64,000 bases of DNA from Gemmatimonadaceae bacterium. GTDB lineage: Bacteria; Gemmatimonadota; Gemmatimonadetes; Gemmatimonadales; Gemmatimonadaceae. The notes beneath the pieces were generated by a model. That model did not search any database, was not told where the DNA came from, and saw only the letters and a list, made by a program, of their open reading frames with translations. The position numbers and the translations under genes were made by a program. The stretch lies in assembly GCA_016742275.1 (NCBI GenBank), contig JACVCD010000014.1, positions 1-64,000 of the forward strand, read 5' to 3'. Every line of letters begins with the position of its first letter. Positions within the stretch are counted from its first letter, which is position 1. Positions 1 through 64,000 of the stretch are shown piece after piece.

Positions 1-31
1 GTGTCAGAGCACGCGAACCGTGCTCTGACAC
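1..31. terminator. Perfect hairpin (13-bp stem, 5-nt loop), possible terminator of a gene left of the window
   Basis: GTGTCAGAGCACG-CGAAC-CGTGCTCTGACAC; no clear T-tract; direction unknown at window edge. Confidence 0.45.
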
Positions 32-115
32 GCCTCTGACTGCGCGTCCGATGCGCAAACCGCCTGATTGATCGCACCATGCGAGGGACATCTCACCCCG
101 TCCCGGAGCATGTGT

Positions 116-1600
116 ATGGCATCACCGTCTTCTCTTTTTGTTCGCAAACCGCTGGCAGCATTACAAGCCGAAGCGGAACGTGGTTTGCTTGCCCGCACAC
201 TGGGTGTGCGTGAACTCACGGCACTTGGCATCGGGTCCGTAATCGGTACCGGCATCTTTGTGTTTACCGGCGTGGCCGCGTCGCAGCATGCGGGACCTGC
301 GCTGGTGATCAGCATGATTCTGTCAGCCGTAGCGTGTGCGCTGGCAGGACTCTGCTATGCGGAGTTCGCGGCGATGGTGCCGGTGGCTGGTAGTGCATAC
401 ACCTACGCCTATGCCACCGTCGGCGAGCTGTTTGCGTGGATCATTGGGTGGGATCTGGTGCTCGAGTATGCGCTTGCGACCGCCACGGTGGCCGTGGGAT
501 GGTCGGGATATCTCGTGAGCTTCCTGCGGGACGTTGGCGTACACATACCACTCGCATTGACCGGGGCGCCCGGGACCGCGCTCAAAGCCGTAGACGGCGC
601 ACCGGTAGCTGGCATTTTCAATTTGCCGGCCGCCATCATCGTATTCGTTGTGGCCGGATTGCTCATTCGTGGCATTAAGCAGTCGGCCGGTGTGAACACG
701 CTGCTCGTCGTTCTCAAGTGCACCGTGCTCATGGTGTTCATTGCCGTGGGCGCACAGTACATACAGGCCGACAATCTCACGCCATTCATTCCCGCCAATG
801 AAGGCACATTCGGTGCGTTTGGTGTCAGCGGTATCCTGCGCGGCGCGGGCATCATGTTCTTCGCCTACGTGGGTTTTGACTCGGTCTCCACGGCCGCGCA
901 GGAAGCGCGCAATCCACAACGCGACATGCCGCGCGGCATGCTGGGTTCACTCGCCATCTGCACGGTCATCTACATTGGCGTGGCGGTCGTGCTCACCGGC
1001 ATCGTGCCCTACAAGCAACTCAATGTGCCCGATCCATTGGCCGTTGGTATCGATGCCACGGGTGTGACCTGGCTCAGCCCGTTCATCAAGATCAGTGCGC
1101 TGTTTGGTCTGTTCAGCACCATGATTGTCACCATGCTTGGACAGACGCGCGTGTTCTTCAGCATGAGCCGTGATGGTCTTCTTCCCGGTCTCTTCTCGCG
1201 TGTGCATCCACGCTTTCGCACACCACACGCATCCACCGCACTTGTGGCCTGTGTGATTGCATTGGTGGCTGGCTTCACGCCCATCAACATGTTGGGCGAG
1301 CTCACCAGCATTGGAACCCTGCTGGCGTTCGTACTCGTTTCCGTGGGCATCATCGTATTGCGTCGCACCGAGCCCAATGCGCCGCGACCGTTCCACACGC
1401 CACTCGTGCCATGGGTACCAATTGCTGCTGCCGGCGCCTGCCTGCTGCAGATGGTGAGTCTGCCGTTTGATACCTGGATCCGGCTGCTGGTCTGGCTGGC
1501 GCTCGGTTTTGTTGTGTACTTCGCTTACGGACGCTCGCGGGCGGCAGGCGTACGTCGCGCCGCAGCTGCGGCCGCAGCCGCATCGGCGTCCGCATCTTGA
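116..1600 (+). CDS. APC-family amino acid permease (cationic amino acid transporter-like)
   Basis: ORF with about 12 TM segments and APC signature (LTALGIGSVIGTGIFVFTGVAASQHAGPALVISMI); start within ORF 68..1600 uncertain. Confidence 0.88.
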   Translation: MASPSSLFVRKPLAALQAEAERGLLARTLGVRELTALGIGSVIGTGIFVFTGVAASQHAGPALVISMILSAVACALAGLCYAEFAAMVPVAGSAYTYAYATVGELFAWIIGWDLVLEYALATATVAVGWSGYLVSFLRDVGVHIPLALTGAPGTALKAVDGAPVAGIFNLPAAIIVFVVAGLLIRGIKQSAGVNTLLVVLKCTVLMVFIAVGAQYIQADNLTPFIPANEGTFGAFGVSGILRGAGIMFFAYVGFDSVSTAAQEARNPQRDMPRGMLGSLAICTVIYIGVAVVLTGIVPYKQLNVPDPLAVGIDATGVTWLSPFIKISALFGLFSTMIVTMLGQTRVFFSMSRDGLLPGLFSRVHPRFRTPHASTALVACVIALVAGFTPINMLGELTSIGTLLAFVLVSVGIIVLRRTEPNAPRPFHTPLVPWVPIAAAGACLLQMVSLPFDTWIRLLVWLALGFVVYFAYGRSRAAGVRRAAAAAAAASASAS

Positions 1601-2364
1601 GCTCCATCGAGCGAGTCGTCTGATGCTTCAGCCATGGGCGCACCCGACGCAGTAGCCATGGCCAATCGATAGCCAGCCTTTCGTACCGTGAGCAGCCACT
1701 GCGGCGCAGCTGGATCATCTTCCAACTTGCGCCGCAGTTCCGCGAGGTGGGTATCCACGGTGCGACTCACAACCTGGTCGCCGTACCCCCACACTTCGCG
1801 CAGCAAGGTGTCGCGTGACAGCAGCGACCCACGCCGGCGCAGCAAGGCCGCGAGCAAGTCAAACTCCCGCGGACGCAGCGCGACTTCTGCACCACGCCGC
1901 GTCACCGTGCGCGTCGCGATATCCACCTGCACACTGCCGAACTGGTGCTGTTCAGAAGCAACGGGAGTACTGTCCCGTTGAGCACGACGCAGTAGCGCGG
2001 CCACCCGCGCGAGCAGTTCCATGAGCCCGAACGGCTTGGTGACATAGTCATCGGCGCCAAAGCGGAAACCGCGTACCTTGTCAGCTTCTTCGCCGAGCGC
2101 GGTCAGCATGAGCACTGGCACGTTGTGTCCACGTTCCCGCAACTCACGCAGTACGCGAAAACCATCGGTATCCGGCAGCATCACATCGAGAATCACGAGG
2201 GATGGCTTGGCTTCGAGTGCGAGGCGCAGCCCCTCTTCGCCGGTGTCAGCCAGCAGCACTGTATATCCCTCGAACTCGAGATTGCTGCGAATCCCGGCCG
2301 CCATCAACGCATTGTCCTCGATCACGAGGATGGTGGCGAGTGGTGTTGAGGTAGAACCACTCAT
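1525..2364 (-). CDS. OmpR/PhoB-family response regulator (receiver + winged helix)
   Basis: ILVIEDN...LVILDVMLPDTDG...LTA...DDYVTKPF plus C-terminal wHTH (RPREFDLLAALLRRRG...VDTHLAELRRKLEDDP...VRKAGYRL). Confidence 0.93.
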   Translation of the reverse strand: MSGSTSTPLATILVIEDNALMAAGIRSNLEFEGYTVLLADTGEEGLRLALEAKPSLVILDVMLPDTDGFRVLRELRERGHNVPVLMLTALGEEADKVRGFRFGADDYVTKPFGLMELLARVAALLRRAQRDSTPVASEQHQFGSVQVDIATRTVTRRGAEVALRPREFDLLAALLRRRGSLLSRDTLLREVWGYGDQVVSRTVDTHLAELRRKLEDDPAAPQWLLTVRKAGYRLAMATASGAPMAEASDDSLDGAQDADADAAAAAAAARRTPAARERP

Positions 2365-3542
2365 GCGGCCAAACCAGTCGGCAGGCCAGCCGGTGTACGC
2401 AGTTGCACCACGAATCGTGCACCCGTTGCGGCATCGTCACGGGGCTCAAAACGAATCGTACCACCCATTCCATCCACCAGCGTGCGGACGATGGTGAGCC
2501 CGAGTCCTGTGCCAGCGCCACGCAATCGCTCATGTACTCCGCGTTCAAATGCATGCCACATGCGTTCGCGGTCTTCGGGGGGCACGCCAGGTCCTTCGTC
2601 TTCCACCAGAACCTCGACCTGCTCACGGGATTGCCGCACACTCACCCGTACGTCCTGCGATGGCGGACCATATTTCACCGCATTGTCGAGCAGATTGAGT
2701 ACGACCTGCCGCATGGCGTCGTGATCACCAACAGCGTATGTGTCCATCTCCGGCACACTCACCGACAGCCGTGCCGACGACGCGAATGGTGCGAAGTGCG
2801 CTGTGGTCTCCCGAACAATGGCCGACACATTCACGACCTGCTGCTGCAGCACATCCGTACCATGTTCGATGCGTGTGAAGCGCAGCACGTTCTCCACCAG
2901 ACGTGACAGACGACGTGTTTCCTGCTCGATGGCCTGCATGGCAAAGGTGTGCTCGTCCTCATTGCGTGTGCGTCCCAGTCGAACGGTTTCCGCGAACATG
3001 AGAATCTGCGCCAGCGGTGTTCGCAGTTCATGAGACACCACGCGCACGAAATTCGATCGCTGCGCGGTCGACAGATGCTCGCGTTGCAGACGTAGCAAAA
3101 CCCAGGCACCGAGGATGCACGTCAGGGCGAGCCCCACGCTCACCAGGAGTTGCAACGTCTGAGGCATACCCGGCGCCATTGGAAAACCGGGTGTGTCATT
3201 GCGTCGGACAATTACGGTGCGTGAGTCACTGGCTGAGCCGATTCGTGCCAGCGGAGCACCAATGACTTCCGTACTGTCGCGCTGGAGAGCCGGCGACTCG
3301 AGCGCCAACCCGGTGCTGTCGAGCAGTCGTACGAGTGCGGGAGTCACTGGTTCTGCGGCCGGTACTGAGGCGGCCAGATAGGTCGCCACCTCACGCTGCA
3401 ACCGGAGACCAGCCTGCCGCTGTGCCCGTCCCAGACTGTACGACGCCAACACCAGCCAGAGCAGCAGACCACCCACAAGGCTGAGCAGCACAGTGAAATC
3501 GGTCGTCGGCGAGCGGCCGACACGTGGGGCAGGGGCGAGCAT
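2361..3542 (-). CDS. Membrane sensor histidine kinase (HisKA + HATPase_c)
   Basis: VVSHELRTPLAQI H-box, NLLDNAVKYG N-box, VEDEGPGV and GTGLGLTIV; overlaps the response regulator by 4 bp; start chosen at MLAPAPRVG. Confidence 0.92.
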   Translation of the reverse strand: MLAPAPRVGRSPTTDFTVLLSLVGGLLLWLVLASYSLGRAQRQAGLRLQREVATYLAASVPAAEPVTPALVRLLDSTGLALESPALQRDSTEVIGAPLARIGSASDSRTVIVRRNDTPGFPMAPGMPQTLQLLVSVGLALTCILGAWVLLRLQREHLSTAQRSNFVRVVSHELRTPLAQILMFAETVRLGRTRNEDEHTFAMQAIEQETRRLSRLVENVLRFTRIEHGTDVLQQQVVNVSAIVRETTAHFAPFASSARLSVSVPEMDTYAVGDHDAMRQVVLNLLDNAVKYGPPSQDVRVSVRQSREQVEVLVEDEGPGVPPEDRERMWHAFERGVHERLRGAGTGLGLTIVRTLVDGMGGTIRFEPRDDAATGARFVVQLRTPAGLPTGLAA

Positions 3543-3787
3543 TCCCGATCTCCAGTCTGGGCATGCCGAGAGAGCATGCCACGAAGGCTTCGGCCACCGC
3601 GGCCGGGTGCGACATACCGTGAATCCGCGCACCGTTGTGCAAATTGGTGCCAGCGGGATGTTCACCGGGAGAGGGGGATGTCAGCGTTTCGTCAGACGTG
3701 AGGGACGCAAGGGCTAACGTGAGGCCGGGGCTCTGCGTAAAATCGACAGGTTCCCGCATTTTCCCCCGCAGTACAACGGAGTGCTTC

Positions 3788-6658
3788 GTGTCTCACGTCG
3801 GACGCATCCGCCGACCTTTCTCGGCGCTGCTCTGTGCCACGCTGGTGGCCCTGCCGGCCGCTCTGTCGGCGCAGCAGACCTCGCTCGAAACCCGCGATCC
3901 CAATCAGAAACAGGATCCGACGTTCGAGCAGAGCCAGAAGGACTGGCTCGCCAACAAGAAGCACATCAGCCCTCTCGTGGACCACTTGCCCATCGTGCCC
4001 GGCATCCCGACGCCGCGCGATTTCCTGGGCTACCATGTGGGCGCGCCGCGCGTGCTCACGTACTACGAAAAGCAGCTCGAGTACTATCGCGCGTTGGCCA
4101 AGGCCACGCCGCGTGTGCGAGTTGAGACCATTGGACGCTCCGATGAGAATCGCGAGCTGGTCGTGGTCTGGATCGCCAGCGAAGCCAACTTCGCCAAGCT
4201 CGATCAGAACAAGAAGAACCTCGCCAAGATTGCCGATCCGCGTGGCATGAGCGAGGCCGAGGTGAAGACGCTGCTCTCGCAGACCAAGCCGCACTATCAC
4301 CTCATGGGTGGTCTGCACAGCGGTGAGACAGGACCGTCGGAAATGTTGATGGAGCTGGCCTACCGCCTCGCGACGGAAACGTCGCCGCTCATCAATCAGA
4401 TTCGCGATCAGCTCTACGTCTCCATCACACCGGCGGCCGATGCTGACGGTCGTGATCGCAACGTGGACTGGTTCCTGCGCGGCGTTGAGATGGCCGCCTC
4501 GCGTCCCGGCGACACCACCGCGAATCGCGGCCCCGCGGCCGGTGCGGTGCCCTACTGGGGCAAGTACGTGTACCACGACAACAATCGAGACATCAACATC
4601 AAGTTGGTGCAGATGCGCTCGATCATCGATTGGTACTTCACGGCATTCCCGCCCATCATGCACGACCTGCATGAGTCGCTGCCGTTGCTGTACACGTACA
4701 CCGGTGGCCCGCCGCAGAATCCGAATCTCGATCCCATTCTCTTCGCCGAGCTTCCGTGGTTCGGCAACTGGGAAATGGCGCAGATGACGAAGTGGGGCAT
4801 GCCTGGTGTCTACACGCACGCCTTCATGGACGGCTGGTCGCCGGGTTACCTCGGCTCCGTGGCGTACAACCACAACGGCCTGATGAAGATGTACGAGACG
4901 CAGTCGGGTCGTGATCTCGACAGCGCAGCCATGGCGGCGGCGCAGCGTCCGGGCCCGACCAACGCGGCGGCGGCTGCGGGTCCAGCAGCCGGTGCGGCAC
5001 CGGGCCGTGGCCCGGCGGTACCGACGGGTCGTGGTGGTGCGCAGGATCGTGAGTGGTACCGCGGCAATCCGATCGGCTTCAACGACGTGGCAACGTTCAC
5101 GCGTCGCTCGAACGCCAACTACATGCAGACCGGCGTACTGTCGGCGCTGCAGCTCGCGAGCATGTTCCCGCAGACCGTGCTCGAGAACTACTACATGAAG
5201 ACGCGCAACAGCATCGAACATGGCAAGACGGCAGCGCCGTATGGCTATGTGATTCCGTTGCAGCGCGACATGACGAAGGTGGCCGAGCTGGTGAACGTGC
5301 TGCGCATTCAGCGCATCGAGATTGGTGTGGCCACGGCGCCGGTGAAGGTTGGCAACGTCACGTACCCGACGGGCTCGTACGTCATCAAGCGCGACCAGCC
5401 ATATGGCCGTCTCGCCAAGAATCTGCTCGAGAAGCAGCAGTATCCGGACGCGCGTCTCAGCACATACGACGACAGCGGCTGGTCGATGGGTTACGCCTTC
5501 GGCGTTGATGTGGTGGAAGTCGCGGACTCGACCATCCTCAAGACCCCCACGACGCTCGTCGACAAGGCGGTGGCCAAGGGTTCGGTGAAGGGCAGTGGCA
5601 ATGGTGCGATCGCGGTGGCGCACTTGGGGTCGAACCACATGATCACGCTGCGCTACCTGCTCAAGAACGTGCCCATGCAGGTGGCCGAAGCGAGCTTCAC
5701 AGCGGGTGACACCACGTATCCGGCCGGTTCGTTCATCATCGAAGGCAAGCACGCCAACGCCGTGCGCAAGCTGGTGGATTCGCTGGGCCTCACGGCGGCA
5801 ATGCTGCCGAGCGTCCCCACCGTGGCCACGCATGCCGCGGATGTGCCGCGCATCGCGATCTACACGCAGTGGTCGGGCACGCAGAGCCTCGGCTGGTATC
5901 GCCTCACGTTCGATGAGTTCAAGGTGCCGTATGACCTGATCTACAAGGAACGCGTGGTGAAGGGCAATCTGCGCAAGGACTACGACGTCATTCTCATGGC
6001 CGAGCAGAATCTGTCCAAGGCCACGGTGATGGCAGCACCTGCGTCGCGTCCGGTACCCTACAAGAAGGATCCGAAGTACAAGTTCCTCGGCATGTACGGC
6101 GAAACCGACGACATGACGGGTGGCTTTGGACAGCCGGGTGTCGATGCCTTTGCTGCCTTCCTCGAGCAGGGCGGCACGTTGATCGCGATCGGTGAAAGCG
6201 CGCGTCTGCCGATCGAGTTCGGTTGGGTGCGTACGGTGGACAAGACGCCGGTCGGTGGTCTGCAGGCACAGCGTCCCTTGGTGGAAGCCGAAATCGTGCG
6301 TCCGGAGCATCCGGCCATGTACGGCTTCGGCAAGACCACCATCCCCGTGAAGTACGTGGGTGGCACGCCGTTCAAGGTCGGCATTGCCGACGAGTCGAAT
6401 GTCGTGGCGCGCTACGTTGGCGGTGACAAGGCCGTGTTGTCGGGTCTCATGACGGGCGCCGATTCACTCAAGAATCGTCCGTTCGTGGTCGACGTGCCGA
6501 GTGCTGTGAAGGGCAAGGGACGCGTGATCATGTTCGCCAACAATCCGATCTATCGTTGGCAGAACCACGGTGAGTTCAACATGGTGTTCAACAGCTTGGT
6601 GAACTGGAACGACATCGTGGCGCCGCCGGTCAAGAAGCCCACGACGGCGATGGATTGA
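3788..6658 (+). CDS. Secreted M14-family zinc carboxypeptidase
   Basis: Signal peptide (RRPFSALLCATLVALPAALSAQQ) and M14 zinc motif GGLHSGETGPSEMLMELAYRL; GTG start inferred. Confidence 0.88.
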   Translation: MSHVGRIRRPFSALLCATLVALPAALSAQQTSLETRDPNQKQDPTFEQSQKDWLANKKHISPLVDHLPIVPGIPTPRDFLGYHVGAPRVLTYYEKQLEYYRALAKATPRVRVETIGRSDENRELVVVWIASEANFAKLDQNKKNLAKIADPRGMSEAEVKTLLSQTKPHYHLMGGLHSGETGPSEMLMELAYRLATETSPLINQIRDQLYVSITPAADADGRDRNVDWFLRGVEMAASRPGDTTANRGPAAGAVPYWGKYVYHDNNRDINIKLVQMRSIIDWYFTAFPPIMHDLHESLPLLYTYTGGPPQNPNLDPILFAELPWFGNWEMAQMTKWGMPGVYTHAFMDGWSPGYLGSVAYNHNGLMKMYETQSGRDLDSAAMAAAQRPGPTNAAAAAGPAAGAAPGRGPAVPTGRGGAQDREWYRGNPIGFNDVATFTRRSNANYMQTGVLSALQLASMFPQTVLENYYMKTRNSIEHGKTAAPYGYVIPLQRDMTKVAELVNVLRIQRIEIGVATAPVKVGNVTYPTGSYVIKRDQPYGRLAKNLLEKQQYPDARLSTYDDSGWSMGYAFGVDVVEVADSTILKTPTTLVDKAVAKGSVKGSGNGAIAVAHLGSNHMITLRYLLKNVPMQVAEASFTAGDTTYPAGSFIIEGKHANAVRKLVDSLGLTAAMLPSVPTVATHAADVPRIAIYTQWSGTQSLGWYRLTFDEFKVPYDLIYKERVVKGNLRKDYDVILMAEQNLSKATVMAAPASRPVPYKKDPKYKFLGMYGETDDMTGGFGQPGVDAFAAFLEQGGTLIAIGESARLPIEFGWVRTVDKTPVGGLQAQRPLVEAEIVRPEHPAMYGFGKTTIPVKYVGGTPFKVGIADESNVVARYVGGDKAVLSGLMTGADSLKNRPFVVDVPSAVKGKGRVIMFANNPIYRWQNHGEFNMVFNSLVNWNDIVAPPVKKPTTAMD

Positions 6659-6706
6659 TGTCGGTGGGGACGTACCGCGTTCCCTGAGCTTGCTGAAAAT
6701 CTTGGC

Positions 6707-6742
6707 GGACCCGATGATCAGCGTGTGCTGGTTGTCGGGTCC
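6707..6742 (+). terminator. Intrinsic terminator-like stem-loop after the M14 peptidase
   Basis: GGACCCGAUGAUCAGC-GUGU-GCUGGUUGUCGGGUCC: 16-bp RNA stem using G-U pairs only favourable on + strand; weak T-tract. Confidence 0.65.
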
Positions 6743-6767
6743 GTCGGCATTTGACAATGGAGAAAGC

Positions 6768-8297
6768 GTGAATAGGCATTCGCCGCGTCGAGCAAAGAAT
6801 CGGACAAGAAAGCGGATATGGTGGTGCGTGACATCAACTGCTGTCATGCTGAATGTCATGTTGCCTGCTCGCGCGGTGGGTGCGCAGGAAGCGGTGCAAG
6901 CACTCCCGGTGGTCATCTCGAAGGAACGTGCGACCTGTGATTTGACGCGAGCAACTTCAGAGGCACTGGTCCAGGTGTGGACTCGCATTCGCGCAACCTT
7001 GGAGCAGGCCGAGGCTACGCAGCAAGCGAAGAAGCATGCGTTCGAACTGTACCAGTTCGAGCGAACGCTGGATCCCGATGGCCGTGTCGTGCGGCGCATT
7101 GTTCAACGCACGCAGAGCGGCAATGCCTTTACAAGTTTCACCCCTCGCAATGCGGACACTCTCGCACTTCACGGCTATGTGCGCGAAGACGCATCGGGGG
7201 CCACGTATTTTGCGCCGAGTGCCGCCACGCTCCTCTCAGAGCCGTTTCTGCGCACGCATTGTTTTCAATTGCAGCCGACACGCGGAGCTGGAAACTCAAG
7301 TGTCGTGGTGGAGTTCACACCGGCCGCCAGTTCGTTGGCCGCGCGCCGCTTTGTCGATGTGGCGGGAGCGTACTGGGTAGATCGCGCGACTGCACGCCTC
7401 GACAGCGTGCAGTTCCGCTACGTTGGTCTGCCGGAATTCGTCACAGCGGCGCAAGCCGGTGGCACGGTGGCATTTGCGCGCATTGCCGATGGGCCGGTGT
7501 TTGTAAGCGCGTGGTCGATGCGTATGCCACGAATTGGTGAACGGCCACGTGCCAATGATGACCGACTGCGTCGCAGCACCTACTCGACGGAAAGGCGAAT
7601 CGTGGTCGACGTGCAGGAGGAAGGTGGGGTAGTGCTGGCTGCTTCGGTCGGCGGAGCGTCCTCACTCAACTCCGCTTACCGAGCCAACCTTCCTCAAGTC
7701 CAGGTGCAGTTGACGCCAGTACCGAACTGGATTGCGCGGGCACGTGTGGAGGTGCAGGGAACGAGTCTGTCACAGCGATTTGACAGTAGCGGGAGCGCGA
7801 GTCTTCGCGTGCCACCAGGACGATACACGCTCGCCATCGGACTTCCGTTCGGTCCGTCCGAGTCGCTGCCCCTCGAGGGAATCGCCGATACAAAAGAGAC
7901 GCGACCGCGTACCATGCAGCTGCCGGATCCGGACCGTTTGCTACGGCACATGTGTGAGGCCAAAGAGAATGGCCGGGGAAAGGCCGCCGTGTGGGGAACG
8001 GTTCGTGACTCACTCGGACGAGGTGTATCCAACGTGCCGGTCAACGCCAGCTGGTATGGCAATGTGCGGCTCCCGACCTCGGCATCTGGTGACCGGCTGA
8101 GCGCCGTCAAGCAGGAAGCAACCACACGGACTGGCAGCGGCGGTGAGTTTCTCCTGTGCTCTCTTCCAACCGGCGACGTGCTGATCGAAACACAGGCTGG
8201 CGACGCCGCGGCAACCGGCCGCATTAAGATTGCCGATCGTGACAGACTCCTTCCCGACGAGCTGGTGCTCGTGCTCCAGGGACGCGGCGTCAGGTAA
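6768..8297 (+). CDS. Secreted hypothetical protein with C-terminal carboxypeptidase-regulatory-like domains
   Basis: Long ORF; GGAG upstream of GTG; signal-like N-terminus (VMLNVMLPARAVGAQ); repeated beta-rich DSLGRGVSNVPV-type segments. Confidence 0.7.
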   Translation: MNRHSPRRAKNRTRKRIWWCVTSTAVMLNVMLPARAVGAQEAVQALPVVISKERATCDLTRATSEALVQVWTRIRATLEQAEATQQAKKHAFELYQFERTLDPDGRVVRRIVQRTQSGNAFTSFTPRNADTLALHGYVREDASGATYFAPSAATLLSEPFLRTHCFQLQPTRGAGNSSVVVEFTPAASSLAARRFVDVAGAYWVDRATARLDSVQFRYVGLPEFVTAAQAGGTVAFARIADGPVFVSAWSMRMPRIGERPRANDDRLRRSTYSTERRIVVDVQEEGGVVLAASVGGASSLNSAYRANLPQVQVQLTPVPNWIARARVEVQGTSLSQRFDSSGSASLRVPPGRYTLAIGLPFGPSESLPLEGIADTKETRPRTMQLPDPDRLLRHMCEAKENGRGKAAVWGTVRDSLGRGVSNVPVNASWYGNVRLPTSASGDRLSAVKQEATTRTGSGGEFLLCSLPTGDVLIETQAGDAAATGRIKIADRDRLLPDELVLVLQGRGVR

Positions 8298-8415
8298 CCG
8301 CAGAACGGTTCAGCAGGCGAACTCTGGCGATGTCATTCGGAAACAATCACACGCGTGTTTCATCAACACGTGAGTCCTGCATTGCGACATCACGAACGCG
8401 AGAATTGAATGTGAA

Positions 8416-8424
8416 TGTGGATAA
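8416..8424. promoter_or_regulatory. Perfect DnaA-box 9-mer (TGTGGATAA / TTATCCACA)
   Basis: Exact consensus match in the ftsZ upstream region; single copy. Confidence 0.4.
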
Positions 8425-8426
8425 CA

Positions 8427-8442
8427 TGTGAGCCGCCTCACA
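8427..8442. promoter_or_regulatory. CRP/FNR-family-like palindrome TGTGA-N6-TCACA
   Basis: TGTGAGCCGCCTCACA, both half-sites perfect, 2 bp from the DnaA-box match. Confidence 0.4.
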
Positions 8443-8479
8443 GCGGCAATTGTGCGCCAAGTCGTGTAAAAATCACGGG

Positions 8480-8507
8480 TTGCGCGAAGTCCTCGAATGT
8501 GTATTCT
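8480..8507 (+). promoter_or_regulatory. Candidate sigma70-type promoter for ftsZ
   Basis: TTGCGC-N16-TATTCT in the 380-bp intergenic region upstream of ftsZ. Confidence 0.35.
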
Positions 8508-8678
8508 AGGGGAAGTTTCCGAAGTCTGTATGCTCCGTCCACATTTGCACATGGTCGGCGAGCGCGGTCCCTCAACGTCGGGGGGAGCTCGCGGCACGCC
8601 GACTCCGCTGGTGTTTTCGCCGTACACCATCGGCTCCTTCACCCTGTGCCCGAATAGCCCCGTATGGAGCTTCCCCGC

Positions 8679-9932
8679 ATGACCTTCGAGTTCGAAGAGA
8701 GCGCTGCCCAGAACGCCCGCATGAAGGTCGTGGGTGTGGGTGGCGGTGGCGGCAATGCCGTCAACCGCATGATCGAGGAACACCTCGAGGGCGTCGAGTT
8801 CATTTCCGTGAACACTGACGCTCAGGCGCTCATGAACTCCAAGGCCGACGTCAAGATTCAGATCGGCAAGAAGCTCACGCGTGGTCTCGGTGCCGGTGCA
8901 CGTCCTGAGATCGGACGCCAGGCCGTTGAAGAGAATCGCGAAGACACCAAGCGCGTGCTCGGTAACGCCGATCTCGTGTTTGTCACCTGTGGTATGGGTG
9001 GTGGTACGGGCACTGGTGCGGCGCCGGTCATCTGCCAGCTCGCGCGTGAAGGCGGCGCGCTGACGGTGGGCATCGTCACCCGTCCCTTCCTCTTCGAAGG
9101 CCGCAAGCGTATGCGTCAGGCCGAAGAGGGCATCAGCGAAATGCGGAAGCATGTGGACACGATGATCATCGTGCCCAACGAGCGACTGCTTGCTGTAGTA
9201 GGCAAGGGCATCCCGTTCCATGAAGCCCTCAAGAAGGCCGACGAAGTGCTACTGCACGCGACGCAGGGTATCTCGGTGCTCATCTCCGAGACCGGTCTCG
9301 TGAACGTCGACTTTGCCGACGTGCGCACGGTCATGCAGAACGGTGGCTCGGCGCTCATGGGCACCGGCATCGGTCGCGGCGAGAATCGTGCATCGGAAGC
9401 GGCGCAGCAGGCGATCGCGTCGCCCCTGCTCGACAACGTGTCGATCTCGGGCGCCACGGGCGTGCTGGTCAACATCACGGGTGGTGAAGATCTCACCCTC
9501 GGCGAAGTGCATCAGATCAACGACATCGTGCACGACGCAGTTGGGGACGAGGCGGAAATCATCTTCGGTGCCGTGCATGAGCCCGCCATGATGGGCGAGA
9601 TTCGCGTCACGGTTATCGCGACCGGCTTTGATCGCTACGTCCAGCAGGGAAGCGTTTCGCACCAGATGGCGGCTCCTTCGCCCTTTGCCCCTTCCGCGCG
9701 GCCGTCCCATGCCGCATCTTCGGAAGCTCAGGTCGCTGCTGCCAAGGCGCCCTCGGTGTTGCCGTTCCCGACCAAGGACCGGACCGCTCCGAGACCGCCG
9801 GCTACCCCCACTCGTCCTATGTGGGACGGCGCGGCGCCGAGGCCGCCGCGGGTCCCACCGACTTCCCCGTCGACGAGCGCTGAGCTCGACGACATGGAAA
9901 TCCCCACGTTCATTCGGAGACAGATGGATTGA
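8679..9932 (+). CDS. ftsZ: Cell division protein FtsZ
   Basis: [16 protein letters not shown], tubulin signature [13 protein letters not shown]-terminal peptide [14 protein letters not shown]. Confidence 0.98.
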
Positions 9933-11185
9933 CCTCCTCGCGAAAGTTGCTTGTCGCTGCTGGATGCCTAGGCCTCGGAGCAGCCGCCATCGCGATTGGA
10001 CGTCCCGTCGAAGAGCGCCCTGCTGCCAATGTTTTGGCGGCGGGGCCTCGTGTTTCCGTAGCCGCCCGTTGGCGCACGAAAGTCGACACGATTCGCAAGG
10101 GTGAACCGCTTTCGGTCGCCCTTGAACGAGCCGGTCTCGCACCGGATGAAGCCGCCCAGGCTCTCAGTGTCGCCAGTGCCCTCGACCCGCGTCGCGTGCG
10201 CGCCGGCACTACCATCACGACCAAGGTTGACCCCGATTCGGGTGCCTCGGAAATCGTGTTGCAGATGGCCATTGATCGGGTCATCCGTTTCACCCGGTCA
10301 GCGACCTCCTGGGTCGAGAGAGAAGAGCTGCTCCCCTGGACCACGGATACCGTGGTGGTTGGTGGAGAAGTGCAGTCCACACTTACGGCAGCCATTGCCT
10401 CGGGTGCCGGTGCCTTTCCGGACCGTCAGCGTACTGAGCTGGCGTATGCCCTCGCCGATGTTCTCGAGTATCGCGTTGATCTGAGCCGCGACCTGCAGAA
10501 GGGCGATTCGGTACGTGTGCTGGTTGAGCGTCAGAGTGCTCCCAACGGCCTGGTTCGTCCTGGCAACATCATCGCCGCTCGTATCACGGTGGCGGGCAAG
10601 CCGGTAGAAACACTGCGCTTCGCACAGGGCACCCGGACGTCCTACTTCGATGGTGACGGCAAGGCCATGCGCGCGGCGTTCCTGCGTGCGCCGCTCGAAT
10701 TCCGTCGCATCAGCAGCGTCTTCGGTATTCGTCGCCACCCCATTCTTGGTACGGTGCGTCGTCACCAGGGCATGGACTACGCCGCGTCGCGCGGTACGCC
10801 CGTGCGTGCACTCGGCAATGGTCGTGTGATCTTTGCCGGCTGGAAGGGCGGCTATGGCAAGACCATCGAGATCCGCCACACCAATGGCATGGTCACGCGC
10901 TATGGGCACCTCGACGCGATCAATGTGAAGTCGGGGACGTCGGTGAACATCTCGCAGACCATCGGCAAGGTGGGCTCGACTGGCCTTTCCACGGCGCCGC
11001 ACCTGCATTTCGAAGTGCTCGTAAACGGCGTGCACCGTGACCCGCGGGTGGCGCTTCGCAATGTCACTGGTGAGCCGCTCGCGGCTTCCCATCGTGGTGA
11101 GTTTGCCGCGCTCAAGGCGCGCCTGTTTGCTCAGCTCGATGCCCCGTTCATTCGGCCGGTGGTCGCGCGCGCGGGTGGCGACTGA
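9929..11185 (+). CDS. M23-family peptidoglycan endopeptidase (LytM domain)
   Basis: [31 protein letters not shown]...[13 protein letters not shown]...YGHL...[10 protein letters not shown]. Confidence 0.93.
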
Positions 11186-11240
11186 TCACCCCGGTGATCG
11201 GCGAGCATCGCGGGCCTGTGCTGCGTAATTCACGGGATGT

Positions 11241-11274
11241 GACGGGGCAGGAGAATTCGTTCTTCTGCCCCGTC
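11241..11274 (+). terminator. Intrinsic terminator-like hairpin with UUCG tetraloop
   Basis: GACGGGGCAGGAGAA-UUCG-UUCUUCUGCCCCGUC, 15-bp stem with one G-U wobble valid only on + RNA. Confidence 0.75.
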
Positions 11275-11333
11275 CCCGTTTCCTCCAAAAGTTCTTTTCG
11301 AAGCTTTCTTCGAACCGTCATGAGACTCGAGTC

Positions 11334-13271
11334 GTGCTGATTTCGTGGGTGGCTGCACTTGCCGTGGGTGTGTTGGCAGCCTGGCTGGCCTACGGACGTT
11401 CGCGTGGTGCAGCGGGTGAGGCCGCGCGTCCGCGTGTGCTGCTGTTGGCGCTCATTCGTGGAGCGGCCGTTACTCTGGTCGCGGCATTGTTGTTTGGTGC
11501 GCCGTCCGGGCGTGCCACTCCCCGTGAACCGCTCATTGCCATCGACCGGTCTGCGTCATGGCGTCGAGCGATGGGTGATGACAGCGCGTTTGTGCGCGCG
11601 TGGCGTTCCGCTGTTCGTGATTCCCTGTCACGCGTGGCAACGGATGCACCGGTCATTGCCATCGGTGATTCGCTTCGCGATGTGAGTCGGGATGAGATCG
11701 GCTCATGGGTGCCCGATGATGCCGCATCGCGTGTGCGGCCGGCCGTCGATCGTGCCGCATCACTTGGCCGCAGTCTGGTATTGGTCACGGACGGTGAAGT
11801 TGATGACGCTGAGGTATTGGCCGAAGCACCGCCGGGTTCACGCGCGGTCCGACTCGCCAGTACACCGCGTCAGGATGTTGGCATTGCTGAACTGACGGTT
11901 CCGGGCTCCATCACGGCCGGTGATACGCTCGAAGCGGCCATCACGCTTGCATCGGGTGGTGTGGCAACAGCTGATGGTACGCTGCAACTGCTGGTGGATG
12001 GTCGTGTCGTTGCGACGTCTCCCGTACCGGCCATGGCGCCACATGCCAGTTCGCGCATCAGCATGCGGGTGAATGCTCCGGCTGCCGCCGCTGCTGGTGG
12101 TGTTGCTCTCATTCAGGCTGCACTGTCGGTGGCAGGAGATGCAGAGTCCCGCAACGATACTTTGGGTGTTGCGGTCGATGTTGGTGATCGGCCCAGTGCG
12201 GTATTTGTGAGCACGGCCCCTGATCTCGATGTGCGTGAAGTGCTCACGGTGCTGCGTGGTGCGCTCGATGTTCCGACGCGTGCCTATCTGCGAGTTGCGC
12301 CGGGCCTCTGGCGCGTCGAGGGTTCTTTGGCGCCGATTGCTGAAGATGAGGTGCGTGCGCGCGCTGCGTCGGCCGGTATGCTCATCGTGCATGGTGACAC
12401 GGCGTGGCGTCCATCTGCCGCGCCAGCGGCGAAGGGTGCACTGGCGCGAGCGCTGTGGGTGCCGGCGCCACCAACGGCAACCGCACGTGCCGGGGAAATC
12501 ACCCGCACGCCGGAGTGGTATGTGGCCGGTGTGCCCGCCTCTCCATTGCAGGCGGCACTCGCCGGACTGCCATTTGATTCACTGCCGCCAATCACACTGG
12601 CTTCGCCGATACGCATCGGCACGCCTGTGCTGACCGCACAGTTGGGCAAGCGTGGCGACGCGGCAGCAGCGGTTGCCGTGCGCGAGAGCGATGGGCAGCG
12701 CACCGTGCTGGTGTCGGGATCCGGTTGGGCGGGCTGGGCTTTGCGAGCAGGACGGAGCCGCGAAGCGTTTGGTGCTCTCTGGGGCGCTATATTCGACTGG
12801 TTGTCCGCTGGTCGTGGCGATGTGCGAGCCGCGCGTCCAGTAGCAGGTATGGTCCGGGCCGGCGAACCCATTTTGTGGCGGCGCGGCGGCACGGATACGG
12901 TGGTTCAGGTGGCATTGCGTCGCCGTACGTCGTCCGCGAATGCGAACACGAACGCTGAGGCAGGCGGTGCTGCAAGTGGAGCCGGTGACTCGCTCACACT
13001 GCGGTTCTCCGGCGAGCGCTTTGAAACGGTGTCACCGGCGTTGCCGGTTGGTGTGTACGACGTGGAAGCAAACGGCGGGCGCAGTGTACTGGTGGTCAAC
13101 GCGTCGCGTGAATGGGTTCCTCGTGCACCGACTATCGCGTCGGGGCCGCTGGCGCGTGGTGCTGCTGGATCTGACGCGCCGCGACTGGCCGACAAGGGTT
13201 GGCCGTTCGTGGCGGCGCTGCTGTTGCTGTGCGCCGAGTGGCTGGTGCGTCGCGCCAGCGGTCAGCGATAG
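11334..13271 (+). CDS. Membrane-anchored hypothetical protein of the BatA/glutamine-amidotransferase-like type
   Basis: Two N-terminal TM segments, CARDB-like central segment, C-terminal TM (WPFVAALLLLCAEWLVRR). Confidence 0.6.
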   Translation: MLISWVAALAVGVLAAWLAYGRSRGAAGEAARPRVLLLALIRGAAVTLVAALLFGAPSGRATPREPLIAIDRSASWRRAMGDDSAFVRAWRSAVRDSLSRVATDAPVIAIGDSLRDVSRDEIGSWVPDDAASRVRPAVDRAASLGRSLVLVTDGEVDDAEVLAEAPPGSRAVRLASTPRQDVGIAELTVPGSITAGDTLEAAITLASGGVATADGTLQLLVDGRVVATSPVPAMAPHASSRISMRVNAPAAAAAGGVALIQAALSVAGDAESRNDTLGVAVDVGDRPSAVFVSTAPDLDVREVLTVLRGALDVPTRAYLRVAPGLWRVEGSLAPIAEDEVRARAASAGMLIVHGDTAWRPSAAPAAKGALARALWVPAPPTATARAGEITRTPEWYVAGVPASPLQAALAGLPFDSLPPITLASPIRIGTPVLTAQLGKRGDAAAAVAVRESDGQRTVLVSGSGWAGWALRAGRSREAFGALWGAIFDWLSAGRGDVRAARPVAGMVRAGEPILWRRGGTDTVVQVALRRRTSSANANTNAEAGGAASGAGDSLTLRFSGERFETVSPALPVGVYDVEANGGRSVLVVNASREWVPRAPTIASGPLARGAAGSDAPRLADKGWPFVAALLLLCAEWLVRRASGQR

Positions 13272-13333
13272 CATCTCGCAGCGATAGAAAACTTCTTTGA
13301 CACATAGGCGCTTCTTCGGGAGCGCATGATCTC

Positions 13334-14272
13334 ATGGCACGACTGTTTCGTTCGAAGGATGATGTCCCGAAGCGTTCGCTATGGCAGCGCTTCAAGGACG
13401 TGGTGCGCACCGATATCTCGGTGCTGTTCAAGGGCGTCGACGAAGGCTCACTCGAGGCACTGGAAACGCTGCTCATCGAGAGTGACTTTGGTGTGCCGAC
13501 GTCGCTGGCGTTGGTGGCCGAAGTGGAGCGACTCCACAAGCGCGGTGAAGTGAAGACCGAGGCGGAGTTCCGTCAGGCGCTTGCTGATGGAGTTGAATCT
13601 GCTCTGAACAGCGGCAACGCCGATCCGTCACTGACCTTTGCTGCGACCGGCCCCACGGTACTGCTAGTCATCGGAGTGAACGGTGCCGGCAAGACCACAT
13701 TCATCGGCAAGTTGTCGGCCCAGCTGCAACGTGAAGGCAAACGTGTGCTGCTCGGCGCGGCCGACACCTTCCGCGCTGGCGCCATTGATCAGCTGCGCGT
13801 ATGGGCCGAGCGTGCCAAGGTGGACTTTGTTGGCGGTGCGCCAGGATCCGATCCTGCGTCGGTGGCATTTGATGCGGTTGAGGCGGGTGTCACGCGCGGG
13901 GTTGATATCGTGATCGTCGATACGGCCGGTCGTTTGCATACGAGTGACGACCTGATGACAGAGCTGCGCAAGATTCATCGGGTGATCAAGAAGCGTCTTC
14001 CCGATGCTCCGCACGAAGTGCTGCTCGTCCTCGACGGAACGATTGGTCAGAACGCGTTGTCGCAGGCGCGCACGTTTTCGGCGGCGGTACCCGTCACCGG
14101 TGTCGTTGTCACCAAGCTCGATGGTACGGCCAAGGGAGGTATCGTGGTCGCGGTGCACGAAGCCCTCGATGTGCCCATCAAGTTCGTGGGTGTTGGTGAA
14201 CAGGTCGGCGATCTCGCGCCATTCGACGCGGGCGAGTATGCGCGGGAGCTCGTGGGTCTCGTAGAGGCCTGA
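13334..14272 (+). CDS. ftsY: Signal recognition particle receptor FtsY
   Basis: GVNGAGKTTFIGKLSAQLQREGKRVLLGAADTFRAGAIDQL, DTAGRLHTSDDLMTELRKI, TKLDGTAKGG. Confidence 0.97.
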   Translation: MARLFRSKDDVPKRSLWQRFKDVVRTDISVLFKGVDEGSLEALETLLIESDFGVPTSLALVAEVERLHKRGEVKTEAEFRQALADGVESALNSGNADPSLTFAATGPTVLLVIGVNGAGKTTFIGKLSAQLQREGKRVLLGAADTFRAGAIDQLRVWAERAKVDFVGGAPGSDPASVAFDAVEAGVTRGVDIVIVDTAGRLHTSDDLMTELRKIHRVIKKRLPDAPHEVLLVLDGTIGQNALSQARTFSAAVPVTGVVVTKLDGTAKGGIVVAVHEALDVPIKFVGVGEQVGDLAPFDAGEYARELVGLVEA

Positions 14273-14290
14273 TCGGGTGAGGTTCCGTTT

Positions 14291-16432
14291 GTGACCTGGC
14301 GCGGCGACTCGGACGCGGAGGAGCGGAAGCGACGCTCGGCTTCGCGTTCGTCGTCACGGTCTGCGCCACGTCTCGCGCTCGATACGCCGGTCACCTACCT
14401 CAAGGGGGTAGGACCGGCACGCGCCACTCATCTCGCACGACTCGGTATCACCGTCGCCGGTGATCTGCTGCGGCACATTCCGCATCGCTATGAAGATGCG
14501 AGCACGATCACGCCAATCGTGCAGTCGTCTGTCGGCGCGGATATCACCGTGCTGGGTCGCGTGATTGCCAAGGGTGTGCTGCCCACGCGGAAGGGACTGC
14601 GGGTGTTTCAAGCCGTGGTGCAGGACAGCACCGGCATGATCGAGGTGGCCTGGCCGGGTCAGCCCTTCCTGGATCGGACCATCAATCAGGGCGACTGGTT
14701 GTTGTGCACCGGCACCGTGCGATTCTTCCACGGTCGTCAGCTCCAGCCGCGCGAGTTCGTGAACCTTGGTCCGGAAGAAGAAGGGACGGCCGAGGGCAGG
14801 GTGCTGGCGGTGTATCCGAGCACCGAAGGATTGTCGGTACGGTTGCTCCGCGGATTGGTGGAGCAGCATCTCGATCTGTTGCTGCCGTTGGTGCAAGAGC
14901 CCCTGTCGCGTGAACTGCTCGAGGCGGCGGATGTGCCCGCGTTGCCCGATGCGCTGCGCATGGTGCATCGCCCCACGTCGGTGGCTGAGGCAGCGCGCGG
15001 TCGTGCACGACTGGCCTTCGAGGAACTGCTGTGTGTGCAGTTGCTGCAGCGTCGTGCCAATCAGATTGCGCGCGAAGCGCGTGGTGGCCGCGCCTTCGTG
15101 AATCGCAAGCAACTCACCAGTCAGTTGCGTGCGCACTTGCCGTACACGCTGACGCATGCGCAGGTGCGCGCGATTCGGGAAATCGTGCAGGACATGTCGA
15201 GTCCGCGTCGTATGCACCGATTACTTCAGGGCGATGTCGGCGCGGGCAAGACCATTGTGGCAGTCTTCAGTGCGCTGCTGGCCATGGAGAATGGGGCGCA
15301 GGTGGCGCTGATGGCCCCTACGGAACTGCTGGCCGAGCAACACGCGCGGAGCATTGGCGCATTGCTTGCGCCGCTCGGTATCACGCCGGTGTTGCTTACA
15401 GGCCGCCTCGGAGCGAAGGATCGTCGAGCGGCTCTCACCCGATTGGAAAGCACAGAGCCGGTGCTGGCCATTGGCACCCATGCACTGCTGCAGGACGGTG
15501 TGAAGTTCGCCGATCTGGGGCTCGTCATCATCGATGAGCAGCATCGATTCGGCGTGGAGCAACGCGCCGCGCTCGGGAGCAAGGGGCAGACGGTCGACGT
15601 GCTCCTCATGAGTGCCACACCCATTCCGCGTTCACTGGCGCTCACGCTGTATGGCGATCTCGATGTGAGCGTGCTCGATGAACGACCGCCCGGCCGTCAG
15701 CCCATCGCCACCGGAGTGCGGCCAGAATCCGCACGCGCCAAGGTTTTTGAGTTTGCCTTGTCGCAGTTGGATGCCGGACGTCAGGTGTACGTGGTGTATC
15801 CACTCATCGAGACGAGCGAAAAGATCGATCTCAAGGCTGCTACCGTGATGTACGAGCAGTTGGTGGCTGGGCCATTTGCCACGCGGCGTGTGGCGCTGCT
15901 GCATGGCAAGCTGCCATCGGATGAACGGGACCACATCATGCGCCAATTTCGCGATGGCGAGATCGATGTGCTCGTGGCGACGACGGTCATTGAAGTGGGC
16001 ATCGATGTGGGCAATGCCACTGTCATGATCATCGAACATCCCGAGCGATTCGGCCTGTCGCAGTTGCACCAGCTGCGCGGGCGCGTGGGCCGTGGGGGAG
16101 AGCAGAGCTATTGCATCCTCCTTGGTGACGTGGGAGTCGAGGCCGGCGAGCGTCTCGGCATGTTTGCGGCAACCGAGGATGGGTTCGAAATCGCCCGCGC
16201 CGACCTGCAGCTTCGTGGAATGGGCGACCTCTTTGGCGCCCGCCAGCACGGCCTGCCCGCGTTCAAGGTGGCCGACCTGTTGCGTGATGAAGCCCTCAAT
16301 GACACGGCCAGACGGCTGGCCGACGATATGCTGCGGCGTGACCCACTGCTCGAGGCAAAGGAGCACGACGGGATCCGACATGTGCTGACCGTGGGCTACG
16401 CTCGGGCACTGGACCTGTTCCGCGTCGGGTAG
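14291..16432 (+). CDS. recG: ATP-dependent DNA helicase RecG
   Basis: LLQGDVGAGKTIVA, PTELLAEQH, IIDEQHRFGVEQR, MSATPIPRSLALTLYGDLDVSVLDERPPGR, LHQLRGRVGRG. Confidence 0.97.
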   Translation: MTWRGDSDAEERKRRSASRSSSRSAPRLALDTPVTYLKGVGPARATHLARLGITVAGDLLRHIPHRYEDASTITPIVQSSVGADITVLGRVIAKGVLPTRKGLRVFQAVVQDSTGMIEVAWPGQPFLDRTINQGDWLLCTGTVRFFHGRQLQPREFVNLGPEEEGTAEGRVLAVYPSTEGLSVRLLRGLVEQHLDLLLPLVQEPLSRELLEAADVPALPDALRMVHRPTSVAEAARGRARLAFEELLCVQLLQRRANQIAREARGGRAFVNRKQLTSQLRAHLPYTLTHAQVRAIREIVQDMSSPRRMHRLLQGDVGAGKTIVAVFSALLAMENGAQVALMAPTELLAEQHARSIGALLAPLGITPVLLTGRLGAKDRRAALTRLESTEPVLAIGTHALLQDGVKFADLGLVIIDEQHRFGVEQRAALGSKGQTVDVLLMSATPIPRSLALTLYGDLDVSVLDERPPGRQPIATGVRPESARAKVFEFALSQLDAGRQVYVVYPLIETSEKIDLKAATVMYEQLVAGPFATRRVALLHGKLPSDERDHIMRQFRDGEIDVLVATTVIEVGIDVGNATVMIIEHPERFGLSQLHQLRGRVGRGGEQSYCILLGDVGVEAGERLGMFAATEDGFEIARADLQLRGMGDLFGARQHGLPAFKVADLLRDEALNDTARRLADDMLRRDPLLEAKEHDGIRHVLTVGYARALDLFRVG

Positions 16433-16539
16433 CGAGACGAAATAGGTCGCAGAAGGTGACCATTGGATGCCCCCAGTGGTCATGTTGAGAAGGGTTCCCG
16501 AGGATTCCAGCGAAGGCGCTGGTTTGCAGTAGCGCCCGC

Positions 16540-18675
16540 GTGTCCTGTCAGAGTTTTCCCGTGGTTGACCGCCCCTCACAATTCACTCGAAGCATTCGAG
16601 CCGTTCTGCTCACTGTCGTCCTCGGACTGGCAGCGGCGACGGCGTTCGACCGGTGGTATGCCGGATTGCTGGTCGAGCGTGAGCGTACACGTGTGCAGGC
16701 GTTTGTCGCGCCATACACATCGCTGCTCGAGGGCATCTTTCAGCGACGCGTGGTGCGTCTCGAAGCGCTGCGCTCCTTTGTGAGTCTGCAGCCGTCGGCC
16801 GATGAGCTGGCGCGCAAGTTCCCGACCTTTGCCGACGGTCTTCGTGTGGCAGCGCCGGAAGTGCGCGCCGTACAGCTCGTGCAGCACAGTCGCATCGTGG
16901 CCACCAATCCCGAGGCCGATGCGGCGGCTTTGATCGGTTATGATCTGAGTCGTCATCCCGATCCGGAAGTGCGTGATGGTGTGGAGCGCGCCTCGCGTAC
17001 CGACTCCATGGCCATGGCAGGACCGTTCCAATTGTTGCAGGGCGGCAATGGCATTGTGCTTCGCATGCGTGTGACGGCCAAGGCGGAATCATTCCCCGAC
17101 CAGGTCGCGCTGGTGCTCAATGTGGGCGAGCTGCTCATGGAAGCGGATTTCGGTCGTCTGCCGAGCTCACTGCAGATCGCCTTGCTGGATCGGCAAGGCA
17201 GGCCGGTGGCGCCGTTTGAACACGTGCCGACCGAGCCACTGCGATTCCCTGTCTCGGTGGGTGATGGGCAATGGATGTTGCTGGTGGCTCCGGCGCTTGG
17301 TTGGTCGAGTGCCGTATTCGACGATTTGCGTCCGACACGTTTGGCATCGGCGCTCATCATCGTACTGCTCACGGCGCTGGCCTACGGCGTGGCAGGTCGA
17401 CAGGAACGCTTGCGGCAAGCGGTCGCCGATCGCACGGGTGCTCTGGCGCAGGCCAACGATGATCTCCGTCGTGAAGCGGCCGAACGTCGCGACCTCGAAG
17501 AGCAATTGCTGCATTCGCAGAAAATGGAGGCCGTGGGCACACTGGCAGGTGGCGTGGCCCACGACTTCAACAACTTGCTCACAGCCATTGTGGGGTTTGC
17601 CCAACTCGCGGAGCAGCAGGCAGCCGATATGCAGCGGCGCGCCGATGGTTCCGACGATGCACGTCAGTTGCGGGAGCTGCGTACGGATCTTTCGGAGATC
17701 ATGAAGGCGTCCGATCGTGCGTCACTGCTGACGGCGCAGTTGCTCTCGTTCTCGCGTCGGCAGAAGAGCACGCCGGCGCGTCTCGATGTGAATGTATCGG
17801 TGCGCGATATCGATCGCATGTTGCGTCGTCTGATCGGTGAAACGGTGATGTTCTCGACCGACGTGTCGCAGGGACAGCTGCCGGTGCACGCGGACGGTGG
17901 ACAGCTCGCGCAGGTGATCGTGAATCTAGTGGTCAACGCCCGTGATGCACTGTCGAATGGCGGACGCATTCAGGTGCGTACACGCACCCTCGATCTCTCC
18001 GCAGTCGGTGTGGCGCCATTTGCCGGATTGCCTGCAGGGGAATGGGCCATCATCGAAGTCGAAGATGATGGCGTGGGAATGAGTCCCGAGGTCGTGGCTC
18101 GCATGTTCGAGCCCTTCTTCACAACGAAGCGTCTGGGCGATGGCACGGGATTGGGGCTCAGCACGGTATACGGCATTGTCACGCAAGCCGGAGGGCAGTT
18201 GTTCGTGGAAAGCGCACCGGGGCGGGGAACGACAGTGAGCGTGGCATTGCCGCGTCTCGATACATGTCCATTGCAATCACCATCGGCACCGCAGCCACCC
18301 AGCGTGGCCAATGGTGAGTTGGTGCTGGTTGTTGAAGACGAGGCCGGACTTCGGCGGCTGGTTGGGGAGATCCTCAAGCGTCAGGGTTACCGGGTCGAAG
18401 TCGCATACGATGGACAAGATGCGCTCGATCAACTGGAGCAGGCCATCGAGGCACCGGACCTGGTGCTCACGGATGTCGTGATGCCGCGCCTGGGTGGTCG
18501 TGAGTTGGCGGAGGCCATTGTCGCGCGTCGCCTCGATATTCCGGTGCTCTTCATGTCGGGCTATCAGGAAGGCGACCCGCTGCCTGATGACACACAGCAC
18601 GGGTACATCGCCAAGCCCTTCACGCCGGATGCGCTGATCAATCGAGTGCGGGCCATGGTGCGGACGCGCGTCTAG
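16540..18675 (+). CDS. Hybrid sensor histidine kinase with C-terminal receiver domain
   Basis: N-terminal TM and periplasmic sensor, [34 protein letters not shown], receiver [13 protein letters not shown]...[14 protein letters not shown]. Confidence 0.93.
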
Positions 18676-18833
18676 AGGCTCGTCTGGACGGCCGTCTGTG
18701 GATGACGGCCACCGGTGACCAAACAGTCCCGGCGATGGGGTGGATGGTGCATTATTCAGGACTCCTGCATCGGGGGCTGCCGGTTCGTCCGGCGTCTCCG
18801 GCATGCGCCCCTGTATTCCAGCCCGCCGGTCTC

Positions 18834-20135
18834 GTGAATCAGTCCACCGTCCGTATTGCCGATCTCAAGAACCACGAAGGCGCCACCGTAACCGTGCGCG
18901 CGTGGGTCACACACCTGCGCTCAAAGGGCAAGCTTGGATTTGCCGTGATGCGCGACGGCTCCGGCATCATGCAGGCTGTCGTGGTGAAGGCCGAGGTCAG
19001 TGAAGCGGATTGGGAAGCATTTGGACAGCTCACGCAGGAAAGCAGCGTGGCGCTGACGGGCAGTGTGCGCGCCGATGCGCGTGCACCTGGTGGTTTTGAA
19101 ATGGGCGTCGCGTCACTCCAGTTGATCGGTTCGAGCCCGCTCGACTATCCGATTCAGCCGAAGGAACACGGCATCGACTTCCTGCTCGACAATCGCACGT
19201 TCTGGCTGCGCAGTCAGCGTCAGGTGGCCATCATGCGCGTGCGGCATGAACTCGAGCAGGCGGTGCACGATTTCTTCTATTCGCGCGATTTCGTACGCTG
19301 CGATACACCGATTCTCACGGCCGCCATTGGCGAGCGCGCCGGTTTGTTCAGCACCGACTACTTCGACGAAGGCACGGCGTATCTCGCACAGACCGGTCAG
19401 CTGTACGGTGAAGCACTCGCCGCTGCACTCGGCCGCATCTACACGTTTGGCCCCACGTTCCGCGCCGAAAAGAGCAAGACCCGTCGCCATCTCACCGAGT
19501 TCTGGATGATCGAACCGGAAATGGCGTGGTACGATCAGGACGACAACATGGATCTGCAGGAAGCGTTTGTGCGCTACCTCGTGGAGCGTGTGCTCGAGCG
19601 TCGTCAGGAAGAGCTCAAGGTGCTGGAGCGCGACACGAACAAGCTCGATTGTGTGTCGCAGCCGTTCATGCGTCTCGACTATGGCGATGCGGTCAAGCTC
19701 GCGCAGTCCAAGGGCAGCGAGATCACGTGGGGCGATGACCTGGGCGCACCAGACGAAGCCCTGATCGTGGACGAATATCAGCGTCCGGTATTCGTGGTGA
19801 ACTACCCCAAGGAAGCCAAGGCTTTCTACATGAAGGAGAATCCGGCCGATCCGCGCACGGTGCGTTGCGCCGATCTTCTCGCACCGGAAGGCCGCGGCGA
19901 AATCATTGGTGGTTCACAGCGCGAAGACGACTACGACAAGATTCTCGCACGTCTCGTGCATGAAGGGCTGCCGGTTGAGGCGTATGGCTGGTACCTCGAC
20001 CTTCGCAAGTACGGCACCTTCACGCACTCGGGCTTTGGTCTCGGACTCGAGCGCACCATCGCGTGGATTTGCGGCATCGAACATATCCGCGAAGTGATTC
20101 CGTTCCCGCGCATGATGGGGCGTTTGGCGCCGTAA
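18834..20135 (+). CDS. asnS: Asparaginyl-tRNA synthetase
   Basis: Class II aaRS: VTVRAWVTHLRSKGKLGFAVMRDG, RTFWLRSQRQVAIMRVR, GPTFRAEKSKTRRHLTEFWMIEPE, GFGLGLERTIAWICG; GTG start inferred. Confidence 0.95.
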   Translation: MNQSTVRIADLKNHEGATVTVRAWVTHLRSKGKLGFAVMRDGSGIMQAVVVKAEVSEADWEAFGQLTQESSVALTGSVRADARAPGGFEMGVASLQLIGSSPLDYPIQPKEHGIDFLLDNRTFWLRSQRQVAIMRVRHELEQAVHDFFYSRDFVRCDTPILTAAIGERAGLFSTDYFDEGTAYLAQTGQLYGEALAAALGRIYTFGPTFRAEKSKTRRHLTEFWMIEPEMAWYDQDDNMDLQEAFVRYLVERVLERRQEELKVLERDTNKLDCVSQPFMRLDYGDAVKLAQSKGSEITWGDDLGAPDEALIVDEYQRPVFVVNYPKEAKAFYMKENPADPRTVRCADLLAPEGRGEIIGGSQREDDYDKILARLVHEGLPVEAYGWYLDLRKYGTFTHSGFGLGLERTIAWICGIEHIREVIPFPRMMGRLAP

Positions 20136-20141
20136 GCGGCT

Positions 20142-20939
20142 TCACGCCCGCTCTTCGGCCTTCACCGCATCCCAGTACGTGTCCTGTTCTTCGAGTGACA
20201 ATGCGGTGAGCTGTTTGCCGTCGGCGACTGCCAGTCGCTCCATGGCCGCATAACGTCGCACGAACTTCGCGTTGGTCCGATCAAGGGCCAGCGCGCCGTG
20301 CACACCCGTCTTGCGGCAGAGATTCACTACGGCAAAGAGCAGGTCACCCAGTTCGGCTTCGAGTGCGTCGCCATCGGTAACGGCGCCGGTGGCGGGATCA
20401 ATCAAGCGCGAAACTTCCTCGACTTCTTCGCGCACCTTGGCCAGCGGACCGAGAGCGTTGTCCCAGTCGAAGCCCACACCGGCCGCACGATCCTGCAGAC
20501 GATGCGCGCGATGCAGTGAGGGCAGACCCGCCGGCAGTCCCTCCTCGAGTGTGGAGCGTGCCGCCTTGGCCACCTTCATGCTTTCCCATGGCCGCTTAAT
20601 CCCGTCGCCGTACAGGTGCGGATGACGCGCATGCATCTTGGACACGAGCGCACCAGCCACGTCCTGCATGCTGAACGCCCCACGTTCCTCGGCTACCACC
20701 GAGTGGAACAGCACCTGAAGAAACAGGTCGCCGAGCTCGTCGCGCAGCGTGGCATCGTCACCTCCGGCGATGGCGTCATCGACTTCGTGGGCTTCTTCGA
20801 TGAGATAGGGGCGGAGCGACTGATGGGTCTGCACGCGGTCCCAATCACAGCGCGCCCGCAGGTCCTTCATGAGGGCCAGCGCCTCATCGAGGGTGCGCGG
20901 GGCGGGAGCCGATTGGGGCTGCTCGGAATTCGGGGCCAT
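20142..20939 (-). CDS. mazG: Nucleoside triphosphate pyrophosphohydrolase MazG
   Basis: LRARCDWDRVQTHQSLRPYLIEEAHEVDDAI...ELGDLFLQVLFH; tandem MazG-type repeat with ELGDLLFAVVNLCRK. Confidence 0.95.
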   Translation of the reverse strand: MAPNSEQPQSAPAPRTLDEALALMKDLRARCDWDRVQTHQSLRPYLIEEAHEVDDAIAGGDDATLRDELGDLFLQVLFHSVVAEERGAFSMQDVAGALVSKMHARHPHLYGDGIKRPWESMKVAKAARSTLEEGLPAGLPSLHRAHRLQDRAAGVGFDWDNALGPLAKVREEVEEVSRLIDPATGAVTDGDALEAELGDLLFAVVNLCRKTGVHGALALDRTNAKFVRRYAAMERLAVADGKQLTALSLEEQDTYWDAVKAEERA

Positions 20940-20996
20940 GAAGACGGAAGCGATGGTGCCGATGAAATGTGCGTCTCAACCCCTTAGGATTGCCGC

Positions 20997-22160
20997 ATGG
21001 CTACACCGCCAATATACCCGGGCACCACGGCCGATCCGGACCCGAGCACCGCGCGCGATCGCGCCTGGCTCGAGGTTGATGAGGAGGCTTTGCGATACAA
21101 TGCCGCCGCGCTGCATGCGCGGGCGCGTGTGCCGTTGCTGCCCATGGTTAAGGCAAACGCCTATGGCCTGGGTGCAGTGGCTACCTGCCGGACGTTGGGC
21201 GTGGCGTTTCGGGATCAGCCGCAAGCGGCAGATCAGTCTCCCTGGGGCGTAGGTGTGGCCACCTTGGACGAGGCCGCCCAGCTGCGCGATGCGGGTTGTG
21301 AGGGTCGCATCCTCTGCAGCACGCCGCTTCGCCCTGAAGAGTTGGCCCGGGCGGCGTCCGTTGGCGTGCGGCCGGCTCTGCATCGTGCCGAGGACATTGC
21401 CTTCTGGTCCACCATGGGCGGCCCAGGCTGGCACCTGGCGATCGACACCGGCATGGCCAGGGCCGGTGTGCGCTGGACCGACGTTGCCAGTCTTCGCGAC
21501 GCGGTCGCGGCGCATCCCCCGGAGGGGGTGTTCACACACTTTCACTCGGCCGACGAGTCCGTGGCGTCCATGGACGACCAGGACGGCCGGTTCCAGGCGG
21601 CATTGTCCCAGCTGGCCGACGTGCTACCGGCCGGGGTCATCGAGCACCGCGACAACAGCGGCGCCATCGCCAGCCGGGAGGCGGGCTCACCTGGTCAACT
21701 GGCTCGGCCGGGCATCGCGCTCTACGCCGGCATGTTCGCGGAGGCGCTGGGGCTCCGCCAGGTGGCCCATTTGCGGGCCCGAATTGTCGATATCCGTCAC
21801 GTAGAGGCCGGAGAATCGGTATCTTACGGGGCTACATGGCGCGCGTCCGGGCTTTGCCGGGTGGCCACACTGGCCATTGGCTATGCCGATGGATATCGAC
21901 GGCATCTTTCCAATGCCGGTGTGGTACTTATCCACGGAGTGCGATGCCCCGTGGTTGGACGCGTCACCATGGACATGACCATGGTGGATGTGTCTCACCT
22001 GCCGTGCGCGGTGGGGGATGTTGCAACGGTGATCGGTGCTGACGGTTCGGATGTGCTCACTACGGAGTGGGTGGCCGACCGTGGTGGCGTGTCTCCGTAC
22101 GAGCTGCTGGTGGGTCTCACCATGCGTGTGCCCATGCTGCGACGTCCTGCCATCACTTGA
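20997..22160 (+). CDS. alr: Alanine racemase
   Basis: PLLPMVKANAYGLGA PLP-lysine motif, SYGATWRASGLCRVATLAIGYADGYRR, CPVVGRVTMDMTMVDVS. Confidence 0.95.
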   Translation: MATPPIYPGTTADPDPSTARDRAWLEVDEEALRYNAAALHARARVPLLPMVKANAYGLGAVATCRTLGVAFRDQPQAADQSPWGVGVATLDEAAQLRDAGCEGRILCSTPLRPEELARAASVGVRPALHRAEDIAFWSTMGGPGWHLAIDTGMARAGVRWTDVASLRDAVAAHPPEGVFTHFHSADESVASMDDQDGRFQAALSQLADVLPAGVIEHRDNSGAIASREAGSPGQLARPGIALYAGMFAEALGLRQVAHLRARIVDIRHVEAGESVSYGATWRASGLCRVATLAIGYADGYRRHLSNAGVVLIHGVRCPVVGRVTMDMTMVDVSHLPCAVGDVATVIGADGSDVLTTEWVADRGGVSPYELLVGLTMRVPMLRRPAIT

Positions 22161-22181
22161 GTTTCCCCGTCCTTTCATTCG

Positions 22182-23399
22182 ATGGTTGCTGCTGATTCGG
22201 TGTCCCGAACAATCGACACAGACGTTGGTTCTCGTCGCGCGCTGCTGCTGATCCTTGATGGGGTCGGATGCGGTGCTGCGCCGGATACCGACGCGTATGG
22301 TGATACGGGCAGCGATACTATCGGCAATGTCGCGCGTGCAGTGGGCGGTCTCGACCTGCCCACGCTGCAGCGATTGGGATTGGGCAACGCCACGTCCATC
22401 GAGGGCGTGGGATTGGCGCCGCATCCGGTTGGCGCCTACGGTGTGCTGCTTCCGCAGTCGGCGGGTAAGGATTCCACTACCGGTCACTGGGAGCTGGCGG
22501 GGCTGCATCTCGAGCGCGCGTTCCCCACGTATCCGCATGGATTTCCGCCCGAGGTCATCGACGCGTTTTCGCGTGCGACCGGACGGTCCGTGATCGCCAA
22601 TTCGGTGGCAAGTGGCACGGCGGTCATTGCGGATTTCGCCGAGGAACAGCGTCGTACCGGCGCCTGGATCGTGTATACGAGCGCCGATTCGGTGTTCCAG
22701 ATTGCCGCGCACGAGGAGTGGATTCCGCTCGAAGAGCTGTATCGCGCCTGCGAAATCGCGCGTGAGCAACTGGTGGCACCACATGATGTGTCTCGTGTCA
22801 TTGCGCGCCCGTTTGTGGGCGACGCGGGTGCGTGGACGCGCACGGCCAATCGTCGCGACTATTCCATTCTGCCGCCGGGCCTCACACTGCTGGATGTGCT
22901 CGAGCAGGCGGGTGTGCCGCGGGCTGGCGTGGGCAAAGTCGACGATCTCTTTGCAGGACGTGGCATCACCTCGCAGCACACGGCTAATAACGCCGAGGGC
23001 ATCGAGGCAATCCGCCACTGGCTGGAGACGGCGCCACGTGGGTTCTGCTTCGCGAATCTGGTAGATTTCGATCAGCTCTTCGGGCATCGGAATGATGTCC
23101 GCGGTTTCCAGGGGGCGCTCGAGGCGTTTGATCGGGCGCTCCCCTCGCTGCTTTCTGCCCTTCGGGAGGACGACCTGTTGTTCATCACGGCCGACCACGG
23201 AAACGATCCGACGACGGCTTCCACCGATCATGCGCGTGAGCGTGTGCCGTTGGTGGTGGTCGGCGCGCGCGTGCGTGGTGGTTCGTTGGGTGCGCGGGAC
23301 ACGTTCTCCGACGTCGGTGCCACAATTGCCGAATGGTTCGGCCAGTCGTGGCGTGGTCGTGGTGTGTCGTTTCTTCCGGAACTGTTGGTGGCGTCGTGA
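22182..23399 (+). CDS. deoB: Phosphopentomutase
   Basis: [65 protein letters not shown]. Confidence 0.95.
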
Positions 23400-23872
23400 C
23401 CGGTACACCGCGTCCATACGCTGGGCAGGTGACGGCACCGGTGACGGTGCCAGTGACAGCTCACGTGCCGGTAGAAGCACCATCGCATTTGCGGGCTGCT
23501 GCTGATGCAGCGCGCGCCAATGCCTATGCGCCGTACTCACACTTTCCCGTTGGTGCGGCGCTGGAGACGCCTGATGGCCGGGTGTTTGCCGGATGCAACG
23601 TGGAGAATGCGTCGTACCCAGCTGGTACCTGTGCTGAGCGGGTCGCGTTGGGGTTGGCTGTTGCATCGGGCGCGCGATCATTCGCGCGCGTCGTGATTAC
23701 ATCGGAAGCGGCGGATCCTACGCCGCCCTGTGGTATCTGTCGTCAGGCGCTGGTGGAATTCGCCCCGGCGTTGGAAGTCTTCGCTGTCGCGCCCGATGGG
23801 CGCACGGCTCGTTGGTCGCTGGCCGAGTTGTTGCCGGCACCATTCACGCCTGCATCGCTCGAGAATGTCTGA
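23396..23872 (+). CDS. cdd: Cytidine deaminase
   Basis: [16 protein letters not shown]...[20 protein letters not shown]...[15 protein letters not shown] start overlapping deoB stop. Confidence 0.92.
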
Positions 23873-25157
23873 GCAGTCCCGTTCGTCCTGGGCACGGTGG
23901 CGCGCCCCATTGGTCGCATGTGCGGCCGTCCTGCTGTCGGTCGCTGCGACCTCCTGTACGGAGAATCTCGACGGCGGACTTGCTTGTCCGACGCTGTGCC
24001 CCGAGCAGGAGCAGCCATTCCGCGATACGCTGTTCGACGCCGTGGTGCTCGATACATCGTTGTCGGGGTATCCGACGCTCGGCTTGTCCTCGGCGCTGCT
24101 GCTGGCCAATCGACCGGATACGCTGGTCACGCGTGCGGTCATGCGTTTCGATCAGTTGACCACGTCCTATTTGCCGAATGGTACAGGCACACTGGATTCC
24201 ATCACCACGGTGGACTCGGTGTATCTGGTACTGCCGCTCGACACCACGGGCCGCCGCGGCACGTCGCCAGTGACACTCGAATTGTTCGACGTGGATACCA
24301 CGGCGAGCGATTCGGTGGCATCGGTGGTGCGTTCATTGTTCCGGCCGGATCGACGCATCGGCTCGTTGACGCTGACCCCATCCGCGACCGGCGACTCGAT
24401 TCGCATTCCGATCAGCCGCACGGTGATGGAGCGGAAGTTGCTTGATCGTGCGCGCATGCGTGTCGGTGTGCAGATCAGTAGCGGAGCCGGTCAACTGCGT
24501 TTGCGCGCGTTCAACCTCGGCGCCGGTGCGCCGTCGCTGCGCTACGATCCGCGCACCGATACCACGTATCGCCCGATCTCCGTCATCACGAGCACCACGA
24601 TCAGTGGCGCGACCACCGACGTGCTGCTCGCATATCAGGTGTACGCGATCACCGAAGTCGGGTCACCGGGGCTCGAGCCCAACACCCTGGTGGTGGGCGG
24701 ATATCCTGCATTCCGTTCGTATCTGCGCTTCAACGTGCCACTTCGTATCACCGATTCAAGCACAATTGTGCGCGCCGAGTTGTTGCTCACGCAAAAGCGC
24801 TCACGGTTTGGCAATACGCTGGATACAGTCGGCCTGATTCCATTGGTGCCAACCACCACCGATGCGATTACCGATTTGCGTCGCGCGCTCGATATGGCAG
24901 CGGAGGGAGCGTTTGCTTCCGTGGACTCGGCGGTTCTCGTGCCAGCTGACAGCGGTCTGCGTGTGATCAACGTGCTTGCCATGGCGCGCACTTGGCGCAC
25001 ACTGCCAACCAACGTACCGCGCGCTATTGCCTTCCGCATCGGATTTGAAGGCGCCCAGCCGGCTGAGCTGCGTTTCTTCAACAGCAAGGCTGCTGCGCCA
25101 CTGCGTCCACGTCTGCGCATTACCTACCTCCCGCGGGCGGAGTTCGTTCTGCCATGA
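23865..25157 (+). CDS. Hypothetical lipoprotein
   Basis: Signal/lipobox-like [14 protein letters not shown]; start overlaps cdd end; no family confidently recognised. Confidence 0.6.
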
Positions 25158-26344
25158 CGTCTCCCATGATGCGCACTCTTAACATGATGAAGCAGGTACG
25201 CGGTGCGATGGTGTGTGCCGCCGCCGGCCTTGTGTCGCTGAGCAGCAGTGTGTCCACACTTGGGGCGCAAGGCACGCTGAGCGGTCTTGGATTCGGTTAT
25301 CCAGTGGGCGGACAGAGTGTCCGCGTTTCCGGCACTGGTGGTGCATTCGGTGAGTTCGACGCCATTTCTCCGATCAATCCGGCGTCGATCGGTGGACTGA
25401 CGCGCACGGTGCTGAGCGCCCAGACCCAGCCCGAGTATCGCACACTGACTTTCGATGGACGTAACGAGCGCACCACCGTGCAGCGCATTCCGCTGCTGAC
25501 TGTGGCGGTTCCAGCTGGTCGTGGGCTCGCCGTATCGCTCGCGGCAAGCAGTTTGCTCGATCGATCTTTCACCACTATCACGACAGGTTCGGCCACACTC
25601 GACGGCGTGCCTGTGGCCACGCGCGACAAGCTCGATATGCGTGGCGCTATTGGCGATCTGCGCGCAGCGGTTGGCTGGGCGTACGGCGATCGTATTCGAC
25701 TCGGTGTGGCCGGACACGTAATGACCGGTGAACATGTCGGTGCGCGTGAACGCACGTTTGCCGATACGCTGCAGTATGGCAGTGTGAGTGACACGTCGCG
25801 CGCGACCTACTTTGGTACCGCCCTTTCCGTTGGTGGTGAAGTGCGGGTGTTCAAGGGTCTGTCCGCGCACGCGTCCTACCGACTCGGCAACAGCTTTGAC
25901 GCGCGTATCCGCGACACCACGCGCGCGACGGGTGAAGTGCCGGATCGTTTCGGAGCGGCCCTGCGCTACGACGGCATCGCAGGGTCGACCTTTGCTCTGG
26001 GAATGGAGCAAACGACCTGGTCGGATATGGCCACGATGGGATCATCGCGTGTGGCGGCATTCGATACGCGCAATGTGTTTGCCGGCGCCGAAGTGGCCGG
26101 CCCCAAGTTGCGTGGACTGCCGGTCATGGTGCGCGCAGGCCTCTCCCGCAACGAGCTGCCATTCGCAACGGCCAGCGGCAATCAAGTGAAGGAAACGCGC
26201 ATTTCGACTGGCATCGGTCTGCCCGTGGCGCGTGAAGCGGCCTCGCTCGACCTGTCGTTGCAGCGTGCGACGCGCTCGGCGAGTGGCAGTACCATCAAGG
26301 AGTCGGCCTGGTTGTTCGGGTTTGGCATCCAGATCCGCCCCTGA
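25154..26344 (+). CDS. Hypothetical outer-membrane beta-barrel protein (PorV/UPF0164-like)
   Basis: Signal peptide then GLGFGYPVGGQSVRVSGTGGAFGEFDAISPINPASIGG and repeated beta strands; overlaps preceding lipoprotein gene. Confidence 0.6.
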   Translation: MTSPMMRTLNMMKQVRGAMVCAAAGLVSLSSSVSTLGAQGTLSGLGFGYPVGGQSVRVSGTGGAFGEFDAISPINPASIGGLTRTVLSAQTQPEYRTLTFDGRNERTTVQRIPLLTVAVPAGRGLAVSLAASSLLDRSFTTITTGSATLDGVPVATRDKLDMRGAIGDLRAAVGWAYGDRIRLGVAGHVMTGEHVGARERTFADTLQYGSVSDTSRATYFGTALSVGGEVRVFKGLSAHASYRLGNSFDARIRDTTRATGEVPDRFGAALRYDGIAGSTFALGMEQTTWSDMATMGSSRVAAFDTRNVFAGAEVAGPKLRGLPVMVRAGLSRNELPFATASGNQVKETRISTGIGLPVAREAASLDLSLQRATRSASGSTIKESAWLFGFGIQIRP

Positions 26345-26350
26345 GTTGGC

Positions 26351-26377
26351 AGAGAGTCCAGAGAGTCCAGAGAGTCC
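26351..26377 (+). repeat. Tandem repeat (AGAGAGTCC)x3 directly upstream of miaB start
   Basis: Three perfect 9-bp copies, one base before the inferred ATG at 26379. Confidence 0.9.
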
Positions 26378-26378
26378 C

Positions 26379-27773
26379 ATGAGCACTGTGTCCATCGAGT
26401 CGCACGACTCCGAAACGCAAACCGCGGCGCCCAAGCCCACGGTCTACATCGAGACTTATGGCTGCCAGATGAACGTGGCAGACTCGGAGCTCATGTACGG
26501 CAAGTTGGCGGCGCACGGCTATGCACCGGTCGACGCACCGGATGGCGCCGATGTGATTCTCGTGAACACGTGTGCCATTCGCGAGAACGCGGAGACGCGT
26601 GTCATTGGTCGTCTGGGTGAACTGAAGCGATTCATGAAGCCCGACACCATTGTTGGTGTCACGGGCTGCATGGCGCAGCGTCTCGGACCCCGCGTGCTGG
26701 AGCAGGCCCGCCATGTATCGCTGGTAGTGGGACCTGATGGCTACCGCGCGTTGCCGGCGCTGCTGGACGGTGCACGCAAGGGTGAAAAGTTCACGGCCAC
26801 CGACTTCGATATTGAGGAGCACTACGAAGACGTGGTCGCTCGTCGGTTCGAAGGTGTGAAGGCGTGGATTCCCGTGCAGCGTGGCTGCGACTACCGCTGC
26901 ACCTACTGCATCGTGCCATACACTCGTGGCCCGGAACGCAGCCGAAAGCTGGCCGATGTGGTGCGCGAGGTGGAGCAGGTGGTGGAGCAGGGGCTCAGCG
27001 AAGTCGTGCTGCTTGGTCAGACGGTGAATTCGTACAGCGACGGCACTCATGATTTTGCCGATCTGCTGCGGGCCGTCGGCAGCGTGGATGGTATTCGCCG
27101 TGTGCGGTACACCAGCCCGCACCCCAACGACTTCAGTGATCGTGTGATCGAGGCCATGGCCACCACGCCAACGGTCTGCGAGCACGTACACCTGCCGATG
27201 CAGAGCGGCAGCACGAGCATGCTCAAGCGCATGCTGCGTCGCTATTCTCGTGAGGACTACCTCGACTGCGTGGCCAGACTGCGTGCAGCGATTCCCGGTA
27301 TTTCCCTCACGACCGACATCATTGTTGGTTTCCCGGGTGAGACGGATGAGGAGTTCGAAGACACGATCACCTTGTGTCAGGAGATCCGCTTCGACGACGC
27401 CTTCATGTTCAAGTTCTCCATGCGTGAAGGCACACCTGCCACGCGCATGCCGGTCGAGTGGACCATCCCGGACGATGTTGTGTCGAAGCGATTCGACCGG
27501 TTGGTGTCCACGGTGCGCGGCATCTCGCGCGAGAACAATCTGTCCCGTCTCGGGGATACGCTCGAGCTGTTGATCGAAAAGGTGGCGCGTGACGGCGAAT
27601 TGCTGCAGGGACGTTCGCGCGACTTCAAGACGGTGATGGTACCGGCCGATGCCGCGCGCATCGGTGACTACCTCACCGTGCAGCTCACTGGCACGACTGG
27701 CGCGACATTTACGGGGACGCCGCAGACGGCGGCATCGGGGCGTGTCGAACGCAAGCCGTTGCCGATGGCGTAG
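26379..27773 (+). CDS. miaB: tRNA-2-methylthio-N6-dimethylallyladenosine synthase MiaB
   Basis: ETYGCQMNVADSE, VPVQRGCDYRCTYCIVPYTRGPERSR radical-SAM CxxxCxxC, TRAM-like C-terminus. Confidence 0.95.
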   Translation: MSTVSIESHDSETQTAAPKPTVYIETYGCQMNVADSELMYGKLAAHGYAPVDAPDGADVILVNTCAIRENAETRVIGRLGELKRFMKPDTIVGVTGCMAQRLGPRVLEQARHVSLVVGPDGYRALPALLDGARKGEKFTATDFDIEEHYEDVVARRFEGVKAWIPVQRGCDYRCTYCIVPYTRGPERSRKLADVVREVEQVVEQGLSEVVLLGQTVNSYSDGTHDFADLLRAVGSVDGIRRVRYTSPHPNDFSDRVIEAMATTPTVCEHVHLPMQSGSTSMLKRMLRRYSREDYLDCVARLRAAIPGISLTTDIIVGFPGETDEEFEDTITLCQEIRFDDAFMFKFSMREGTPATRMPVEWTIPDDVVSKRFDRLVSTVRGISRENNLSRLGDTLELLIEKVARDGELLQGRSRDFKTVMVPADAARIGDYLTVQLTGTTGATFTGTPQTAASGRVERKPLPMA

Positions 27774-27852
27774 CTTGCGGTGAAGTGCTGTACGAGGGCG
27801 CGTTGATTCGATGAGCACCTCGCACAATTGATGCAACGTTGATGCACCAGCC

Positions 27853-30387
27853 GTGGCATGCTGTACGATGCCGCTTCTGGTGCATGTCGTTTCGTGGTGG
27901 CTTCTCGGACTCGCCGTTGGCGGTATGCAGAAGCCCGAAGTCTTCGAATCCGGTCGTTCGGCGGACGCGATTGCGCCATCGGCGCGAATGACGATGGCTG
28001 TGGTATTGCTCGCTGCATGGCTGGTGTTTGCATGGCGCGTTCTTGTGCCGGGCGCTCGTGCGCCGCGCGTTGGGACACCGCGCATTCGCGCGCGACACAT
28101 GCCATCCGGTGTCTGGATTGCTCCTGTGTTCGCGATTGGCGGTTGGCTGGTGAGTTCCGCCGCGCGCCAAGAGCAAACGTCGTGTCGCGCTCTCGTGGTT
28201 GCGAACGCACAACGTGGTCAATTGCCGTGGCTATTGGTGGATGATGTGACCGCGGGCGCCGGAAGTCGCGGGGCGCTGGTACGCGGTGAGGTGCGGGAAT
28301 CGGAATCGCGTTCACGATGCCGTGTACACGCTACGGTCCGGTGGTTTGGAACACCGCCGACTCCGGGTTCACTTGTTCAGACACCCGGTCTCGTGACATC
28401 GACTGCGCGTGGTATTCGCGTCGAGCAGCGCGCCACGTTGAGCGACAGCATCATCACCGCGAGCACAACAGTCGATCGGCTGCGCGCCTGGCGCGGACAT
28501 CTCGGCACCGTGATCGACGAACGGTTTCGTTCGCGCGCTCCGCTCGTACGGGCGCTGCTCATTGCCGACCAGGATGGCCTCGATCACGCACTGCGAGAGC
28601 GCTACGCCGACGCTGGTCTGGTGCACATGCTGTCTGTCTCCGGCATGCACGTCGCCATCATTGCGTCGGCACTACTGACATTGGGTGGTATGGCGCGTGT
28701 ACCCAAATCGAAACTCGAGCCCATCTCGCTTGCGCTGGTGACCCTATATGTGCTGTTGATCGGTGCACCGGCACCGGCGGTACGCAGTGCGGTGATGTTG
28801 GCCGTCGTGACCCTGGCGGCACGTTGGCAGCGTCCTGTGCACGAGTGGACGGCACTGGCTCTTGGAGCCACGGTACCAACTATCGATCCACTGGTGGTAC
28901 ACGATCTGGGCTATCAGCTGAGTGTGGGTGGTATGGCTGCTCTCGTGGCAGCACGTGCTGCGCGACGACAATGGCGGCACTGGGCACGACACGGTGGGCG
29001 TCAGCATGGATGGCGCGATTGGTCACAACAGGCGGCGCGATGGGGAGGTTGGCGCGGTTGGCTGCTGACAGAGATTCTGACCGGTGTTGTGGCAACGGTG
29101 ATTACGGCACCGCTCATTGCGTGGACCTTCGGACGCATCAGCGTCATTGCACCAATTTCCAACCTGGCTGCGGCTCCCATTGTTGGCGTGTTACAACCGG
29201 CGTTGTTTGTGGCGCTCGCTTGGGCAATGCTCTGGTCCGTCGCAGATGCGAGCGGATCAGCGATTGCCGGTTGGCTCCCTGACGCCACCCAACCGCTCAT
29301 GGCCATGCTCGATGTGGTGGCGGATGTGTCGGCTCGAGTGCCGGGCGCTGTATGGCCCGTAGCGCCAACGCTGGCAACCGCATGTGGTATGGGCCTGGTG
29401 TGCGTCTTGCTGGTACGTGCCTCCGCATCCCGACGCAGTCGTTCCTGGATATTCACAGCAGCCGTAGTTGCCTGTCTCACCGTGTGGACTGACGCTCTGC
29501 GAGGTATGGGGCCCGCTTGGCTACTGCGTAATGGACACTTGGAAATGCATGTGCTGGATGTCGGGCAGGGTGATGCCGTCGCGTTGCGAACGCCGAGAGG
29601 TCGATGGGTCATTGTCGACGCTGGTCCGCGGTGGCAGGGTGGTGATGCCGGGCGTCGCACCGTCGTGCCGCATATCAAACGTTATGGCGGTGATGTTGCG
29701 TTGTTTGTGTTGTCGCACGCACATGATGATCACGCGGGCGGCGCAGCCAGCGTCGTCGATGCCCTGCGTCCCCTACGCTGGTGGGAGTCGGCGTTTGTTG
29801 GCACGAGTCCGGGTTATCGGGATGCACTGCGTCGTGTCGCCACACGTGGTGTAAGATGGGAGCGCGTGCGTCCAGGACAACACATGGAGCTGGACGGTGT
29901 GCGCTTCACGGTGCTCGCGCCCGATTCTGCGTGGACGGCGGCACAACACGATGCCAATGAAACATCGGTGGTACTGCGCGCGGAGTTCGGCGCGCATCGA
30001 TTTCTGCTCACCGGTGATGCAGAGCACGACGAGGAGTCATGGTTGGTCAACCACTATGCGCCGGACGAGCTCGCAGCAGATGTGCTCAAGGTGGGGCATC
30101 ACGGCAGCCGTACGAGCTCCACACCGGCCTTTCTTGACGCGGTGCGTCCACGTGTGGCCGTAGTCTCGCTGGGTACCGGCAATCGTTACGGGCACCCGGC
30201 CACCGAAACACTGCAGGCGTTTCTGGATCGGACCATTCCGGTGATGCGAACCGATCTCGAAGGGGTGGTGGTGGTGCGGTCGGATGGCAGGACCCTGTCG
30301 GTCGAAAGCAGGGGTGAGCGTTGGATCGTTCCACAAACCTTGTTACATGTGTTTCATCCTCAAGAAATCGCGGTCAAGGCTCGGTAA
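27853..30387 (+). CDS. comEC: ComEC/Rec2 competence channel protein with metallo-beta-lactamase domain
   Basis: [10 protein letters not shown]...[21 protein letters not shown] core, C-terminal MBL domain [16 protein letters not shown]...[15 protein letters not shown]...[12 protein letters not shown]. Confidence 0.93.
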
Positions 30388-30466
30388 CGCTTGCCCCGGT
30401 GGTCGCGCGGAAGCCACCTTCCCCGTGTTACGAGCTACCCGCTTTTCTCTCGCAGGGAGTCCCAAC

Positions 30467-31546
30467 GTGGTCAAACACACCGCGACATCGGTTGTCACCA
30501 TCGAGCGTTTCATTATCGAGCAGGAACGCATGTTCCCCGAGGCCACCGGCGAGCTGTCCGGTATCCTCTACGACATGGCGTTGGCCGGCAAGATGATCGC
30601 CAACAAGGTGCGCAGTGCCGGTCTCGTCGACATTCTCGGGGCAACCAGCAGCGAGAATGTGCAGGGAGAAGTTCAGCAGAAGCTCGACATCATTGCCAAC
30701 GAGATTGTCGTCAAAGCATTCGACCACGGTGGCCGTTTGTGCGCCATGGCATCGGAAGAAGAGCCCGACATAATTCACATCCCCGAAGGCTTCCGTAACG
30801 GCAAGTACGTACTGCTGTTTGATCCGCTCGATGGTTCGTCCAACATTGATGTAAATGTGCCCGTGGGCACGATCTTCTCGGTGTTCAAGAAGATCACACG
30901 CGGCGCTCGTGGCGAGATGGAGGATCTGTTGCAGCCTGGTCGTCGTCAGGTGGCTGCCGGTTACATCCTCTATGGATCGAGCACCATGATGGTGTACACC
31001 ACGGGCCAGGGCGCGCATGGCTTCACACTCGATCCGTCGATCGGTGAGTTCCTGCTGTCGCACCCCAACATCCGGATCCCCGAGAAGGCGCGCTACCTCT
31101 CGGTCAACGACGCGTACGAACAGGATTGGCCGGAGCCCACGCGGGCACTGATGCGTCGCTATCGTGGACTCGACGGACAGAAGAAGGCGCTCAACGTGCG
31201 GTACGTGGGTTCACTCGTGGCCGACTTCCATCGCAACCTGCTCGGCGGTGGTGTGTTCTGCTATCCGGCCAATGAGAAGTCGCCGCGTGGCAAGCTGCGC
31301 TTGCTGTATGAAGCCAATCCGCTGGCGTTCATTGCCGAACAGGCCGGTGGTGCGGCCACGGATGGCTACGGCAGCATTCTCGATGTCGACCCCACCGAGT
31401 TGCACCAGCGCACGCCGCTCTACCTCGGCAGCAAAGAAGAGGTGGATCTCGTGAGTGAATTTCCGCTGCCCAAGTTCGTGGCACCCGGCATTCCGGAACG
31501 CCGCAATGCGCCGCGGCCGACACCGTCGCCCGTTTCGGCGTCCTGA
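30467..31546 (+). CDS. fbp: Class I fructose-1,6-bisphosphatase
   Basis: [61 protein letters not shown] start inferred. Confidence 0.95.
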
Positions 31547-31570
31547 CCGCGTCACTCGTGTAACACCCTG

Positions 31571-31605
31571 CAGCCGGTCGGTCGCAATTGGCGATCGACC
31601 GGCTG
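31571..31605 (+). terminator. Intrinsic terminator after fbp
   Basis: CAGCCGGUCGGUCGC-AAUUG-GCGAUCGACCGGCUG (15-bp stem, one G-U valid on + RNA), followed by TTAGATTTT. Confidence 0.8.
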
Positions 31606-31641
31606 TTAGATTTTGGGCATGTCCGAACGACTCTCCCTGTG

Positions 31642-32796
31642 ATGGAAGGCGGTGTGACGTCTGGAGCAGCGCCAGCGCGTTCGCTCTCCGTACTGCGCTC
31701 GATGATCGACGCACTCGATCGCGATCTGCTGCAGATCCTCGCGCGTCGCATGTCGCTGGTGGCCGAAGTAGCGGCCTACAAGCGTGCCCACGGCATTCGC
31801 ATTCGTGATGCGCAGCGTGAAAACGATGTGCTGCGCGATCGTCACGAGCGCGCACTCGAACTCGGTCTGCCGGCTGGTGAGATCGAATCGATCTTTCGCG
31901 TGCTCCTGCGGTCGAGCCGCGACCATCAGGCCGCGTTGCGTGCCGAGGTACCCGTCACCGAGTCACCGCGCACGGTGGCAGTGATTGGTGGACACGGCAA
32001 GATTGGTCGACTGTTTGCGCGACTGTTCGGTGATCTCGGGCATCAGTTGCTCATTGTCGATACGGACACTGCACTTGGTGCCGCCGAAGCGGCAGCGGCC
32101 GCTGACGTCACGGTGGTTAGTGTACCGATCGAGCACACCGTACAGGTCATCCAGCAGGTTGGGCCGCACGTGCGCGCCGATGCGCTGCTCATGGATGTCA
32201 CCAGTATCAAGTCGGCTCCCGTTGCCGCCATGCTGGAACACTCCACGGGCAGTGTTGTTGGCACACACCCGATGTTCGGTCCCAGCGTGCACACACTGCA
32301 GGGCCAGCGCGTCGTGCTGTGCCGCGCACGCGGTGATGCGTGGGCCGATTGGGTCGAGCACACACTCACGGCGCGTGGACTTGTGGTCACGGAGACCACG
32401 GCGGACCAGCATGACCGGGCCATGGCCATCGTGCAGGTGCTGACGCACTTCCAGACACAGGTGCTCGGTCTCACACTTGCGCGTATGGGTGTGCCGCTCA
32501 GTGAGACCATGCCATTTACGTCGCCGGCATATCTGCTCGAGCTGTATGTCGCGGCGCGTCACTTTGCGCAGGACCCCGGACTCTATGGCCCAATCGAGAT
32601 GCGGAATCCGCGCACTGGTGAAGTGACGGCGGCGTTTGCATCAGCCGTGGATGAACTGGGGCAGGTGATCGCGGCTGGTGATCAGGAAAGTTTTGCGCGG
32701 TTGTTTGGCGAGGTGCGTGCATTCTTTGGTGACTTCACCGCAGAAGCGCTGGTGCAGTCGAGCTTCCTCATCGACCGCATTGTCGAACGGAGCTGA
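31642..32796 (+). CDS. tyrA: Chorismate mutase / prephenate dehydrogenase fusion (T-protein type)
   Basis: N-terminal chorismate mutase (LRSMIDALDRDLLQILARRMSLVAEVAAYK) then VIGGHGKIGRLFARLFGDLGH...VGTHPMFGPSV dehydrogenase domain. Confidence 0.9.
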   Translation: MEGGVTSGAAPARSLSVLRSMIDALDRDLLQILARRMSLVAEVAAYKRAHGIRIRDAQRENDVLRDRHERALELGLPAGEIESIFRVLLRSSRDHQAALRAEVPVTESPRTVAVIGGHGKIGRLFARLFGDLGHQLLIVDTDTALGAAEAAAAADVTVVSVPIEHTVQVIQQVGPHVRADALLMDVTSIKSAPVAAMLEHSTGSVVGTHPMFGPSVHTLQGQRVVLCRARGDAWADWVEHTLTARGLVVTETTADQHDRAMAIVQVLTHFQTQVLGLTLARMGVPLSETMPFTSPAYLLELYVAARHFAQDPGLYGPIEMRNPRTGEVTAAFASAVDELGQVIAAGDQESFARLFGEVRAFFGDFTAEALVQSSFLIDRIVERS

Positions 32797-32800
32797 CCTC

Positions 32801-33109
32801 GTGTCGCTGGGGTGGTTGCAAGCTGGTGAAGATTTCCTGTTCGATGCGGCGGCTGCACTGGAGCATCGCCTGGGGTTGGCGTCGCGCAGTACCCGTATCG
32901 TGCCGCGCGCCGTTGATCGTTACCTCGTGCGTGTGGCACTCATCGCTGTGCCACTATTGTGCGCTGCGTTGTTGGTGTTCGAGCGTCCGCTCCGCGGTCG
33001 TGTGATGCTCGCGATTCTCGCGTTGGCTCTTATCGCAGTGATTGGTATCTTTGTTCTGGAAGCCCGCCGTGCTCGTAGCGCAGCGGGGGGCCGACCTCCT
33101 ACCTCCTGA
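32801..33109 (+). CDS. Small two-TM hypothetical protein
   Basis: GTG start after tyrA stop; two hydrophobic segments (YLVRVALIAVPLLCAALLVF; MLAILALALIAVIGIFVL). Confidence 0.5.
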   Translation: MSLGWLQAGEDFLFDAAAALEHRLGLASRSTRIVPRAVDRYLVRVALIAVPLLCAALLVFERPLRGRVMLAILALALIAVIGIFVLEARRARSAAGGRPPTS

Positions 33110-33564
33110 TGGAACCCGCCATGTCACTCCGTCCATCCGTCCGACCTGCGTTGATTGCCAGCGCATTGGCACTGTTCACGGCCGTCTCCCTGGAAGCGTC
33201 GCCACGTCTGGTTCAGTGGACCGCTACACTGAGCGGGAAAGAGGGACGAAAAGTGACAGGTACGGCTACGGCTGCGCCAACCGCAGATGGCAAGGGGACC
33301 GACGTCTCCGTAAGTCTGGCCGGCGATACGCCGGGAGCCACTCGTCCCTGGCACATTCATATCGGCAGCTGTGCCAAGAGCGGCGGTGTGTTTGGCGGTG
33401 GACGTGCCTACACGCCAATGGTGATCGATGCCAAGGGCAATGGGACGACCAAGGTGACCGTGCCCGCGGTGTTCGCCGATACCAGCACCTACTACGTGAA
33501 TGTGCACGATTCAGGGGCGGCCATGAGTATCATCGTGGCTTGCGGAGACCTGGCCAAGAAGTAG
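33109..33564 (+). CDS. Secreted small beta-rich hypothetical protein (CHRD/Cu-Zn-SOD-like pattern)
   Basis: Signal peptide; PWHIHIGSCAKSGGVFGGG...YYVNVHDSGAAMSIIVACGDL. Confidence 0.6.
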   Translation: MEPAMSLRPSVRPALIASALALFTAVSLEASPRLVQWTATLSGKEGRKVTGTATAAPTADGKGTDVSVSLAGDTPGATRPWHIHIGSCAKSGGVFGGGRAYTPMVIDAKGNGTTKVTVPAVFADTSTYYVNVHDSGAAMSIIVACGDLAKK

Positions 33565-33601
33565 ACCCGACAGAGGGTCGGGGGCACTTATGGTCGCCTG
33601 A

Positions 33602-34498
33602 ATGAGTATCTTTCGGCATATGCGTATCCCGCCTCTATCCGCAGTATCCTCCGGCGCTCACCAGTTCATGCTGGCGAGCGCCGTGTTTGTCGGTGCCATG
33701 CAAATCGGTGCCATCTCTTCTCCGCTCGCCGCGCAGCAGCGCACTTCGATTCGTGATCGTGCGCGTCAGGATCAGGTTCGGGAAGCCACGCGCGATGCCG
33801 ACCGCTTTGCGGTGATCGACGGACTGGTCACCGATACGCTGCTCAATCCCCTGGGTGCGGCAGACGTATCCGTGGTTGGTACGGGCGCGCGTGTCGTGAC
33901 TGGGGAGAATGGACGCTTTCGCATGATGCAGGTGCCACCCGGACAGTATCTGCTGGTCGTGCGCCGTATTGGCTACGCGCCCACCTCGGGCATCATCGAT
34001 GTGCCCGCGCGTGACACGCTGCGTTTGTCGTACACACTCACGCGTTCAACCTATGCACTGGACACAGTGCGTACGCAGGCGCGCCGTGTGACGATGCGTA
34101 TGCTGGATTTCGAGAATCGTCGTCGGCAGGGCGTGGGACAGTTTATCACGCAGGAAGAGATCGAGCGCCGTGGTTCTGTCCAGACGTCAGACTTCCTGCG
34201 CTATATGCGCGGTGTGCAAGTCTCGACAAACACCACGCAGGCTTTTGGTGGGACGCAGGTATACAGCCGACGTGAAGGCGGCGGACTCGATGCCAATTCG
34301 CAGCAGCAGTACTGCGCCATGCAGGTCGTGCTCGATGGCATCATTCTCCCGCGCTACTTCAATCTCGAGTTGTTGCCGCCGCCCAAGCAGATCGCGGGCA
34401 TCGAAGTGTACTCCGGTGCGGCGACTATTCCGCCGCAGTTTGGTGGAGCGAGCCGCAGTTGTGGTGTCGTGGCGGTGTGGACGCGGGATGGGTACTGA
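33602..34498 (+). CDS. CarboxypepD_reg-like + TonB plug-like protein without beta-barrel
   Basis: GLVTDTLLNPLGAADVSVVGTGARVVTGENGRFRMMQVPPGQYLLVVRRIGY then plug-like segment; ORF ends at 298 aa. Confidence 0.7.
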   Translation: MSIFRHMRIPPLSAVSSGAHQFMLASAVFVGAMQIGAISSPLAAQQRTSIRDRARQDQVREATRDADRFAVIDGLVTDTLLNPLGAADVSVVGTGARVVTGENGRFRMMQVPPGQYLLVVRRIGYAPTSGIIDVPARDTLRLSYTLTRSTYALDTVRTQARRVTMRMLDFENRRRQGVGQFITQEEIERRGSVQTSDFLRYMRGVQVSTNTTQAFGGTQVYSRREGGGLDANSQQQYCAMQVVLDGIILPRYFNLELLPPPKQIAGIEVYSGAATIPPQFGGASRSCGVVAVWTRDGY

Positions 34499-34620
34499 GC
34501 CGCCTCGCACCCACTCACTCTGACAACTGATCACTGACCACTCGGAACTATTGTCCCAGATTGTCCAACAACCGTGATGAGTTACCAGTGGTCAGTTTCG
34601 AGTGTGAGTCAACAGAAAGA

Positions 34621-34655
34621 CAACGCCCCGACCGCCAATGGCGATCGGGGCGTTG
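34621..34655 (-). terminator. Intrinsic terminator of the susC-susD unit
   Basis: 17-bp arms (CAACGCCCCGA..CGCCA); the single mismatch on + becomes a G-U pair on minus RNA, 20 bp beyond the susD stop. Confidence 0.75.
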
Positions 34656-34675
34656 TTTACTTCACGAGCCGAAGA

Positions 34676-36142
34676 TCAGCAGCCCGGGCCAGCCAGCGCA
34701 CCCGTCTGGCCGACACGCTGCAGGCACTCGGCCTGCGGCAGCGGCTGCACACGTGCCACGAAGTGGGCATTCACGCCCGACGTGATGTCACGCGGCAGTT
34801 CGTTGAGGCGACCATAGCGACGCATGTCGATCCAACGATGGCCTTCCATCAGCAGCGAGTACCGCTTCTGCACGAGGATTTCCGTGATGATGTCAGCATC
34901 CGGCGACGCAGCCGTGAGCGTGGTCGGCGCGAGGCCGCCCGAGTTCACGCGGATGTTGTTGATCATCGCAATCGCACCCGCCTTGTCGCCCGTGGCCAGC
35001 AGGATCTCCGCGCGGAGGAGGATGAGCTCCTCATTGCGGATCAGCGAGATGGACGTGGAGATGGTCGGGTAGAGATTGAAGCCGAGCGAGGAGGGAATAC
35101 CCAAGCCCTGCGGGGCGTTCCGTTCCGGACGCGTGCCGATCTTCGCCAGGTAGCGGTTGTCCAGCGTACCGTCGGCCTTGCGGGGCGCGTCGGTCTGAAT
35201 GGACATGTGCGCATACAGGTCAGTGTTGTTCGTCTGCGAATACGGGTTGATGACATCCGGAGCTGCCCCGTACGGATAGAACACACCCACGTTGTACTGC
35301 GCCGCCGTGGTGGCATTGATGTTGATGAACGACGCATCGAGCGCCGTGCGTGCACGCTGCCACGCCGTGGCACCACCACCCGAAGTGGCATAGTAGGCCG
35401 CGGCACGCGCCGCGAGGGCGCGGTTGAACGTACGGAACGTGGCCGGCGTGTTGAAGCCGGCATAGCCGCCATGAAGCGTGAACGGGAACGCCGTACCGCC
35501 CTCACCAAGCTCGGTGTTGGCCTGGTCGAGCGTGTTCAGGATGTACTTGTACATCGAATCCCGTGATACGAACGGAGCCAGTTCACGCGGATCGGCGTTG
35601 ATCTGGACAATGCCGCCAAGGCTGTCGCGCGTGGAGACCACTGTCAGCAGTTCGATCGCTTCGATGGTCCGCGCGAAACCGAGCGATGCCTTCTTCTGCG
35701 CATCGGTCAGCGTCGCCTGCGCGTTGACCGTGTTCTTGAAGTTGTACACGTCGCGCAGGTTGCCGTACGGGCCGGCCCAGCCACCAACGGCGAATCCGCT
35801 CGGATCGATCTTGTTCTGACCTGATATACCGATCAGGTAGGCCGAAGTGTTACGACCCTCGGACGGCGTATAGCTGTACGCCTCGCGACCAAAGCGGGCA
35901 ACATCGAGGATAGTGCCGCGATTGTTGCGGTTCTGGCGCAGGAGACCCGTGGCCAGAAGCTGCAAGGCCTGCGGATCTCCGCCAGCACCAGCAATGGACG
36001 GGGTGTTCGGATTGGCGATGTCGAGCGTGCTCTCACTGCAGGCTGTTGCCAGCGACAATGAGGCGAGAGCAAGCACCGCCACGGCACGCGAAGGGATGGA
36101 TGTCATCCGCGAAACGCTGATGGAATTGGAAGTCGTCGTCAT
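34676..36142 (-). CDS. RagB/SusD-family nutrient-uptake outer membrane lipoprotein
   Basis: Lipobox SLATACSES; SusD-like C-terminus LIRNEELILLRAEILLATGDKAGAIAMINNIRVNSGG...ILVQKRYSLLMEGHRWIDMRRYGRL. Confidence 0.92.
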   Translation of the reverse strand: MTTTSNSISVSRMTSIPSRAVAVLALASLSLATACSESTLDIANPNTPSIAGAGGDPQALQLLATGLLRQNRNNRGTILDVARFGREAYSYTPSEGRNTSAYLIGISGQNKIDPSGFAVGGWAGPYGNLRDVYNFKNTVNAQATLTDAQKKASLGFARTIEAIELLTVVSTRDSLGGIVQINADPRELAPFVSRDSMYKYILNTLDQANTELGEGGTAFPFTLHGGYAGFNTPATFRTFNRALAARAAAYYATSGGGATAWQRARTALDASFININATTAAQYNVGVFYPYGAAPDVINPYSQTNNTDLYAHMSIQTDAPRKADGTLDNRYLAKIGTRPERNAPQGLGIPSSLGFNLYPTISTSISLIRNEELILLRAEILLATGDKAGAIAMINNIRVNSGGLAPTTLTAASPDADIITEILVQKRYSLLMEGHRWIDMRRYGRLNELPRDITSGVNAHFVARVQPLPQAECLQRVGQTGALAGPGC

Positions 36143-36145
36143 GGT

Positions 36146-39100
36146 TTAGAAGCCCAGGTCGACGCTGAAGAAGAACTGACGGCTCGACGGGAACGGCGCG
36201 AGGTCGATAAACCGGTTGAAGTTCTGATTGCCGAAGTTGTTGAACTCCGGATCAAAGCCCCAGTAGTCCGAGAACATGAACAGGTTGCGGCCGCTGGCGT
36301 TGAAACGCAGGGACTTGGCACCCGGCACCTTCGCTGCCCAGGAATCCGGCGCCTGGAAATTGAGGGTGATTTCGCGAACCTTCACGTACGAACCCTTCTG
36401 CATGTACACACGCGTGTCGCCACCGTTGAACGTCTGATAGCGGCATTCGCCGAGACCCATCTTCGTGTTGTCGGCGCGGGTGCAGAGGCGCGATCCGTTC
36501 ACGTAGCCCGGCTGACCCAACGTACCGATCGGCTGGATGAGACGATCAGGTGCCGGCGCAGTAAAGTCGCGGGAGTTGCCGCCTTCATCCCACAGATTGT
36601 TCGTCATGTTCGACACATCACCACCCGCACGCCAGTCGAGCAACACCGACAACGTGAGGCGCTTCCACGTGAAATCGTTGTTGAACGTGGTGGTGTGGAT
36701 CGGGTTCGAGTTGCCCGTGATCGTGTCGACCGCGATGAACTGACCCGGACGCGCGGTATCGGGACGCAGCGGCGCGAGCGACCAGATCAAGGTCGAGATC
36801 GAGTTGGCCGCGATACGATTGCGACCATACGATGAGCCAAAGCTGTTGGCCGGGAAGAACGCCGGAACGGGCAGGTTGTTGGAGTACTGCTTGTTGGTGT
36901 TGTAGATGATGCGGCTGGTCCATTCGAAACCACCACGACGCAGCGGTACCAGCGACAGCACGGCTTCGCTACCCAACACCGACAACTGACCACCATTGAT
37001 GACCTGGTTACCCAGACCCGATGACGGCGGCAGCGGGAACGTCAGCAGCAGGTCGGTGATCTTGCGCTCGTAGCGCGTGAGCTCGACACCGACGCGCGCA
37101 CCAAAGAACGAGGCGTCGACACCATACTCAAGCTCGTTCATGATTTCCGGCTTGATCGCCACGTTGCCGAGCGTAGCCGGAGAAACGAGCGAACCCAGAC
37201 CGCCGATCACGCCACCGTTGGCGAACAGCAGGTCGCGGTCGCCATAGCGCGGACGGTTACCCGACTGACCCCAGGCACCACGGAACTTGATGTCGTCCAC
37301 CTTGTCCGACAACGGCTTCACGAAGCGGTAGGAGCCCGAGTACTTCGGGAACAGGTAGTACTCACCACGATCGCCATTGGCACTCGAACGGTCAGCACGG
37401 AAGCCGACATTCAGGGCGAGCTTTTCGTCAAGCAGCAACGCCTGTTCGTTCACGTAGTAGGACTGATCGCGGAATTCATTGCGGATGTCTTCCCACGCAA
37501 TGTCCGTGGCGCCCTGCGCCACACGAGCCGTCGGCAGCAGACCACGGCCGCGGATACGGTAGGTGTCGACCTTCTGGCGCTCGTAGGTTCCACCCACGGA
37601 CGTCGTGAACGACGTCACCAGTGCGTTGGCCGGCGTCCACGTCCACACGGCATTGAGGCCGCTGTTGGCCTGCAAGCTGGACGTGTTGTTCTGACCGGCC
37701 GTACCGAGGAAGCCGTCGGCCGATTCGAACTGGAGGTAATTCGGCGAGTACTGCACGCCTTCCTGCTGGAAGCGGTCGAAGCCCATCAGCGAGGAGATCT
37801 GCACGCTGTGGCGATCCGAGGCGAGCAGCGAGTAGTTCAGGCGCAGGTTGCCGGACTGACGGAACACCAACTCGTCCGACTGCACCGCGCGAATGACTTC
37901 AAACGGATTGGCCGTGCTGTTGCCGCCGCCATGGAACGGCATGAGCGGGTAGCGGCCATTCTCGAGGCGCTTGTTCAGATCGATGATGGCCGGGTTGTAA
38001 CCCAGCTCATATGTCGGGCTGACACCGGCGTTGTTGTTGTTGCCGAGACCACGCTGCAGGAAGTTGCGCGTGACATCGAGGCCCATGCTGGCCGTGAGCT
38101 TGCTGCCGATCGACTGATCGAGATTGATGCGGCCACCGGTACGACGCGCGCCGGTGTTGATCATGATGCCCGATTCCTGACGATCGTTCAGCGAGGCGAA
38201 GTAGCGCGTGTTGCCCGCACCACCCGACGCCGACAGCAGCGTTTCCCACGACGGCTTGGTTTCGCCGTACAGCTCACCGAGCCAATCGTAGTTGGTGCAA
38301 GTCGGCGTGCAGGCTTCGCGCGCCGCGGCCTGACCGATCGGGCCGCCGGCGAACGGCAGCACTTCGTCGAGGTTCGCGTACTGGCGATGTCCGAGCGAAC
38401 GCACCATCTGCTGCGTGCCCACGCGCTGCGTGAGATTCCAGCGCGGTGCACCCGTCGAGCCCTTCTTGGTCGTGATCACGACCACACCATTCGTGGCGCG
38501 CGAGCCGTAGATGGCCGTTGCGGCCGCCGACTTCAGGACTTCGATGTTTTCGATGTCGTTCGGATTCAGGTCGGCCAGACGATTCACAACCTGGTCCTGG
38601 CTCGAGCCAGTCGAACCCGAGGCGCGCGTAATGGCCGACGCACCGGACGACGTTCCTGCGTTTGAAATGATCACGCCATCCACGACGTAGAGCGGGTCAC
38701 CCTGACCCAGCACTGACGTGGCGCCGCGAATCTGGATCTGTGCACCACCACCCGGCGCGCCACTGTTTTCGAAGATACGAGCGCCGGCCACCTTGCCGGC
38801 CAGGTTGCTTTCGATCGAGCGTGCGGGCACGCGATTGAGTTCGGGACCACCAACAGTCGCTACGGCTGTGGCCGCCACGCGACGATCCACGGCGGTCGCC
38901 TGACCGGTCACCGTCATGCCTTCGAGCTGCAGCACGTCCTTCTCGAGCTCGAAGTTGGCCACACTTTCCGTCGGACCAAGCTTGGCGGTCTGACGCTTGT
39001 AGCCGAGCTGTCGGGCGAGAATCGAGACTTCGCCGGCCGGAACGCGTAGGCGATACTCGCCGCGTTCATTCGTCCGCACGCCGAGTTGCATGCCGACGAC

Positions 39101-39241
39101 ACTGACCGTCACGTCTGCGATTGGTTGACCGGTGCCCTGCATGGTCACCTTGCCCGTGATATCACGGTTCTGCGCGTCCGCTCGGAACGGCAGCAAGGCG
39201 ACCGCGAAGGCAACGGTCGCGACTCTGAGGAACCTACCCAT
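36146..39241 (-). CDS. SusC/RagA-family TonB-linked outer membrane receptor
   Basis: Signal peptide, CarboxypepD_reg (GKVTMQGTGQPIADVTVSVVG...GEYRLRVPAG), plug (IQIRGATSVLGQGDPLYVVDGV...IENIEVLKSAAATAIYGSRATNGVVVITTKKG), barrel. Confidence 0.95.
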   Translation of the reverse strand: MGRFLRVATVAFAVALLPFRADAQNRDITGKVTMQGTGQPIADVTVSVVGMQLGVRTNERGEYRLRVPAGEVSILARQLGYKRQTAKLGPTESVANFELEKDVLQLEGMTVTGQATAVDRRVAATAVATVGGPELNRVPARSIESNLAGKVAGARIFENSGAPGGGAQIQIRGATSVLGQGDPLYVVDGVIISNAGTSSGASAITRASGSTGSSQDQVVNRLADLNPNDIENIEVLKSAAATAIYGSRATNGVVVITTKKGSTGAPRWNLTQRVGTQQMVRSLGHRQYANLDEVLPFAGGPIGQAAAREACTPTCTNYDWLGELYGETKPSWETLLSASGGAGNTRYFASLNDRQESGIMINTGARRTGGRINLDQSIGSKLTASMGLDVTRNFLQRGLGNNNNAGVSPTYELGYNPAIIDLNKRLENGRYPLMPFHGGGNSTANPFEVIRAVQSDELVFRQSGNLRLNYSLLASDRHSVQISSLMGFDRFQQEGVQYSPNYLQFESADGFLGTAGQNNTSSLQANSGLNAVWTWTPANALVTSFTTSVGGTYERQKVDTYRIRGRGLLPTARVAQGATDIAWEDIRNEFRDQSYYVNEQALLLDEKLALNVGFRADRSSANGDRGEYYLFPKYSGSYRFVKPLSDKVDDIKFRGAWGQSGNRPRYGDRDLLFANGGVIGGLGSLVSPATLGNVAIKPEIMNELEYGVDASFFGARVGVELTRYERKITDLLLTFPLPPSSGLGNQVINGGQLSVLGSEAVLSLVPLRRGGFEWTSRIIYNTNKQYSNNLPVPAFFPANSFGSSYGRNRIAANSISTLIWSLAPLRPDTARPGQFIAVDTITGNSNPIHTTTFNNDFTWKRLTLSVLLDWRAGGDVSNMTNNLWDEGGNSRDFTAPAPDRLIQPIGTLGQPGYVNGSRLCTRADNTKMGLGECRYQTFNGGDTRVYMQKGSYVKVREITLNFQAPDSWAAKVPGAKSLRFNASGRNLFMFSDYWGFDPEFNNFGNQNFNRFIDLAPFPSSRQFFFSVDLGF

Positions 39242-39393
39242 GGATTCTCCGATGGTGGGTATCGGGGGAACTACCTGGAGTCGACGCGACTTCAGGCAGC
39301 GGTACCGGTTGTATGTCGTGCGCGTGGTGGAGGGCTCGTCACTCACTTGTCCTTCGCTCGTGACGCGCGCGTGACACACAACCGAGTGCGCCC

Positions 39394-39411
39394 CAAAGTA
39401 CACACACTTTG
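39394..39411. promoter_or_regulatory. Inverted repeat CAAAGT-N6-ACTTTG upstream of susC
   Basis: Perfect 6+6 palindrome within the 270-bp susC upstream region. Confidence 0.25.
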
Positions 39412-39482
39412 TCCCGTTGCCAGAGGGATGCTTACAACTTTCGTACGCCGTGTGGCGAGTGGCATGTGCAAGAGGATCAACA

Positions 39483-39511
39483 GTGTGCCAAGACGCAGCG
39501 TCTCGGCACAC
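39483..39511 (-). terminator. Intrinsic terminator of the M1 aminopeptidase gene
   Basis: GTGTGCCGAGACG-CTG-CGTCTTGGCACAC on minus strand; full 13-bp stem including one G-U; immediately after the stop. Confidence 0.7.
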
Positions 39512-39512
39512 T

Positions 39513-42176
39513 TCACTTCAATGATGAGGCTTTCCAGTTCGTGTTAACAATGCGCACCGTGCGCTCCAATTCATCTCGCGACTGCAAAATCTTCTGTCGT
39601 AGATCGGCAGGCAACGCAGGATGCGCGCTAAGCCAGCCATCGACGCGCTGCAGTGCGTCGGGTGAGCGCTGACTGCCGATCACGGCCGAGAGCCAGCTGC
39701 CGAGAAAAAAGATGCGACGATTCTGCTGAATCCACGGCAGGGTGTCGAGCGCTGGAATGAGAAACGGGGCGGTGAGCGTTTGCTGGTCACCATCAAAGAA
39801 CGTGCGAAGACTCGATGTTACCCATTCCTCATTCAGGGAACGGTCGTTGAACCATCGCGTGAACAGCATCAATTTGTTGTCGGCATTGGGAAGTCCGGCC
39901 CGCGCAACGAACGCCTGACGTTCACCTTCCGTCGTTCGGTCGCGCGTACGCATGCTGTCGATGAGTACCGTCGCATCTGGTGCACCACGCGCCACCAACT
40001 GCTGCACCATCGACCAACGGGTCGGCGCACGCAGTGCGAGCCCGAACACGCTGTCGCGAGGAATCCATGCGCGCAGTGAGTCCATGGCCGGTGCACTTCG
40101 TGCAACAGAAATCCATGCATCCAGCTGTGTCTTGCGCTGTCCGTAGGGCCGTGACGTGTCTGCAGCGCCGCGAGCCAATGTGCGCTGCACCGCGGGCATG
40201 AGAGAATCGCGCACTGATGGTGCGACATAGCGTGTCGCACTGGTGACCATGCGTGCGACAAGTGTCGCACTGATCTGTTCGTCACGTTCACCCGGAAGTG
40301 CGGACAACGCCATGGCCGCAAATCGGCGCGGATCAAACTGCGCTTCGCGCACGAGATCCCACATGGCCCCCCACAATTGCGCGCGCAGCAGATCATCGCG
40401 CACGCTTCCGATGTGGCGTTCCAGCCACGCCACGCTGCGTGCATCGGGGAGCACCAGCGCGTATCCGTAGTCGCCGTCGTTGGCGAACACGAACTCCGGT
40501 ACCGGCAAACCACGCGCCGCCGATATGTCGGTGGTGTCGCGCGTCATCTCGATGGGAATCCGCACCGCCGGTCGACCGGCGTAGTGCAGCAACACCTGTA
40601 CTTTGAGCGGCCATGCTTCCGCGCTGGACAGGGCGGGTTGCGCGGGTCGCTGAACGAGCCGGAGTCGCGTCACCTTGCCATTGGCTACCTCGAGCTGCTG
40701 TGAAACGATGGGCAGGCCTGGACGCAGCATCCAATGCTTGCCCCAATTCGACAGATCGCGCCCTGACGCAGTACCAATGGCTTCGAGCAACGCCTGCCAC
40801 GTAGCATTGCCGAAAGCGTGTCGCGCAAGAAACTGCTGAACGCCACGCTGGAACGGTTCATCGCCAACGAGATATTCGAGCTGGCGCAGCAGCGAGGGTG
40901 CCTTGTTGTAGACGATCGGACCATAGTTGCTCTTGGCCTGATCGAGATTGGCCAACGATTGCCACACTGGAGTCGTACCGGCCGTGGCATCGGTGGCATA
41001 CGCCACCGGTTTATTGCGAAGATGAAAAGTCTTCCATGCATTCGACTGCGGTTCGAGCGCCGCCTGCATGCGCGCGGCCATGAATGTGGCAAATCCTTCC
41101 TTGAGCCACAGGTCATCGAACCATTGCATCGTCACGTAGTCACCAAACCACTGGTGAGCGACCTCGTGAAAGGTGGTGGCCTGCCGCCCCAGCAACTGCG
41201 ACATCGTTGGGGGTTCGCGATAGATGAAACTCTCTTCGTTGTAGAACACCGCGCCCGGATGCTCCATCCCGCCGAATGGGAATGCCGGTGCCAGCAGTGC
41301 GTCGTACTTGCCGAAAGGGTAGGCAACTCCGAAATACGATCCCAGCCAGCGCAATGCCCGCGCATTCATGGCGAGCAGCGTGTCTGATTCGGCTTCGCGC
41401 GCACGTGACTGCCGCACATACAGTGACATGGACTGCGGTGCGCCGCCGTTCATCAGCGGTTCATGTCGTTCGTGCACACGCCACGGTCCCGCGGCGAACG
41501 CCATGAGATACGTGCTGATCGGCGCGGTTTCGCGGAAGTGATGGGTGACCAGTGCGCCAGCGCTGTCTTTGCGCTCTGGTGCCCCATTGGCCAGCGCACG
41601 CCACGATGCCGGAGTGGTCAGCGCGAGTTGTAACCGGGCCTTGAGGTCCGGCTGGTCGAACACCGGAAACAACAGGTTGGCATCGGATGGCACGAGCAGC
41701 GTATACAGATACGTGCTGCTGTCAGTGAGATCACGTGTGCGGATGATTGCCGCACCGGCAGACGCTACCGGTGATGCAAAGGTCAACGCGACCGTGTTGC
41801 GTCCTGGGCGCACCTGCGCCCCGGGTATGGTCACATGATGGCGGTTCCACGCGGCCGTGGCGCTCCATGGTGTACCGTTGATTTCACCGGCACCGACTTC
41901 GAGTCCGCGAAAGTCCAACAGCACGTCGCCGGTGCCGCGATGTGTGAACGACACCACCACCCGTCCGCGCGCCGTGTCTCCGGTACCTACCGTCAGATGG
42001 AGCGCGTACTGCACTTCGCTGATGGTGTTACGGCGTCGGGTGGCCAGTTCAGCCGATACGCCGGGCCCATTTTCCGGTGTTCCATTTACAGGCAAGGGCT
42101 GCGACTGAACCCGGTCGGGAGACATGAGCATCGTCGCTGCAAGAACTGCAGCAATCAGGCGGAGTGAAGTGACCAT
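39513..42176 (-). CDS. Secreted M1-family metallo-aminopeptidase
   Basis: PFGGMEHPGAVFYNE (GAMEN-like), HEVAHQWFGDYVTMQWFDDLWLKEGFATF (HExxH-18-E); signal peptide. Confidence 0.92.
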   Translation of the reverse strand: MVTSLRLIAAVLAATMLMSPDRVQSQPLPVNGTPENGPGVSAELATRRRNTISEVQYALHLTVGTGDTARGRVVVSFTHRGTGDVLLDFRGLEVGAGEINGTPWSATAAWNRHHVTIPGAQVRPGRNTVALTFASPVASAGAAIIRTRDLTDSSTYLYTLLVPSDANLLFPVFDQPDLKARLQLALTTPASWRALANGAPERKDSAGALVTHHFRETAPISTYLMAFAAGPWRVHERHEPLMNGGAPQSMSLYVRQSRAREAESDTLLAMNARALRWLGSYFGVAYPFGKYDALLAPAFPFGGMEHPGAVFYNEESFIYREPPTMSQLLGRQATTFHEVAHQWFGDYVTMQWFDDLWLKEGFATFMAARMQAALEPQSNAWKTFHLRNKPVAYATDATAGTTPVWQSLANLDQAKSNYGPIVYNKAPSLLRQLEYLVGDEPFQRGVQQFLARHAFGNATWQALLEAIGTASGRDLSNWGKHWMLRPGLPIVSQQLEVANGKVTRLRLVQRPAQPALSSAEAWPLKVQVLLHYAGRPAVRIPIEMTRDTTDISAARGLPVPEFVFANDGDYGYALVLPDARSVAWLERHIGSVRDDLLRAQLWGAMWDLVREAQFDPRRFAAMALSALPGERDEQISATLVARMVTSATRYVAPSVRDSLMPAVQRTLARGAADTSRPYGQRKTQLDAWISVARSAPAMDSLRAWIPRDSVFGLALRAPTRWSMVQQLVARGAPDATVLIDSMRTRDRTTEGERQAFVARAGLPNADNKLMLFTRWFNDRSLNEEWVTSSLRTFFDGDQQTLTAPFLIPALDTLPWIQQNRRIFFLGSWLSAVIGSQRSPDALQRVDGWLSAHPALPADLRQKILQSRDELERTVRIVNTNWKASSLK

Positions 42177-42221
42177 GCCCGAACCTGCAGATCAGATGGG
42201 GGCACTGTAAAGTGAGATCCT

Positions 42222-43424
42222 ATGCAATTGAGTCCAGACAGACGCCCTCGCATCCCCGCAGGTATTTGGGCGCTCGGCTTCGTATCCATGTTGATGGACA
42301 TCGCCTCCGAGATGATTCACGCACTGTTGCCCGTGTACATGGTGACCGTCCTCGGGACGTCAACACTCGCGGTGGGCATCATTGAGGGGATTGCCGAGGC
42401 GACCGCTTCGATCACTAAGGTTTTTTCTGGTGCGCTCAGTGACTGGTTGGGCAAGCGTAAACTCCTTGCCGTGCTGGGCTATGGTCTGGCGGCTATCACC
42501 AAGCCGATCTTTCCTCTGGCGGCTTCGCTGGAATGGCTGGTCGGCGCCCGATTCATCGATCGGATTGGCAAGGGCATTCGCGGGGCGCCGCGCGACGCGC
42601 TCGTGGCAGATCTGGCGCCGCTGGAATTGCGCGGTGCGAGCTTTGGGCTGCGCCAATCGCTCGATACGATCGGAGCCTTTGCCGGACCACTGATTGCGGT
42701 CGGCTTGATGTGGCTGACCGCCAATCATTTTCAGACGGTTTTCTGGGTAGCGGTTGTCCCGGCTGTTCTGTCGGTCGTGGTCTTGATCTTTGGCGTCAAT
42801 GAGCCTGAACGTCCAAAGGCGCTACGCCATATCCGCATGCCGCTGCATCGCGAGGAGTTGGCGCGTTTGGATTCGGCCTACTGGTGGGTGGTTGCCATTG
42901 CTGCGTGCTTCCTGTTGGCACGCTTCAGTGAGGCATTTCTGATTCTGCGTGCGCAGTCGGTTGGTGTGCCGTTGACCATGGTGCCGATCGTACTCGTGTT
43001 CATGAGCCTCGCCTATTCGGTTTCCGCTTTCCCGGTTGGTGTGCTCGCCGATCGCGTGAACCGATTGACTCTTCTTGCAATCGGGCTGGTGCTGTTGTTC
43101 CTGGCCGACATCGTGCTGGCGTTTACGAGCAATCTTCTGAGTCTCGGCATCGGTGTCGCACTGTGGGGGCTGCATATGGGATTCACCCAGGGCGTGCTGG
43201 CAACCCTGATCGCAGATGTCGCTCCCGCAGAGCTACGCGGGACGGCCTTCGGGATGTTCAATCTGATCACTGGCATTGCCTTGTTACTCGCCAGTGTGAT
43301 GGCCGGAATGCTCTGGGACCGATTGGGTCCGCAAGCGACATTCCTGATGGGTGCGGTCCTGGCGCTCATGACCTTGCTTGGCCTGCGAGCTATACGCTCA
43401 CGTCTTCCGCAGCTTTCGCGCTGA
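42222..43424 (+). CDS. Major facilitator superfamily transporter
   Basis: About 12 TM segments; SDWLGKRKLLAVLGYGLAAITKPIF and DRIGKGIRGAPRDALVAD MFS loops. Confidence 0.88.
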   Translation: MQLSPDRRPRIPAGIWALGFVSMLMDIASEMIHALLPVYMVTVLGTSTLAVGIIEGIAEATASITKVFSGALSDWLGKRKLLAVLGYGLAAITKPIFPLAASLEWLVGARFIDRIGKGIRGAPRDALVADLAPLELRGASFGLRQSLDTIGAFAGPLIAVGLMWLTANHFQTVFWVAVVPAVLSVVVLIFGVNEPERPKALRHIRMPLHREELARLDSAYWWVVAIAACFLLARFSEAFLILRAQSVGVPLTMVPIVLVFMSLAYSVSAFPVGVLADRVNRLTLLAIGLVLLFLADIVLAFTSNLLSLGIGVALWGLHMGFTQGVLATLIADVAPAELRGTAFGMFNLITGIALLLASVMAGMLWDRLGPQATFLMGAVLALMTLLGLRAIRSRLPQLSR

Positions 43425-43540
43425 GAGAGGGTAGAGCAGGTACCAGGTGTCAATCGTGAGGTTGAGCAATCGGGGTTTTGTGACGTAGCCTACCAAACAC
43501 AATCTTCCGCAATCCCGCCGCACGATGGCACCTTACTCGT

Positions 43541-45031
43541 ATGTCTGCTGACCTCCCCGTGATTTCCGACAACACAGCCATGTCGAAGGCCGCGTCTGCG
43601 CCTGCGACGAGTGCGTGCGCCGGCTGTGCCGGTGTGGATCGCCGCCATTTTCTCGCGTCGGCTTCCTGGCTCTCACTCGGAGCGCTCGCTGCCACCGCAT
43701 GCGGCGACGGTGTGTTCAGCGGACCGGAAACACTGCCGGTGTTTCCAACCGAGAATTTCACGGTCGATCCGCGTACGATCACGGAGTTGTCGCAGGTCGG
43801 CGGGCGCACGGTGCTGTCGTTCGGCGAGTATGCGCCGATCTATCTCGAACGCATTGGCAATGCGCAGTATCGCGCGTTGTCGTTGGCGTGTCCGCACAAG
43901 GGAAGCATTGTGTCGGTTGGCAGCGCTGGCTTCACCTGCCCGAATCATGGCGCACGATTCGACGGTGAAGGCACATGGATTGGTGGGCAGGAGACGGCGA
44001 GTCTCGCGCCACTCGGCGTGAAGGTGAATGTCGATGGCACGTTGACCATTGGTGGTGCGCCGCTGCCTCCTGCTCTCAGTCTTTCCACCAATGCCGTGTC
44101 GTTCACGACGGCACTTGGTGGTGCACAGCCGGCGGCGCAATTCCTGACCGTCGACAACACCGGCGGCGGTGTGTTGTCCGGATTGCAGGTCTCACTGGCC
44201 TATGCGCAGAACCAACGTACGGGGTGGTTGGCGGTATCGCTGGAGCAGGCCAACACACCGGCGCGTCTGACGCTGACCGCACAGCGTGGTACGCTGCCAG
44301 CGGGCAGCTATAACGCCACGGTCACGGTGTCCGCACCGGGGATCAGCAATGGTGCCCAAACGGTCGCGGTGACCATGGTGGTGCAAGATCCCAATGCACC
44401 GGCCGTGCTGCAGCTGTCGGCCACCGCAATCAGCTTTGCCTCTACGCTGGGAATCACGACGCCCACGCAAACCGTGCAGTGCATCAACGGTGGCGGAGGA
44501 ACGCTGAGTGGACTGACGGCAAGCATTGCGTATGCCCCAGGAGGCTTCGGCTGGCTCACGGCCAACCTGTCAGCCACCGCAGCGCCCGCAGTGCTCACGC
44601 TCGGAGTGAATCCGAGTCAGGTGGGCACCGGCACCTTTACGGCCACCGTGACCGTCAATGCCAACGGTGTCGCGTCGCGTACGATCGACGTCAGCATTGT
44701 GGTTGTGCCGCAGGGCCTCGTGGTCACCATTGCGGCGTGGCCGGCACTGGCCAATGTCGGTGGTGTGGCCGGCAGTGTGGGCAATGTGGCCGGCACGCCG
44801 GTGGCTGTCGTGCGGAGCGGCGCCACGAGCTTTGCGGCTTTCTCCATGGTATGCCCACATGCTGGCACCACCATTGGTGTGGTGAATGGCACCAGCTTCC
44901 GCTGCCCCAACCACGGCGCTCTGTTCGACAATCAGGGTATCCTCCGGCCCGACTCGCCGCAGAACACCGACAATCTCACCCGTCGCACGGTGACGTACAC
45001 GCCGGGGGCCGCCACGCTGGTGGTGACCTGA
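43541..45031 (+). CDS. Twin-Rieske [2Fe-2S]-type exported protein with two internal beta-sandwich repeats
   Basis: CPHKGSIVSVGSAGFTCPNHGARFD and CPHAGTTIGVVNGTSFRCPNHGALFD flanking two BACON/Ig-like repeats; Tat/lipobox-like DRRHFLASASWLSLGALAATACGD. Confidence 0.85.
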   Translation: MSADLPVISDNTAMSKAASAPATSACAGCAGVDRRHFLASASWLSLGALAATACGDGVFSGPETLPVFPTENFTVDPRTITELSQVGGRTVLSFGEYAPIYLERIGNAQYRALSLACPHKGSIVSVGSAGFTCPNHGARFDGEGTWIGGQETASLAPLGVKVNVDGTLTIGGAPLPPALSLSTNAVSFTTALGGAQPAAQFLTVDNTGGGVLSGLQVSLAYAQNQRTGWLAVSLEQANTPARLTLTAQRGTLPAGSYNATVTVSAPGISNGAQTVAVTMVVQDPNAPAVLQLSATAISFASTLGITTPTQTVQCINGGGGTLSGLTASIAYAPGGFGWLTANLSATAAPAVLTLGVNPSQVGTGTFTATVTVNANGVASRTIDVSIVVVPQGLVVTIAAWPALANVGGVAGSVGNVAGTPVAVVRSGATSFAAFSMVCPHAGTTIGVVNGTSFRCPNHGALFDNQGILRPDSPQNTDNLTRRTVTYTPGAATLVVT

Positions 45032-45112
45032 TTGACCGGCCGGGACCGTTGAACCCCGTCCCCGATATGGCTACCTTTCAAGGCTGTTTGACCTCAGCCA
45101 ACTTTCGTAGCC

Positions 45113-45424
45113 ATGCCAACTTACGAGTTTCGCGCGCCCGACGGCACGATCATCGAGCGGATCTTCAAGATCAGCGAAGTTCCCGAATCCGTCACACTCG
45201 ATGACGGCAGCGTGGCCACGCGCATCATTTCCGGTGGTGCTGGTCTGCTGTTCAAGGGTTCGGGCTTCTACATCACCGACTACGGCAAGGACGGAAAGAA
45301 GGATCAGCGGGCATCCGCGTCTTCGTCCTCCGGTGGTGACGGTGGTAGCGCCAAGAGTGAGTCCAAGAGCGACGCGAAGAGCGATAGCAAGCCGTCGGCG
45401 AGTTCCACGCCCAAGGCTGACTGA
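45113..45424 (+). CDS. FmdB-family-like small protein lacking zinc-ribbon cysteines
   Basis: MPTYEFRAPDGTIIERIFKISEVP...TRIISGGAGLLFKGSGFYITDYGKD matches FmdB framework; no Cys; Ser/Lys-rich tail. Confidence 0.75.
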   Translation: MPTYEFRAPDGTIIERIFKISEVPESVTLDDGSVATRIISGGAGLLFKGSGFYITDYGKDGKKDQRASASSSSGGDGGSAKSESKSDAKSDSKPSASSTPKAD

Positions 45425-45448
45425 ACGCGCGTGTTGATGATCCCAAGT

Positions 45449-45474
45449 GACGGCATCGTGCCGTCCTTTTGTTT
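45449..45474 (+). terminator. Intrinsic terminator after the FmdB-like gene
   Basis: GACGGCA-TCG-TGCCGTC followed by CTTTTGTTT. Confidence 0.75.
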
Positions 45475-45498
45475 GCATACCCTGTTGCACCATGTGCC

Positions 45499-47151
45499 GT
45501 GACTCAGGCTGATGCCCTGCGCGCCGAACTGGCGCGCGCGGCGCGCACGCTCGGTGCGCCCGATGATGTGTCTCCGATTCTCGAGCGTCCGCGCGACCCC
45601 GCGTTTGGCGACTGGGCCACGAATCTGGCCATGACGCTGGCCAAGCCGCTCGGCAAGAAGCCGCGCGACATCGCCGAAGCGCTCATTGCGGCGCTCGACA
45701 AGGACAGTGTGGGCATCGTGTCCGCCGATATCGCCGGTCCCGGTTTCGTGAACATTCGATTGGACCCCGGCTACCAGGCGCGTGGTCTGCTGCAGATTCT
45801 CGCCGCACCCGAGAAGTGGGGACGTCTCGACATCGGCCACGGCGAACGCGCCTGTGTGGAATTCGTGTCGGCCAATCCCACGGGTCCGCTGCATGTGGGT
45901 CATGGTCGTCAGGCCGCGTTGGGTGACGCCATCAGCACGTTGCTCGAGTGGACCGGCTGGAATGTCGATCGTGAGTTCTACTACAACGACGCCGGTGCGC
46001 AGATCGCCAATCTCGCCAAGAGCACGCAGGCGCGTGTGCGCGAATTGGCCGGTCAGCCCCTCGAGATTCCCGAAGGCGGTTATCACGGCGATTACATCCG
46101 CGAAATCGCCGAACGCTATGTCGCGCAAAATCCGCAGGACGCAGAGGGCAATGACCTCGATGCCATGCGCATGTTTGCCGTGGCCGCGCTGCGTCATGAG
46201 CAGGATCTCGACATGCAGGCGTTTGGTGTGAAGTTCGACACCTACTACCTGGAAAGCTCGCTCTACACCGATGGTCGTGTGGATCGCACGGTGGAAGCGC
46301 TCAAGGCGTCGGGTCACACGTACGAGGAAGAGGGTGCGCTGTTCTTGCGCACCACCACTTTCGGTGACGACAAGGACCGCGTGATGAAGAAGAGCGCGGC
46401 CAAGGGTGGTGACTACACGTACTTCGTTCCCGATGTGGCGTACCATGTGACCAAGTGGGAACGCGGCTACCACCGGGCCATCAATGTGCAGGGTGCCGAT
46501 CACCACAGCACCACCACACGTGTGCGCGCGGGGCTGCAGGCACTCGGCATGGGGATTCCCGAGGGCTATCCCGACTACGTGCTGCATCAGATGGTCACCG
46601 TCATGAAGAGCGGCGAGGAGGTCAAGATCTCCAAGCGAGCCGGCTCCTATGTCACGGTGCGCGATCTCATTGATGAAGTGGGACGCGATGCGGTGCGCTA
46701 CTTCTATCTGATGCGAAAGGGCGACTCGCAGCTCGTGTTCGATGTCGATCTCGCGCGCAGTCAGTCGGAAGAGAATCCCGTGTACTACGTCCAGATGGCG
46801 CATGCCCGCATGTGCGGCATCTTCCGCGTGGGTGAAGTCGACGCCACGACCGTCACCGGCGACGGCGTCGATCTCGGGGTGTTGAGCGAACCCGCCGAAC
46901 AGGAACTGGTGAAGCAGCTACTCGACTTCCCGGGCATGGTGAAGGGTGCAGCCGAGAATCTCGAGCCGCATCGCATTGCTGGCTGGTTGCTCGAAACCGC
47001 GCGAGCGGGACACACCTGGTATCACAAGCATCACGTCCTCGGTGAACCCGAGGCCATTACGCGCGCGCGCCTCGTCTTGGCACGCGCCACGCAGCTCGGC
47101 ATTGCCGCCGGTCTGCGCATTCTCGGACTGTCGGCGCCGGAGCGCATGTGA
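45499..47151 (+). CDS. argS: Arginyl-tRNA synthetase
   Basis: VEFVSANPTGPLHVGHGRQAALGDA, FYYNDAGAQI, KISKRAGSYVTVRDLIDEVGRDAVRYFYL; GTG start inferred. Confidence 0.96.
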   Translation: MTQADALRAELARAARTLGAPDDVSPILERPRDPAFGDWATNLAMTLAKPLGKKPRDIAEALIAALDKDSVGIVSADIAGPGFVNIRLDPGYQARGLLQILAAPEKWGRLDIGHGERACVEFVSANPTGPLHVGHGRQAALGDAISTLLEWTGWNVDREFYYNDAGAQIANLAKSTQARVRELAGQPLEIPEGGYHGDYIREIAERYVAQNPQDAEGNDLDAMRMFAVAALRHEQDLDMQAFGVKFDTYYLESSLYTDGRVDRTVEALKASGHTYEEEGALFLRTTTFGDDKDRVMKKSAAKGGDYTYFVPDVAYHVTKWERGYHRAINVQGADHHSTTTRVRAGLQALGMGIPEGYPDYVLHQMVTVMKSGEEVKISKRAGSYVTVRDLIDEVGRDAVRYFYLMRKGDSQLVFDVDLARSQSEENPVYYVQMAHARMCGIFRVGEVDATTVTGDGVDLGVLSEPAEQELVKQLLDFPGMVKGAAENLEPHRIAGWLLETARAGHTWYHKHHVLGEPEAITRARLVLARATQLGIAAGLRILGLSAPERM

Positions 47152-48092
47152 GTTCTGCCGGAAGCAACATCAAGAGCCCCGTTCTCGTGGTTGGCTCGGT
47201 AGCTCTCGACTCGGTCGAAACACCATTCGGCAAGGCCGATGAAGTGCTCGGCGGGTCCGGCACGTATTTCTCCTCGTCGGCGTCGCATTTTACATCGGTA
47301 CAATTGGTCGGCGTCGTTGGCGACGACTATCCGGTCGAGAAGCTCGAGCCGCTCGCCGCGCGTGGTGTGGATCTCGCCGGTGTCGAAAAGACGGAAGGCA
47401 CGAGCTTCCGGTGGCGCGGCCGGTATCGTCACGATCTCAATTCGGCAGAAACGCTCGAGACGCACCTCGGTGTGTTCTCGCATTTCCGTCCAAACATTCC
47501 TGAGCAGTTCCGCAACGCGCCATTCGTGTTTCTCGCCAACATCGATCCGCGTCTGCAGTTGCAGGTGCTGGAGCAGGTGGAGAAGCCCCGATTGGTCGCG
47601 TGTGACACGATGAACTTCTGGATCGAATCGCGTCGGCCGGAGTTGGTGGAACTGCTCGGCCACGTCGATCTCATCACGCTCAATGATGCCGAAGCCCGTC
47701 AGCTGACCGAGCACACCAATCTTGTGCAGGCGGCGCGCTGGATCATGGCCAAAGGGCCGCGCTACGTGCTCATCAAGAAGGGTGAACACGGCGCGTTCAT
47801 GTTCACCAAGGACAGTATCTTCTTTGCGCCGGCGTATCCGCTCGAGAGTGTGTTCGATCCGACCGGCGCTGGTGACTCGTTCGCTGGTGGTTTTATCGGC
47901 TACCTCGCGGCTACCGGTGACCTGAGCGAACAGAACATGCGCCGCGCTGTTGTTGTGGGCTCGGCCATGGGTTCGTTTGCGGTGGAGAAGTTCTCCAACG
48001 CCCGTCTGCTGGAAATCACGCGCGCCGATATCGACAAGCGTGTGCAGGAATTCCGTCAGTTGGTGGCATTTGATACGGAGCTCGGCGCATGA
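47148..48092 (+). CDS. PfkB-family carbohydrate/nucleoside kinase
   Basis: GGSGTYFSSSASHF, DPTGAGDSFAGGFIGYLA (PfkB signature 2). Confidence 0.9.
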   Translation: MSSAGSNIKSPVLVVGSVALDSVETPFGKADEVLGGSGTYFSSSASHFTSVQLVGVVGDDYPVEKLEPLAARGVDLAGVEKTEGTSFRWRGRYRHDLNSAETLETHLGVFSHFRPNIPEQFRNAPFVFLANIDPRLQLQVLEQVEKPRLVACDTMNFWIESRRPELVELLGHVDLITLNDAEARQLTEHTNLVQAARWIMAKGPRYVLIKKGEHGAFMFTKDSIFFAPAYPLESVFDPTGAGDSFAGGFIGYLAATGDLSEQNMRRAVVVGSAMGSFAVEKFSNARLLEITRADIDKRVQEFRQLVAFDTELGA

Positions 48093-49132
48093 GCCAGGCC
48101 CCACTCGACTATCGCAGTGCCGGCGTTGATATCGACGCCGCTGACGACGCCAAGAATCGTCTCGCCAAGTTGGTGCAGAGCACCATGACTTCGGGTGCGC
48201 GCGGCGCGTTCGGTGGTTTTGGCGGCATGTTCCGCGTGCCTGAGGGCTATAAGGCACCGCTGCTGGTGGCCAGCGCCGACGGTGTGGGCACCAAGATCAA
48301 GATCGCCATCGAAGCGGGTCGCCACGACACGATCGGTCACTGCCTCGTCAATCACTGCACGAATGACATTCTCGTGCAGGGTGCCATTCCGCTCTACTTC
48401 CTCGACTACGTGGCGTTCGGCAAGCTCGAACCACCCGTTGTGGAAGGTGTGGTTGCCGGTGTCGCCGCGGGGTGCCGTGAAAACAGCTGCGCACTGATCG
48501 GTGGTGAGACGGCGGAAATGCCCGGTGTGTACACGCCGCCTGATTACGACCTCGCCGGCTTCATCACCGGTATCGTCGAAGAAGACGCGGTGCTGGGCAG
48601 CGCGCGTGTGCAGGAAGGCGATGTACTCATCGCGCTGGGTGGCAACGGCCTTCACACCAACGGCTATTCACTGGCGCGTCGCATCATCAGCGATCGTCTC
48701 AAGTTGGGTGTGCACGACGCATTTCCTGGTGCCGATGGCGCGAGCGTGGCCGATGTCATGCTCAAGGTGCACCGCTCGTATCTGCCATGCCTCAAGCCGG
48801 TGTTGGGGAACATTCATGCCATGGCGCACATCACCGGTGGTGGTCTGCCCGGCAACTTGAATCGTGCGCTACCTCACACACTGGATGCCGATGTGGACAC
48901 CTCCACATGGACCGTCCCCAATGAATTCCGGGTACTCGCGGAGGCGGGGCAGGTTGCCTCGCTCGAGATGTTCCGGGCATTCAACATGGGAGTAGGCATG
49001 GTCATCATCACGTCGCGCGACAATGTGTCGCCCATCCTGGCGCGGGCTGCGGAATGCAGCATCGACGCCTGGGAACTCGGCCGGGTTGTGCCCGGCACCG
49101 GGCGCGTTCGCCTCGACGGTCAGGTGACCTGA
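48089..49132 (+). CDS. purM: Phosphoribosylformylglycinamidine cyclo-ligase
   Basis: DYRSAGVDIDAADDAKNRL, SADGVGTKIKIAIEAGRHDTIGHCLVNHCTNDILVQGA, GGETAEMPGVY. Confidence 0.96.
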   Translation: MSQAPLDYRSAGVDIDAADDAKNRLAKLVQSTMTSGARGAFGGFGGMFRVPEGYKAPLLVASADGVGTKIKIAIEAGRHDTIGHCLVNHCTNDILVQGAIPLYFLDYVAFGKLEPPVVEGVVAGVAAGCRENSCALIGGETAEMPGVYTPPDYDLAGFITGIVEEDAVLGSARVQEGDVLIALGGNGLHTNGYSLARRIISDRLKLGVHDAFPGADGASVADVMLKVHRSYLPCLKPVLGNIHAMAHITGGGLPGNLNRALPHTLDADVDTSTWTVPNEFRVLAEAGQVASLEMFRAFNMGVGMVIITSRDNVSPILARAAECSIDAWELGRVVPGTGRVRLDGQVT

Positions 49133-50151
49133 TGCGTGCCGCGCGGAGGGTCTCCATCCTGTTCGGTGTCGTTGCCATCAGTGGCGCGACATTCGGACCT
49201 GCTTCACTCGCGGCACAGACCACGACGGGTTCGTGCGTTGTGACGCCGGCGATTGCGTCGGGAGCAGACGCCTGTCAGAAGGCGCGGGACCTCTTTGCGT
49301 TTGTCATGCCCCAGGCCGGCGTGGCGCTTTCGGGCGGCAATCCGGTGCTGGGTGAAGGTGGAACCATGGGTGGTTGGGGCAAGCGTGCGATTTCTGCGCG
49401 CCTCACCGCCGTGCAAGGCCAACTGCCGCGCAACACGGTGCCGCTCAGTGTGACCGGTGCGAGTAGCAGCGACTTTGGTGCCGAGAACACGTATGTGCCC
49501 GTGCCATCCGTCGACGCCGCCATTGGTCTCTTTGCTGGTGTGCCGGCAGGGCTGACCAACGTTGGCGGTGTGGACGTGCTGTTGGGTGTTACGTACCTGC
49601 CAGATGTGTCCGAACGCGATCTGCGTTTTGCGCCGAAGTCCGGCAGCTTTGCGTTGTCGTATGGACTGCGCCTTGGTTTGCTGCAGGAATCGAGTCTGGT
49701 GCCGGGCATCAGTGTGAGTGCGATGCGTCGCAAGCTGCCAACCGTGGCGCTCGACTATCGCCCGGGCAACGACTCGTTGTCGGTCGGCGATCTCGCCGTC
49801 ACATCCAACACCTACCGGTTGGTTGCCAGCAAGCGGTTCACGCTGTTTGGATTGGCCGCCGGTGTTGGTCGTGATGAAATCGAAAGCACCGCAGGCATGT
49901 ATGCCGTGGTGAACGAAACCGTGGCTGCCGTTCCCGTGCGCTCCGAGGTGACATTGTCCGGATTGCGCAACGAGGTGTCGCGCAACACGGCCTTCGTGAA
50001 TGCCTCGTTCGGCCTGTCCATCACGCGCATCGTTGCCGAGTACGGATGGTCAAGCAAGGGCACCATTGACGAGACGGTCAACCAGTTTGGTGGCAAGAGA
50101 GCCAACGACGCTTATCGCTATGCCTCACTCGGAGTCACGGTCCGTTTCTGA
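49132..50151 (+). CDS. Hypothetical secreted/outer membrane protein
   Basis: Signal peptide then beta-rich barrel-like sequence ending in RYASLGVTVRF. Confidence 0.6.
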   Translation: MRAARRVSILFGVVAISGATFGPASLAAQTTTGSCVVTPAIASGADACQKARDLFAFVMPQAGVALSGGNPVLGEGGTMGGWGKRAISARLTAVQGQLPRNTVPLSVTGASSSDFGAENTYVPVPSVDAAIGLFAGVPAGLTNVGGVDVLLGVTYLPDVSERDLRFAPKSGSFALSYGLRLGLLQESSLVPGISVSAMRRKLPTVALDYRPGNDSLSVGDLAVTSNTYRLVASKRFTLFGLAAGVGRDEIESTAGMYAVVNETVAAVPVRSEVTLSGLRNEVSRNTAFVNASFGLSITRIVAEYGWSSKGTIDETVNQFGGKRANDAYRYASLGVTVRF

Positions 50152-50152
50152 G

Positions 50153-51277
50153 GTGCGCGTGAAGGACATGGCGCGCGTGGTGGCCGATTCCGGCGATCAC
50201 GCGCGCTTCATGCGTTTGGCCATTGAGTTGGCCGAACGTGGCAGCGGGCAGGTCGCGCCCAATCCCAAGGTCGGCGCGGTCATTGTGAAGGACGGCGAAA
50301 TTGTCGGTGAAGGCTGGCATCAGCGTTATGGTGATGCGCACGCCGAAGTGAACGCGCTGGCACAAGCGGGAGATCGTGCGCGTGGCGCGACGGCGTACGT
50401 CACGCTTGAGCCATGCAATCACACCGGCAAGACTGGACCGTGCACGGAGGCCTTGATCGCCGCCGGTGTGGCGCGTGTGGTGTGTGCGGTGCGCGATCCC
50501 AATGCGATCGCAGCAGGCGGGCTTGAGCGATTGGCAGCCGCCGGCATTGAAGTGGAACACGGTCTGCTGGCCGACGAAGCGAGCTGGCGCATCGCGCCAT
50601 TCCTCGCGGCCGCGCGTGGATCTGAGCGGCCGTTTGTCACGCTCAAGCTCGCGATATCGCTCGATGGCGCCATTGTTGGCCCATCACGAAAGCGCGCGTG
50701 GCTCACGGGACCGGAATCGCAGGAACTGGTGCACCATATGCGGGCTGACGCGGACGCGGTGGCCGTCGGCATAGGCACGGCGTTGGCCGACAATCCGTCG
50801 CTCACGGTACGGCACGGTGTGGCACCCCGCGTGGCGCCCATTCGCGTGGTGTTCGATCGTCAGGCCCGACTGCCATTGTCCTCCGCGCTGGTCTCGAGTG
50901 CGGCCCAGGTCCCCGTAGTGGTCGTTGCCGCCCCAGAGGCGCCCGGGGGGCGCATCCAGGCCCTCCAGAGCGCCGGAGTGACCATTCAACAGAGCCCCGG
51001 GTTGGAAGCGGCGCTCCAGGAGCTCCACCAGACGGGTGTTCGGCAGAACGGGGTTCGCCATTTGTTCGTGGAGGGCGGCGCCGAACTGGCTTCTGCCCTC
51101 ATGACCGCCAGTCTGGTCGACCAACTGATTATCTTTCAGGCTCCCGTTATTCTGGGGGCAGGGGCCATTCCGGCCTTTGCCACCATGCCGGGGCGCGAGG
51201 CCGATGTGGCGCCTCGCCTTCAGGTGCTTGAACGCCGAGTGCTCGGCAACGACCTGATGACGCGCTACGCAGTGTAG
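50153..51277 (+). CDS. ribD: Riboflavin biosynthesis deaminase/reductase RibD
   Basis: VAPNPKVGAVIVKDGEIVGEGWHQRYGDAHAEVNAL...TAYVTLEPCNHTGKTGPCTEALI plus reductase domain; start uncertain. Confidence 0.93.
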   Translation: MRVKDMARVVADSGDHARFMRLAIELAERGSGQVAPNPKVGAVIVKDGEIVGEGWHQRYGDAHAEVNALAQAGDRARGATAYVTLEPCNHTGKTGPCTEALIAAGVARVVCAVRDPNAIAAGGLERLAAAGIEVEHGLLADEASWRIAPFLAAARGSERPFVTLKLAISLDGAIVGPSRKRAWLTGPESQELVHHMRADADAVAVGIGTALADNPSLTVRHGVAPRVAPIRVVFDRQARLPLSSALVSSAAQVPVVVVAAPEAPGGRIQALQSAGVTIQQSPGLEAALQELHQTGVRQNGVRHLFVEGGAELASALMTASLVDQLIIFQAPVILGAGAIPAFATMPGREADVAPRLQVLERRVLGNDLMTRYAV

Positions 51278-51319
51278 CACTGACTGAAGCACAGCTGTTT
51301 ACAGGAGACGGACCACCGG

Positions 51320-51970
51320 ATGTTCACCGGGCTCGTAGACGACGTGGGGCTCATTGAGCACGTCGCCGATTCGCCGGCCGGACGCGAACTGCGTCTGGCC
51401 TGCCGGTATACCGATCTCACTGACGGTGAGAGCATCGCGCTCAATGGCGTGTGCCTCACTGTGCGCGAACATGGCATAACCGATCCCGCCGTGACCACCG
51501 ATCACGAAGGGTGGTTCACCGTCGCGGCTGTTGGTACCACACTCGGGCGCACGGCCATCGCCGAATGGCGCGCCGGTTCCCGCGTGAATCTCGAACGCGC
51601 CATGAAGCTCGGTGATCGCCTCGGTGGTCACCTGGTGCTCGGTCATGTCGATGATGTGGGTATCGTGAAAAGCTGCACGCAGTCCGGCGACGCGCTTCTT
51701 ATCGATCTTGAAGTGCCGCCCGCATTGCGGTCCCTGTATGTAGACAAGGGTTCGATTGCCGTGAATGGCGTGAGTCTTACCGTCAACGAATTGCTCGCCG
51801 ACGGCGTGCAATTGTCGATCATCGAATTCACCCTGAATCACACCACCCTCGGCGATCTCAAGCCGGGGGCTCGCGTTCATATCGAAGTGGACGTGCTGGC
51901 CAAGCACGTTGCGCGCCTCATGGCACCATACCGTGAGGCGGTTACCGGGAGCGAATCCATCCATGTCTGA
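51320..51970 (+). CDS. ribE: Riboflavin synthase alpha subunit
   Basis: MFTGLVDDVGLIEHV, duplicated lumazine-binding repeats, GDRLGGHLVLGHVDDVG. Confidence 0.95.
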   Translation: MFTGLVDDVGLIEHVADSPAGRELRLACRYTDLTDGESIALNGVCLTVREHGITDPAVTTDHEGWFTVAAVGTTLGRTAIAEWRAGSRVNLERAMKLGDRLGGHLVLGHVDDVGIVKSCTQSGDALLIDLEVPPALRSLYVDKGSIAVNGVSLTVNELLADGVQLSIIEFTLNHTTLGDLKPGARVHIEVDVLAKHVARLMAPYREAVTGSESIHV

Positions 51971-53204
51971 CATACAGGGCAACACCGGCACCGTTGACGA
52001 GCGCGTCTTCGGCACCGTCGAGCAGGCGCTGGCCGACATCGCCGCCGGCAAGTTTGTGGTCGTGGCCGACGATGAGGACCGCGAAAACGAGGGCGATCTC
52101 GTCTGCGGCGCCGAGAAGGTCACGCCGGAAATGGTGAACTTCATGCTTGAAGCCAAGGGCATGATCTGTCTCGCCATGACCAACGCGTGGGCGGACCGAT
52201 TGGGTCTCGAGATGCAGACCGACAACAACACCGAGTCCATGTCCACCGCCTTCACGGTGAGCATCGATGCGGCAGCCAAGTTCGGTGTGAGCACGGGCAT
52301 CAGCGCGAGTGATCGCGCCACCACCATTCGCGTGGCCGTCGATCCCACGGCCACCCGCGCCGACCTCCGCGTACCTGGCCACATTCACCCGCTGCGCGCG
52401 CGTGATGGTGGTGTGCTGCAGCGAGTCGGACACACGGAAGCGGCCGTGGATCTCGCGCGATTGGCCGGATTGCGTCCGGCTGGCGTGATTTGCGAGATCC
52501 TGAACAAGGACGGCACGACCGCCCGTCGCCCGCAACTGGAAGTGTTCTGCAAGGAACACGGCATCACCTTCATCACCATTGCGCAGCTGGTGGCCTATCG
52601 CCTGCGCAATGAGCGCCTCGTGCATCGTGTCGCCGATGCGCGCCTCCCAACCGAGTTCGGTGAGTGGCGCATTGTGGGTTACAAGAACGATGTCGATGCG
52701 CGCGAGCACATTGCCATCGCTTTCGGCGACGTGGAGAACGGTGAAGACGTGCTGGTGCGCATGCACAGCAAGTGCCTCACCGGCGACGTGTTCCATTCGC
52801 GTCGCTGCGACTGCGGCTGGCAGCTCGACACCGCCATGCAGATGATCGAGAAGGAAGGCCGTGGCGTGATCGTGTATCTCGATCAGGAAGGCCGCGGCAT
52901 CGGTCTGCTCAACAAGCTCAAGGCGTACGAATTGCAGGACAAGGGCGCCGACACGGTCGAAGCCAACGAGCAGTTGGGCTTCAAGCCTGACCTGCGCAAC
53001 TACGGCATCGGCGCGCAGATTCTGCTCGACCTTGGTGTCCGCTCCATTCGCATTCTCACCAACAACCCGCGCAAGCTCGTGGGCCTCGATGGCTACGGCC
53101 TGGTCCTCAAGGACCGCGTGCGCATCGAAGCACCGTCAACCAATGAGAACGCTTCCTATCTTGAAACCAAGCGAACAAAGCTTGGGCACCTCTTCGCCGT
53201 CTGA
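51963..53204 (+). CDS. ribBA: Bifunctional DHBP synthase / GTP cyclohydrolase II
   Basis: DDEDRENEGDLVCGAE, GHIHPLRARDGGVLQRVGHTEAAVDLARLAG, HSKCLTGDVFHSRRCDCGWQLDTAM, YLDQEGRGIGLLNK. Confidence 0.96.
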   Translation: MSDIQGNTGTVDERVFGTVEQALADIAAGKFVVVADDEDRENEGDLVCGAEKVTPEMVNFMLEAKGMICLAMTNAWADRLGLEMQTDNNTESMSTAFTVSIDAAAKFGVSTGISASDRATTIRVAVDPTATRADLRVPGHIHPLRARDGGVLQRVGHTEAAVDLARLAGLRPAGVICEILNKDGTTARRPQLEVFCKEHGITFITIAQLVAYRLRNERLVHRVADARLPTEFGEWRIVGYKNDVDAREHIAIAFGDVENGEDVLVRMHSKCLTGDVFHSRRCDCGWQLDTAMQMIEKEGRGVIVYLDQEGRGIGLLNKLKAYELQDKGADTVEANEQLGFKPDLRNYGIGAQILLDLGVRSIRILTNNPRKLVGLDGYGLVLKDRVRIEAPSTNENASYLETKRTKLGHLFAV

Positions 53205-53211
53205 GATCGAC

Positions 53212-53709
53212 GTGGCTGAATTTTCCGGAGAACCGCGCGGTGAAGGACGCCGCATTGTTGTGGTCGCGAGTCGCTTCAACGAGGGCATCACGGTGCCTCT
53301 CGCTGAGGGCGCCGTGAGCACGTTGGTGGCACGTGGCGTGCGCTTTGAAGACATCGACGTATGCTGGGTGCCGGGTGCGTGGGAATTGCCCGTCGCCGTG
53401 CGTCGTGCCCTGGCCACCGAGCGCTACGATGCCGCGGTGGCCGTTGGTGCCATCGTGCGGGGCGATACACCACACTTCGATGTGGTGGTCAATGAGTCGT
53501 CGCGCGGCCTCATGGAGGCGTCGCGTGATTTCGATGTGCCGGTAACCATGGGTGTGCTGACGACCGACAACATGGAGCAGGCCGAAGCGCGTGCAGGTGG
53601 CGTGCATGGCAACAAGGGCGCGGATGCCGCGCTGGCCGCACTCGAACTGCTCGACTTATTTGATCGCGCATTTGCCGATCCCTTTGCCGACGACGAGGAA
53701 GACGCCTGA
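53212..53709 (+). CDS. ribH: 6,7-dimethyl-8-ribityllumazine synthase
   Basis: VVASRFNEGITVPLAEGAV, VPGAWELPVAVRRAL, VAVGAIVRGDTPHFDVV; upstream start at 53143 also possible. Confidence 0.94.
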   Translation: MAEFSGEPRGEGRRIVVVASRFNEGITVPLAEGAVSTLVARGVRFEDIDVCWVPGAWELPVAVRRALATERYDAAVAVGAIVRGDTPHFDVVVNESSRGLMEASRDFDVPVTMGVLTTDNMEQAEARAGGVHGNKGADAALAALELLDLFDRAFADPFADDEEDA

Positions 53710-54218
53710 TGTCCAATCTTCGTGATGACGCGTTCTGGGATACGCCGCTGCAGGAACCGCTGGCTCCCACGCGTGGCAAGCGCAGTGGACGTCCGGCGAC
53801 CAAGACCGAGCGGCTCGAAACACGTGGACGCGCGCGTGCGTTGCAGGCGCTCTACGCGGCCGATTTGCGTGATCTCACGCAGATCAAGCGCATTGCTGTC
53901 ACCGTGTTCGATGATCTCTCCATCGACCAGGCCGAGCGCGAGTTCGCGTCACGTCTTGTCGCGACGGTAGCCGAGCACGGCACGCGTCTCGATGCCGAAC
54001 TGGCTGAAGTCACCGCCAACTGGCGTCTCGATCGACTTGGTGCGATCGAACGCAGTGTGTTGCGTCTTGCGGCGGCAGAACTCGCGCGCAATGAAACACC
54101 GGTCAAGGTGGTGCTGCAGGAAGCGGTGCACCTGGCCGAACGCTACGGCACAGAGCGCAGTGCGCGCTTCGTGAATGGCGTGCTCGACGCGTACGCGCGC
54201 AAGCTCGGTCGGTTGTGA
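53709..54218 (+). CDS. nusB: Transcription antitermination factor NusB
   Basis: ETRGRARALQALYAADL...RLDRLGAIERSVLRLAAAEL...VVLQEAVHLAERYGTERSARFVNGVLDAYAR. Confidence 0.93.
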   Translation: MSNLRDDAFWDTPLQEPLAPTRGKRSGRPATKTERLETRGRARALQALYAADLRDLTQIKRIAVTVFDDLSIDQAEREFASRLVATVAEHGTRLDAELAEVTANWRLDRLGAIERSVLRLAAAELARNETPVKVVLQEAVHLAERYGTERSARFVNGVLDAYARKLGRL

Positions 54219-55360
54219 CGGGAGTGTCGCGCCCGGAACAGGGGCGTCTGCGCATCGGCGTGGTAAACTGGCAGTGCCGCGAAAATCCGTTGGCGGGTGG
54301 GGCCGAGATTCATTTGCACGAGATTTTCGGTCGTCTCGCCGCCAAGGGACACGAGGTGGTGTTGCTGTGTGGTGGATGGCCCGGATGTCCACCGCGCACC
54401 ACCCTCGATGGCATTGAGGTGCATCGAGTGGGAAACCGGCAGTCCTTCCCGTTTCTCGCGCGGCGCTACTGGCATCAGCACTTGGCCGATCGCGGCATCC
54501 AGGTGCTGGTTGAAGACATCAACAAGGTGCCGGTGTTCACACCCACCTGGCGCGTGCCAAAGCTGGTTGGGCTGGTTCCGCACCTGTTTGGGGGCACGGC
54601 CTTTCAGGAACTCTCGGCGCCCCTGGCTACCGCTGTCTGGTTGTCTGAAAAGCCCCTTCCCTGGTTCTACCGCGGCCACGCCTTCGAGGCCATCAGCGAA
54701 AGCACCAAGGAAGATCTGGTCCGGCGCGGCATCGCGGCCGACTGTATCCGGGTCATCTTTCCGGGGATCGATAGCGAACACTATACGCCTGACCCCTCCC
54801 AGCGATCCGATCGCCCCCTATTCGCATACCTAGGTCGCCTGAAGAAGTACAAGGGTGTAGATCTCGTTCTGAAGGCCTTTGCGGCCTGCCAGGTGCCGGA
54901 AGCCACCCTCGAAGTCGCCGGGGCTGGGGAGTTCCGGGGTGAGCTGGAACAGCTGGCCCGGACCCTTGGGGTGGCGGAACGAGTACGGTTTCTTGGGCGA
55001 ATTGACGAGACTGAGAAGTGCGCCCTGCTGCGACGGGCATGGGCCACGGTTTTCGCTTCACCAAAGGAGGGTTGGGGAATCACGAATCTGGAGGCAGCGG
55101 CGAGCGGGACTCCGGTTATTGCGTCGAATTCTCCGGGGATACGCGAATCCGTGAAGCACGGTGAAACAGGTTTCCTCGTGCCACACGGTGACGTCGGTGC
55201 CATGGCTGCATGCATGCAACGACTCAGCGGCGAGCGATCGCTCGTCGAACACCTGGGGCGACATGCACGGCAATTCGCTGAGGGTTTTACCTGGGCGAAT
55301 GCCGCCGATCAGACAGAAGCCCACCTCCGTGAGGTGGTGGGGAAGGAGGGAGGTCGCTGA
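54215..55360 (+). CDS. GT4-family glycosyltransferase
   Basis: NPLAGGAEIHLHEIFGRLAAKGHEV, YLGRLKKYKGVDLVLKAFA, ASPKEGWGITNLEAAASGTPVIASNSPGIRE. Confidence 0.92.
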   Translation: MTGVSRPEQGRLRIGVVNWQCRENPLAGGAEIHLHEIFGRLAAKGHEVVLLCGGWPGCPPRTTLDGIEVHRVGNRQSFPFLARRYWHQHLADRGIQVLVEDINKVPVFTPTWRVPKLVGLVPHLFGGTAFQELSAPLATAVWLSEKPLPWFYRGHAFEAISESTKEDLVRRGIAADCIRVIFPGIDSEHYTPDPSQRSDRPLFAYLGRLKKYKGVDLVLKAFAACQVPEATLEVAGAGEFRGELEQLARTLGVAERVRFLGRIDETEKCALLRRAWATVFASPKEGWGITNLEAAASGTPVIASNSPGIRESVKHGETGFLVPHGDVGAMAACMQRLSGERSLVEHLGRHARQFAEGFTWANAADQTEAHLREVVGKEGGR

Positions 55361-55671
55361 TGGAGATCATCCTGCAGGCGCACCATGCGGACGTGCCGGA
55401 GTCACTTCGCACCCAGGCCGAAGAGGCCATTCGCCGTGTCGCGGCGCGATTGCACAAGGTGGCCAATGCCATTGTGCGATTTGTCGGAGACGGGCAGACA
55501 CGTCGTGTCGAAATCGTGCTGCGTGGTTCGCGTTATCGCGAACTCGTGGCGGTTGCCGACGCCCGTGAATTTGCCCCCGCGTTGAACACCGCCGTGCACC
55601 GCCTCGAAAGTCAGGTGGCACGGGCCCGCCGTTCGCGGCGCTCCGGTCGATCGGGAGACATGCCCGGGTGA
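55360..55671 (+). CDS. hpf: Short-form ribosome hibernation promoting factor (HPF/RaiA family)
   Basis: 103 aa; MEIILQAHHADVPESLRTQAEEAIRRVAARLHKVANAIVRF...; genomic position before hprK. Confidence 0.75.
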   Translation: MEIILQAHHADVPESLRTQAEEAIRRVAARLHKVANAIVRFVGDGQTRRVEIVLRGSRYRELVAVADAREFAPALNTAVHRLESQVARARRSRRSGRSGDMPG

Positions 55672-56642
55672 GCCAACGCCTGACCGTCGGCAAACTCATC
55701 GAGCGTCTCAAGGATTCGCTCGAACTCGAGTTGCTCGGCCCGGCCATTGGTCTCGATCGTGAGATCACGAGCCCCGAGGCGTCAAGCCCGGGGCTCGTGC
55801 TTGCCGGGTACATCAATCGCTTCCCGTACCAACGCATTCAGGTGCTCGGCGAAACCGAGATCACCTACTTGCAGTCGCTCGATACGCAGCAGCGCGAAGC
55901 GCATCTCGAGCAGTTCTTCGGCTTTCCTATTCCGTGTGCCTTTATCACCAAGGCACTGGAGCCGCCCGAGCCCTTCATGCGACTCGCCGAAGAGGCAGGC
56001 GTCGCGATTGTGCGCTCGCGACTCAAGACGGCTGAGTTCTATCGTCTCATCAAGCCGTTCCTCACCGATCAGTTTGCGCCGGTCACCACGCTGCATGGTT
56101 CGCTGGCCGACGTATACGGTGTAGGTCTGTTTTTTACCGGCAAGAGTGGCATCGGCAAGTCAGAGTGTGTGCTCGACCTCGTGGAGCGCGGGCATCGCCT
56201 CGTGGCCGACGACCTCGTGTTCGTTTCACGGCGTGGCAACGATGTGCTGATTGGCCGCGGTCACGAACTGCAGCGGCACTTCATGGAAATTCGCGGTGTC
56301 GGCTTGCTCGACATCCCGGCCATCTTTGGTATCCATGCTGTGCGTCAGCAGAAACGCCTCGAGGTCGTAGTCGTGCTCGAGGAGTGGGACGCCGAGGCGC
56401 AGGTCGATCGGACCGGTCTCGACGTGCAGACCATGGATATCCTTGGTGTTGAGGTGCCCAAGATCACGGTGCATCTCAATCCCGGCAAGAACATCACGGT
56501 GATCGCTGAAGTGATCGCCATGAACCATCTCCTGCGCTATTATCGCGGATACGATTCGGCGACGGCGTTCAATGAACGTCTCATGGGTCAGATGCGTCGC
56601 AAATCGGATGTTCAGCGGTATCTGCAGGAAGACGACGAGTAG
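55668..56642 (+). CDS. hprK: HPr kinase/phosphorylase
   Basis: GKSGIGKSECVLDLVERGHRLVADDLV Walker A, MEIRGVGLLDIPAIFGIHAVRQQKRLEVVVVLEEWD. Confidence 0.96.
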   Translation: MSQRLTVGKLIERLKDSLELELLGPAIGLDREITSPEASSPGLVLAGYINRFPYQRIQVLGETEITYLQSLDTQQREAHLEQFFGFPIPCAFITKALEPPEPFMRLAEEAGVAIVRSRLKTAEFYRLIKPFLTDQFAPVTTLHGSLADVYGVGLFFTGKSGIGKSECVLDLVERGHRLVADDLVFVSRRGNDVLIGRGHELQRHFMEIRGVGLLDIPAIFGIHAVRQQKRLEVVVVLEEWDAEAQVDRTGLDVQTMDILGVEVPKITVHLNPGKNITVIAEVIAMNHLLRYYRGYDSATAFNERLMGQMRRKSDVQRYLQEDDE

Positions 56643-56693
56643 CAGACACACACGCGGGTATACACGCAGGCATATCGCAGTGAGCACACGGCA

Positions 56694-57098
56694 GTGAGCG
56701 ACACGACATCCTCTCCTATTCGCGCGGTGGTGGCCGGGCACGGCCAGTTTGCCACCGGCATCATCTCCGCCGTTGAGCAGATCACCGGCCGCGGGGACGT
56801 GCTCATTCCGGTATCCAATGCCGGTTTGTGCCTTGATGACATTCAGGGCGCCATCGCGCGCGCGCTCGACGAAACCGGCGCGCGCGTGATCTTCACCGAT
56901 CTGCCGGCGGGCAGTTGCACGATGGCCGTGCGGCGTCTGGTCAAGGAACGTCCCGGTACCGTGCTGGTGACCGGAATCAATCTCTCGTTGCTGCTCGACT
57001 TCGCCATGCAGGATCTCCCCGAGGGCGGCGATCCCGCACTCGCGGTGCAAACAGCGCTCGATCGCGGCCGCGCCTCCATGGCCGTGTACGGTCTCTAG
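56694..57098 (+). CDS. PTS mannose-family EIIA
   Basis: AVVAGHGQFATGIISAVEQITG active-site His region; position in PTS cluster. Confidence 0.87.
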   Translation: MSDTTSSPIRAVVAGHGQFATGIISAVEQITGRGDVLIPVSNAGLCLDDIQGAIARALDETGARVIFTDLPAGSCTMAVRRLVKERPGTVLVTGINLSLLLDFAMQDLPEGGDPALAVQTALDRGRASMAVYGL

Positions 57099-57107
57099 TC
57101 TTTCGCC

Positions 57108-57602
57108 ATGTCCATCGCGTTGTTTCGGATTGATGATCGCCTCATCCACGGGCAGGTCGTGGTGGGGTGGGGACAGCCGCTCGACTTGCGCTTCATCGTG
57201 TTGGTGGACGACGACGTTGCCGGAAGCGAGTGGGAGCAAGAGCTTTATCGCATGGGAGTGCCGCCGGAAATGTCCGTGCACTTTCTCACGGTGACCGATG
57301 CTGCCGCGCAACTGGAGCGGTTTCATCGCCAGGCTGAAGTCGGCATTGTACTGGTGGGTGATATCGGCACCATGCAACGTCTCGTGACTGCTGCTCCGAA
57401 GCAGGTGCGCACGGTGAACGTGGGTGGCGTGCACCACGCGCCGGGACGTATCGGACGCATGCGCTATGTATTTCTCACGCCGGCCGAAGAGCAGGGCCTC
57501 CGTGCCATGGCGGCCGCAGGCGTGGAAGTGACGGCACAGGACGTGCCATCCGCGCGCGCGGTTCCGCTCGAAGAATTGCTTTCCACGTCGTCGGCGGACT
57601 GA
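57108..57602 (+). CDS. PTS mannose-family EIIB
   Basis: FRIDDRLIHGQVVVGWGQPL active-site motif. Confidence 0.93.
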   Translation: MSIALFRIDDRLIHGQVVVGWGQPLDLRFIVLVDDDVAGSEWEQELYRMGVPPEMSVHFLTVTDAAAQLERFHRQAEVGIVLVGDIGTMQRLVTAAPKQVRTVNVGGVHHAPGRIGRMRYVFLTPAEEQGLRAMAAAGVEVTAQDVPSARAVPLEELLSTSSAD

Positions 57603-57604
57603 TC

Positions 57605-58321
57605 ATGCCGATTGATCTCACCACACTGTTTGCCTCGATGTTGCCGGTGGCCCTGTTGGCCGGCATCATTGGTCTCGATGTGGTGAGTTTCCCGCAGGCC
57701 ATGCTGTCGCGCCCCATCGTTGGCGCCACGCTTGGCGGGGCATTGGCTGGTGCGCCGGAAGCCGGCCTCGTATGTGGCACGGCACTCGAGTGCCTCGCGC
57801 TCGAGTCATTGCCGGTTGGTGCATCGCGCTATCCCGAGTGGGGCAGCAGCTCCGTTGTGGCAGGGACTGTTGCCGCCGTGGGCGCTGCGCCCAATGGATT
57901 GCCTGACCCGGGCGCGTTTGCCGTTGCTGTGGTGGTGGGCATTCTCGCCGCGTGGTTTGGTGGTTGGTCGATGGTCAAACACCGGCAGCTCATCGCCCGC
58001 TTTGCGCGCCCGCGTCTCGATCAGCTGGCCGCCGGATCACGCAACACCGTGATCGGCCTCCAGGTATTCGGCATGACGGCCGATTTTGCCCGCGGCGCGC
58101 TGATTGGTGCGACCACATTTCTGCTGGCCGTACCGACTGCGCAGCATGTGAATGCCGCGTGGTCGCTGCCGGCCGATATTTCGCGCGCGGTAGTCGTCAC
58201 CAGTGTGGCCGCGGTTGCTGCCGCAGCGGTCTGGAAGGACTTCCACGCCATCAGTGGGACGCGGCGATTGTTCATTGCCGCGCTCGCTGTTGGCACGCTG
58301 CTGGTGGTGCTCAGTGCCTGA
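57605..58321 (+). CDS. PTS mannose-family EIIC
   Basis: Hydrophobic; PIVGATLGGALAGAPEAGLVCGTALECLALESLPVGASRYPEWGSSSVVAGT; between EIIB and EIID. Confidence 0.87.
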   Translation: MPIDLTTLFASMLPVALLAGIIGLDVVSFPQAMLSRPIVGATLGGALAGAPEAGLVCGTALECLALESLPVGASRYPEWGSSSVVAGTVAAVGAAPNGLPDPGAFAVAVVVGILAAWFGGWSMVKHRQLIARFARPRLDQLAAGSRNTVIGLQVFGMTADFARGALIGATTFLLAVPTAQHVNAAWSLPADISRAVVVTSVAAVAAAAVWKDFHAISGTRRLFIAALAVGTLLVVLSA

Positions 58322-59156
58322 GTCACTGACACCCGTCGCCGGAGCGATCGCCGGCGCGACCATGGATACACCGACTTTGACCAGCGCCATCGTGCAGGCG
58401 CCGGCACTGCGTCCGTCATTGCGCGCGTCCATGCTGCTGCGCTGCCTCGCCATTCAAGGTTCCTGGAATTACGAGATCCTTGTCGGCAACGGTATGGGCT
58501 TCTGTGTCGAGCCCGCGTTGCGTGACTTGCCCGGTGGTGTGGACGGTGAGCTCTATCGGCAGGCCTTGGCGCGTCAGTCGGTGTACTTCAACGCGCATCC
58601 GTACCTCGCGGGCCTCGCCGTGGGAGCACTCGCGCGCGCTGAGCTCGATCAGGTGGCGCCGGTTCGCATCGAACGTTTTCGCACCGCCCTATGTGGTCCA
58701 CTCGGCAGCGTCGGTGATCGACTCGTATGGGCCGCGTGGCTGCCCGCATGTTCGCTCGTGGCGCTGATTCTTTTTGGGGCCGGCTGGACTCCGCTTGGAG
58801 TCGTGGTGGGTTTCCTGATACTGTACAACATCGGACATCTGGGGCTGCGCGACTGGGCGCTCCGGGCCGGGTGGCAGCATGGCCTGCGGGTGGCCAGCGC
58901 ACTTGGACATCCGGTGCTTCAGCACGGCCCGCGCTACATTGGCCGGGTGTCGGCCGTGCTTGGGGGGCTGGCGTTGCCACTGGCTGTACATCGGGCCATT
59001 GGTGGGGGGTCGCCCTTCGCGCCTGTTCCACTGGCAGTTGCGGCGGCGACGCCGGTGCTTGCCGTAATTCTCGTGCGATTGCAAGGCCGCGCTGAAGGAT
59101 GGCGTGTCGTCATGTGGTTGCTCGCGGCTTTCGTCCTTTACTCGGTGGTCCGTTGA
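58314..59156 (+). CDS. PTS mannose-family EIID
   Basis: RASMLLRCLAIQGSWNYEILVGNGMGFCVEPAL...FNAHPYLAGLAVGALARAE...GPLGSVGDRLVWAAWLP. Confidence 0.92.
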   Translation: MPESLTPVAGAIAGATMDTPTLTSAIVQAPALRPSLRASMLLRCLAIQGSWNYEILVGNGMGFCVEPALRDLPGGVDGELYRQALARQSVYFNAHPYLAGLAVGALARAELDQVAPVRIERFRTALCGPLGSVGDRLVWAAWLPACSLVALILFGAGWTPLGVVVGFLILYNIGHLGLRDWALRAGWQHGLRVASALGHPVLQHGPRYIGRVSAVLGGLALPLAVHRAIGGGSPFAPVPLAVAAATPVLAVILVRLQGRAEGWRVVMWLLAAFVLYSVVR

Positions 59157-59422
59157 TGGCTGAGCGCTCCGTCCAAATCGTGAACAAGCATGGCCTGCAT
59201 GCCAGGCCGGCCGCCGAGATGGTCAAGGCGGCGTCGCGCTTCAAGTGCGACATCACCATTTCGCGTGATGACCTTGAGGTCAACGGCAAGTCGATCATGG
59301 GTGTCATGATGCTCGCCGCAGAATTCGGGGCCACCATCACGTTGCGCGCGTCGGGTCCGGATGCCGATGACGCACTCGATGCCCTGTCAGTGCTCGTCGC
59401 CTCGCGCTTCGGAGAGAGCTGA
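59156..59422 (+). CDS. ptsH: Phosphocarrier protein HPr
   Basis: NKHGLHARPAAEMVKAASRF, VNGKSIMGVMMLAAEFG. Confidence 0.96.
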   Translation: MAERSVQIVNKHGLHARPAAEMVKAASRFKCDITISRDDLEVNGKSIMGVMMLAAEFGATITLRASGPDADDALDALSVLVASRFGES

Positions 59423-61158
59423 TGCTATCAGTGCTCCGCGGCATTCCGGCGTCGCCGGGAATCGTCGTGGGCCCTGTGCACCTCCTCAGGTGGGAGGTGC
59501 CGGAAGTTCGGCATCGTCTCATCGACGATGCGGAAATCGAAAGCGAGATTGCGCGTTTCCATGAAGCGCTGGACAAGGCGCGAGTGCGCTTGCGGTTGCT
59601 GCGGGCTCGCACCGAAGCACAAGCTGGCCCCAAGGAGGCCGCGATCTTCGATGTGCAGCTCTCCATGCTCGACGATGGAGAGATGGTAAAGGCGCCCATT
59701 GCCCTCATTCAGCAGAATTTGGGCGCCGAAAAGGCTTTTGATTTTGTGATGGCGGAGTGGCGTCAGCATTTTGCGCGATCGAGTTCGCCCATGCTGCGCG
59801 AAAAAGTGGGTGATCTCACCGACATTCACATTCGTGTGCTGTCGCTGTTGCTCGAATTGCCGGACCATGATCCCGTGGACGTGCCACCAGGCAGCAATGC
59901 TATCCTGGTCACGCACGATCTCACGCCATCGCTCACCATGCAGCTCGATCGCAACTGCATTGGCGCGATCGCCACCGAAGCCGGTACGGCCACCGCACAC
60001 GTCGCCATTCTCGCGCGCTCGCTCGGACTGCCCGCAGTTGTTGGTTTGCGCCAGGCGTTGTCCGCGTTGCAGGGCGGGGAAGTGGCCATCCTTGACGGCA
60101 CCGACGGTACGCTGGTCATTGCCCCTACCGATGATGAAGTGGCGGCAGCCAAGCATCGTGTGGAGGAAGAAGCCGGGCGCGCCGATGTCATGCGCGAACT
60201 CGCGCACAGCGAGCCTGTCACGCGGGACGATCATCGCATGGTCGTGCGGGCCAATGTCGATATTCCCGAGGAGTCCGAGCTGGCCGCGCAGAGTGGCGCG
60301 CGCGGCGCTGGACTCATGCGCACGGAGTTCCTGGTTGTCGGCCGCGCTAGCATGCCCGACGAAGAAGAGCAGTACGCGTCGTACTCGCGCGTGGCGCGCG
60401 CCTTCGCGGGCGATGCGGTCATCATTCGTACATTCGACGTAGGTGGCGACAAGCTGCCCGTTGGCGGATTCCCGCACGAAGCCAATCCGTTCCTCGGCTG
60501 GCGCGCCATTCGCATGTGCCTTGATGAAAGCGAATTGTTCAAGGTGCAATTGCGGGCGTTGCTGCGCGCGGCCGTGCACGGCGATTTGCGCATCATGCTG
60601 CCGCTGGTCGTCACGGTGGACGAAGTGCGAGAAACCCGTCAGCTCATCAGCGAGTGCGTTGAGGAACTGGCAGAGCGTCGAGTGCCATTCCGCGCTGACG
60701 TGCCATTGGGTGTGATGGTGGAAACACCCGCCGCCGCCGTGGCCTGCGATACGCTCGTGCGTGACGTGGACTTCTTCAGCATTGGCTCCAATGACCTGGT
60801 CCAATACACGCTGGCCGTTGACCGTGGCAATGCCAACCTCGCGCCGCGCTACACGCCATTTCACCCGGCAGTGCTGCGTCTCATGCAACAGGTGCAGACC
60901 ACCGGTGCCGCGCACGGACTCGATGTGAGTGTGTGTGGTGAAATGGCGTCGCAGCCCTTGGCCGTCTTTGCACTCATGGGGCTTGGCATTCGGCATCTGA
61001 GCGTTGCGCCGCGTGCCGTGGCCGATGTCAAGCGCGTCATTCGTGGCGTGCGGGCGGAAGCGGCGGCGGATGCCGCACGGGCGGCTCTGGCCGCAAGCAC
61101 CGCGCGTGAAGCGGAAACGCTGCTGCGCCGTCGGCTGCGCTCGGAACTCGAGCGCTAG
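59422..61158 (+). CDS. ptsI: PTS enzyme I (phosphoenolpyruvate-protein phosphotransferase)
   Basis: GIPASPGIVVGPV, EAGTATAHVAILARSLGLPAVVG, GARGAGLMRTEFL, DFFSIGSNDLVQYTLAVDRGN. Confidence 0.97.
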   Translation: MLSVLRGIPASPGIVVGPVHLLRWEVPEVRHRLIDDAEIESEIARFHEALDKARVRLRLLRARTEAQAGPKEAAIFDVQLSMLDDGEMVKAPIALIQQNLGAEKAFDFVMAEWRQHFARSSSPMLREKVGDLTDIHIRVLSLLLELPDHDPVDVPPGSNAILVTHDLTPSLTMQLDRNCIGAIATEAGTATAHVAILARSLGLPAVVGLRQALSALQGGEVAILDGTDGTLVIAPTDDEVAAAKHRVEEEAGRADVMRELAHSEPVTRDDHRMVVRANVDIPEESELAAQSGARGAGLMRTEFLVVGRASMPDEEEQYASYSRVARAFAGDAVIIRTFDVGGDKLPVGGFPHEANPFLGWRAIRMCLDESELFKVQLRALLRAAVHGDLRIMLPLVVTVDEVRETRQLISECVEELAERRVPFRADVPLGVMVETPAAAVACDTLVRDVDFFSIGSNDLVQYTLAVDRGNANLAPRYTPFHPAVLRLMQQVQTTGAAHGLDVSVCGEMASQPLAVFALMGLGIRHLSVAPRAVADVKRVIRGVRAEAAADAARAALAASTAREAETLLRRRLRSELER

Positions 61159-61411
61159 TACTCTGGTCGCAAGTCTGCGATGCAACTAGGCGATCGATTG
61201 GCTGCGTTTGCTGAGCTGCATTCTCGATCGATAGGTACAGGAGAAGTCTGCTGGCGCGGTGGGGGGCAATAGCGCGGCCATTTGATTGAGGAGATCCATG
61301 AATGACGAGCAAGTGCATGGTGGGGCGAGATTATGCTTTCCTCGCCGAGACAATCTGGACGGTGATCGCATCCGCAGACGTGCGTTGCTCGGTCATCTAC
61401 AGGCTCAAACA

Positions 61412-61451
61412 GGAGGGGAATCGCACTCTTCCATGTTGCGATTCCTCCTCC
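61412..61451. other. Strong stem-loop in the ptsI/beta-propeller intergenic region
   Basis: GGAGGGGAATCGCA ... TGCGATTCCTCCTCC; no T-tract; lies between convergent genes. Confidence 0.45.
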
Positions 61452-61573
61452 AGGGTTCACTACCTGATCAAACACTCCCTAGCACATAGTGGGTTCGTCA
61501 GCGCGATTGGCGTCATCACCCAACTCGTTGAGAGGCATCGTTTCTCGCACTTCACTACCCAGGTGTTTCGCAA

Positions 61574-62695
61574 TTACTTCTCGTGCAACACTTGGCATGT
61601 GCCGGGCGGCACCAGGTACCGATTCAATAGCGACACTACCTTGTCGCCACGAATCTCCTGCTCAAGCGATAGCAGTGTGTCACCGACGACAGTCAGGCGC
61701 GGAGGAATATCTGAATTCGTTGCGAGCGGAAGATCTATACATGCTTTTGTCCGATCCGCCGAAATTACGGTTAGGAAGAACGAGCCAGCAAAGTTCGTCC
61801 CACGGAGCTTGCCGTCGACGAACACGATCACGAGGCGACCGTCCGCCAATCGCAGTACTGACCATGGCATCGATGCTCTCTCTAGTACGGCAGGAACGTT
61901 CGCAAGCGCATCTTCTTTCACCGACGGCATTCCCCTCCGGCGGCTCCTCGGAATGCGGATGTCGCGAATGACGCTGCCGTCGCTTCGCATAAGCCGGAGC
62001 GTTTCTGAGAGGCCAATCGAGTATGCTAGTGTGTCCGACCACGAGGTGACCAGAACGTCGAACAGAAATCGCGAAGTGGGATGCCCCGAAAAGTCGACGG
62101 GAATCGCGCCAAATCTTCTCGCGGAGTCGGACGTTTCGGCTAAGTCCGTGAATAGCGTGCCACTACGCGCATCGGGCGCCGCAGAGACCACACCGCGTTC
62201 GCTTAACGCGAGCGCAGGGGACCGGCCACCGACGGCGCGTATGCGTCGTTCACGGGAGTGTTTCGTATCCCAGAAAATGATTCCACCGCGACCAATATCG
62301 CTCACAAGCAGTGTCGAGTCGTCACGGACGAGGATCGGAGACGGAGTTTCAAACTCTCCTGGCCCACGGCCACGTCGACCGATTACTCCCGTTAACCCAC
62401 CGCCGACACCAAATCGCAGGATGGAACGAGAGAATCCGTCGACGGCATAAAGGTCGCCTGATCGCGACATGGAGATCGAAACCGCACGGCCAAGGAAGAC
62501 TTTGCCAGAGTCGCGGAGCTCAACGGCGGATACACGTTGCAACCCTTGCTTGTTGATGTCTGCCGGCGCAGGAGCAGCGCAACCGTGAACGAGTAGAACG
62601 TTGATCCCAACCGCGAGTACTGCTCTCTTACTCCGATGCAGGTGACTTAAACCTACGGAATCGCTCAAGGATGGCGCGCCGCGAGCTGGCATCAT
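61574..62695 (-). CDS. 6-bladed beta-propeller lipoprotein
   Basis: Lipobox-like INVLLVHGC; blade motifs SGDLYAVDGFSRSILRFGVGGGLTGVIGRRGRGPGEFETP; start uncertain. Confidence 0.78.
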   Translation of the reverse strand: MMPARGAPSLSDSVGLSHLHRSKRAVLAVGINVLLVHGCAAPAPADINKQGLQRVSAVELRDSGKVFLGRAVSISMSRSGDLYAVDGFSRSILRFGVGGGLTGVIGRRGRGPGEFETPSPILVRDDSTLLVSDIGRGGIIFWDTKHSRERRIRAVGGRSPALALSERGVVSAAPDARSGTLFTDLAETSDSARRFGAIPVDFSGHPTSRFLFDVLVTSWSDTLAYSIGLSETLRLMRSDGSVIRDIRIPRSRRRGMPSVKEDALANVPAVLERASMPWSVLRLADGRLVIVFVDGKLRGTNFAGSFFLTVISADRTKACIDLPLATNSDIPPRLTVVGDTLLSLEQEIRGDKVVSLLNRYLVPPGTCQVLHEK

Positions 62696-63092
62696 TGTTT
62701 GCAGAGTCGATGAGTGCTCGGCCCTTGTCATACACAAGTACTCCGAAATGAAGGCGTGGTTTAGCCGAAGATAGGACTCCGATCACCGCCAACCGCGACT
62801 GGGCGATCGGAATCGATTCGTGCGACGCGGCGCGGCGGGTCAGCAGTACGACGACCTTAACCCGACCCTCAAGCTGAAGCCGGTTCCAATCGGCGAAGTC
62901 TGAATCACAGGAGAGGCACTGGTCTGGCGAGTATATCAACACGGCGACGCGCTCACTAGCAGGCAGCAACGCTGCAATGTCTGCTTGCGAGTGAATCTCG
63001 GCAGTGTGAGTGTCCGCAGCGTCGGGCTTGGAGTTGCACCCCAACGGCGCAACGCAAACAAGCCACAGTAACAACGAAATCACGGGTCTCAT
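62628..63092 (-). CDS. Thioredoxin-like (CxxC) lipoprotein
   Basis: MRPVISLLLWLVCVAPLGCNSK lipobox; VAVLIYSPDQCLSCDSDFADWNRL thioredoxin-fold-like CLSC motif; start at 63092. Confidence 0.7.
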   Translation of the reverse strand: MRPVISLLLWLVCVAPLGCNSKPDAADTHTAEIHSQADIAALLPASERVAVLIYSPDQCLSCDSDFADWNRLQLEGRVKVVVLLTRRAASHESIPIAQSRLAVIGVLSSAKPRLHFGVLVYDKGRALIDSANNDASSRRAILERFRRFKSPASE

Positions 63093-63098
63093 GGTACC

Positions 63099-63137
63099 GC
63101 TTGGAGCGAGGACGCGATGTCGCGCCTCGCTCCAAGC
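63099..63137 (-). other. Intercistronic stem-loop between the small peptide gene and the thioredoxin-like lipoprotein gene
   Basis: GCTTGGAGCGAGG[A]CGCGA..TCGCGCCTCGCTCCAAGC: 18 complementary bp with one bulged base. Confidence 0.85.
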
Positions 63138-63144
63138 TCTCGGT

Positions 63145-63345
63145 TCAAGTGATGATGATTGGAGGCATGATTCGGCACGGGCAATGGGCATCCCAGTCAC
63201 CAGCGCCACACGGCTTGCACCAGCCTGTGTAGAAGTCGACGTATGCGCGAGTGCCACCTTCCTCGGCAGAGACTCTGGTCGGGATTGCGAAGAGCCCTGC
63301 ACCAATTACAGCTGCCGCCGCGACTGAGCTGATTCGTCGAAACAT
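63145..63345 (-). CDS. Small secreted Cys-containing peptide precursor (66 aa)
   Basis: AGGAG 6-7 nt before ATG; signal peptide MFRRISSVAAAAVIGAGLFAIPTRVSA; mature EEGGTRAYVDFYTGWCKPCGAGDWDAHCPCRIMPPIIIT. Confidence 0.72.
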   Translation of the reverse strand: MFRRISSVAAAAVIGAGLFAIPTRVSAEEGGTRAYVDFYTGWCKPCGAGDWDAHCPCRIMPPIIIT

Positions 63346-63687
63346 TTGAAGCTCCTGCGAGAATGATGAATGATTGCTGGCACGACCGCTTGCCCGATTA
63401 CGCATGTGACGCTCGGCGACGAGCTGCTACTCAAGTACATTGCTGTCAAAGATTCGAGGGTCTACTCGTAATGGCCATTGGGCCGCAGCGCAGCGAGTAT
63501 GCAGCGAGAACGCCACCGCCGCAAGATTCAGGTAGGAAGCGCGGCCGTCTGGGGAGATAAGATGAGGGTTGGCGGGGCACCCGTGGAAGGTTTACGCGGC
63601 TCTCGGCGCCCAGTTCCAGGCGCGGCATCGGCCGATTTCGGCCTGCCTCGCCGCGTGGGCCGACACTACGTGCCCTACGACCTTAGC

Positions 63688-64000
63688 TTATACCGCATTC
63701 GGTACAGATTCGCACTTCTTTGCCAGCGCGCGGTAACGCACCCAAGTAAAGCGCCATCGGCGCTTGATGACTTGAAACGGACAATCGACCATGGCGCGAA
63801 CTCGTGGGGCGAGCGCTCGCCGTTCTGGTTCACCAGGTTCAGGTAGCTGCTCAATTGCCACTGCAGCTTGTAGTCGGCGGACTCTGCGTCGGTCGTCGTG
63901 ACTGTGTGGATCACGCCGTGACGATCCGTGCCCACAGACACCTTCATGCCGAAATACCATATGATCTCGGGATCACGGGTCTGCGTGGCATTCTTCGTCG
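63688..64000 (-). pseudogene. IS5-family transposase remnant (internally deleted and frameshifted, runs off window)
   Basis: One frame ...TRDPEIIWYFGMKVSVGTDRHGVIHTVTTTDAESADY, other frame VDCPFQVIKRRWRFTWVRYRALAKK; central transposase region missing. Confidence 0.75.

Follow-up and report, generated by a model that had tools for sequence, protein, structure and literature searches.

The locus analysed here raises the question of whether a short exported cysteine peptide and the two lipoproteins encoded beside it constitute a functional module and, if so, what such a module may do. Soils and sponges harbour Gemmatimonadota in abundance; to our knowledge, few secreted peptides are known from this phylum, and small open reading frames (ORFs) of such a kind easily go unannotated. 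The stretch of DNA analysed (the window, 64,000 nucleotides) belongs to a Gemmatimonadota genome of 4.57 Mb, in which it lies on contig C25. On its minus strand, genes for a Cys peptide, a thioredoxin-like (Trx-like) lipoprotein and a beta-propeller lipoprotein follow one another in this order (Table 1), the last two overlapping, an arrangement proposed in the initial annotation and borne out by the ORFs and by the signal-peptide and lipobox sequences.

Table 1. Features of the cassette and its surroundings, in window coordinates.
Feature	Position	Strand	Basis
Cys-peptide precursor gene, 66 aa	63145..63345	-	ORF, AGGAG, relatives
RNA hairpin between the peptide and Trx-like genes	63096..63144	-	Folding energy, z score
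Thioredoxin-like lipoprotein gene, 154 aa	62628..63092	-	Lipobox Cys19; CLSC at 59-62
Six-bladed NHL-like beta-propeller lipoprotein gene (predicted fold), up to 385 aa	61574..62731	-	Start uncertain
Window part of inserted segment, ptsI to metK	61159..64000	.	Genus ptsI loci; low GC
Transposase remnant (DDE_Tnp_1-like) flanking the cassette	63675..64000, runs past the window	-	Pfam

The peptide gene (ATG at 63345, stop at 63145, coding 63148-63345) is preceded by a Shine-Dalgarno sequence, AGGAG, at about 63352-63356, six bases before the ATG. Its product starts with a hydrophobic signal sequence of about residues 1-27, with likely cleavage between VSA and EEGG, and the mature part, EEGGTRAYVDFYTGWCKPCGAGDWDAHCPCRIMPPIIIT, contains four cysteines. 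The Trx-like gene (ATG at 63092, stop at 62628, coding 62631-63092) specifies a lipobox, ...VAPLGC, and an active-site-like SPDQCLSC, while the propeller gene (stop at 61574, coding 61577 to about 62731) specifies the lipobox ...LLVHGC with Cys51; signal peptides and lipoboxes were called from the sequence by eye and with simple rules. Since the propeller may start at ATG 62731 or at an in-frame start further downstream, its overlap with the Trx-like gene amounts to about 17-104 bp. Consensus promoters, which are uninformative in Gemmatimonadota, were not found, and a search for defence systems with PADLOC gave no meaningful match.

The cassette is an insertion, acquired as an accessory gain at a junction that is a variable site in the genus. 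Around ptsI, 25 loci of the genus have metK no more than about 1.3 kb away, and most of them no more than about 0.1 kb. In the window genome, ptsI ends at 61158 and metK starts at about 64.75 kb, outside the window, and the intervening stretch of about 3.6 kb contains the cassette and the transposase remnant. The latter begins at 63675 as a DDE transposase fragment that falls just under the cut-off of Pfam DDE_Tnp_1 (E 2.5e-4). The GC content of the cassette is 58.1% versus 62.3% (z = -2.9 among same-size windows) and its GC3 is 0.59-0.64 versus 0.71 +/- 0.05. These boundaries agree with the initial annotation, in which the cassette was flanked by the PTS operon on one side and an IS remnant on the other and was described as less GC-rich than the core and accessory; the compositional difference is real but moderate, and the gain is upheld by the proximity of ptsI and metK in the genus together with the low GC. 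The junction carries different cargo in L306 (G180:C15) and L277 (G278), from different species of the genus.

Judged from sequence, the Cys peptide forms a separate precursor family, fast-evolving and patchy. Single-sequence matches in 395 Gemmatimonadota genomes were weak, occurred in 140 genomes and were mostly spurious; they were retained only where the Cys skeleton was present and a propeller lay alongside. The family itself was revealed by profile and propeller searches and by inspection of 69 propeller loci. Its skeleton comprises a signal peptide, an aromatic/acidic stretch, C-x2-3-C, a spacer, C-x0-1-C and often a PII[V/T] tail, and the number and spacing of cysteines vary widely (CC, CxC, CxCxC). 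The peptides of L016, L020 and L029, whose genes are flanked by a DPSQCFSC lipoprotein gene and a propeller gene, align without gaps across the mature core (Y-x-D-x-Y...C..CGA...D..C-x-C..M.PII). A filter combining a ribosome-binding site, a signal peptide and C-x2-3-C...C-x0-1-C, a Cys pattern derived from the family itself, returned exactly one ORF in 128 kb (both window strands), the 66-residue peptide; applied to the 1 kb upstream of the 69 propeller homologues, it gave matches in 18/69 on the sense strand and in 0/69 on the antisense strand, used as the control. One close group of peptides is under purifying selection (dN/dS 0.18-0.44), and a second, looser group has values of 0.47-1.03. 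No peptide matched a Pfam or NCBIfam family; NVEALA (PF14055) matched none of them at E<=0.1 and nothing in the window genome, and its motif is absent, in agreement with the earlier proposal of a separate precursor family lacking this motif.

Derivation of the peptide from a thioredoxin was considered and rejected, both as a protein truncated after WCKPC, where TIGR01068 matches only 15 residues (E 0.019), and as a broken copy, given that the ORF ends at 66 residues and that the C-x3-C of relatives stands without thioredoxin context. Two different Cys peptides are encoded in tandem ahead of one propeller at L117 (about 3110-3531). At L050 (G247:C32) other DNA, possibly mobile, interrupts the peptide gene, of which just the tail CWCYVMDPIIIIVDGE is left before the propeller.

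Homologues of the small ORF, which the initial annotation expected beside propeller/Trx-like pairs in relatives, were found there, in other families of the class, and the cassette is a conserved module. Among propeller loci with full flanks, 14 have both the peptide and the Trx-like gene, one the peptide only, two the Trx-like gene only and 38 neither (Fisher p 4e-10), the labels resting on our own filters; one of the two loci with the Trx-like gene only, L121, also has a peptide. The genomes are largely draft or metagenome-derived, and contig ends hide some neighbours. As the propeller loci are related to each other, the test was repeated on the propeller tree, in which some long branches are unsure; there, 12 informative independent pairs were concordant and none discordant for the peptide and the Trx-like gene (p=0.0005). 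Supported branches force at least 14 label changes, so that the two genes have been gained and lost together repeatedly. When the search was started from the Trx-like family, a propeller was present within 1.5 kb in 29/30 of the best loci, and new members with further peptides were added. The tight pair is that of the peptide and the Trx-like gene; the propeller almost always adjoins it but also occurs alone.

The three genes occur in at least five different orders: peptide-Trx-propeller (the window, L129 and L271), Trx-peptide-propeller (L016, L098, L108, L134 and others), peptide-propeller-Trx (L101, L104 and L131), propeller-peptide-Trx (L261) and propeller-Trx-peptide (L269). The linkage has thus been kept despite rearrangement. 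Besides the three genes, none recurs at module loci. In L269 (G338:C4, 822-2781), from the same genus, two co-oriented genes come after the module: the first encodes an ABC ATPase, for which the best NCBIfam model is TIGR03740 (lantibiotic-protection ATPase; E 5.6e-49, below cut-off), and the second, in the permease position, a membrane protein with no family match. An ABC gene adjoins the module in this locus only, and its best model hints at self-protection for the module.

The Trx-like family, present in 31/395 genomes, matches no Pfam or NCBIfam model and shares the motif [DS]P-x-x-C-[FL]-x-C. A thioredoxin-like fold with the CxxC is predicted for the window protein (AF2 model, pLDDT 75), the top Foldseek matches being of the TlpA/ResA/CcmG/thioredoxin type with high probability and a weak E of only about 3e-3. 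Members at L121, L122, L268, L270 and L272 have lost the first Cys of the CxxC and retain the second; because this is so at L121 and L122 and yet a peptide lies alongside, a simple dithiol oxidase cannot be the general function.

The propeller lipoprotein has a predicted six-bladed NHL-like fold (AF2 model, pLDDT 82), and Foldseek matched it to NHL six-bladed propellers, with E down to 3e-11, and to the Bacteroides lipoproteins 3s9j and 4raa. Cys331 and Cys379, near the C-terminus, are conserved. DUF5128 (PF17170) reaches E 0.47 and 10 bits in the window propeller, below the gathering cut-off of 22.9, and matches 8/38 propeller relatives at E<=0.01 (best E 6.5e-8). In Bacteroides, the 6-bladed beta-propeller gene BT0664 appears in an iron-stimulon table (PMC10434189). 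Contigs were scanned for propellers with a six-row alignment, a 19-row alignment being too diverse. Lone propellers that are 84-98% identical to module propellers occur without the peptide or the Trx-like gene, and their similarity to the module is confined to the propeller gene with a short stretch beside it. Since propellers occur alone, they evidently serve a purpose even where no peptide is encoded, which is more in keeping with a receptor or protection function than with maturation; these lone copies, and the loss of the first Cys in some Trx-like members, set limits on the view that both lipoproteins mature the peptide, one of the roles suggested in the initial annotation. Alternatively, the propeller might have a separate binding role, with the peptide-Trx pair a mere neighbour.

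Stand-alone propellers close to those of the module are found at L092-L097, L112 and L118-L120 and are possible orphan immunity or receptor genes. The window genome encodes a second propeller, 28% identical to that of the cassette, without a peptide or Trx-like gene (L006; G000:C31:13420-14466). Small exported Cys peptides of a different pattern lie beside propellers at L184, L214 and L218, on contigs labelled Chloroflexota, Aminicenantes and Rhodothermus, and the link between propellers and peptides may extend beyond this peptide family.

Directly 3' of the peptide stop codon lies an RNA hairpin of -36 kcal/mol (z -5.7), which, having no T-run, is not a standard terminator. Hairpins with z < -4 and unrelated stems occupy the same position at L129, L134, L269 and L271; strong hairpins follow the peptide in 5/24 peptide loci versus 3/95 other gene ends examined as controls, and are absent in lineages where the peptide abuts the propeller. 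Hairpins between precursor and helper genes are known from bacteriocin operons.

The reading that we favour, and to which we would give an even chance, is an accessory system for a secreted disulfide peptide, whose cysteines would be handled by the Trx-like lipoprotein and which the propeller would bind. Sec would export the 66-residue precursor, and cleavage would leave a mature peptide of about 39 residues with four cysteines. Anchored on the outer side of a membrane, the Trx-fold lipoprotein would form, shuffle or keep reduced the C-x2-3-C and C-x0-1-C pairs, and the propeller lipoprotein would bind the mature peptide, acting not as an enzyme but as a receptor or a partner in self-protection, a role in which it could persist alone. 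The hairpin 3' of the peptide gene would allow an excess of peptide over both lipoproteins. The peptide would then be released and, being fast-evolving and patchy, would most likely play a strain-variable antagonistic or signalling role. This reading leans on the joint gain and loss of the peptide and Trx-like genes, the export signals, the diversification and patchiness of the peptide, the orphan propellers, the ABC ATPase of L269 and the hairpin. More tentatively, and in our view somewhat unlikely in its full form, the module may represent an undescribed class of Gemmatimonadota secreted disulfide peptides with a private Trx-like folding lipoprotein and a propeller receptor or immunity protein, the free-standing propellers then being orphan immunity or eavesdropping receptors.

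That a spurious 66-residue ORF fell by chance beside two unrelated lipoprotein genes could be suspected from its small size and from a first list of single-sequence matches that was mostly weak, but the sense-antisense contrast of the ORF filter, the loci with relatives, the co-occurrence, the dN/dS values and the tree-controlled pairs refute it, and we regard its probability as negligible. A periplasmic redox or metal relay, with the peptide as carrier, the Trx-like lipoprotein keeping it reduced and the propeller as acceptor, has several points in its favour: CxxC and CxC spacings are typical of metal and redox sites, the predicted Trx fold is nearest to TlpA/ResA/CcmG, which are reductants, and the peptide and Trx-like genes are gained and lost jointly. 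Nevertheless, the varied cysteine number and spacing and the fast divergence are unlike a carrier with a fixed partner, and together with the orphan propellers they make such a relay unlikely.

The same three parts, namely a small Cys-rich secreted subunit, a propeller and a Trx-like helper, are found in the methylamine dehydrogenase operon, so that the peptide could resemble MauA, the propeller MauB and the Trx-like protein MauD. Many mature peptides lack Trp, however (for example L108 and L110), which rules out a family-wide tryptophan (TTQ) cofactor, made from two Trp of the small subunit; moreover, the propeller matched six-bladed NHL folds, with no heavy chain of a dehydrogenase among its 50 best matches, there is no Pfam match to such subunits and no other mau-type gene recurs, and an enzyme of this kind is very unlikely. 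According to the initial annotation, NVEALA peptides (PF14055) are often encoded near propeller proteins in Bacteroidota, and a divergent offshoot of that exported-peptide group with the same kind of propeller partner would account for the short exported Cys peptide, for the structural likeness to 3s9j and 4raa and for the DUF5128 matches of some relatives. We consider it improbable, in view of the missing PF14055 matches and motif described above and of the lack of any NVEALA match in 148 genomes sampled from another phylum, the one to which L225 belongs. A literature search returned no paper with NVEALA, nor any combining Gemmatimonadota with relevant terms.

The trio recurs across the phylum, rearranged, fast-changing and in no named family, which points to an undescribed secreted-peptide system: a peptide family that is recurrent, mobile and fast-evolving, comes with dedicated helper genes and has no curated model. 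The loci form a concrete set on which a three-protein mechanism can be tested. They also suggest a possible role, the binding of secreted peptides, for propeller lipoproteins, which are common and have no known function.

Several known systems share parts of this organization. Bacteriocin and lantibiotic operons resemble the module in their small precursor gene, in the hairpin that follows it and in a dedicated helper, and a protection-type ABC ATPase lies near the module in one relative (L269); in place of a bacteriocin leader, the module peptide has a putative Sec signal peptide, and, unlike lantibiotic/RiPP systems, the module has no modification enzyme or dedicated exporter. The propeller of the methylamine dehydrogenase operon appears to be of another type. 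With TlpA/ResA/CcmG the Trx-like lipoprotein shares a membrane anchor, the CxxC and the predicted fold, but it has no Pfam/NCBIfam match, its motif is [DS]P-x-x-C-[FL]-x-C and its first Cys is dispensable in some members. The predicted fold and lipoprotein nature of the propeller are those of DUF5128 (PF17170), from which the window copy differs in scoring below the cut-off and in its two conserved cysteines in the C-terminal region. NVEALA systems, as described in the initial annotation, would likewise combine a short exported Cys peptide, its signal peptide here recognized from sequence, with a propeller lipoprotein of the same broad fold; the Gemmatimonadota module is set apart by its phylum, its regular Trx-like partner, its C-x2-3-C...C-x0-1-C core and its PII[V/T] tail.
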